From contig JAQICC010000093.1 in the NCBI GenBank assembly GCA_027858735.1, forward strand, positions 1 through 43,101: a stretch of 43,101 bases of DNA, written 5' to 3'. Positions 1 to 43,101 of this stretch are shown one piece after another. Both the position numbers and the translations under genes were made by a program. The notes beneath the pieces were generated by a model. It saw only the letters and a program-made list of their open reading frames with translations, was not told the origin of the DNA and searched no databases. The DNA comes from Salinivirgaceae bacterium (lineage in GTDB: Bacteria; Bacteroidota; Bacteroidia; Bacteroidales; SZUA-534). Position 1 is the first letter of the stretch; every line of letters starts with the position of its first letter.

Positions 1-210
1 GTTGTCGCTCAAAATCCAAATCCTCGAATACACTAGTATACTGCGGTTTGAATTTTTCACACGCCTCGAATTTGAACTTTTTAGCTCAAACTCTCGACTT
101 TATGGACAGGCTCTATTTAAAAAGAATAATTCTAGGGGAATTTGCAAGAAAACGCCAAATACAGCCGGCCCGAATAAGTCAGGCGGGCGTTATTCTTGTT
201 TTGAAAACAG

Positions 211-380
211 TCATCCCGATTGTGCTTTTTGTTGGTTTTTTGTTTTAATAACCTTACAAAAGCTACATCGGGACTCCTGATAATTAAGGCTTCAAAAGCC
301 TCCGAAGCTTGTATTTTAATGCTTCCTTATCTGCCTTGTCGGCAGACAGGTCAGGGACCTCGTTTTCTTGCAAGCACTAA
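211..380 (+). repeat. Dispersed intergenic repeat family B, copy 1 (second copy at 18321-18505)
   Basis: Near-identical blocks in both copies: TCATCCCGATTGTRCTTTTTGTTGGTTTTTTGTTTTAA...CTTACAAAAGC.ACATCGGG.CTCCTGATAATTAAG.CTTCAAAAGCCTCCGAAGC...CTGCCTTGTCGGCAGACA.GTCAG.GACCT.GTTTT...GCAAG.ACTAA. Confidence 0.85.
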
Positions 381-407
381 GTATGAATTGCCAATAAATT
401 TGGAATA

Positions 408-1163
408 TTACTGATTTAACCACTCTTTAAAATCCTTAACCCTTTCACTTGCAACTATGGTTTCTTTTTCGAAGGTTGGATTCAAATCGAGCTTTATACG
501 GCGTTTAAACCATGTATGCATAGCTTTAATGCTATCGAGTTTAACAATGACCTGACGGTTTACCCTAAAAAAGTTTTCGGGGTCAAGTTTTTGCACTAAG
601 TTTTCTAATGAGAAATCAATTAAATAGCGTTCACCAGGTTTATCAACCAAGAAAGCATATTTTCCTTCGGCAAAAAAATAAGCTACATCTTCAATTAAAA
701 TGGTTTTTATTTGATCGCCCTTGGCTACCATAAAGCGTTTTTGGAATTTCTTTTCCTGCATTTCTCCAATAGCATCCATGAGAAAGTAGTCAACAGATTC
801 ACTTTTATTATGAACTTCCTTAAACTTATCAATACTTTGGGCTAAATCGTATTTATTCACAGGTTTCAGCAAATAATCAACACTATTTACTTTAAATGCC
901 TGAATGGCATATTGGTCGTAGGCTGTTGTGAAAATAATGGGGGTTTTTATCTCTACTTCGTCAAAAATGCGAAAGCACAAGCCATCGGCAAGATGAATGT
1001 CCATAAAAATTAAATCGGCTTTATTATTTTGCAACCATAGCACAGACTGCTTAACCGATTCAAGTGTAGCAACTACTTGAAAATCGGAACCAACATTACT
1101 AAGTTGTCTTTCTAGTTTTTCCGCTGCGAATTTTTCGTCTTCTATGATTACAACATTTATCAT
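408..1163 (-). CDS. LytTR-family response regulator transcription factor
   Basis: REC domain (VVIIEDEKFAAEKL...DLIFMDIHLADG...TTAYDQYAIQAFKVNSVDYLLKPV) plus C-terminal LytTR domain (FFRVNRQVIVKLDSI). ORF track starts at a TTG (1169); ATG is at 1163. Confidence 0.93.
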   Translation of the reverse strand: MINVVIIEDEKFAAEKLERQLSNVGSDFQVVATLESVKQSVLWLQNNKADLIFMDIHLADGLCFRIFDEVEIKTPIIFTTAYDQYAIQAFKVNSVDYLLKPVNKYDLAQSIDKFKEVHNKSESVDYFLMDAIGEMQEKKFQKRFMVAKGDQIKTILIEDVAYFFAEGKYAFLVDKPGERYLIDFSLENLVQKLDPENFFRVNRQVIVKLDSIKAMHTWFKRRIKLDLNPTFEKETIVASERVKDFKEWLNQ

Positions 1164-2241
1164 CTTCAATAGTAGTTTTCTCTTTTTCGGGTTTTAATAA
1201 GGGAATACTGGCAACAAAATCACCATTTTTTTCATCAAACTCAGGCATTATACCCGAAAGTAAAAAATAGCGTTGTCTTAAATTATTTAACCCCATACCA
1301 ATGGACTTATTTTCATCGAACCGTAAATTTATTTTGTTTACCACAAATATTCTATCCTCTTCCAAATATATTTTAACATCCAACGGATCTTCTTCAGCAA
1401 CTACATTGTGTTTAATGGCATTCTCAAGCATCATTTGTAATGACATTGGAACTACATAATGACCGTAACAATCTTTATCAATATCAATATTTATTGTAAA
1501 CCCGTTTTGGAAACGAATTTTCTGTAGAAAAATATAAGAATTTATAAAATCGAGCTCATCACCTAAAGTAACAGCTGCTTTATCTTGAATGTTTAATACA
1601 TAGCGGTACACCGATGCAAATTGATCTATAAATTCCTCAGCCCGATTGGCATCTTTATGCACTAAATTTGAGAGCACATTTAAACTATTAAATAAAAAAT
1701 GTGGATTCACCTGATTTTTTAGAGATTCCAGTTGAGCTTCAAGACTCTCTTTTTTAAGTTTTTCTGTAAGAAGCAAGCTCTTTTTCCACTCCGTAAAAAA
1801 ATAATTCCCTTCAACAAAGCTGAGTACAAAAGTGAGTAAAACTACGCCAATGGTAAATTCGTGCAACATGTGTTCCTTGAACCCAACATTGCCATGAAAT
1901 GAACAATGCGCCTCAAAAGTAAATAAACCAAAAATTCCCATTAGTGTTAAAACAGTAATATTGGTTATCAGAAATTCAGCCGGCAAACGGAATTTTGCTC
2001 GCTTTTTCCAAGGCAAAACCTTTTCAAGCCATTTAATTTCCTGAAAAACAATAATTGTTATTCCAAAAGTAACCACGATAGAAATACTTGTCCAAAAAAA
2101 GAATTCATAAGCCGAATCCATTTTATTGATGCCGTACTTAATATAGTTACTTAATTGAAAATAGAAAGGTGGAATAAGTGCTGCTAAAAATAGCCACTTA
2201 AAGGTTTTCCAATTAAACGGTACGTATGATGATTCTGACAT
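1099..2241 (-). CDS. LytS-type sensor histidine kinase (His_kinase family)
   Basis: N-terminal TM helices; LKNQVNPHFLFNSLNVLSNLVHKD phospho-acceptor motif; C-terminal ATPase region (MLENAIKHN); adjacent to LytTR regulator. Confidence 0.92.
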   Translation of the reverse strand: MSESSYVPFNWKTFKWLFLAALIPPFYFQLSNYIKYGINKMDSAYEFFFWTSISIVVTFGITIIVFQEIKWLEKVLPWKKRAKFRLPAEFLITNITVLTLMGIFGLFTFEAHCSFHGNVGFKEHMLHEFTIGVVLLTFVLSFVEGNYFFTEWKKSLLLTEKLKKESLEAQLESLKNQVNPHFLFNSLNVLSNLVHKDANRAEEFIDQFASVYRYVLNIQDKAAVTLGDELDFINSYIFLQKIRFQNGFTINIDIDKDCYGHYVVPMSLQMMLENAIKHNVVAEEDPLDVKIYLEEDRIFVVNKINLRFDENKSIGMGLNNLRQRYFLLSGIMPEFDEKNGDFVASIPLLKPEKEKTTIEDDKCCNHRRRKIRSGKTRKTT

Positions 2242-2345
2242 TATTTGATCGTTTTATTCATACAAATGTTACAATAATTAGTTTGTGTTCCAAGTGGCAA
2301 TATATTTCAATTTCTTATAATTCTTTCATATTCTTTACAAAGCCC

Positions 2346-3422
2346 TCAACGCCACCAATAGTCGAACGCATTTGAATCAGTAACTTGCGCTACTTTACCT
2401 ATTTTCGGAGTAAGAATAATGCTGGTATCGCCTTTACTACTTTCAATTAATAGCTCAACTGGTTCTGTCCATGAATGCAAACTTAATTTAAATTTACCCC
2501 AGTGCAAGGGTATCATTTTATGGCCTCCTAAATCAGCATTAGCTTTATAGGTTTCTGATGGATTCATATGAATAAAAGCCCAGCTATTATTATACTGACC
2601 ACACTCCATAAGGGTTAAATCAAAAGGCCCAAACTTAGCACCTATCTCTTTAAAATGTTCACCATAGCCCGAATCACCGCTAAAGAATACCTTTTGTCCA
2701 TTGGCCTCCACAACATAAGAGCACCAAAGCGTTTTGTTTCGAGTTAAACCTCTTCCCGAAAAATGGCGGGCTGGAGTCATCGTTATGATAAGTTCTGCAT
2801 TCACTTTAAATTGTTGCCACCAATCCAACTCTATAATTTTATCCGTTCCCACTTTCCATTTTTCCAATTGAGATTCTATACCCAGAGGAACAATAAAACT
2901 AGTGGCCTTTTCATTTATTTGCATAATGGTTTTCTTATCCAAATGATCGTAATGATCATGTGAGATAAGCACAATATCAATATCAGGAAGATCAGCAACC
3001 GCAACGTTATGGGTATAATCAAACTTTTTGGTTCCCATAAATGATACAGGTGATGCCCGTTCCCCAAAAAATGGATCGGTTAATACAATTAAACCATTAA
3101 TATTTAGTAGAACCGTTGAATGGCCAAACCAAACCGATTTAATACCATCGGTTTCTGCCAAAAAAGCATCTTTATCAAACTTTACAGTTTGCAAAGCGGT
3201 TTCGGGTTCTCTATTCTCGCCTTTCTTCATAAACTGACGCATCACACTAAAATAAGATGTGTCGGGGTGCATTACTGGAGTTTCTTCCTGATTTTGAAAT
3301 TTTCCATCTTTATAGTTTGTCGATGCCTTCATTTTATCCATTTTATTGCCTCCATTTTGACCTGAATTAAACCAAATAAACCCCGATAGGGTTATAAAAG
3401 TAAATATAGCTGCTATTTTCAT
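2346..3422 (-). CDS. MBL-fold metallo-hydrolase (COG2220 / UlaG / NAPE-PLD-like), exported or membrane anchored
   Basis: HDHYDHLD metal-binding motif, WFGHSTVLLNINGLIVLTDPFF, FSGDSGYGEHF, IPLHWGKF; N-terminal hydrophobic segment. Confidence 0.9.
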   Translation of the reverse strand: MKIAAIFTFITLSGFIWFNSGQNGGNKMDKMKASTNYKDGKFQNQEETPVMHPDTSYFSVMRQFMKKGENREPETALQTVKFDKDAFLAETDGIKSVWFGHSTVLLNINGLIVLTDPFFGERASPVSFMGTKKFDYTHNVAVADLPDIDIVLISHDHYDHLDKKTIMQINEKATSFIVPLGIESQLEKWKVGTDKIIELDWWQQFKVNAELIITMTPARHFSGRGLTRNKTLWCSYVVEANGQKVFFSGDSGYGEHFKEIGAKFGPFDLTLMECGQYNNSWAFIHMNPSETYKANADLGGHKMIPLHWGKFKLSLHSWTEPVELLIESSKGDTSIILTPKIGKVAQVTDSNAFDYWWR

Positions 3423-3535
3423 ACGTTAATAATTTATAATAAGGTCGTATGAAACTGCATTTAAAAATATTATCATTATTGTTTGTTCAAAAAATGCTAA
3501 TTTTTTAAATGCTTGTTTCATAAATCTTTATTTTT

Positions 3536-3593
3536 ATTCAAACGGCAGGTAACCCGAAAGTTACCTTGCCAATTTGAATGGGTAAATTTACCC
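3536..3593. promoter_or_regulatory. Tandem palindromes upstream of the MBL hydrolase gene (candidate operator or structured leader)
   Basis: ATTCAAAcGGCA-GGTAAC-ccgaaa-GTTACCtTGCCaaTTTGAAT followed directly by perfect 14-bp palindrome GGGTAAATTTACCC (3580-3593). Confidence 0.5.
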
Positions 3594-3793
3594 CGTATAA
3601 ACCAAAATCAATTTGCATTAATATTTTTTAGGAACACTAATTTTAATGATGCAACTTATTTTTACTGATTAACTTAATATATCAGCCTATTATGTTATCG
3701 GTATTCTATCAATCCAAATATTATTGCGATGCATGTTAAAATAGTTTTCCAATACAATGTTCTACTTGCATCGCTTTTCTTGTTCTTATAATA

Positions 3794-3840
3794 CCTAGGG
3801 CTTTGCCCTAGGCTATTGAATTTCGCCCCTTCAGGGCTTG
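3794..3840 (+). repeat. REP-like hairpin repeat family D, copy 1
   Basis: CCTAGGGC-TTT-GCCCTAGG perfect stem then GCCC-CTTCA-GGGC; resembles 8463-8508 and 14245-14292. Confidence 0.7.
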
Positions 3841-3913
3841 GCAAATACTTACATTCTAAATACTATTTTTTTTATCCGTCTTATCTATTTCATCAATGTT
3901 CTATTTATTTTAA

Positions 3914-3952
3914 ATCAGCGTTAATCCGCCATATCAGCGTCATCTGTGTTCC
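3914..3952 (-). repeat. Phased CNGAT repeat family C, copy 1 (overlaps stop of RND gene)
   Basis: Minus strand GGAACACAGATGACGCTGATATGGCGGATTAACGCTGAT; CNGAT x4 with GAT spacing 9-9-10, shared with 14300-14338 and 29458-29496. Confidence 0.8.
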
Positions 3953-6900
3953 AATTCTTTAACATCGTTCGATAAACTTTGATACAATACAGGTACCAAA
4001 ATCAACGTTAATAATGTTGAAAATATTAAACCTCCAATAATAGCCCATCCCATTGGCGCCCACATGGTTCCGCCAAACAAAGTTAAGGGTAACAAGCCAC
4101 CAACTGTTGTTACTGTTGTTAACAAAATTGGGGTGAATCTTGTTTTAGATGCTTCAAAAACAGCAGCTCTTACTTTCATACCCTCTTTAATAAGCTGGTT
4201 TGCATAATCGACCAATATTATACTGCTATTAATTACTATGCCCATTAAACTGGTTAAGCCTACAAATGCCATAAACGAAAATGAATGACCTGTAATTAAA
4301 AGTGTTATAAAGCTACCGGTTATGGAGAGTGGAATTGCTGTAAAAATAATTAATGGCTGCTTGAAAGAACTAAACTGCAATACCAATACTGCGAAAATTC
4401 CAAGCAATGCAATTAATAGCGATGTACCTAATCCTCCAAAACTTTCATCGCGACTTTCTTGCTCACCACCTACCGAATAAACCACACTCCCAGCCAATTC
4501 GGTATTGTTTAGTTTTGCAATTACATCTTTTGTGGCTTTATCAATTGACTGTATTCCCTCATCAACGTCGGCAAGAATTGAAACGTAACGATCAAAATCA
4601 TAATGATCGATACGCTTGATGCCTTTTACCATTTGAATATCCGCCACCTGTGAAAGTTTTATTTGACTTCCAATTGCGGTGGGCACATACACTTTTTCTA
4701 TCCATGATAAATCACTGCTGTTATCATCTTTCGACTTAATTACAATGTTATATTTATCGCCCAATTTATCTTGATAGCTACTTACTTGTAATCCGTTTAC
4801 AGCAGTTCGCACCATGCGATCAATATCAATTAGACTTACGCCTAATCGGCCGGCTTTCTCACGATCAATTTTTACATGCAAGTCGGTTTTATCAACCGAA
4901 AACGGATTGTTAATATTAATAATGCCCGATACTTCGTTAAAAACATCCTCCACCTGACCAGCAGCTATTTTCAAATCTTCAAGATTCTCAGAAAACAAGC
5001 GGATTTGTACTGGTGCATCCACCGGAGGACCTTGAATAAATTCTTTAACCTCGATTTTCGCAGCTGGATATGTAGCAAAAACCATTCGCAATTCTGCCAC
5101 AATTTCGTTCATCCTCTCAGGTTTTACTTCACTTAAAATAGCATAAGCTTGCCCGCTATTGGTTGATGGATTTGGCTTTAGCATATTATAATATACCTGT
5201 GGATTACCTTCTCCTGCTGTTGAGGCAATTTTTTCTACTTCCGGAATATTTTCCAAAACGCCCTCAACATAAACCAAAGCTTCTTCGGTATTCTTAAGAT
5301 TGGTTCCTTGAATGCCAGCAACGTTAACCATTAACTGGCTTTTATCGGCTTTTGGAAAAAAGCTTACTCCAATTAACGGCATTAAAGAAAGAGAACCAAA
5401 GAATATAATTACCGAACTAACCACAATTAATTTCGGACGGTTAAGCGCGCCATTCAACCATCGTGAATAGTACTTTTCAATAAAACGGTTAAGCATTCCC
5501 TGCTTGGGTTCTTTATTCGACTTTTTTAGCATTCGGCTTGCAACAAATGGGGTTAAGCAAAGTGCCACAACCAATGAAGCTATTAGTGAAAAAATTACGA
5601 TAAGCACCATACTGCGTATAAAGTTACCTACATCGTTTGCCATTAAAAGCATGGGTGCAAATGCCAACACTGTTGTAAGGGTTGAGCTTACTAAGGCATT
5701 GCCAATTTTTGAAGCTCCTTTTACAGCTGCGTCAATAGGCTTAAGCCCTTTGTTTATATAGCGGTATATATTTTCAACTATGGCAATACTGTTGTCAACC
5801 AACATACCCAAAGCTATAATAAGACCTGCAATGCTCATTTGCTGAATGCCGTATCCGGCAAGATCAATTAATCCAATACCTGCAAAAACAGAAACCGGAA
5901 TAGCAATCATTACAATTAAAGCCGAACGAACCCCAAGGGCAAATAGAATAATGGCTCCCACCAAAAGAATACCTTGAAGAAAGTTCATGAAAAATCCATT
6001 CACCCGCTTTTGTACACCATCGGCCTGACGCATTACGGTTTCAACTTGAATACTTTCTGGTACATCTTTTACAAATTCAGCTACAATCTCATCAATTCGT
6101 TCCGATACTTTATAAATATTTATGCCTTTTTTCTGCTCTATTGTAAGCCAAAGCGCTTCTCTTCCATTGTATCGAGCCTTTATATCCGGGTTTTTATATC
6201 CAAAACTTACCTCCGCAACATCGCCCAACAATACAATTCCATTTTCGCCCGCATTAATTACAGTTTGCTTAATTTCATTAATACTTTTATACAATCCGCT
6301 GGTTTGGATATTGAATTTTTTGTTGCCCAAATCGATACTGCCACCAGGAATACTAAGATTTTCACTTTGCAAAATAGCGATCAACCTATTCAATGAAAGA
6401 TTGTACGAAGCCAAGCGCTCTAAATCACATTTTACCTGAACCTCAAGTTCTTGTTCTGCATGCAAATCCACTTTTCGAACGCCCCCAACTTTTTCTAACT
6501 TCTTTTTTAAATCTTCAGCCGACTTTTTCATCTCATAAGCCGATGCTCCTGTTGAAACAAATGCCATTTGGTAAATAGCAACATTCAGTACCGATGGTTG
6601 GGCTATATCAATATTGTAAATAGTTGATGGTAAATCATCGCGAACTTCATTCACTTTCTGAATTACCTCTTGGTGTTTTTTATCGTAATCTTCGCCAATT
6701 AAAAACTCCACAAAAGAAAATGAAACACCATTTTGAATACTTGTTGTAATGTTTTTAACACCATCTATCTCGTTTAAGGTTTCTTCAATAGGATTTACAA
6801 TTAAAGTCTCCATATCCTCAGGAGTTGAGCCCGGATTAATTACCAAAATAGTAGTAGTATGGAACTCGGTATAAGGGTCTTCTGATTTTGGCATATTGAG

Positions 6901-6987
6901 ATACGAACTCACACCAAACAGGGTTATCATTAGGAATACTACCAGCGTAAAGTGGTAATTTTTTATGGCTATTTTTGGAATGTTCAT
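3940..6987 (-). CDS. Efflux RND transporter permease (AcrB/HAE1 superfamily)
   Basis: 1015 aa; MNIPKIAIKNYHFTLVVFLMITLFGVSSYLNMPKSEDP N-terminus; GLIIALGMLVDNSIAIVENIYR; second TM block ...VGLTSLMGIVINSSIILVDYANQL. Confidence 0.96.
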   Translation of the reverse strand: MNIPKIAIKNYHFTLVVFLMITLFGVSSYLNMPKSEDPYTEFHTTTILVINPGSTPEDMETLIVNPIEETLNEIDGVKNITTSIQNGVSFSFVEFLIGEDYDKKHQEVIQKVNEVRDDLPSTIYNIDIAQPSVLNVAIYQMAFVSTGASAYEMKKSAEDLKKKLEKVGGVRKVDLHAEQELEVQVKCDLERLASYNLSLNRLIAILQSENLSIPGGSIDLGNKKFNIQTSGLYKSINEIKQTVINAGENGIVLLGDVAEVSFGYKNPDIKARYNGREALWLTIEQKKGINIYKVSERIDEIVAEFVKDVPESIQVETVMRQADGVQKRVNGFFMNFLQGILLVGAIILFALGVRSALIVMIAIPVSVFAGIGLIDLAGYGIQQMSIAGLIIALGMLVDNSIAIVENIYRYINKGLKPIDAAVKGASKIGNALVSSTLTTVLAFAPMLLMANDVGNFIRSMVLIVIFSLIASLVVALCLTPFVASRMLKKSNKEPKQGMLNRFIEKYYSRWLNGALNRPKLIVVSSVIIFFGSLSLMPLIGVSFFPKADKSQLMVNVAGIQGTNLKNTEEALVYVEGVLENIPEVEKIASTAGEGNPQVYYNMLKPNPSTNSGQAYAILSEVKPERMNEIVAELRMVFATYPAAKIEVKEFIQGPPVDAPVQIRLFSENLEDLKIAAGQVEDVFNEVSGIININNPFSVDKTDLHVKIDREKAGRLGVSLIDIDRMVRTAVNGLQVSSYQDKLGDKYNIVIKSKDDNSSDLSWIEKVYVPTAIGSQIKLSQVADIQMVKGIKRIDHYDFDRYVSILADVDEGIQSIDKATKDVIAKLNNTELAGSVVYSVGGEQESRDESFGGLGTSLLIALLGIFAVLVLQFSSFKQPLIIFTAIPLSITGSFITLLITGHSFSFMAFVGLTSLMGIVINSSIILVDYANQLIKEGMKVRAAVFEASKTRFTPILLTTVTTVGGLLPLTLFGGTMWAPMGWAIIGGLIFSTLLTLILVPVLYQSLSNDVKELEHR

Positions 6988-7032
6988 TTTCTTGATATCT
7001 TATGTAATAATTCTATTCTTATATTCCCCCTC

Positions 7033-7061
7033 TGCCCTTCGGGCATCTCCCCCAGGGGAGA
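7033..7061 (+). repeat. Double-hairpin intergenic repeat family F
   Basis: TGCCC-TTC-GGGCA followed immediately by TCTCCCC-CA-GGGGAGA, in the RND/adaptor intercistronic gap. Confidence 0.65.
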
Positions 7062-7148
7062 ACTAGCAACATGGCTAATGTGGAAGTGTCAACAATGGAA
7101 TTTTATTATTAACCTCTATTTTTTCCTATACTTAAAAATACTTTCAGT

Positions 7149-8234
7149 TTACTTCAATGATGCTAATTGAACCTTATCTAAATTCTTCAATTCTTTTTGT
7201 TTCTTGGTAATAACCTGCAAATTAGCATCGGCTAAAGGCATGTTTACATAAACAAATTCGTTGTGTAAAAACAATGCTTCCGATTCTTTTTTAACGGCTC
7301 TACCTGTTTTATTTTCGTACACAAAAAAACTCACCGTATTTCCAAATCCTTCCTGAATAGCATCCACAGGAATTTTATAACAGTTTATCTCATGTGAAGG
7401 AATAAGTTCGCCTCGGGCAAAAAAACCTGGTTTTAGTTCTAATCCTGTATTTTCCAGTGAAAGCTCCACCTCATACAAACCGGTAGTTTGCTCGGGCGCA
7501 TTGGCAATTTTAGAAATACTTGCGAATACATTTCTATTTGGATAAGCGTCGGTAACAATTTCAGCTTGATTACCCATTTGTAGCTTTACCACATTTTTAT
7601 CGGAAACGCCTACGTTCATTTTCCATGTATCTTCGTCAGAAGCAAAGTAGAATACTGGTATACCAGGACCTGTAATTTCATTCTCTTCCATAAACTTCAT
7701 CATAATAATTCCGTTACTCGGTGCAGTAATGGTTGAAAATTTAAGATTGTATTGTGCAATATTTAAAGTTGCTTGCGCTACATCAAGTGCCGATGTTGCA
7801 TTTTGCAATTGCTCTAAAGTTGTTACGGTATCATTGTAAAGATTCTCAACACGTTTGAAATCACGTTGTGCTTTTTCAAGACCGACTTTTGCTTGCAAAA
7901 CTTGTTGGTTAATTTCGTTTAAATCGAGCTGTGCCAACACATCTCCAGCTTTAACCTTATCGCCTTCATCTACATTTAGCTTTTTAATAATACCACCTGT
8001 TTTAAAACTCAAACGACTCTCTTTGTTGGCACGTATTAGTCCCGACACGTGTATAGGCAAGGCTACACTTTCTCTAAAAACTTTTGTTGCCTCAGCTGGA
8101 ATAGCAAGATCTTTTTTTTCGGCTGTTGCTAGGGTTTGCGTGCAACTTTGAAATGATACCGCTAATGCTAAAAGGCTTACGGCAAGTGCGGATATCCTAA
8201 TTGTATTCATTTGTTTTTTCTTAAAGGTTTTCAT
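7149..8234 (-). CDS. Efflux RND transporter periplasmic adaptor subunit (membrane fusion lipoprotein)
   Basis: Lipobox-like LAVSFQSC; RLSFKTGGIIKKLNVDEGDKVKAGDVLAQLD biotinyl-lipoyl-like half motif; coiled coil; adjacent to RND. Confidence 0.94.
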   Translation of the reverse strand: MKTFKKKQMNTIRISALAVSLLALAVSFQSCTQTLATAEKKDLAIPAEATKVFRESVALPIHVSGLIRANKESRLSFKTGGIIKKLNVDEGDKVKAGDVLAQLDLNEINQQVLQAKVGLEKAQRDFKRVENLYNDTVTTLEQLQNATSALDVAQATLNIAQYNLKFSTITAPSNGIIMMKFMEENEITGPGIPVFYFASDEDTWKMNVGVSDKNVVKLQMGNQAEIVTDAYPNRNVFASISKIANAPEQTTGLYEVELSLENTGLELKPGFFARGELIPSHEINCYKIPVDAIQEGFGNTVSFFVYENKTGRAVKKESEALFLHNEFVYVNMPLADANLQVITKKQKELKNLDKVQLASLK

Positions 8235-8373
8235 GTCAATTTGGTTTTAAGGATTAATAACGATGCAAATATTCATGATATATTTTAATGGCAAAGGGTG
8301 AAATGGTGTGAGCATGCATAATTTGAGAGTGAACCTGTTATGTTTGTTTCTTAAGTTTTTTTTAATTTTTAAA

Positions 8374-8443
8374 GCGAAGCAGGCGCTTCGCTGTCCTGAT
8401 TGCAATTGCATTTATGAATGGAACTCGTAGCGCCTGCTGCGAG
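8374..8443. repeat. Paired hairpins with complementary loops (REP/BIME-like)
   Basis: Hairpin 1 GCGAAGC-AGGC-GCTTCGC (8374-8391); hairpin 2 CTCGTAGC-GCCT-GCTGCGAG (8424-8443, one G:T pair); the arms also form a perfect 10-bp inverted repeat AGCAGGCGCT/AGCGCCTGCT. Confidence 0.7.
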
Positions 8444-8462
8444 AATTAATAATAATGAACTT

Positions 8463-8508
8463 TGCTCATAGTTGCCCTGAGCTAATGCTTTTAATCCTTT
8501 CAGGGCTT
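8463..8508 (+). repeat. REP-like hairpin repeat family D, copy 3 (degenerate)
   Basis: GCCCTGAGCTAATGCTTTTAATCCTTTCAGGGCTT versus copy 1 GCCCTAGGCTATTGAATTTCGCCCCTTCAGGGCTT. Confidence 0.55.
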
Positions 8509-8527
8509 ATTTATTTAAAAAATTAAT

Positions 8528-9889
8528 TTAATTTATCGTCATCATACTACTCTTCTCAAGTCTTGCAATGCTAATCCACAGCTTGTATTTAATGGTAATA
8601 AAGTCCGATTCGGCTTCAACCATATTATTACGAGCATCAAGTAGTTCAACCAATGCGGCTTCTCCCTGACGGTAGCGTTTTTCAAGAATTCGATATACTT
8701 CCTTGGCTTCAGCATCTCTGTTGGTGGCTACTTCAATATTTTGTTTTAGCTCTTGTACATCTAAAAAATCACGCTTAATTTCAAGCATTATTTGTTGCGT
8801 AGCCACTAGTTTTTGGGTCTCCGATTTTTCCATTTCTATGATGGCTTGTTGTCGCTTATTTCGGTTTATATTGCCATTAAACAGTTTCCAATTCATTACC
8901 AACGATCCCATAACATAATCATTGTCAGATACATTTGAGAACTCACTACCCTGCAAACCTGCATCTAGAGCCAGAGCAAGCATTGGAATATTTTCAGCTG
9001 TATTTAGATCCGCTAATAGGGAGTAAATCTCCGTTTGAGAATCGAGCTGTTTTAATTCCTCACGTAGTTTTAAAGCACTTTCTGTTAATGAATTGATATC
9101 GTGACTAAGCATTTCCGATTCGGATGAACCTACCTTAACTTCATCATTTAGATTCCGATTTATTAAAAAATTAAAATAGCTTTTAGCCATCTCTCTATTC
9201 TTTTGCACCGTAGTTTCAAATAACTTGACCTGACTTACATCGCTCTTTGCACGAAGCACCGCATCTTTTGTTATCATATTATTATCAAATAGTTTCTCAG
9301 TTACACGGTAATTTTCATTAACCACTTCTTTAGTACGACCAACCAGCGCAGTTAATTGCACCGTTTGCAAATAGTTATAATAGGCCTCCTTTATTTGAAA
9401 AGTCAACTCGCGTTTAAAAATTTCCAAATCGCTCTCCGACATGGATAGTTGCTGCTGGGCAATCTGTTTATTCAAACCTAATGAGCGAGAATACAAAGGC
9501 TGTATTAGCGACAATTTCGCATCATATTCCTGCTCGCGCATAAAAGCAATCTGCTCATTTTCAAGCTGAGGGAAGCCGCCAACCTGACCTTGCTGCTCAA
9601 GCATTTGGTTAAGTGTTTTATAAACCGGATTCATTAAATCTCCAATGGGAAAATCAATTGTTCGACCTCCTCTTGCTAAAGAATAGCGGGTTTGTAGACT
9701 TGCCTCAGGGAGAAATAATCCTTTGGCAATTTTTAATGAATACTTGGCTTTTTTTAATGATAGTACGTTTTGTTGTAGTGCTAAATTATTATCTAGCCCA
9801 ATTTTTACGTATTCACTTAAAACATTAGTCTGAGCTTTTAAACTAAAGATAGAGGTTAAAGAAATTAGTAATAGAATTAGTGTTTTCAT
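8528..9889 (-). CDS. TolC-family outer membrane efflux protein
   Basis: Signal peptide; repeated helical OEP organisation; ...RREAYYNYLQTVQL-like and LEKRYRQGEAALVELLDARNNMVEAESDFITIKYKLWISIARLEK. Confidence 0.92.
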   Translation of the reverse strand: MKTLILLLISLTSIFSLKAQTNVLSEYVKIGLDNNLALQQNVLSLKKAKYSLKIAKGLFLPEASLQTRYSLARGGRTIDFPIGDLMNPVYKTLNQMLEQQGQVGGFPQLENEQIAFMREQEYDAKLSLIQPLYSRSLGLNKQIAQQQLSMSESDLEIFKRELTFQIKEAYYNYLQTVQLTALVGRTKEVVNENYRVTEKLFDNNMITKDAVLRAKSDVSQVKLFETTVQKNREMAKSYFNFLINRNLNDEVKVGSSESEMLSHDINSLTESALKLREELKQLDSQTEIYSLLADLNTAENIPMLALALDAGLQGSEFSNVSDNDYVMGSLVMNWKLFNGNINRNKRQQAIIEMEKSETQKLVATQQIMLEIKRDFLDVQELKQNIEVATNRDAEAKEVYRILEKRYRQGEAALVELLDARNNMVEAESDFITIKYKLWISIARLEKSSMMTIN

Positions 9890-10103
9890 GGCTTTGATTA
9901 AAAGTTAATAACACTGCAAATTTGGACAACCTGATTTTGTTGTGAAATAAAAAAGGAGTGAATGGAACATTTTTTAGGATGAACAGGTGCAAAGATTGCA
10001 ATCAACAGTCCTCAGTTCCCAACCTAACATCTTCATTATTTGCAAATATTAGAACAGCATTTTTTGAGCAAAATCGAATTCAATATTAATACTAAAAATA
10101 AAC

Positions 10104-10275
10104 GGTTCTACTACCAATTTTGTGGGTAAGGTTAAAATTATATAAGTTTTTTAGTTTTCAAATATGAAGTTCTCAGTCCTCAGTAAACTTATTGACGTAC
10201 TGAGAACTGCCTACTACATCTCACTTAAAAAATACACTTTATAAAATTATTTTCCACTAAATTCGTAGTAATATC
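10104..10275 (+). mobile_element. MITE-like element family A, copy 1 (172 bp)
   Basis: TIR GGTTCTACTACCAATTTTGTGG ... CCACTAAATTCGTAGTAATATC; flanked by perfect 8-bp direct repeats AAATAAAC (10096-10103 and 10276-10283); internal hairpin AGTTCTCAGT/ACTGAGAACT. Confidence 0.85.
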
Positions 10276-10370
10276 AAATAAACAAAGGTGTAAAAAGTAA
10301 ATCCAGATAACTGAAGACTGAAAAGTGAAGACTTAAAAATAGTATCTTCGTTTTACTAAAATTTACAATT

Positions 10371-10961
10371 ATGGCTTTTGATTCTATTGGTTTATTAATA
10401 TTTGCTTTGATAACCTTATTAACTCCAGGCCCCAATAACTATTTGCTTTTTGCGCATGGCAAAAACTATGGTTTTAATGATTCTTACAAGTTAATGGCAG
10501 GTATATTTAGTGGTTTTGTTGTGCTGCTATTTATTTCGGGCTATGGTATTTCTGAAATAATTATGCGGAGTCCAACAGTTGGGTTAATTCTAAAAATTAT
10601 AAGCTCTGCTTGGTTAATATATCTTGCTTTTATGCTAAGCAAATTAAATACCATGTCATCATCTGATTCTCATTCAAAAATTGGATACATACATGGTTTG
10701 CTTATGCAATTCGTTAATCCGAAAGCATGGATAGTTTCCATTAGTGGTGCAAGTGCATTTATGCCTCAAGGTGACAATATCCACTTGAATGTTTTTGTAT
10801 TTGCCTTTACCTATGCTGGCATTGGAATCCCATGCATGGCTACTTGGGTATCGTTTGGCGGTTTAATTTCAAAATGGCTAAAATCTGAGAAAACAAACAG
10901 AATAATCGCTTACTCTATTTTTACACTTATGATGGTTAGCGTTGTAATGGTTTGGTTGTAG
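10371..10961 (+). CDS. LysE/RhtB-family amino-acid exporter
   Basis: ALITLLTPGPNNYLLFAHGKNYG signature; multi-TM; MQFVNPKAWIVSISG. Confidence 0.93.
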   Translation: MAFDSIGLLIFALITLLTPGPNNYLLFAHGKNYGFNDSYKLMAGIFSGFVVLLFISGYGISEIIMRSPTVGLILKIISSAWLIYLAFMLSKLNTMSSSDSHSKIGYIHGLLMQFVNPKAWIVSISGASAFMPQGDNIHLNVFVFAFTYAGIGIPCMATWVSFGGLISKWLKSEKTNRIIAYSIFTLMMVSVVMVWL

Positions 10962-11092
10962 AAGTAACAATGCTTTAATAATATAATAAGTAAATGATTT
11001 AATAGAATTAAGATTATTCTCACATTCAAGCATTTATTCATTAAATCATTTTAATATATTCGGTTTCAATAACCAATAAAACTTAAAATCAA

Positions 11093-11896
11093 ATGGACCT
11101 TATAGCCCTTACTACCTGCTGTGTAGATTATTATCCTCAATTAGATAAGTCATTTATGGGTGGAAATACTTTGAACTTGGCATCAACGTGGAAAAAAACA
11201 GCCCCAACGGCAAATATTTCAGTAATTACCTGTTTAGGGAAAGATAAAAATGGAGAAACCATCAGCAATTTCTTGAATAAAATAGGCATAAAAACTTCTC
11301 GAGTTTACACAAAAGAGGGCACCACAGCCTGCAACCAACTTCGTGTAGATGAACATGGCGAACGTTTTGGCATTGAAGGTACATGGAACGGGGGCGTTTA
11401 TGAAGACTTTTTACTTTCAGAAAAAGACTGGGCATTTGTCGCTACGCAAGATATAGTAGCCATACCGGCGAATAATCCTAATTATTCTGAAATGGTAAAG
11501 CGCAAAACCAACGGCCAAATACTATCGGTTGATTTTATGGATGTAGAAAATAATATGCCTATTGAAGATACCATTGCCAAAACTGATATTGCTTTTGTTG
11601 CCGCCCGCACTGAACTTATTAATAAGTACGAAATGCTAGCAAATAAAACAAGCAAGCTATTGGTAATTACTTCGGGAGCAGACGGTAGCTACGCATTTTT
11701 TAATGGTAACAAATACCATCAACCCGCCATTGAAGTGCACAAGGTAGTTGACACTACCGGTTGCGGTGATGCCTACCAGGGAGCATTTGCATTAACTTAT
11801 TACAACACCAATGATATTCAGGAATCCATGAAAGCCGGAGCTATTGCTGCCAGTGATATTCTGCAGCATTACGGTGGAGTTGGAAAAATAGATTAA
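11093..11896 (+). CDS. PfkB-family sugar kinase (fructoselysine-6-kinase-like)
   Basis: GGNTLNLAS..K near N-terminus; C-terminal VVDTTGCGDAYQGAFALTYY PfkB signature. Confidence 0.85.
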   Translation: MDLIALTTCCVDYYPQLDKSFMGGNTLNLASTWKKTAPTANISVITCLGKDKNGETISNFLNKIGIKTSRVYTKEGTTACNQLRVDEHGERFGIEGTWNGGVYEDFLLSEKDWAFVATQDIVAIPANNPNYSEMVKRKTNGQILSVDFMDVENNMPIEDTIAKTDIAFVAARTELINKYEMLANKTSKLLVITSGADGSYAFFNGNKYHQPAIEVHKVVDTTGCGDAYQGAFALTYYNTNDIQESMKAGAIAASDILQHYGGVGKID

Positions 11897-11898
11897 TT

Positions 11899-13266
11899 AT
11901 GGCTACATATTACTTGATTTTTATTGTTATTTCTGCTGTTTCTCTTCTTTTATTCCTTGTACTTAAGCTCAAGCTAAATGCCTTTATAGGTCTTTTAATT
12001 ACCGCTATTTATGTGGGTATTCTATCTGGAATGCCTTTGCAAGGTATTTTAAAAAGTATTGAAAAAGGTATGGCCGGCACGCTAGGTTTTGTAGCAATTG
12101 TTGTTGGTTTGGGAGCTATATTTGGACAAATGCTTGAAAGTTCAGGTGGTGCAGAATCAATGGCCAATTATCTTATTAACAAGTTTGGTGTAAAAAATGC
12201 TCCTATAGCAATGACTATAACTGGCTTTATTATTGCAATTCCTGTTTTTCTTGATGTGGGTTTTATTATACTTGTTCCCATTATTTATGCACTTTCTCGC
12301 GATACTGGGAAACCATTATTATATTTCGGCATACCTTTATTAGCAGGGCTTGCTGTAACCCATAGTTTTATTCCTCCAACACCAGGGCCTGTTGCTGTAG
12401 CAAATATTATAAATGTACAACTTGGATGGGTAATACTATTTGGCTTTATATTGGGAGTTCCAACAGCAATAATTGCAGGACCTATTTTTGGTAAATTCAT
12501 TTCAAAGAAAGTTAAGGGTACCATCCCATTTGATTTCCATACAAACATTGAAAACAAAAGCGATAACAAAGCATTGATAAAACCCCGTTTTCGATTAATA
12601 GTTATTTTAATTGGCATACCCCTTTTGCTAATAATTGCAAGTTCGGTTACAAGTCTTCTTGTTGGGCAATCACATTTACCAACTAACTATTTAACAGAAC
12701 TAATAGTATTTCTAGGTCATCCGTTCTGTGCACTTATAATTGCCACACTACTATCAATTTGGTTTCTGGGCATAAAAAGAGGGTTATCAAAACAGCAAAT
12801 TTTAGATTTAAGCACCAAATCGTTAGGTCCTGCCGGAATTATTATTTTAATAACCGGCGCTGGAGGTGTGCTAAAACAAGTTTTAATTGAGAGCAGTATT
12901 GGTGAAATTCTAGCGAATTCATTAGCCGAAAGTGCACTTTCACCCCTACTACTTGCATGGATACTTGCAGCACTTATACGGGTAACTCAAGGATCGGCAA
13001 CTGTTGCCATGATAACTGCTGCTGGAATAATTGCACCGGTAATTGAAACCATAGGAATGGGGGAAATGCAACGTGCATTAGTTGTTATAGCAATTGCATC
13101 AGGCGCAACCATACTTTCGCATGTTAACGATAGCGGATTCTGGCTGGTTGGAAAATATTTCGGCTTAAATGAAAAACAAACGCTTCAATCGTGGACGGCC
13201 ATGGAAACCATAATTGCATTTTGTGGCTTAATATTTTGTTTGATTGCTGGAATGGTTATCAGCTAA
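11899..13266 (+). CDS. GntP-family permease (gluconate/sugar acid:H+ symporter)
   Basis: 455 aa polytopic; GLGAIFGQMLESSGGAESMANYLI, VTHSFIPPTPGPVAVANIINVQLG, RVTQGSATVAMITAAG, LSHVNDSGFWLVGKYFGL. Confidence 0.95.
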   Translation: MATYYLIFIVISAVSLLLFLVLKLKLNAFIGLLITAIYVGILSGMPLQGILKSIEKGMAGTLGFVAIVVGLGAIFGQMLESSGGAESMANYLINKFGVKNAPIAMTITGFIIAIPVFLDVGFIILVPIIYALSRDTGKPLLYFGIPLLAGLAVTHSFIPPTPGPVAVANIINVQLGWVILFGFILGVPTAIIAGPIFGKFISKKVKGTIPFDFHTNIENKSDNKALIKPRFRLIVILIGIPLLLIIASSVTSLLVGQSHLPTNYLTELIVFLGHPFCALIIATLLSIWFLGIKRGLSKQQILDLSTKSLGPAGIIILITGAGGVLKQVLIESSIGEILANSLAESALSPLLLAWILAALIRVTQGSATVAMITAAGIIAPVIETIGMGEMQRALVVIAIASGATILSHVNDSGFWLVGKYFGLNEKQTLQSWTAMETIIAFCGLIFCLIAGMVIS

Positions 13267-14150
13267 GCGTTGCCATATTTAAGATTGAGTTGTTTAACAA
13301 ATTCAGCAATTTTAATACTACTTGCATACACTATACCTTTATGGTTCATAAAGGTTGAATCTGCTTTATTTAATTCCAATTGATTGCCAAAAATATCAGA
13401 AACTATTGCCCCTGCTTCTTTTACAATACAAGCCGAAGCGGCAAAATCCCAAAGACTGCCTCCTCCATTTTCTTTTTTAGGAAATTTAAAATAACAGCTT
13501 GGAGCCTTTTCAACAACCATGCAGGCATTTATAACTGCACCTGAGGTTTTTTCTAATTTTAAACTATTATATCCCAATCTGGTGGCAAAAATTTCTAATT
13601 CCTCAACTAGTTTCTCAAAGTTTGGGTTTTTAATAAAACTGCGGTCGGTGCTAAATGTAAAAGCATCGTCGGATTGTGAAGTAATTTTAAATTCATTAGT
13701 ATTCACATAGGCTCCTTCACCTTTTACTGCCGAATACATTTTTTTTGTAACTGGATTATAAACTACACCAATAACTGAATCACCATTTTTTGCCACTAAA
13801 GCAATCGACACTGCATAGCCTTCATGTCCTTCAATGAATGATAATGTTCCATCAAGTGGATCGATGCACCAGAAATAGTCTTTTTCTAAACGACTCGAAT
13901 CATCAACACTTTCTTCGGTTAAAAGACCTAAATCAAATTCATCAATTGTAGGTTGCAGCTCGTTTAATATAATTTCTTGAGCTTTTAAATCTACTTCAGT
14001 AAACACTTGCGAGGCTAAAGTATCGCCTCCCTCCTTTTTATTTACTTTAAATTCTTTCAGCGATTGCGAGGCAATGTATTGACCTGCTTTTCTTGCTGCG
14101 CTTATAGCTGATTGTGAAAGCTTATTAAGTTCTATTGTTGATAGTTTCAT
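13263..14150 (-). CDS. Inositol monophosphatase / 3'(2'),5'-bisphosphate nucleotidase family protein (CysQ-like)
   Basis: LLTEESVDD, DYFWCIDPLDGTLSFIEGHEGYAVSIALV, GSLWDFAASACIVKEAGAIVSD. Confidence 0.88.
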   Translation of the reverse strand: MKLSTIELNKLSQSAISAARKAGQYIASQSLKEFKVNKKEGGDTLASQVFTEVDLKAQEIILNELQPTIDEFDLGLLTEESVDDSSRLEKDYFWCIDPLDGTLSFIEGHEGYAVSIALVAKNGDSVIGVVYNPVTKKMYSAVKGEGAYVNTNEFKITSQSDDAFTFSTDRSFIKNPNFEKLVEELEIFATRLGYNSLKLEKTSGAVINACMVVEKAPSCYFKFPKKENGGGSLWDFAASACIVKEAGAIVSDIFGNQLELNKADSTFMNHKGIVYASSIKIAEFVKQLNLKYGNA

Positions 14151-14244
14151 TTTTTCAATTCAAAAGATTACATTTTGTCGTACGGAACAAAATCATTTCA
14201 AATATACGTTGCTACTTACGACGATTCCTTGTTTATACTCCTTA

Positions 14245-14292
14245 CCCAGAGTTTCACCCTGGGCTATTTAAATCAAAGGTCTTCAGCCTTTC
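14245..14292 (+). repeat. REP-like hairpin repeat family D, copy 2
   Basis: CCCAG..CTGGG then CTATTTAAAT then AAAGG-tcttcag-CCTTT; same two-hairpin layout as 3794-3840. Confidence 0.6.
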
Positions 14293-14299
14293 TTTTAAT

Positions 14300-14338
14300 A
14301 TCAGTGATAATCTGTTTTATCCGTTAAATCCGTGTTCC
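14300..14338 (-). repeat. Phased CNGAT repeat family C, copy 2 (first base is last base of a stop codon)
   Basis: Minus strand GGAACACGGATTTAACGGATAAAACAGATTATCACTGAT; CNGAT x4 with GAT spacing 9-9-10. Confidence 0.8.
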
Positions 14339-15318
14339 TATTTTTCAATATTCAATTCTTCAACAACCTCACGTGCCAAGCGCTCACTATAGCTATTAAT
14401 TTTCCAATGGCCGAGGCTCCATCCTTTTAAGAACCTATGAAAATCAGTCCATGCCAAGGGATACAACTCGCGCCATTCTTTTTCAATTTCATCTGCGTCT
14501 ACATTAATACTGTGCACTTTCAATGCTTCGCGAAGTGCTTTAAAATACATTTCAAGCAGCTCATCTTCATGTTTATCGCAATCATCTTCATACAAACAGC
14601 TTCCAATAAAATAGGCGACATCCTTCATGCCTATTCCTCCCCCCACATACTGAAAATCTACGGCAGCTACTTTTCCTTTTTTGCCAAAACAGAAATTGGC
14701 CAATTTAGCATCACCGTGCACAAAAGTCTGGTATTTGGCTGAATTTAGCCTATTATCAATAACCGATGCTGCTTCTTTCAAAGCCTTATCCTCCAACACT
14801 TCCAATTCATCAGGACGTGTATCCAAATGCCAATAGGTTCCAACCGGCCACAAACCTTCAGGTTTTTCACCTAAAAATGTTGCATGAAAATTCGCCAACC
14901 ATCTGAGGCAATTCTCCATATCATCCATCGATACCTGAGTCTTCCTTCCTGAAAAACCTGCTGCATCTAAATCTTCCAAAACCATTAACACCTCATCACC
15001 TTGAGTGGCTTCTGCTAAACATTTAGGCCCCCTGCAAGTCTCATCGCATTTCTGGCTATACTTATTGTACCATGCCATTTCAACTTCATATGATTTTATT
15101 TTGCGCTTATGCGATTTATCTGTATTCCAACCCCTTGGATGTTTACCTTGGTCGGGCAATCTTACATGTTTGGCTACAATACTATCTATAGAACTACCTA
15201 TTGGCTGTAAACGTACAATTTTGCCGTAGCCACTCCAAAGGTTTTGAATAACCTCAACCTCCTGTAATTGTGTTGCTCCTGTTGCTTTAAGGGTTGTATT
15301 TTTAAAATGCTGATTCAT
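14338..15318 (-). CDS. Aminoglycoside/choline-kinase-like phosphotransferase (ecdysteroid-kinase-like family)
   Basis: [45 protein letters not shown] (kinase Brenner motif HGDxxxxN and DFQ). Confidence 0.85.
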
Positions 15319-15469
15319 TGTATTTTTACTATAAAAAGCTGCAAAAATAGTAAAGAAATTAGCTATATTTGAAGATAATGTATTTTAATGCGGTATAAAC
15401 CCAACTATTTGCACAACTATAAATTATCAAACATTTACTCAAATAGATATTATAAAAACCATAAATGAA

Positions 15470-16261
15470 ATGAAGTTAAGCCATATTATTACCACCCTAT
15501 CAATTACAGTATTAATGTCAACAACCAACGCTCAGCAAAACAACCCAATGAACTGGAACAACAAAAAGTGTGCTATTGTACTTACTTACGACGATGCTTT
15601 AAACGTGCACCTCGACAATGTGATTCCAGCCTTAGATTCTGCACGATTTAAAGGAACATTTTATGTTCCGGGCAATGCAGAAACATTGTACAGCAGACTC
15701 AACGAATGGCGCGATGCTGCAAACAATGGTCATGAATTGGGAAACCACACCGTGTTTCACCCTTGTGCAGGTAAATCGAAAGGCAGGGAATGGGTAAGTG
15801 AAGACTACGATTTAGACAATTACACCCTTAAACAAATTGTTGATGAAATAAAAGTAGCCAACACCCTACTTAAAGCTATTGATGGGAAAACCGAACGCAC
15901 CTTTGCTTATACCTGTGGCGATATGCAAATTGGCGATGCCAGTTTTGTTGATTCAATTCGTAATACATTTGTAGGTGCCCGAGGCGTTACATCTCAAATA
16001 CTTACTCCCGAAAATATTGATTTATTTAACATTTCAACTTTTGCAATGGGCGATAATTCGGCTGAAGAGTTAATTAATATTGTAAAGCAAGCTGAAACTC
16101 AAAATGGACTAGTGGTATTCTTATTTCATGGAGTAGGTGGCGAACATGCAATAAACACAGCCCTTGAAGCGCATAACGAATTACTTCATTATTTAAAGAA
16201 TAAGGAGGATGATATTTGGGTGGCTCCTTTGATTGAAATTGTTAATTTTATAGGAAAGTAA
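15470..16261 (+). CDS. Polysaccharide deacetylase family protein, secreted
   Basis: Signal peptide; CAIVLTYDDALNVHLDNVIPALDSARFKGTFYVPG; GHELGNHTVFHPC; LVVFLFHGVGGEH. Confidence 0.9.
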   Translation: MKLSHIITTLSITVLMSTTNAQQNNPMNWNNKKCAIVLTYDDALNVHLDNVIPALDSARFKGTFYVPGNAETLYSRLNEWRDAANNGHELGNHTVFHPCAGKSKGREWVSEDYDLDNYTLKQIVDEIKVANTLLKAIDGKTERTFAYTCGDMQIGDASFVDSIRNTFVGARGVTSQILTPENIDLFNISTFAMGDNSAEELINIVKQAETQNGLVVFLFHGVGGEHAINTALEAHNELLHYLKNKEDDIWVAPLIEIVNFIGK

Positions 16262-16312
16262 TTTTCCGTAATTTCTTATTCTTCCATTCTTTTAAGCGGA
16301 TTTCTGTTATTC

Positions 16313-16708
16313 TTGCCGAAAAAAAGGAAATTTCAAACAATTGAGTTCAACACTTACAAACTCTACATCATAAAATTTGCCAAATGGTTCATGCTATTCA
16401 TGCCCATTGTGGTATTATTTTATGAAGATAATGGACTTTCACCATTTCATATATTTTTACTACAAGGTATATACTCAATAGCCATAGCGGGGCTTGAAAT
16501 ACCATCGGGTTATTTTGCCGATGTATTGGGTCGAACAAAAACACTTGTTTTTGGCAGTTTTCTTGGCTTTTTAGGGTTTGCTGTTTATAGTATTTCTCAT
16601 GGTTTTATCGGACATTATTCATTAAGAATGCCCTTAACTTTAGCAGGTAGCATATTCTCATTCTTTAGCCTTATTACCTTATTTTTCTACATTAGATCGC
16701 TAAAGTAA
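16313..16708 (+). pseudogene. Remnant of an MFS transporter (N-terminal ~100 aa joined to a short C-terminal TM segment)
   Basis: EIPSGYFADVLGRTKTLVFGSFLGFLGF is an MFS TM2-3 signature, but the ORF is only 131 aa, has a TTG start, and jumps to what resembles a terminal TM helix. Confidence 0.65.
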
Positions 16709-16762
16709 AAACAACTTTATTATTTCTTTGTAATTAATAATTGAACAATAACAAAAGAAACT

Positions 16763-17218
16763 ATGGATTTACAAATTAAGATATTACCACCTAGCCTAAG
16801 GCCAGATCCTATAATGCCTCATCCAAAAATGTACGAACTAATGGGTGAAGCTGGTGTACGCAAAATGGTATCGGATCATTACGAGCTTTTGGTAGAAAGT
16901 AAAATAAAAGACATGTTCCCTCCAAAAGGGTATAGCCTTGAACAAGCAAAAGAACGATCGGCCGATTTTTTTATTCAAAAGTTGGGTGGTCCCGACTACT
17001 TTAATCAACACCGCGGTGCACCAAAACTATCGCAACGTCATAGTTATTTTAAAGTAACACCAGAAGGCAGAGTAACATGGTTAGAATGTTATAGAGAAGT
17101 ATTATTAAAACAGGATCTACCAGAAGAAGTAATTGAAAAATATTGGGCATACTTGCATGACTTTTCAAATTGGATGGTAAATACTCCTAGTAATAATCAG
17201 CAGATGTTTTCATTATGA
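16763..17218 (+). CDS. Truncated hemoglobin (bacterial globin-like)
   Basis: VRKMVSDHYELLVES..KDMFPP...FFIQKLGGPDYFNQHRGAPKLSQRHSYFKVTPEGRVTWLECYREVL typical of truncated globins. Confidence 0.85.
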   Translation: MDLQIKILPPSLRPDPIMPHPKMYELMGEAGVRKMVSDHYELLVESKIKDMFPPKGYSLEQAKERSADFFIQKLGGPDYFNQHRGAPKLSQRHSYFKVTPEGRVTWLECYREVLLKQDLPEEVIEKYWAYLHDFSNWMVNTPSNNQQMFSL

Positions 17219-17228
17219 TAATAAAAAT

Positions 17229-17257
17229 AAAAAAGGGTCGCAATGCGACCCTTTTTT
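17229..17257. terminator. Bidirectional intrinsic terminator between globin gene and HU gene
   Basis: AAAAAAGGGTCGCA-A-TGCGACCCTTTTTT near-perfect hairpin with A/T tracts between convergent genes. Confidence 0.9.
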
Positions 17258-17277
17258 ATGATATCTAAAATGCTATC

Positions 17278-17550
17278 CTAGTTAACGGTTTCATCTAAAG
17301 CTTTACCCGCTTTAAATTTAGCTACATTTTTAGCAGCAATTTGAATTTCTTTGCCTGTTTGTGGGTTACGACCAGTACGAGCTGCACGAGAACTTACTGA
17401 GAAAGTTCCGAATCCTACTAATTGGATGCTTTCTTTTTTACCTAAAGTGTCTTTTGTTGTTTCTACAAATGCGTTTAAAGCTTTTTCTGCATCAGCTTTA
17501 GTTAAACCAGCTTTTGAAGCCATTGCTGTTACTAATTCTTGTTTGTTCAT
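17278..17550 (-). CDS. HU family DNA-binding protein
   Basis: [85 protein letters not shown]. Confidence 0.98.
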
Positions 17551-17855
17551 AGTGTTAATTCTTAAGTTAAACTTTAATTTTTTTAAATCGGTGGACTAAA
17601 TATAAGGAAAGATTTGAATACAACAGCATATAAACCAATAAAATTCGGCATTTTGTTGAAAAAACAGCCTTTTTTCAACAAAATTGTATATTTTTTTACA
17701 CAAACACATGCTAACAAAGGTCTATAAGGTTCTATTTCACCATAATATCTGTTAATATACACTTTTATAAAATATGCAAATTTCGCAATTTTCATAAATA
17801 CAAATAGTAACTTTGTGACCTATAAGAATTGCAAAATTTAATTTCATAAAAAATC

Positions 17856-18230
17856 ATGAATCTGCCCGAAATAAACAAAAATAATATTCAAGACTATTTA
17901 GATAAGGAAGAAATAATACGCGCAACCATTCAACAAATTATGAAAGATTTTGGCATGTTTGGAGTGGATATAACTTTTTTAGGTGAAATTAAGAATGCAT
18001 ACAGCGAGATACACGCACAATTAACATACCAAGTTGAAGGGTTATTTCAAACCAATCTATCGAAACTATATGCGGTTCTTTACCAAGTCGACATTAGTAA
18101 CAAAGCTATCGAAGATGCCCAGAAAGAAATGCCGGAATATTCTTTAATAGAAGTTATTGCACATCAGATAGTTCAGCGCGATTTACAAAAGGTATTAATG
18201 CGCAAGTATTTTAGTTCAATGAATAATTAG
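17856..18230 (+). CDS. Hypothetical protein, 124 aa, no recognised domain
   Basis: Isolated ORF with ATG start and coding-like composition; a possible Bacteroidota -7 element TAACTTTG lies at 17808-17815. Confidence 0.7.
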   Translation: MNLPEINKNNIQDYLDKEEIIRATIQQIMKDFGMFGVDITFLGEIKNAYSEIHAQLTYQVEGLFQTNLSKLYAVLYQVDISNKAIEDAQKEMPEYSLIEVIAHQIVQRDLQKVLMRKYFSSMNN

Positions 18231-18320
18231 CTCTGCAAGAAAACTCCTTTTTTTACTCACTACAAGTATAATTTTAAATAGTGTTCGTGAGCTAAAGTTC
18301 GTTACGCTGCTTCTCAAAAT

Positions 18321-18505
18321 TCATCCCGATTGTACTTTTTGTTGGTTTTTTGTTTTAAAAGCCTTACAAAAGCAACATCGGGTCTCCTGATAATTAAGAC
18401 TTCAAAAGCCTCCGAAGCAAGTTCGGAGCAGGCTCAAGAATAAAGCTTCCTTACCTGCCTTGTCGGCAGACAAGTCAGAGACCTAGTTTTTTTTGCAAGT
18501 ACTAA
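18321..18505 (+). repeat. Dispersed intergenic repeat family B, copy 2
   Basis: Same orientation and block order as 211-380; contains an extra AAGTTCGGAGCAGGCTCAAG segment relative to copy 1. Confidence 0.85.
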
Positions 18506-18638
18506 TTAATACCGATACTAATCGTGCGCTATACAACTTAAAGCCTTTGATTATATATTAGAATTAACTCGTGAAACAAGTTCAAGACAAGCTAATGTAA
18601 CGTAAAATTACTTGACATTCCAAGCCCTTAAAAAAAAC

Positions 18639-18666
18639 AAAGCCCTGCTTATTATAGCAAGGCTTT
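18639..18666 (-). terminator. Intrinsic terminator of the OB-fold lipoprotein gene
   Basis: Minus strand AAAGCC-TTGCT-ATAATA-AGCA-GGGCTTT followed by GTTTTTTTT. Confidence 0.75.
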
Positions 18667-18694
18667 CAATATTTAATATTATTAGCTTATCATA

Positions 18695-19417
18695 TTACTT
18701 TACAACAGCATCCTCCATTAAAACTTCATAAGAATATCCGTGACCAAAGTCTTTATTCAGAATAATCATTCCTTCAAAAGTTACTATTGAACCAACCTCA
18801 ATATCATTTTCAAGCGATGTTATGGTTAAATCAAAATTTTCACCATCGGCTGTTCCATCCTGAATATGAAACCAGTTTTTATTCATTATTTCTAAATTAG
18901 CCTTAACCACCTCACCTTTAATAAGTACCTTTTTACCATTATATTTTTCTCTGTTTGCGAAAAGTTCAGCAATCGTAATTCCTCCTTCGGCCGCTTCTAC
19001 CTTAACCTCATTCTGAGTAGCCTCAGGCTTGCCTTTATGTACGTCTGGAACTGCCGGATGACCTGTAGACATTCCTCCCTGGGCAGCATGATCATGTCCG
19101 GCATGAGAATCTGCTTCTGTTCTTAATTCTTGTATAAAATAAACCGATTCAAAGGTTCTTCCTAAATCTTTACTTTCGAAGTCGTTCATTTCCATAAAAT
19201 CATCAAAAAAATAAATATCACCAACTTGCGCTTCCATTTTTGGTACAGCTATCCACTGGTCTTTTTTATTTTCTCTTATATTCAAATACGTATAGGCGTT
19301 TGCCTGCAATACTTCTTTCACTTCAACTTTATGTGGGCCATCAACTTCTTTATTTTGTGAAACACACGATGAAAATCCTATAACTGCTGATATTAAAATA
19401 ACAAATACATTCTTCAT
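18695..19417 (-). CDS. Lipoprotein with His-rich linker and C-terminal OB-fold-like domain
   Basis: Lipobox (AVIGFSSC); linker ADSHAGHDHAAQGGMSTGHPAVPDVHKG; C-terminal YNGKKVLIKGEVVKANLEIMNKNWFHIQDGTADGENFDLTITS...GSIVTFEGMIILNKDFGHGYSYEVLMEDA. Confidence 0.78.
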   Translation of the reverse strand: MKNVFVILISAVIGFSSCVSQNKEVDGPHKVEVKEVLQANAYTYLNIRENKKDQWIAVPKMEAQVGDIYFFDDFMEMNDFESKDLGRTFESVYFIQELRTEADSHAGHDHAAQGGMSTGHPAVPDVHKGKPEATQNEVKVEAAEGGITIAELFANREKYNGKKVLIKGEVVKANLEIMNKNWFHIQDGTADGENFDLTITSLENDIEVGSIVTFEGMIILNKDFGHGYSYEVLMEDAVVK

Positions 19418-19471
19418 AATAGTTTTCTATAATTTAATTAATCAATGCCATAAATATAGTGGTAAAAATAG

Positions 19472-19499
19472 AAAACCCTACAAAAATTAGCAGGGTTTT
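19472..19499 (-). terminator. Hairpin terminator downstream of lpdA
   Basis: AAAACCCT-(acaaaaattagc)-AGGGTTTT just after the lpdA stop. Confidence 0.65.
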
Positions 19500-19519
19500 A
19501 CTATTGACATATAATAACT

Positions 19520-20911
19520 CTAAATATGAATCACCTCACCATACGCGGCGGCGGCGGCTTCCATTATTGCTTCACTCATTGTAGGGTGAGGATGAATTGC
19601 TTTAATAAGCTCATGCCCCGTTGTTTCTAACTTTTTAGCAACAACCAATTCTGCAATCATCTCAGTAACATTAGCCCCAATTAAATGAGCGCCAAGCAAT
19701 TCACCATATTTTTCATCAAAAATAAGTTTTACAAAGCCATCTTTTGCACCTGCTGCATTTGCTTTACCAGATGCTGTAAATGGAAATTTACCCACTTTAA
19801 TTTCATAACTGGCTTGTTTTGCTGCTTTCTCGGTCATACCTACCGATGCAATTTCAGGTATCGTATACGTACACCCCGGAATATTTGAATAATCAATTGG
19901 ATGTACATTTTCACCTGCAATTTTCTCCACACAGGCAATTCCTTCTGCTGATGCAACGTGTGCTAAAGCAGGCCCATGCACAATATCACCAATGGCATAA
20001 ATACTTTCCACATTGGTTTTATAGAAATCGTCGACTTTTATTTTGCCATTTTCAAGCTCAACGCCTAACTCTTCAAGACCAATGCCTTCAATATTAGGAG
20101 TAATGCCGACCGCTGATAGCACTATATCGGCCTCGTGTATTTCCTCTCCTTTTTTGGTTTTAATGGTTACTTTGCATTTTTTGCCCGAAGTATCAACCTT
20201 TTCAACCGACGAGCCAACCATTACATTTATTTTGGCTTTTTTAAACGAACGTCCCAGTTGTTTCGATACTTCAACATCTTCATTCGGAACTATTTCAGGC
20301 AAAAACTCAACTAAAGTTACTTTGGTTCCAATGGTTGAATAAAAATAAGCAAATTCACTACCAATGGCACCTGAACCAACAACAATCATGCTCTCAGGTT
20401 GCTTTTCAAGAGTAAGTGCTTTGCGATATCCAATAATCTTTTCTCCGTCTTGCGGCAAATTGGGCAATTCTTTTGAGCGTGCTCCTGTAGCAAGAATAAT
20501 ATGTTTTGCGGTTAGGTCCTTCTTTTTACCATCAGCATCGGTAACCTCAACAGTATTCTTGGCCTTAAGTTTACCAAAACCGCTTATCGTTTCAATTTTA
20601 TTTTTCTTAAATAAAAATTGAATTCCTTTGCTCATTCCATCAGCAACGCCTCGGCTACGTTCAACCATTTTAGCAAAATCGGGTTTAATTGTACCTTCAA
20701 CCGCTATGCCATAATCGGCTGCATGAGTCATGGAATCATACACTTGAGCACTTTTTAATAAAGATTTGGTTGGAATACAACCCCAATTTAAGCAGATACC
20801 ACCCAGCTCAGATTTTTCAACAACTCCTGTTTTTAATCCTAATTGTGAGGCTCTAATAGCAGCTACATATCCGCCAGGGCCACTTCCTATAACTAATACA
20901 TCAAAATCCAT
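19520..20911 (-). CDS. lpdA: Dihydrolipoyl dehydrogenase
   Basis: VIGSGPGGYVAAIRASQLGLKTGVVEKSELGGICLNWGCIPTKSLL redox-active motif; HPHPTMSEAIMEAAAAAYG C-terminus. Confidence 0.97.
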   Translation of the reverse strand: MDFDVLVIGSGPGGYVAAIRASQLGLKTGVVEKSELGGICLNWGCIPTKSLLKSAQVYDSMTHAADYGIAVEGTIKPDFAKMVERSRGVADGMSKGIQFLFKKNKIETISGFGKLKAKNTVEVTDADGKKKDLTAKHIILATGARSKELPNLPQDGEKIIGYRKALTLEKQPESMIVVGSGAIGSEFAYFYSTIGTKVTLVEFLPEIVPNEDVEVSKQLGRSFKKAKINVMVGSSVEKVDTSGKKCKVTIKTKKGEEIHEADIVLSAVGITPNIEGIGLEELGVELENGKIKVDDFYKTNVESIYAIGDIVHGPALAHVASAEGIACVEKIAGENVHPIDYSNIPGCTYTIPEIASVGMTEKAAKQASYEIKVGKFPFTASGKANAAGAKDGFVKLIFDEKYGELLGAHLIGANVTEMIAELVVAKKLETTGHELIKAIHPHPTMSEAIMEAAAAAYGEVIHI

Positions 20912-21035
20912 TCAATTTAAATTTTTAATATTCTAATTCATTATATGTTTGCTCCATCTATAACATAAGAAAAAAACTTTTGTTTTAGATGCCTAAGCTC
21001 AAATTACAATTCAAGAAAACAGGTCAGTAAAACTG

Positions 21036-21872
21036 CTATCCAATTTTACTACGATTTCTTCTTTCCACACATACTTTTAAAATTTTTGCCAAAAAGAAAA
21101 TCAATGCCAAGGTAAATATTATTGAAGCTCCGGAAGGGATTCCAAGCCAAAATGACCCCGCCAAACCTGTCATTGTTCCAACAAAGCTAATCAATATAGA
21201 ATAGAAAATAATATGTTTGAAATTGTTTGAAAACAAATTTGCTGTATTTTGAGGTAAAGTAAGCATACTCATTACTAAAATAATACCCGCCACTTTAATA
21301 TTAATAACTATACCAAGAGCAATAAGTAGAATAACTAAATAATTTATAAGTGCAACAGGAGCTTTTTGTGATTTTGCAAAGTTTTCATCAAAGGCAAAAT
21401 ACAAGATTGGCTTGAAAAAGAATGTGAAAAATAGAATTATTACAATAGCAAGACCCAACATAGCATACAATTCGATTGAACTTACGGTTAATATGCTACC
21501 AAACAAATAGCTCATTAGGTTTGGTGTAAAACCAGGTGTAATATAAACGAAAATAATACCAATAGCCATGCCTAACGACCAAAGTATTCCAATGCTTGAA
21601 TCGCTGCGTATGTTTCCCTTTTTTGAAAACCATTCAATACCTATTGCTGATATTAATGCAAATATGGTAGCACCAAAAAAAGGCGAAAGCCCCAAATAAA
21701 AAGCCATTCCAATACCACCAAACGAAGCATGGGTAATTCCTCCCGAAATAAACACCATACGCTTGCTTACAATATATGTTCCTAATATGCCACAAATAAT
21801 ACTTGAAAAGAACGCAGCAAGCACTGCATGGTTTATAAATGTATATTCGAAGAATCCGGTGAAAATATCCAT
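21036..21872 (-). CDS. znuB: Metal ABC transporter permease (ZnuB-like)
   Basis: FFSSIICGILGTYIVSKRMVFISGGITHASFGGIGMAFYLG; polytopic ABC-3 family; adjacent to ATPase and SBP genes. Confidence 0.9.
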   Translation of the reverse strand: MDIFTGFFEYTFINHAVLAAFFSSIICGILGTYIVSKRMVFISGGITHASFGGIGMAFYLGLSPFFGATIFALISAIGIEWFSKKGNIRSDSSIGILWSLGMAIGIIFVYITPGFTPNLMSYLFGSILTVSSIELYAMLGLAIVIILFFTFFFKPILYFAFDENFAKSQKAPVALINYLVILLIALGIVINIKVAGIILVMSMLTLPQNTANLFSNNFKHIIFYSILISFVGTMTGLAGSFWLGIPSGASIIFTLALIFFLAKILKVCVERRNRSKIG

Positions 21873-21874
21873 AA

Positions 21875-22618
21875 TTAATGTTTATGTTCTGCTAATACTT
21901 GGTGTGGCACTACACCATGCGATATTAATTGAATAGGACAATTATAATGCGCAAGCTGCTCTGCTGTTATTTTACTCGATTTATGATAATGTAAATGGTA
22001 ATTTACACAAGCTATTGTTTTAACATGTGATGAGATGGTGCCAATATCGTGTGATACCATTAGAATAGCAATATTTTCATTGAGTTTCCTCAACCATTCA
22101 AACAACTCATTTTCAAACTGATTATCTACAAAAGTGCTGGGTTCATCAAGTATTAATAACTCGGGTTCATTTATTAAAGCTCGGCACAATAAAGTACGCT
22201 GCATTTGACCACCCGATAAATTGCCAATCGATTTATTTTTCAAATGGCCAACTCCAGCATGCTCCATTAACTCAGCGACTTTTTCAATATCCGATTTTTG
22301 ATATTTTTTAAACAAGCCTTTTTTACCCGCTAAACCTGAAAGCACAACATCCTTAACATTAATTGGAAATTTTTTATCGAAAGGATTAAACTGTGGTAGA
22401 TATCCAATTTTTGATTGGCTAATGTTTGATGTAACAGTTCCGGACCAACTATTAGTTAATCCTAGAATCGTTTTTATTAAAGTAGTTTTACCTCCACCAT
22501 TGGGTCCAATTACTCCAATAAAATCGTCAGAGCTTATTGTTAGTGAAACATTGTCGAGCACCTTTTGGCTTTCATACCCAACCGCTAGGTTTTTTATGTC
22601 TATTAAGTTTTTGTGCAT
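21875..22618 (-). CDS. znuC: Metal ABC transporter ATP-binding protein (ZnuC-like)
   Basis: Walker A GPNGGGKTTLIK, signature LSGGQMQRTLLCRAL, Walker B LLILDEPSTFVD. Confidence 0.92.
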   Translation of the reverse strand: MHKNLIDIKNLAVGYESQKVLDNVSLTISSDDFIGVIGPNGGGKTTLIKTILGLTNSWSGTVTSNISQSKIGYLPQFNPFDKKFPINVKDVVLSGLAGKKGLFKKYQKSDIEKVAELMEHAGVGHLKNKSIGNLSGGQMQRTLLCRALINEPELLILDEPSTFVDNQFENELFEWLRKLNENIAILMVSHDIGTISSHVKTIACVNYHLHYHKSSKITAEQLAHYNCPIQLISHGVVPHQVLAEHKH

Positions 22619-22656
22619 ATTTTCCCGTTTGCCACGAATTTAGCATTTATATTTTT

Positions 22657-22697
22657 TGGCTAAAGCCATAATTATTAAAACGGCATAAATGCCGTTT
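22657..22697. repeat. Double hairpin (TGGCTAAAGCCA + AAACGGCATAAATGCCGTTT) between znuA and znuC
   Basis: TGGCT-AA-AGCCA and AAACGGCAT-AA-ATGCCGTTT, both exact inverted repeats, in the znuA-znuC intercistronic gap. Confidence 0.7.
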
Positions 22698-22767
22698 CTA
22701 ATTATTCTTTTTTTATTGCAAATTTACACTAAAGCTTAAGACTGTTCAAATAACTTTTCTTCCATAA

Positions 22768-23649
22768 CTAATTATCCCCAGAATCAAATACATTTCCAAA
22801 TTTCTTCATAATATGAAACCAATTATACTCCAGCGGATTCAACAAAACAACTTTACCCCCAATTTCTTTGGCAATAGTTTGTACCTGAGCATCGCTAAAT
22901 TCTTTTTGGGCAACAATAATTTTTATATTCTTTTCCTTAGCAAAATCTATTATGTTTTTCAGTTTATCGGCTGTAGCTTCCTTACCATTATGCTCAATGC
23001 TCACTTGCTTTAAATTATAATCCCTTGCAAGGTAATTCCATACCGGATGATATACAATAAAAGCTGTGCCTTCGGCCTGTTTTAACTGGCTATTTAATTT
23101 TTGCTGAACAGAATCGCATTTTGCAATAAACTTATCCAAATTTAATTGCATTGAATCAGCATATTGAGGATAGGTAGAGCTTAATGCTTTAAAAATTATT
23201 TCTGCCTGCTTTTTTACCAATTGCGGCGAAAGCCAAATATGCGGATTATATCCTTCATGACTATGTCCATGATTGTGATCATGCGCTTCACCCCACTCCT
23301 CTTCTACAATTAAATCTAGACCCTCAGAAGTATCAATAAATTTTAATTTTGGATTTACCGATACAAGCCTATTCATCCAGGCTTTTTCAAAACCAATATG
23401 TCCTATTTTAATATACAATTCGGAGTTTGAAAGATCGCGCATTTGTTGTGGCGTTGGTTCGTATGTTGCCGGACTGCTACCTGAAGGAACCATTACATTC
23501 ACGTATAGCCAGTTACCTGCAATTTGATTAACAAAAAATTGTTGAGGAACTATACTAACAGTAACAGTAAGTTTTGATTCAATATTCTTCTCTACACATC
23601 CCGTTAGTAAATAAACAAAAATTCCGATTACTAATATTTTTTTAATCAT
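22768..23649 (-). CDS. znuA: Zinc-type metal ABC transporter substrate-binding lipoprotein
   Basis: Lipobox LLTGC; His-rich loop EEEWGEAHDHNHGHSHEGYNPHIWLSPQ; cluster-9 SBP motifs. Confidence 0.93.
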   Translation of the reverse strand: MIKKILVIGIFVYLLTGCVEKNIESKLTVTVSIVPQQFFVNQIAGNWLYVNVMVPSGSSPATYEPTPQQMRDLSNSELYIKIGHIGFEKAWMNRLVSVNPKLKFIDTSEGLDLIVEEEWGEAHDHNHGHSHEGYNPHIWLSPQLVKKQAEIIFKALSSTYPQYADSMQLNLDKFIAKCDSVQQKLNSQLKQAEGTAFIVYHPVWNYLARDYNLKQVSIEHNGKEATADKLKNIIDFAKEKNIKIIVAQKEFSDAQVQTIAKEIGGKVVLLNPLEYNWFHIMKKFGNVFDSGDN

Positions 23650-24070
23650 TCAAACCTGTTTTATATTGAGCTTACAAAAGTAATAATTATTGATCATGAC
23701 AAGCATCCTTTGTTATTGTTTGCTGTAATTTGCATTTTGCCGAGAAAACCAAATAAAAAAAATCTATCAAGCTATCGGAATAATAATTTGAGTTCCATGT
23801 TTAAGTATCTGGTTAACATAGTTTTAATAAAATTATCCAGCCTTATACAAAGTGGCAAAATAGTTTTCACTGCTTAGAACCTTTCTAAATTACTATGTAA
23901 TATAAAAAATAACCCATTGTATTTAACTCATTTTCAGGCACCAATATCCACAAACCATTTATCAACACCATAGTGCCTGATTTGAATATCAACTAATATG
24001 CTAATTTTGCCTGATATAAAATTTACCGCATACACGAACTTATTTATAAACTTAGACCAAACTTTGCATT

Positions 24071-27000
24071 ATGAAACAAATGCTTACACTGCTGCTTATG
24101 CTTTTTGCATTAGCGTCATTTACCCAAACCGTTATCACCAGGAGTGGTACTATTACTACAAGCGAAACTTGGAGCGCCGATACTATAAAAGTTACTGGCG
24201 ATATTACGATCCCTGATGGGATAACTTTAAGTATAAATCCAGGTACCTACGTTGAAGTTCAAGGTTATTACAGAATAAATATCCAAGGTCGAATTTTGGC
24301 CCAAGGTACTGCCAATAATCGAATTACCTTTACAGCAAAAGATTCCGTTTTAACCTCTAATACCGGTGGTTGGAATGGACTCAAACTTAAAAGCATTGCA
24401 GTTACGAACGACTCCTCAAAAATTGAGTATTGTACTTTTAAATATGGCAACTCATATGGCCCACTTTGGGACGATAGATTTGGTGGTGCTATTCTAATGT
24501 TTCGAGCCTCGAAAGTTAGGGTGACCAACAACTTCATTACAAAAAACAGAATGGCTGAATTAAGCACTATCGACATTAGCGAATCGTCACCCTTAGTGGC
24601 AGGAAATGTAATTGTAGATAATAATTCACAAGGTATTTTATGTTCCACAGGTTCATCTGCCAAACTTTTTAACAACACTATAGCCAATAACACCAAAAAA
24701 GGTTTAGTAAACTATCAATCGAACCCAACAGTTACCAATTGCATAATTTATGGCAATAGCTCAAATCTTGAAAACACAGGTTCAAGCCCTGTTATCACTT
24801 ATTGTAATATTGGCAATGCAACTGTTTCGGGGACTGGAAACATTAACCAAGATCCAAAATTTATTGGAACAGGAAAAGCCCCCTATGGTTTGCTGGCAAA
24901 CTCGCCTTGCATCAATACTGGCGATCCTTCGCATTCATTGAGTAATGTGTTTTATGAATATGACATTATTGGAAACACTCGCATCTATATCAAAAACACT
25001 GACAATAAAATAGATATGGGAGCTTATGAGTTTAATCCAGACTTAACAAGCTACATAGCAACTCCAATTAAAAGTGAATTTTACGCTAAAGCAGGCAGTC
25101 CGTTTGAATTAGATTTAGACATTCTTTCTTATCCGTCAAGCTATACGGTAAGCTTAAATAATGCACCAACCGGAATGACTGTGGTTAATGACACTATACG
25201 TTGGACACCGTCTGACTCCCACACAAACAAATCATTCAGCGTATCCATAATAATTAATAATGGCAATGAAATAAAAACAAAAAACATAACGCTTATTGTA
25301 TTAGACATAAATTCTTATGGCGAACTACCTGACGAAGATATAATTTGGGATGCAGACACGATTAAAGTTATTGGTAATTTAACGCTTAACAATACGCGTA
25401 CGCTAACCATTAAACCTGGCGTTGTGGTGCAATTCTTAGGGCATTACAGCTTAAATATTCAAGGCAGGCTATTAGCAAAAGGCACAAAAACCGATACGAT
25501 AACCTTTATATCAAAAGATAAAACTTTAACAAAAACAAGTGGAGGTTGGAACGGAATAAGATTTGACAACACCGCTTCAACAAATGACTCTACCATAATA
25601 CAATATGTGAAATTTAGTTATGGTAACGCATACACAAATAATGACGAAAATTCTTATTCAAATATTGATGGAGGAGCAATTTATATCAACAATTCAAGAA
25701 AGATACGAATTTCCGATTGCCTTTTCGAGAAAAACAAATGCCTAATAAGCTTTGGAAACGGCAGTGGTATTTATGTCCGACTATCTAAAACTAAAATTAC
25801 AAACAATACCTTTAAAAATAACTATAGTGATTATGGAGGCTCTGGAATATACTGTCTTCAAGATACAAGCTACGTCTTTAATAACCGTTTTTACTTGAAT
25901 GAATCAAGAGTAGGAGGATGTGCTATTGGATTAAATAGCTCACGAGCACTGGTAGTAAACAATGTACTATACAATAACACAAGCTCGCGCCTTGACGTTG
26001 ATGGAGCCATTTTCATAGATGGTTCAAATGACACTTTAATTAACAATACTATTGCTAACAATACTGGTAATGGCATTTGTATTCGTGGCAATTCTTATTC
26101 ACCTGTAATAACAAACTGCCTGAGTGCTAATAATACACTTAATACAAGCTCAACAAACTTTAAAAACGGAGGCTCACCAATTATTTCAAATTCATATTTA
26201 AATATTGTTGACGCCAATGAACTATTTGACCATGGTTTTGTTGATTTGGGAAACAATAATTTTCAATTAAAAGGCACCTCGCCGTTTATTAACAAGGGTA
26301 AAGCAAGCACAGTATTTAACAACCATAACATAACAACCGATTGCGATGGTAATTCACGAATAGCACATGGCACTATTGATATTGGAGCCTTTGAATACCA
26401 CGGACCAGAATTTGTTTTTGTAGATAAAACCTGCAAAATTAACGAAAACCCAAACAATGATATTTTAATAGACTCTGTTCAGGTACATTACTACGGCAAT
26501 TCAGGAACCCCTACTCTTAAACTATTAAGTGGCAACGAGGACAATAGTATAACCTTTAACTATGTTACCGGAATGTTATGGGTTAATGATTCAACTAAAT
26601 TCAACTATGAACTAAACGATAGCTTGGTTTTTAAATTTGCTACCAGCGTTGACACCTATAAAGACACAGCCTTATTAATTGTAAAATTAAATGATATTAA
26701 TGACCCTCCAACTGCTCCGGTTTATGTTGAAATTAAAATAGAAGAAAATCAAAAGCTTAATGCTGTAATTGATACTATAAAAGTTTTTGATGAGGACGGA
26801 AATGATGAATTAGTATATTCATTTAAATATGACAATAATGCTGTAGGTATTGTTAATTCAACAGGTGTGTTGTACGTAAAAGACCCCAACGCTTTCGATT
26901 TTGAAAAATATTCACAATACTTACTACCTGAAATTATTGTTTCAGATGGAGAATATGAGGTAAATATTATACCTGAAATTATATTAATAGATCTTAATGA

Positions 27001-29347
27001 AGCTCCTACTATTCAAAGTTTTACAGCCAATATAAATGAAAATACACCGAATGGCTCTCTTATTGAACATCTTAATATATTTGACTCCGATAATGATACC
27101 CTAACTTTAGAAATAATATCGGGCAATACTAATGATGCATTCATCATAAATAACACCGATACAACACTTAGGGTTAATAATAGTGACGCTCTTAATTTTG
27201 AAGAAACACCTGTATTCAACCTGAAAATTACAGTAAGCGATGGTGAATTAACCGACACCGCAAACATTACAATCAACTTAAAAAACCTACATGGCATTAA
27301 CCCACTCCAAGGTTCAGGAAGATCAAATGCGGTTAGTTTCACCATTAACGATACGGTTTACATTGGATTAGGTAATAATGCTGATACCGTTCTTAATGAT
27401 TTTTGGAGCTACAATTCGACTGATGACATATGGAAAAAAATAGCCTCTTTCCCAGGAAAAGCAAGAGCGGGAGCTGTTGCATTTGTGATTAACGGTAAAG
27501 CCTATGTAGGCTCGGGTTACAATGGAGGTTACCAAGCGGACTCATACTTCAACGATTTTTATGAATATAATCCAATTACCAATACCTGGACAAAAATTGC
27601 AGACTTTGCTGGTGTAGCACGTCATAACGCTGTAGCCTTTGCTATTGGCGATACGGCCTACATGGGTACCGGACTTGCCAGCAATGGTTCAACCAAAGAC
27701 TTTTGGAAATACTCACCTTCCGCAAACGTATGGACAGCTTTAAATGGTTTTCCGGGCTATGAACGTACATCAGCGGTTGCCTTTGTTGTTAAGGGTAAAG
27801 GTTATATTTCAGGAGGTGTTGATATAAATGATTCTGGCACACGAGTAATAAGTGATGTGCAGGAATATGACCCACTTACCGGATTATGGACTGAGAAAAT
27901 ATTTGCCGACGGTTTAAATCTTACCTTTAATAGTGCCACAGCTATAGCAGCAGGAGATAAGGCTTTTATTTGTTATGGAAATTTCAAAAAAGTAGTGAGT
28001 TACCAACCATCGACCAATAACGTTGAAGATTTAGGAGATATTTTAAACTTAGGTGAGGATCGATCTTATCCGATTTCTTTTATGCTAAACGATACAGCCT
28101 ACTTTGGTTTAGGTTATTATTACGAAAATACTTGGGATGAAGTTTATTCAAATGAAATAGTTGCCATTGATTTACCCATTTCATTTGCACCTTCAGATAT
28201 TACGCTATCGGTAAATACTATTGAAGAAAACCAACCCACAAACACCCTAGTTGGTACTATAACAGCAAGTGACAGAAATACAGCCGACACCCACACCTTT
28301 GAGTTGGCAAGTGGTTCAGGCGACACCGACAATAGTTTATTTAGCATTACTGATAATAAATTATTGGCAACACCCCTTAATTTTGAAGAAAAAGAGACCT
28401 ATTCTATCAGAATTAAAGCGAATGATAACGATGGCAATACCTTTGAAAAAGCCTTAGAAGTGATTGTATTAAACGTTAACGATGCACCTTCAGATATTGT
28501 ACTTGGCATTAATACTTATGCTGAAAATAATACTATTGGAGATATTGCCTTAAAAAGTAATTTGGCAACCTCTGACGGCGATATGAATGATAAGCACACC
28601 TACACTTTTACAGCTGGCACAAACGACAATGAAAGCTTTAGTATAGACAATGGCTACATTTACCCAAACACTGTATTTAACTATGAATACAAAAACACCT
28701 ACGCCATTGAAGTTACCTCAACCGATAGTTCTGGGGCATCAATAACAAAAAGCTTTGATATTTATATTGAAAATGTAAATGAAAAACCCGATAGCGTTAC
28801 CATCAGTAACAATGCGGCATATACAAGCGATAACATTGGAACCATTGTGGGCACATTTATTGCCTTAGATGTTGACCAAGACGATACCCATACTTTTGAG
28901 TTTACATCGAATGACAAAACCTCGATTGACGATGCCAAATTTTACACCATTGATGCCTATAATTTAGTAGTAAATGCACCAATAACCACCGAAAAAGCAT
29001 TTCATGAGCTTTTAATTAAAGTTACCGATGCTGGCGGTTTAGACACAACTTCAGTGCTAGCCATAATAGTTGAAGAAGGTGTCGGCATTAAATTACTTCA
29101 AGAAGCCTCAACAGTTTTCAAAATCTACCCTAACCCAACCAACGGTTTATTAAACATTGAACAACTTAATACTAACGTTAATATTAAACAAATTAAGCTT
29201 AAGGATAGTAACGGCGGAATGATTAAATCAGTTGATGGAGTTTCCGGTTTTAATCAGCTTAATCTTTCAGAATACAAAGCTGGTATTTACTTTATTGTTC
29301 TTGAAACCAATGATAAATTGTATTATAAAAAAGTTATTTTGGAATAA
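24071..29347 (+). CDS. Large secreted multidomain protein: right-handed parallel beta-helix blocks, cadherin-like repeats, Kelch-like propeller, T9SS type A sorting domain
   Basis: Signal peptide; two related blocks (ETWSADTIKVTGDITI...FTAKDSVLTSNTGGWNGLKLKSIA and EDIIWDADTIKVIGNLTL...FISKDKTLTKTSGGWNGIRFDNTA); Kelch-like repeats (GKAYVGSGY..NDFYEYNPITNTWTKIADF); cadherin-like (NEAPTIQSFTANINENTPNGSLI); C-terminal FKIYPNPTNGLLNIEQ...YKAGIYFIVLETNDKLYYKKVILE. Confidence 0.93.
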   Translation: MKQMLTLLLMLFALASFTQTVITRSGTITTSETWSADTIKVTGDITIPDGITLSINPGTYVEVQGYYRINIQGRILAQGTANNRITFTAKDSVLTSNTGGWNGLKLKSIAVTNDSSKIEYCTFKYGNSYGPLWDDRFGGAILMFRASKVRVTNNFITKNRMAELSTIDISESSPLVAGNVIVDNNSQGILCSTGSSAKLFNNTIANNTKKGLVNYQSNPTVTNCIIYGNSSNLENTGSSPVITYCNIGNATVSGTGNINQDPKFIGTGKAPYGLLANSPCINTGDPSHSLSNVFYEYDIIGNTRIYIKNTDNKIDMGAYEFNPDLTSYIATPIKSEFYAKAGSPFELDLDILSYPSSYTVSLNNAPTGMTVVNDTIRWTPSDSHTNKSFSVSIIINNGNEIKTKNITLIVLDINSYGELPDEDIIWDADTIKVIGNLTLNNTRTLTIKPGVVVQFLGHYSLNIQGRLLAKGTKTDTITFISKDKTLTKTSGGWNGIRFDNTASTNDSTIIQYVKFSYGNAYTNNDENSYSNIDGGAIYINNSRKIRISDCLFEKNKCLISFGNGSGIYVRLSKTKITNNTFKNNYSDYGGSGIYCLQDTSYVFNNRFYLNESRVGGCAIGLNSSRALVVNNVLYNNTSSRLDVDGAIFIDGSNDTLINNTIANNTGNGICIRGNSYSPVITNCLSANNTLNTSSTNFKNGGSPIISNSYLNIVDANELFDHGFVDLGNNNFQLKGTSPFINKGKASTVFNNHNITTDCDGNSRIAHGTIDIGAFEYHGPEFVFVDKTCKINENPNNDILIDSVQVHYYGNSGTPTLKLLSGNEDNSITFNYVTGMLWVNDSTKFNYELNDSLVFKFATSVDTYKDTALLIVKLNDINDPPTAPVYVEIKIEENQKLNAVIDTIKVFDEDGNDELVYSFKYDNNAVGIVNSTGVLYVKDPNAFDFEKYSQYLLPEIIVSDGEYEVNIIPEIILIDLNEAPTIQSFTANINENTPNGSLIEHLNIFDSDNDTLTLEIISGNTNDAFIINNTDTTLRVNNSDALNFEETPVFNLKITVSDGELTDTANITINLKNLHGINPLQGSGRSNAVSFTINDTVYIGLGNNADTVLNDFWSYNSTDDIWKKIASFPGKARAGAVAFVINGKAYVGSGYNGGYQADSYFNDFYEYNPITNTWTKIADFAGVARHNAVAFAIGDTAYMGTGLASNGSTKDFWKYSPSANVWTALNGFPGYERTSAVAFVVKGKGYISGGVDINDSGTRVISDVQEYDPLTGLWTEKIFADGLNLTFNSATAIAAGDKAFICYGNFKKVVSYQPSTNNVEDLGDILNLGEDRSYPISFMLNDTAYFGLGYYYENTWDEVYSNEIVAIDLPISFAPSDITLSVNTIEENQPTNTLVGTITASDRNTADTHTFELASGSGDTDNSLFSITDNKLLATPLNFEEKETYSIRIKANDNDGNTFEKALEVIVLNVNDAPSDIVLGINTYAENNTIGDIALKSNLATSDGDMNDKHTYTFTAGTNDNESFSIDNGYIYPNTVFNYEYKNTYAIEVTSTDSSGASITKSFDIYIENVNEKPDSVTISNNAAYTSDNIGTIVGTFIALDVDQDDTHTFEFTSNDKTSIDDAKFYTIDAYNLVVNAPITTEKAFHELLIKVTDAGGLDTTSVLAIIVEEGVGIKLLQEASTVFKIYPNPTNGLLNIEQLNTNVNIKQIKLKDSNGGMIKSVDGVSGFNQLNLSEYKAGIYFIVLETNDKLYYKKVILE

Positions 29348-29380
29348 ATCTTAGTATACCTCTTTGAAAACTCCGTGTAG

Positions 29381-29444
29381 CTCTGTGTTATAGTTTTTTT
29401 TTGTAACACAGAGTTTCACAAAGGAGACACAAAGTTTCACAGAG
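29381..29444. repeat. Palindromic and direct repeat unit downstream of the T9SS protein gene (possible terminator)
   Basis: CTCTGTGTTA...TAACACAGAG 10-bp inverted repeat with a T9 run; direct repeat ACACAGAGTTTCACAAAG / ACACAAAGTTTCACAGAG (16/18). Confidence 0.75.
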
Positions 29445-29457
29445 TAAAAAATATAAT

Positions 29458-29496
29458 ATCCGCGTAAATCTGTTGCATCAGTATAATCCGTGTTCC
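29458..29496 (-). repeat. Phased CNGAT repeat family C, copy 3
   Basis: Minus strand GGAACACGGATTATACTGATGCAACAGATTTACGCGGAT; CNGAT x4 with GAT spacing 9-9-10. Confidence 0.8.
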
Positions 29497-29517
29497 TATA
29501 ATAGTTTGCGCAAATTT

Positions 29518-30159
29518 TTAGTCCACCCAAACCTCAACATCACCACTTAAAAGCTTAGTATAAACAATCAGTAATTGATTTTCCAATATCCGATCTTTTG
29601 AAAGCTCAGGCAATTCATCAATATCAAAATAACCAATATCGGTAATTTCGTAATCGGGTTTAAATTCGGGCGAGCCAATAACTTTGCATTCAAACACCAA
29701 CTTATATACATAATGCGATTGTGGAGGATGCGGATGACAACGTTTGTCAAACAAAGCAATTAGTCGGTCTACCTCAACATCCAAACCTGTTTCCTCCTTC
29801 ATTTCTTTCACAATATTTTCTTTGGGTGTTACACCAATTTCACACCAGCCTCCGGGCAGGGTCCATTTGCCATCACTGGCTTCTTTCACCAAAAGAATTT
29901 GTTGCTTTTCGTTGATCACCACTCCTCTAACATCTACATTGGGTGTGGGGTATTCCAAAGGTTCTTTAAAGGCTCCTTTAATATCTTCAATGGGTTGATC
30001 TGTTATTTGTTGCATTAGCTCAAAGCTAATTTCTTTAAGCTCTTTATAACGATCAATATCGTAGCCAATTTCAGCATACATTAAACCCACCTCGGCCATA
30101 CTTTTAAGGCGTTTGGCTATGTTTAAAATATCGTTGCCTTCTTGTTTAATATTTGTCAT
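29518..30159 (-). CDS. NUDIX hydrolase with N-terminal NUDIX_N-like region
   Basis: Nudix box GWCEIGVTPKENIVKEMKEETGLD; helical N-terminal extension. Confidence 0.92.
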   Translation of the reverse strand: MTNIKQEGNDILNIAKRLKSMAEVGLMYAEIGYDIDRYKELKEISFELMQQITDQPIEDIKGAFKEPLEYPTPNVDVRGVVINEKQQILLVKEASDGKWTLPGGWCEIGVTPKENIVKEMKEETGLDVEVDRLIALFDKRCHPHPPQSHYVYKLVFECKVIGSPEFKPDYEITDIGYFDIDELPELSKDRILENQLLIVYTKLLSGDVEVWVD

Positions 30160-30197
30160 GCGCTAAAAAATATAAATTTACTTTTAATCCCAATTTC

Positions 30198-32003
30198 TTA
30201 CTCATCAATAATCCCCATTTGTTTCATTAAAAATGAAGCGTTCATATTCTGAGTAACACCGGGCTGAAGTTTATAATCGAATTTCAGCTCGTTGCTTTTT
30301 ATTTCTACCTCAAAACATAAGGCTTTAAAAATATCGGGTTGCAGCTCTGCCAATCGAGCCAATTCTAAATCGTGTGTTGCCACTAGTCCATGAGCCATTT
30401 TTTCAGTAATTTTTTTGACAAAGCCAATCGATCCTTTTCTCTTATCCTCCGAATTTGTTCCTCGCAAAATTTCATCTAGAATAATAAAAAGCTTTTTGCC
30501 TTTATCGAGCTCTTGTGTAATTTTTTGCAGGCGTTTTAACTCAGCAAAAAAGTACGATTCATTATTCATTAACGAATCTTCTGCACGCATGCTTGAATGC
30601 AATGGCAGTGGTGTAAAAGTTAGCTTTTCAGCACAAACAGAAGCGCCGCATCCGGCAAGTACAATATTGGTAGCTATTGTACGCAAAAAGGTGCTTTTGC
30701 CAGCCATATTGGCTCCGGTAACAATGGCATATCTTGGCGATTGATCAATCGAAAAATCATTACAAATTCGAACATTCTTAGCTAAAAGCGGATGGCCAAT
30801 CTGAACAGCTGAAAGCTCAAATTCCTTTTCTGAAATTGCCGGAAAAGAAAAATCGGGATTATTAAAACTTAAATTCGCCAAACTTATAAGAGCGTCAAAA
30901 TTGGCAATACATTCCAGCCAGTTACTAAAATCAACCTTGTGATTCAATCTCCATTTTTCAATTCTAAAAATATATTGCCAATCCCAGAGCAACAAGCTAT
31001 TTAAAATTATTCCAAGCAGCATGTTATTTCTATTATCAAGACCATTCAATAGTTTGGTTAGCTTATTAATTTGAGAACTGGCATGAACTTCATTCTTTTC
31101 AAGCATGCTTTTCAAATAAAGAGCATGCTCCGTTTCACAATCAAGCTGTTCTATCATTTGAACCAAGCGCGATGTTTTTCTTAAAACAGCATGGCTTCTA
31201 TTTAATAAGCCATAGTAGCCATTAAATTTTTTGAGTCGCGAACCAATTATAGTAAGATTAATAAAAATCACCCAAATCAAACTTGTAATTTCAAACCTAC
31301 CTGCAATTACTAATGCTAATACAGAAATATTTACAAGCGGTAGCAACCAAAGAAAAATCAACATAAAAAGCCTTTTTGTAAAAAACAAGGGGTAATTTAT
31401 CCACGAGCTTACCAATTCCTCTTCTTCAGTTTCGCTGGCAAATAACTTACCCACTACCTGAAATTCTTGTCTAAAATTTAGTTTGGTTGATAGTTCCTCA
31501 ACAACTTTTTGGTTATTAACAATATCTGCATTTATTAATGGAGTATTACGCAGCCATTTGGCTAAAAGGTTTTTCCCTTTAATGGTAACCGATCTATTTA
31601 AATATTGAAATAATGAACCATCGCCAAATAAATCAATATCGTATGAATAAGGATGATTATGATCGACAAACTCAGCTCCTGACTGAAATACACTATAATC
31701 TCCATTACAACATTTAATTTCATTTGCATTGGTTTTAATCATGGCCTCCAGATAATTTCTTTTATCCTCAAGATTTTTATGCACCTTTAAAAACACCATA
31801 AAAGCCACAATAAGTAGCATTCCCATTATAGCACCAGCACCTGCATGTACCGAAGGAAAAACATAAAACCACGAGAGTAGAATAGCTATAAAAATGGCCA
31901 ATCGTAACAAGGAAACTTTTGCATGAAGACTTTTTGTTTTCTTTAATCTCTTGCTATACTCATCGAGAAGCGTTTCGTATGTTGGTATTTGAAAGGTATT
32001 CAT
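30198..32003 (-). CDS. MutS-family ATPase-like protein with predicted transmembrane segments
   Basis: C-terminal MutS ATPase motifs YAIVTGANMAGKSTFLRTIATNIVLA, LFIILDEILRGTNSEDKRKG, GLVATHDLELARLA; hydrophobic stretches near residues 30-70 and 205-255. Confidence 0.88.
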   Translation of the reverse strand: MNTFQIPTYETLLDEYSKRLKKTKSLHAKVSLLRLAIFIAILLSWFYVFPSVHAGAGAIMGMLLIVAFMVFLKVHKNLEDKRNYLEAMIKTNANEIKCCNGDYSVFQSGAEFVDHNHPYSYDIDLFGDGSLFQYLNRSVTIKGKNLLAKWLRNTPLINADIVNNQKVVEELSTKLNFRQEFQVVGKLFASETEEEELVSSWINYPLFFTKRLFMLIFLWLLPLVNISVLALVIAGRFEITSLIWVIFINLTIIGSRLKKFNGYYGLLNRSHAVLRKTSRLVQMIEQLDCETEHALYLKSMLEKNEVHASSQINKLTKLLNGLDNRNNMLLGIILNSLLLWDWQYIFRIEKWRLNHKVDFSNWLECIANFDALISLANLSFNNPDFSFPAISEKEFELSAVQIGHPLLAKNVRICNDFSIDQSPRYAIVTGANMAGKSTFLRTIATNIVLAGCGASVCAEKLTFTPLPLHSSMRAEDSLMNNESYFFAELKRLQKITQELDKGKKLFIILDEILRGTNSEDKRKGSIGFVKKITEKMAHGLVATHDLELARLAELQPDIFKALCFEVEIKSNELKFDYKLQPGVTQNMNASFLMKQMGIIDE

Positions 32004-32025
32004 AATTTGAAATATTTACTTTTAT

Positions 32026-32214
32026 GCTATTACTACGAATTTAGCGGAAAATAATTTTACAAAGAGTATTTTTAAAGTGAGATATAGTAAGCAGTTCTCA
32101 GTACGCAATCAACAAGTTTACTAATAACTGTGAACTGAAAACTAAGAACTTCATACTTGAAAAATAAAAAACTCATATAATTTTAACCTTACCCACAAAA
32201 TTGGTAGTAGAACC
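32026..32214 (-). mobile_element. MITE-like element family A, copy 2 (189 bp)
   Basis: Reverse orientation to copy 1; minus strand begins GGTTCTACTACCAATTTTGTGGG; flanked by perfect 8-bp direct repeats ACTTTTAT (32018-32025 and 32215-32222). Confidence 0.85.
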
Positions 32215-32373
32215 ACTTTTATTAAGGTATTTTTCCATTCTGCGAATCTAACGCTTTTAATTCGAATTAAACATTAGCAATCCACGGAAAATAATTAAAA
32301 AATAGATGCATACTCAGTTGATAGATTAATAATATTTTCTGTATTTTTATATATTAAAAAACAAAAACCCAAC

Positions 32374-34635
32374 ATGGAAGTAATTGAAAAGAGCGAAATC
32401 ACACAACTAGCATCACGATTTGTTAACAATACCAATCAGCATATTTTTTTAACGGGCAAAGCCGGAACCGGCAAAACCACCTTTTTACGCCAAATTATTC
32501 AAACTACCCATAAGAATGTAGTCATTGCGGCTCCTACTGGTATTGCGGCTATTAATGCCGGTGGTGTTACGCTTCACTCATTATTTCAGTTGCCATTTGG
32601 GTCGTTTATTCCCGAAAATAGGCAGTTCGACCAAAGCATTACCTTTCAGGTAAATACACCAAAGTCGCTAATGGCAAATATTCAAATGAATAAGTACAAG
32701 CGCAAGCTTTTGCAAGAAATGGAGCTGCTAATTATTGACGAGGTTAGTATGCTGCGTGCCGATTTACTTGATGCCATTGACACGATACTAAAAAGCATCC
32801 GCCGAAAAAGCTATAAACCCTTTGGTGGCGTTCAAATGCTATTTATTGGTGATATGCTACAACTCCCTCCCATTGTAAAAGATAACGAATGGAGTTACCT
32901 GCAACAGTTTTACAAAGGCATGTACTTTTTCAATGCAAAGGTGCTTGAAAACAATCAACCCGTGTATATTGAGCTTGAAAAAATATTTCGCCAAAGCGAT
33001 CCCGAATTTATTCAGGTACTAAATCATTTGCGCGAAAACCGTATTGATGCATCAGATTTAGAAATTCTAAATAATCATTATAAACCCAATTTTAATCCTC
33101 GAAGCAACGAAGGTTTTATCTACCTAAACACGCACAACTATCAAGCCGACCGAATAAATGCCGAAGAGTTAGATAAACTTGAAGCCAAAACTTATAAATA
33201 CAATGGTGTCGTAAAAGGTGATTTTTCAGAATATAACTATCCTGTTGAATTTACCCTAGAGCTAAAAAAAGGGGCTCAAGTAATGTTCATTAAAAATGAT
33301 TATTCGGGCGAATCGCTATATTTTAATGGTAAAATTGGCGTAGTATCTGAACTGTCCGAAAAACAAATTGAAGTAAGTTTCCCTGACGGATCGCCCTCAA
33401 CCTGGGTAGAACCCTACGAATGGGAAAACCGTCGTTTTACACTAAATCAGCAAACCAACGAAATTGAAGAGAAGGTAATAGGTACCTTTACACATTTTCC
33501 TTTAAAATTGGCTTGGGCCATTACCATTCACAAAAGTCAGGGCTTAACCTTCGAAAAAGCCATTATTGATGTATCAAAAGCTTTTGCCCCGGGTCAGGCT
33601 TATGTAGCTCTTTCGCGTTTAACCTCGTTAAAAGGGTTGGTATTAACCGGAAAAATTCCTCGCGAAGGCCTCGATCAGGACAGCCTGATATTTAGTTTTA
33701 CACAACAAAAAAGCAATACCATAAATTTAAACCAAACCGTAGTACAACATTCCTATAACTATATTAAAGATTTTGTATTGCAGGCTTTCGATTTTTCTGA
33801 ATTGATTAATCAACTTCGATACCATCTGCAAACATACAATAAAGAAGAAGGTCGGTCTACCAAACAAAAGCATAAAGGCCTTGCGCAAGAGTTATTGCAA
33901 ATAACTATTAAAGAAAAAGAATTCGCCGACAAATTCTTGGTTCAGGTTAATACTATTTTACAAACAAACAATGCAAATACAATTAGCCAATTGCAAGAGC
34001 GTGTTGGAGCTGCTAAAGGATATTTTCGGCCTAAAATTAGTGGTTGCACAACAAAAATAAAGGACAAAATTAATGAACTAAAAAGCCAAAGCGGTACAAA
34101 GAAATTTATAACTGAATTGGTTGATCTGGAAGCTTTATTTTTTAAACAAATGGTTTATATTCACAAGGCCGAGGCTTTGATTAAAACTATAATATCGAAT
34201 ACCGAGCTTTCAAAAAGCGAACTAAAAAACAGCGATTTATACAAGCAACGTATTGTAGATGCTCCTAAAAAAGCAGAACGTAAAAAGAAAACACTAAAAG
34301 AAAAAACAGAGAAAAAAGCAAAAGTTGATACAAAGGCCGAAACGCTAAAAATGTATTTGGATGGGATGAAAATTAAAGAAATTGCAAAAGAACGCGATCT
34401 TAAAGACGTAACCATTGAAGGTCATTTGGCACATTACATTGAAAAAGGTACACTGGAAGTAACTGAATTCACTAGCCAAGAAAATATTGACTGGGTTTTT
34501 GAAATTGCCGATGAGCTTGAAACCACTAATTTAAGTCCCATTAAAGAAGTTGTATTGGATGATTTAAACTATAGTGAAATAAGAATGATTATGGCGCATT
34601 ACAAGAAAGTTAAAGACAAAATCGAAGCTGAATAA
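32374..34635 (+). CDS. Pif1-like AAA helicase with C-terminal helix-turn-helix (HTH_40-like) domain
   Basis: Walker A FLTGKAGTGKTTFLRQI; LLIIDEVSMLRADLLDAID; IHKSQGLTFEKAIIDVSKAFAPGQAYVALSRLTSLKGLVL; C-terminal MYLDGMKIKEIAKERDLKDVTIEGHLAHYIEKG. Confidence 0.92.
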   Translation: MEVIEKSEITQLASRFVNNTNQHIFLTGKAGTGKTTFLRQIIQTTHKNVVIAAPTGIAAINAGGVTLHSLFQLPFGSFIPENRQFDQSITFQVNTPKSLMANIQMNKYKRKLLQEMELLIIDEVSMLRADLLDAIDTILKSIRRKSYKPFGGVQMLFIGDMLQLPPIVKDNEWSYLQQFYKGMYFFNAKVLENNQPVYIELEKIFRQSDPEFIQVLNHLRENRIDASDLEILNNHYKPNFNPRSNEGFIYLNTHNYQADRINAEELDKLEAKTYKYNGVVKGDFSEYNYPVEFTLELKKGAQVMFIKNDYSGESLYFNGKIGVVSELSEKQIEVSFPDGSPSTWVEPYEWENRRFTLNQQTNEIEEKVIGTFTHFPLKLAWAITIHKSQGLTFEKAIIDVSKAFAPGQAYVALSRLTSLKGLVLTGKIPREGLDQDSLIFSFTQQKSNTINLNQTVVQHSYNYIKDFVLQAFDFSELINQLRYHLQTYNKEEGRSTKQKHKGLAQELLQITIKEKEFADKFLVQVNTILQTNNANTISQLQERVGAAKGYFRPKISGCTTKIKDKINELKSQSGTKKFITELVDLEALFFKQMVYIHKAEALIKTIISNTELSKSELKNSDLYKQRIVDAPKKAERKKKTLKEKTEKKAKVDTKAETLKMYLDGMKIKEIAKERDLKDVTIEGHLAHYIEKGTLEVTEFTSQENIDWVFEIADELETTNLSPIKEVVLDDLNYSEIRMIMAHYKKVKDKIEAE

Positions 34636-34638
34636 ATT

Positions 34639-34780
34639 AAAAAGAGTGTGTCTCGTAAAGTATTAAATTTTCAATCATTAGTCACGGTGTGAATTTTCAA
34701 TTAATTGGCTATGTGCATCTTAACACTCAAGCCATTAAATAAACATATTCACACCGTGACTTTTCAGATAGCCTCTTTTT
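34639..34780. repeat. 142-bp long inverted-repeat unit between convergent genes (terminator and/or MITE remnant)
   Basis: Outer AAAAAGAG...CTCTTTTT; inner 15-bp perfect inverted repeat AGTCACGGTGTGAAT (34680-34694) / ATTCACACCGTGACT (34747-34761). Confidence 0.7.
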
Positions 34781-34799
34781 CAATTTAAATTATACAAAC

Positions 34800-36440
34800 C
34801 TACTCCATTGCCACCCAAGCCATTAAATAAACCAATGATGCTTGCCAGTTAATACAAATTTCGTTGTGCGAATAACTGCCTTCTTCATCAACCCAATCGG
34901 TAGCTGTATGGCCGCCACCTACAATATAACCCGGCCAAGGATTTTTAATCCCATCAGCGCCACATCTTCTATCATGCGGAAACATCGGCGGATTAACACC
35001 TAAACCTGTAACATAAGAGCGACCATAATAATTACGTCCGAAAATATGCGCCACAATACTTTCTGCAGCTTCCTTATATTTTTTATCTGGATTCAATTTT
35101 GAGGCCACATAAAGATTCGAAGCTAAACGAGCAATAGTACCGTTACATCCCCACTCATACAAAGCTGAAGGACGACCATAAACATCGCTTTTGGTATGGC
35201 TCACAATAGAATCAGCAATATGGATCATTTCTTGTTTAATTTTAGCGTGCAATTCTTTGTTTCTACCTTTTTTTTCTGACAACAGGTAAGTGTAAACTCC
35301 AAGATTTCTAACATTTCCCCAATCCCAATTGTAATCAACCAATTCTTTAAGATTTGTTAATCGCAATTCAAAATCTTTTAAGTATTGATCCTCTCCTGTT
35401 GTTTCCCACATTTCGGCAGCAGCCCAAATTAAACCACCGGTCTGGTTAGGCTGATATCCGCCAGTATGAAAATCTTTTTGCCCCCAGCGTACATACTCAG
35501 AATTTTCTTGCAAATACTTATAACTACGTTTGGCAGCATCTAAGCACGTTTTAGCATATTCAGCATCATAGGGTTCAAAATTGCGAGCTGCAATAGCCAT
35601 TGCTCCTACAAAATGTGCTGTAGCCGCAGTTCCCCATTCTGTAAAATATCTTTTTGCAGTATCCTCGTTCGGCATTATAAACCCAGAAAAACTTGTACGA
35701 GTTAATTTATGCGATACCCTACCTGAATTATCCGAATACTGCATTTTTAAGAACCAATCGGTTTCCCATTTTAATTCTTCTAAGTAATCTGGCATTTTCT
35801 CGTGCTTATCCGGAATATCAAACGCTGTTTTTTCAAGACCTTTTTGAAAATCTTGCCAGCCCATAAAAAGTTGTCCTAATGAAATTCCTCCATTTACAAT
35901 GTATTTTCCATAGTCACCTGCATCGTGCCAACCGCCGGTACCATCTTTCTGTTTCTCTCCAAATTCAGTAAAATCTAAATAGCCATCGTGCATGTGGCAA
36001 GCTTCCTGCTTAAAAGTATCGGCTTCAAATACACCTTCAACTTCAGTACCGCACCGCCATAAGTAAAATGCACGCATTGAGGTTTTAAAAGCAAAATCGT
36101 AACAATCATCAGCTATTTTAAACACTACCGATTTTAAACCACTTTTTGTTTCAATATAGTAATTCCCAGGAGTATTCAAGGCACTAAAATCCGCAATAAA
36201 TACCGATTGATCTACATCATCTTGAATTTTCGATTCTTTTAACTTGCCTTTAAAAACCACTTTTTTATTCGAGGTGTCAACTACTTTAAAACCATTACAA
36301 AGTCCATTTATAGTAGCTTTTTTTACACTCTCTAATTTATAACCCAAGGTATTTACCTTAATCGAGTTACCATTTTCCTGTCCAAAACCAACTAAAAAAA
36401 AGCAGAAACCCAAAATCAATAATAGTATTTTCTTTTTCAT
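34800..36440 (-). CDS. Glycoside hydrolase family 9 (endoglucanase-type) with N-terminal Ig-like CelD_N domain
   Basis: GGWHDAGDYGKYIVNGG; GYIVGGGHTATDWVDEEGSYSHNEICINWQASLVYLMAW; NH2-terminal signal peptide and IKVNTLGY region. Confidence 0.93.
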   Translation of the reverse strand: MKKKILLLILGFCFFLVGFGQENGNSIKVNTLGYKLESVKKATINGLCNGFKVVDTSNKKVVFKGKLKESKIQDDVDQSVFIADFSALNTPGNYYIETKSGLKSVVFKIADDCYDFAFKTSMRAFYLWRCGTEVEGVFEADTFKQEACHMHDGYLDFTEFGEKQKDGTGGWHDAGDYGKYIVNGGISLGQLFMGWQDFQKGLEKTAFDIPDKHEKMPDYLEELKWETDWFLKMQYSDNSGRVSHKLTRTSFSGFIMPNEDTAKRYFTEWGTAATAHFVGAMAIAARNFEPYDAEYAKTCLDAAKRSYKYLQENSEYVRWGQKDFHTGGYQPNQTGGLIWAAAEMWETTGEDQYLKDFELRLTNLKELVDYNWDWGNVRNLGVYTYLLSEKKGRNKELHAKIKQEMIHIADSIVSHTKSDVYGRPSALYEWGCNGTIARLASNLYVASKLNPDKKYKEAAESIVAHIFGRNYYGRSYVTGLGVNPPMFPHDRRCGADGIKNPWPGYIVGGGHTATDWVDEEGSYSHNEICINWQASLVYLMAWVAME

Positions 36441-37022
36441 AACTTAATGTTTAAAAATCAATTCACCAAAAATATTCTAAAACTTAGCAGTAATAACTTG
36501 TAAGTGATTTTTTACAACTACTTAAAAATACTCTTTACTTATAAACCATAAACTTGTCGCCATTAATAAGGCCTTATTTGTACAATTTCAATTATTAATT
36601 AAATACCCTTAGTAAAAAATTGAGAAGTACATTTAAAATTAAAAAACACTTTTAAAGAATCTAATTTCGTTCAAAATATACAACATACACAACAAAAACC
36701 ATTTTAATCTCACATTTTCCATTACATTACAAACTCAACTATTAATTATATCAATAAAAAATTGTTCTTCTTTAAGTTCACAATTAACCATAAAAATTCA
36801 AAAAAGTTTTTTACTAAAAAAAACACTCAAATCACAACTATTTTATATACGCACTTTTCAAAAACAGGGCTAAAAATATCTACCTAATAAATCTATTTTC
36901 TGAGAAATAAATTAATTATTGTACATAATATGATTACGCAAACATTAATATTTTGATATATTTGATTTTTATTTATCGATATAATTTTCACATACACCCT
37001 ATAAATTGAAATCTTACAAACT

Positions 37023-38255
37023 ATGAAAAATCTTATCATTCTATGTATTGTTATTTGTGCAGCTTGTACCCAAACCGAAACCAGTAAAATTAATATTGCT
37101 CAATGGCGAGGCGAAAATCGCGACGGCATATATAACGAAACCGGGCTCCTTAAAAGCTGGCCTAAAGCTGGGCCTGATTTGATTTGGGAAACAGACACCA
37201 TTGGACACGGATATGGTTCACCTGTAGTTACATCAGATAAAGTATTTGTAAATGGCGAAATTGATAGTGTAAGTCATCTTTTTGCTTTCGACCTAACAGG
37301 CAATCTACTTTGGGCTTCACCAAACGGGAAGGCATTCATGGGAGAAGGTTTTTCAGCATCTTTCCCTGGTTCGCGGTCAACACCTACTATTGTTAATAAT
37401 TTAGCTTACGCTATTTCGGGCTTAGGAAGAGTAGCTTGCTACGAAACTGAAACCGGAGCGGAAAAATGGGCGATTGATATGCTTGCAGATTTTAATGGTA
37501 AATATAACTATTTTGGTTTTGCAGAATCGCCATTAGTTGATGAGAATAGAATATTCTGCCTTCCTGCTGGAAAAGACACTAACATTGTAGCCTTAGATCG
37601 TTTTACAGGAGAAACCTTATGGATTTCTAAAGGACTTTCAGACACGGCATCCTATTGCTCACCTATGATTATTAACCTCCCCACCAGAAAAATATTGGTT
37701 ACATTCACCATTCATAATCTTTTAGGGCTTGATGCCGCAACTGGTGAATTATTATGGTCGCATAAGCAGAAAATTAAGCAATTTAACCAACCGAGCAATA
37801 CTCCAATATTTAAAGACGGGCATCTTTACTATGTGCAACCCGACGGTAATGGTGCCGTTAAATTGGCATTAGCTGATGATGGAACAAGCATCACAGAAGT
37901 GTGGGCTGAACCCTCTCAAGCGGGCACTTTCACAGGCTTTGTAATTAAAGACGGCAAAATATTCAACACAACAGGTAAACTAAAAATGGAAATTCGTGAC
38001 ATAAATTCTGGTCAAATAACCGATAGCTTAAGAGTAAAATCAGGAAGTGTAATAACGGCTGACAACATGATATATTGTTATTCTGACAATGGATCGGTAA
38101 ATCTTATAAACACGACTGACTCTGTTAATATTGTTAGTAAATTCAAAATTAAGAAGGGTACAAAAGAACATTTCTCGAACCCTGTAATTAAAAATGGGGT
38201 ACTATATATTCGCCACGGAAATACATTGCTGGCCTACAATATTAAACAAGAATAA
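37023..38255 (+). CDS. PQQ-binding-like beta-propeller lipoprotein (BamB-like repeats)
   Basis: Lipobox CIVICAAC; WRGENRDGIYNETGLLKSWPKAGPDLIWE; repeated GETLW/GELLW blades. Confidence 0.88.
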   Translation: MKNLIILCIVICAACTQTETSKINIAQWRGENRDGIYNETGLLKSWPKAGPDLIWETDTIGHGYGSPVVTSDKVFVNGEIDSVSHLFAFDLTGNLLWASPNGKAFMGEGFSASFPGSRSTPTIVNNLAYAISGLGRVACYETETGAEKWAIDMLADFNGKYNYFGFAESPLVDENRIFCLPAGKDTNIVALDRFTGETLWISKGLSDTASYCSPMIINLPTRKILVTFTIHNLLGLDAATGELLWSHKQKIKQFNQPSNTPIFKDGHLYYVQPDGNGAVKLALADDGTSITEVWAEPSQAGTFTGFVIKDGKIFNTTGKLKMEIRDINSGQITDSLRVKSGSVITADNMIYCYSDNGSVNLINTTDSVNIVSKFKIKKGTKEHFSNPVIKNGVLYIRHGNTLLAYNIKQE

Positions 38256-38285
38256 TATTTGTATTTCAAGTACCTTTAAAAACAA

Positions 38286-38472
38286 GGTTCTACTACCATT
38301 TTTGTGGCTAATGATTAAATTAGGTGTATTTTTAAGTTCTCAGGTTGGCATCCTCCAGTCCTCGGTTCTCAGTCCTCAGTATGTCCAACAACTGGAGACT
38401 GAGGACTGCCTAATATAACTCATTAAAAAAACTCCTTATAAAATTATCTTACACTAAATTCGCAGTAATACC
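38286..38472 (+). mobile_element. MITE-like element family A, copy 3 (187 bp, diverged interior)
   Basis: GGTTCTACTACCATTTTTGTGG ... ACACTAAATTCGCAGTAATACC; flanks AAAAACAA (38278-38285) and AAAAATAA (38473-38480), 7/8; internal hairpin CAGTCCTCAGT/ACTGAGGACTG. Confidence 0.8.
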
Positions 38473-38493
38473 AAAAATAAAAACATATTAAGC

Positions 38494-39849
38494 TTATTCT
38501 TTCTCTTTTCTTTCCTTCAATTCTAGCTGTACTTTTTCAAGCAGAACATTATTCAAAGTATAAAACCGCATTATAAATGCAGCTAAAAGCGCAAAAACTC
38601 CCGGAATAACACTAATCACCACTACAATTCCTGTCTGCGATGCATCACTTTGAGCTTCATTTGCCACATAACCCAGACTAGCCAATACTGTACCAATAAT
38701 AAAAGAAGCTAATGCTCCACCCAGCTTTTGCGAGAAATTGGCGGCCGAAAAAGTCATTGCTGTTGCTCGTCTTCCTGTTTTCCATTCAGTATAATCAGCG
38801 GTATCGGCATACATTGAAAAGGCTAGCGGCGATTTTGGCCCCAATACCAAGCCTATAAATACATGAAGTGTAAACATTAACCAAACTGCATCCTTTGGAA
38901 TAAAAAAGAATGCTATTGACAAAATTCCGGTTGCACTCATAAGATACACCATTAACCGTTTTTTGTCAATGAATTTTGTAAGCATTGGTGTTATGGCTGC
39001 ACCCACTGCAAGAGCAATACCATATGCAGTAAGAAAGTATTTAATTAGTTCAGGGCGCTCTACGTAATATTTCACATAATAAATTGATGCTCCTGCACGC
39101 ATGGTAATTGTTATCATTATAATTAGTGCCAAACTAAACAATACCAGCCAAGGTTTATTCTGGAACAAATCTTTAATATCACTGGCCACATTTGTATTTT
39201 GTTTTGGTGGCGAGGTTATTCGTTCTTTAGTGCTAAAAAAAACTATGGTGAAAACTATTGCAGCAGCAATTCCATACAAAGCCATAGTTAATTGCCATCC
39301 TAGTGTTTCGTTACCTTTTCCTAGAACATCAACCAAATCAAGTGTAAAAAAGTTTACAATAATAGTTCCGGAAAAGGCCGCTATAAAACGAAAACTTATT
39401 AATGTGGTTCGCTCCTGGCTTTCCGCAGTAATTACACCCGAAAGGGCTGAGTACGGAATATTTAACACCGTATAAACCATCATCATTAGGGTATAAGTAC
39501 CATAAGCCCAAATAAGTTTTCCATTTTCGGCCAAATCTGGTGTGGTATAAGTTAAAACTCCTGCAGCTGCCATTGGCAACCCTGCATAAAGTAAATAAGG
39601 CCTGAAATTTCCAAATTTGCTCTTTGTTCTGTCTGCCAACGCCCCCATTGCCGGGTCAGTAAAGGCATCAACAATTTTAGTTACCAGCATCATGGTTCCT
39701 GCTGCTGCAGCTGAAATACCAAAAACATCGGTATAAAATATTAACAGAAAGGCTGAAATGTTAGCCCAATAAAAGTTAAATCCCAAATCTCCTATTCCGT
39801 AGCCTATTTTCTCTTTAAGGCTTATTTTTGCTAGAATTCCATTTGCCAT
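38494..39849 (-). CDS. MFS transporter, glycoside-pentoside-hexuronide (GPH):cation symporter type
   Basis: KEKIGYGIGDLGFNFYWANISAFLLIFYTDVFGI; DAFTDPAMGALADRTKSKFGNFRPYLLYAGLP; 12 TM. Confidence 0.93.
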   Translation of the reverse strand: MANGILAKISLKEKIGYGIGDLGFNFYWANISAFLLIFYTDVFGISAAAAGTMMLVTKIVDAFTDPAMGALADRTKSKFGNFRPYLLYAGLPMAAAGVLTYTTPDLAENGKLIWAYGTYTLMMMVYTVLNIPYSALSGVITAESQERTTLISFRFIAAFSGTIIVNFFTLDLVDVLGKGNETLGWQLTMALYGIAAAIVFTIVFFSTKERITSPPKQNTNVASDIKDLFQNKPWLVLFSLALIIMITITMRAGASIYYVKYYVERPELIKYFLTAYGIALAVGAAITPMLTKFIDKKRLMVYLMSATGILSIAFFFIPKDAVWLMFTLHVFIGLVLGPKSPLAFSMYADTADYTEWKTGRRATAMTFSAANFSQKLGGALASFIIGTVLASLGYVANEAQSDASQTGIVVVISVIPGVFALLAAFIMRFYTLNNVLLEKVQLELKERKEKE

Positions 39850-39979
39850 ATCTTCATTGCTTTTTCGTTAATTATAACCCAAACGATGCATTTGGTTTTA
39901 AATTTTTAGTTCTAATGCATAGCTATAATAAATATTATCCATTTTGAGAAACCAGTAAAATGGCAATCTTACAAATCAG

Positions 39980-39996
39980 CCCGAACTGGCTTCGGG
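39980..39996. repeat. Small hairpin CCCGAA-CTGGC-TTCGGG
   Basis: Exact 6-bp inverted repeat upstream of the GPH symporter gene. Confidence 0.5.
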
Positions 39997-40138
39997 AGGG
40001 TTAACAATTGCTAAATGCACTAGTTCAGAATTATCATTTTATTTACATGATTGATACAGAAACAATTCTGCACTTACTTCAATTAAAAAAACAAAAAGGA
40101 GAAAATGTAACATGACATGTATGATTGCGAAATAGGCT

Positions 40139-42844
40139 CTACACTAAAAGTCCCATCACCATTATATCATCAATTTGTTCAAAATCATTTTTCCAATTAA
40201 TATGAGCGGCTTCAAGCGCACATTTTTGTTCTGCCATTGATTTGCTGCAATTTTTTAATAACAGCTCTTTAAATGTCCTCGATTTATAACGTTTACCATC
40301 AGTTCCTCCAAATTGATCGACGTAACCATCAGAAAACATATAGATTTGGTCTCCCTTATAAATTTGAATCTCCTTGGTACTAAACCTGTCCATTTTTTCA
40401 TAAAGAGCAATGGGCATTCTATCCCCTCTTATTTCGTACAATATATAATCTTCATATTCAACAGCATCAACTTCCGGCACAGGTAAAGTCTCCTTTTTGC
40501 GTATAATATACAATGGATTATGAGCTCCTGAAAACTGAAGTTGCAATTTATCAAAATCAATAGAGCACAAGGCAATATCCATTCCATCGCGCTGTTCACC
40601 TAATACTCCCTTTTGCTGCAAAGCATGAATTACCTCTTTACGCAATCGCTGTAATATAACACCCGCATGTGTAATGTATTCTTTGTTTACAATTTCGTTT
40701 AAAAACGAAACCCCCAGCATACTCATAAATGCACCTGGCACACCATGCCCAGTACAATCGGCTGCAGCAATAATAGTTCTTCCTTCAATTTCTGTTGTCC
40801 AATAAAAATCACCACTAACAATATTCTTCGGTTTATAAAACACAAAAAAATTCGTCAACTTTGCAGCAAGCGCTTCTTTTTTAGGTAAAATGGCGCGCTG
40901 AATGTATTGAGCATATTCTATACTATCTGTTATTTCTTTTTTTGTTTTTTGGATACGTTCTTTCTGCTCATTAACCGTTTCAACAGTTACACGCAACTCT
41001 TCATTACTTTGCTTTAGCTCTTCATTTTTTTCTTCAATTTCATTATTTTGCAGCATTATAACTCCTTTTGCTCTGTGAATTCGTATATACCCAAGAACAA
41101 CTAAAATCACAATTATAAAAATAGCAGCAATGCCCCCAATTAGTGCATTTTGTAATATGAGTCTATGTTTAATTACGGCATCTTGTTTTTCCAATTCCGT
41201 TTTTTGCAAGGTAATTTCCTTTTCTTTACGCTCTAACTCAAACCTATACTCTACAATATGAATTTGCTTTTGACTCTCAAGAGTAAATAAGCTATCATGA
41301 ATTAATCTATATAAATTTGAATACTGGTAGGCTTCCTCAAAATTATTTTTTTTAGCATAGGCCTTTGATAGTATTTCGGCCGCAAGCCTAATATTTTCTC
41401 TTATACCCATCTCACGAGAAGCTTTCAGTCCAATTAAACTATAATCAATGGCTTTTGATGGATAACCCATATTTAACCAAGCCTCTCCTATTTTAAGATT
41501 ATCAGTAGATACTTCACCGGTCTCTTCTAATTCTTGATGAATTGCTTTTGCCTTATTAAAATTATCTATTGCATCAGCGAAACTACCCTTTTGCCTGTAT
41601 ACCTCACCAATCAAATACAACGATTTTGCCTCTTCGCTCTTCTCACCTATTTGTACACATAGGTTCATTGCTTTATTAAAATTTAACAGCGCTTTATCTA
41701 ATTTTAACTGTTTCAGATACGATTCTCCAATGCCATTTAATATATTTGCTATAATCCTTTTATCACCATGTTTATTAGCACTAACCAAAGCTTCAGTATA
41801 GTACTGGTCCGTTTTTTCATAACTGCTTTGTAAAAAATGAATATGCCCAATGTTCAGCAAACAAATCGCTATTCCTCCTTCATCATCTAACTTTCTATCA
41901 ATAGCTAACGATTTTTCGTAAAACTCTACCGCTTTAGCATATTCTCCTTTATCCTTATAAACTTCCCCAATATTATTATAGCATACCGATGTTCCTAGTT
42001 CATCCGCAATATTAACTCTTATAGCTAGCGCTTCGGTATAACACTCCAATGCTTTCTCATATTTATTTAAGTCATCGTACGATACTCCTAAATTATTTAA
42101 GCCTTTTGCCAGCTGATTCTTTGCATCTATCTTACGATATTCCTCAATAGCTTTTTTTTGATACTCGATCGATAATATATGGTTACCCATATAGTTATAA
42201 ACAACCCCAATATTTGTTAAACAATCAGCAACACCTTTTCTATTATCATCTTTAATATAATAAACAACTGCCTTTTTAAAACACTCAATTGAACTTGTAT
42301 ACTCACTTGTATATACCAAAACAACACCTTTAATTTTAAGCAAATGCGGCACTAATGAAAAATCTTTAAGCTCAACTCCAATTTTTATTCCTGTATCAAA
42401 TACTTCTATTGATTTGTCGTATTCTGAATTATACATATATGCCGATCCTAAACCAATATAGCATTTCAATGTATTCTTTATAATATTATATTTATTTCTT
42501 TGGTTAAGCGATTGATCAAGGTAATCAATGGCATTATCATGCGCTCCTTTCTGCAATGCATCGTTTCCTAATAATAAAAGAGACTCACATACACCATACT
42601 CGTAGCCAATGCTTTTCGCAAGTTCTAAAGCCTCATTTAAAAATGTTAGCGTTTTATCCGATTTGTCTTGACTAAGCTTATCACCAATTTTATTTAGAAG
42701 GTTTACTTTTACAGTATCATTTCTCTCCGTTTTTAAAACATTCAATAAACTATCAACATTACTAACATCAGCCGCAAAGGAGTATAATCCAGAACCACTT
42801 AATATAAGCAATACCAATATGTTATAAAAAGGCTTTAAACTCAA
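40139..42844 (-). CDS. Tetratricopeptide-repeat SpoIIE-family (PP2C-like) phosphatase
   Basis: Multiple TPRs (ALECYTEALAIRVNI..., AVEFYEKSLAIDRKL...), TM helix, coiled coil, then FVFYKPKNIVSGDFYWTTEIEGRTIIAAADCTGHGVPGAFMSMLG. Confidence 0.95.
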   Translation of the reverse strand: MSLKPFYNILVLLILSGSGLYSFAADVSNVDSLLNVLKTERNDTVKVNLLNKIGDKLSQDKSDKTLTFLNEALELAKSIGYEYGVCESLLLLGNDALQKGAHDNAIDYLDQSLNQRNKYNIIKNTLKCYIGLGSAYMYNSEYDKSIEVFDTGIKIGVELKDFSLVPHLLKIKGVVLVYTSEYTSSIECFKKAVVYYIKDDNRKGVADCLTNIGVVYNYMGNHILSIEYQKKAIEEYRKIDAKNQLAKGLNNLGVSYDDLNKYEKALECYTEALAIRVNIADELGTSVCYNNIGEVYKDKGEYAKAVEFYEKSLAIDRKLDDEGGIAICLLNIGHIHFLQSSYEKTDQYYTEALVSANKHGDKRIIANILNGIGESYLKQLKLDKALLNFNKAMNLCVQIGEKSEEAKSLYLIGEVYRQKGSFADAIDNFNKAKAIHQELEETGEVSTDNLKIGEAWLNMGYPSKAIDYSLIGLKASREMGIRENIRLAAEILSKAYAKKNNFEEAYQYSNLYRLIHDSLFTLESQKQIHIVEYRFELERKEKEITLQKTELEKQDAVIKHRLILQNALIGGIAAIFIIVILVVLGYIRIHRAKGVIMLQNNEIEEKNEELKQSNEELRVTVETVNEQKERIQKTKKEITDSIEYAQYIQRAILPKKEALAAKLTNFFVFYKPKNIVSGDFYWTTEIEGRTIIAAADCTGHGVPGAFMSMLGVSFLNEIVNKEYITHAGVILQRLRKEVIHALQQKGVLGEQRDGMDIALCSIDFDKLQLQFSGAHNPLYIIRKKETLPVPEVDAVEYEDYILYEIRGDRMPIALYEKMDRFSTKEIQIYKGDQIYMFSDGYVDQFGGTDGKRYKSRTFKELLLKNCSKSMAEQKCALEAAHINWKNDFEQIDDIMVMGLLV

Positions 42845-43101
42845 TTTTATTTTACTTTATTATCATTCTTAAATAAATTTCTTTTTTACACATTTCAAAT
42901 AATCAAAATACTTACAATTATAATCAATTTTCTTTCTAACCTGATTAATTCATGTATTTAGTTTAGTGCAAATACAACTTGAAATACCTGCCGACGTAGT
43001 TCCCTACTTCAAAGGGATTGCAAGGAAGTAGATGTGCTGAAATAAATGCACTTTAGTAAAATTTGACAAAATTAATTTCAACACTTTAAAATTATAAGGT
43101 T

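Follow-up and report, generated by a model that had tools for sequence, protein, structure and literature searches.

The window, by which we mean the whole 43,101-nucleotide stretch of Salinivirgaceae DNA analysed here, contains three insertions of a short non-coding repeat bounded by terminal inverted repeats (TIRs) and, at each site, by an 8-bp target-site duplication (TSD). The repeat is a MITE, and its copies and parts lie at the following positions.

10096-10103 (+): left TSD of copy 1, 8 bp, AAATAAAC, identified from the sequence
10104-10275 (+): copy 1, MITE subfamily A1, 172 bp, with end 1 on the left
10104-10125 (+): TIR end 1 of copy 1, GGTTCTACTACCAATTTTGTGG, resembling the 3' (transposase C-terminus) type of ISL3 end
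10174-10209 (+): central inverted heptad array of copy 1, CAGTCCTCAGT ... ACTGAGAACTG
10254-10275 (-): TIR end 2 of copy 1, GATATTACTACGAATTTAGTGG
10276-10283 (+): right TSD of copy 1, 8 bp, AAATAAAC, identified from the sequence
32026-32214 (-): copy 2, subfamily A1, 189 bp; TSD ACTTTTAT (8/8) at 32018-32025 and 32215-32222
38286-38472 (+): copy 3, subfamily A2, 187 bp; TSD AAAAACAA/AAAAATAA (7/8) at 38278-38285 and 38473-38480

An earlier note on this DNA had described copy 1 as a 172-bp element with imperfect TIRs of about 22 bp and a perfect 8-bp TSD, and its coordinates proved exact. The two flanking copies of AAATAAAC agree at 8/8 positions. The inverted ends, which can also be written as the pair GGTTCTACTACCAATTTTGTGG and GGTATTACTACGAATTTAGTGG, are imperfect over 22 bp, and 15/17 positions of the core TIR are complementary, as had been claimed. 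No ORF of at least 80 aa overlaps 10104-10275, so copy 1 lacks the transposase between its ends that an autonomous IS would have.

The two further insertions that had been placed at 32026-32214 and 38286-38472 are likewise real, with TSDs matching at 8/8 and 7/8 positions, respectively; the perfect TSD of copy 2 had gone unreported. Copy 2 is 84% identical to copy 1 and oppositely oriented. It occupies an intergenic gap between divergent genes, and the start codon of a MutS-family ORF (30198-32003, minus strand) is about 22 bp away. When an orthologous empty site was sought there, gene order beside copy 2 proved not to be conserved in the nine relatives with a MutS-family match. Copy 3, which lies between convergent genes, is 71% identical to copy 1 and represents a second sequence subfamily. 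Elsewhere in the window, positions 3794-3838 match the Rfam Acido-Lenti-1 RNA (RF01687) at 51.1 bits, where the gathering score is 37.

Copies and boundaries in the host genome

We searched the 5.99-Mb host genome, a draft of 452 contigs, with the 172-bp unit as query, a search that the earlier note had proposed, and obtained 42 matching stretches at E < 0.001. A pattern search for the TIR, allowing up to three mismatches, returned 108 sites, compared with 6 for a control in which the pattern was reversed. Thirty-seven elements are bounded by both TIRs, most of them 138-207 bp long. In 18 of these 37 the flanks form a TSD matching at 7/8 positions or better, compared with 0.83% when flanks are swapped between elements; the signal lies at a width of 8, and the eight bases adjoining end 1 are 87.5% A+T. 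Because about half of the copies have no recognisable TSD, many of them are old. The earlier note had named differing boundaries in other copies as a ground for doubt, and the same boundaries turned out to be common to the other copies, which supports it.

These data uphold the earlier proposal: the family is MITE-like, lacks coding sequence, is bounded by TIRs and 8-bp TSDs, and would need a transposase in trans. The elements are short (<600 bp) and non-coding, carry TIRs, and occur as dispersed copies with TSDs at constant boundaries. No match to the MITE was found in viral contigs, phages, or plasmids.

By eye, at least three internal sequence subfamilies can be told apart in the host genome: A1, which includes copies 1 and 2, A2, which includes copy 3, and A3 (GTGTTTTTATAAGATGTACATATTTAG...). 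An additional repeat family, about 337 bp long, has an interior of its own between related TIRs. Its members comprise L031 (G000:C1:110-446) and the ends of contigs C100, C142, C162, C224, C272, C280, C369, C381, C405, and C440; it is frequently found at contig ends and is in places joined to other repeats.

The central heptad array

Degenerate heptads arranged as an inverted array occupy the centre of the MITE; those of one arm read CAGTNNN and those of the opposite arm NNNACTG. Of the 37 host copies, 30 contain one or more heptad pairs, compared with 0.3% of 140-bp flank windows. Eight pairs occur in the window, where 0.7 would be expected by chance; six lie inside the three MITEs, and two flank copy 1. 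An inverted heptad pair, CAGTCCTCAGTT at 10006-10017 and AACTGAAGACTG at 10309-10320 with 11/12 positions complementary, lies on either side of copy 1 beyond the TSDs. The arrangement looks as though copy 1 had landed in a heptad hairpin older than itself or in a decayed relative.

Other lineages carry, at the corresponding place in the element, the period-7 words ATGACGG (L103), AGAAGTT (L098), GGAAGTC (L109), and CAGTACA (L078), or the period-8 word AATGCTTA (L115/L124), in arrays whose significance in single elements is often weak. The position of the array is kept across different subfamilies and genera, and the repeat words differ. Such recurrent, lineage-specific arrays pose a small puzzle. 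They may be the result of slippage in a hairpin. It is doubtful, in our estimate, that the array has a function in the element or is generated there by a mechanism, in which case it would be renewed again and again by a slippage- or hairpin-driven process tied to MITE transposition or replication.

ISL3-type ends and the candidate parent

The two ends of the MITE are not equivalent. End 1 (CC-A-W-TTTNGTGGGTA) is the counterpart of the ISL3 end where the C-terminus of the transposase is encoded; end 2 (CG-A-A-TTTAGTGGAA) is the counterpart of the promoter-side end. This asymmetry is kept in the MITEs, with GTGGGTA on the side of the transposase C-terminus versus GTGGAA on the other. Homology between MITE and IS stops about 25 bp in at either end.

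A correspondence at both ends was observed in G001, a genome from the same GTDB family as the host, in which several contigs end inside an ISL3 element. The right end of this element, GGTTCTACTACCATTTTAGTGG, matches end 1 of G001's own MITEs at 22/22 positions; the left end, which precedes MNFTEDFFNLVLDFGDEWVV..., matches their end 2 at 20/22. The transposase stop codon falls within the TIR, and one of the left-end contigs (L250) has its 8-bp flank, ATAATATT, in common with one of the right-end contigs (L139). TIRs shared with a full-length autonomous IS are thus seen in G001, and the host itself yielded only related 5' ends. Because IS and MITE coexist in G001, this genome offers a testable donor/recipient pair.

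Relatives from the same order provided the transposase. On contig G026:C35, the strand opposite the TIR GGTTCTACTACCATTTTTGTGGGTAAAGATCAAG encodes a transposase ending in ...LDLYPQKW, with the stop codon TAG inside the TIR; this C-terminus matches PF01610 (DDE_Tnp_ISL3, E = 3.5e-14) and the NCBIfam ISL3 model (E = 5e-13). A 4.3-kb TIR-to-TIR span on the same contig, considered as a composite transposon, is actually two inverted ISL3 3' fragments surrounding two ORFs, one broken and symporter-type and the other sialate-esterase-like (identified by eye), and we used it solely for the ISL3 C-terminus. A full-length ISL3 element of 1277 bp in G593 (G593:C145, L203:1485-2761) has ends of this type and a TSD, TTTTTTAT, that matches at 8/8 positions. 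Its 404-aa transposase matches the ISL3 DDE domain (PF01610, 1.6e-69) and the HTH and Zn-ribbon models (PF13542, 3.7e-6, and PF14690, 3.8e-5), the latter two slightly below their gathering scores; the three domains were thus recognised on the protein of a same-order relative, not on a copy of the host's own. Other ISL3 copies elsewhere in the phylum measure 1277 and 1282 bp and have GGTTCTAC ends and 8/8 TSDs. The MITEs resemble the G593 element in the type of termini and in the 8-bp TSD, and their target duplications are A+T-rich, as expected of an ISL3-derived element; they differ from it in being non-coding, whereas the IS carries a transposase gene in its roughly 1277 bp. A TIR-bounded span of 354 bp in another genome (L172, G306:C82) retains the 3' portion of a gene for an ISL3 transposase and has a TSD of only 4/8; it is a possible intermediate between IS and MITE.

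The search for a full IS with matching ends, also suggested in the earlier note, succeeded in relatives, where ISL3 elements were found, but not in the host, whose 452-contig draft holds no intact ISL3 element with MITE-type ends. The draft yielded ISL3-type 5' ends only, and no 3' end of such an element was found in it. Contigs C369 and C384 break off 97 bp inside the TIR and carry the first 26 codons of an ISL3-like protein (MIRIVDFFNLILDFGDEWVV...), breaks of the kind expected of a repeat collapsed in assembly. This 5' end (GGTTCTACTACCATCTGTGTGG) matches the two MITE ends at only 19/22 and 15/22 positions. Its translated 26-aa N-terminus has no HMM match by itself and is placed as ISL3-like solely by resemblance to G001, G593, and G713. 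In C61 (L253, at a contig end), the same 105 bp run in frame, after about 26-28 codons, into a SpoIIAA-like ORF, which is either an assembly chimera or a real fusion and makes it less certain that the elements in C369 and C384 are intact. Since the host provides only 5' ends with these partial matches and no 3' end, continued mobilisation of the MITE in this host is only a possibility. Two PF01610 genes are all that the host has (C188 and C84); both are ISAon1-like with GGCAAAAATTTATTTTGAGG ends and so are not the parent.

The shared termini argue strongly for assigning the MITE ends to the ISL3 family. The element is very probably a non-autonomous MITE that keeps the two ends of an ISL3-family IS around a short non-coding centre and would be moved by an ISL3 transposase in trans. 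A DDE transposase provided in trans brings the two ends together and, after cutting, inserts the element at a staggered target, which fill-in then duplicates. For this family, an ISL3-type DDE enzyme made in trans would bind the ends of about 22 bp and move the MITE into A+T-rich intergenic DNA, where a staggered cut followed by repair and fill-in would leave the 8-bp direct repeat. What can be read in the DNA are the products, namely TSDs and constant boundaries, the number of copies and their intergenic placement, together with the ends shared with ISL3 elements of relatives; from these we infer the enzymatic step, and likewise that an ISL3 transposase moves the copies and does so in this host.

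Alternative origins and relation to known MITEs

The repeat could instead act chiefly as a functional RNA of intergenic DNA or as a regulatory hairpin (like a terminator, REP or BIME) that was selected rather than transposed. Copy 1 folds better as RNA than its shuffles (z -4.05), and 30 of 37 copies have central inverted arrays. Among the 28 copies that had sufficient flanking sequence, no overlap with an ORF of at least 100 aa starting at ATG was seen, which leaves 28/28 tested copies outside long ORFs. However, an intergenic bias is also predicted by purifying selection against gene insertions, and copies 2 and 3, folded as DNA, are only modestly better than shuffles (z -1.2 and -2.3, respectively). 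The Rfam search gave no match at the MITE copies. Perfect 8-bp TSDs at constant boundaries and ends identical to those of an IS also speak against a selected hairpin, which we consider very improbable.

Descent from an IS1595-family element, the parent suggested in the earlier note, is more improbable still. IS1595 also produces 8-bp duplications, and IS1595 genes (PF12762) are indeed present in the host genome. Their loci, however, show no TIR match, the ends found at two of them (ACTGGGGTATGCAC and AGGTTAACCA/TCCTCAGTCGCAC) are unrelated, and the ends that do match the MITE sit on ISL3 elements in relatives. Mobilisation by an IS1-family transposase can be dismissed almost entirely: GGTTCTACTACCAA weakly resembles the IS1 end, and IS1 makes 8-9-bp duplications, but no PF03400 (IS1 transposase) match was obtained in the host genome and a better parent is found in relatives.

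With an ISL3-family IS as the probable parent, the nearest known counterpart is a 187-nt ISL3-type MITE already described in Microcystis aeruginosa PCC 7806 (PMC11448079). It is non-coding, of similar length, mostly intergenic, and present in about 30 copies, forms a stem-loop, and has 8-nt direct repeats and ends matching ISL3-family elements. It differs from the host MITE in its TIR (9 nt, GGCTCTTCG, versus about 22 nt, GGTTCTACTAC...), its phylum, and its near-identical copies; a heptad array is not mentioned in the passages compared here (PMC11448079). BrickBuilt of Porphyromonas gingivalis, a MITE with a minisatellite (PMC4596501), is also a multicopy, intergenic Bacteroidales MITE with an internal tandem-repeat block. 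It is, however, kin to the IS5-family ISPg1/ISPg9, with 12-bp TIRs, a 4-bp TSD, and a 23-nt repeat unit (PMC4596501), and its sequence is unrelated to that of the host MITE. We found no ISL3-type MITE described from Bacteroidota in the open-access literature. The family is new; ISL3-driven MITEs as such were already known from Microcystis.

With a probable parent for this abundant family of intergenic repeats, which turns up in several lineages of Bacteroidota, its members can be annotated as derivatives of ISL3. TIR matches were found in Bacteroidales, Salinivirgaceae, Saprospiraceae, Lewinellaceae, and Flammeovirgaceae MAGs and in one Chlorobiota MAG. The matches in the MAG labelled Chlorobiota (L101 and L105) are exact and reflect either horizontal spread or a binning error.
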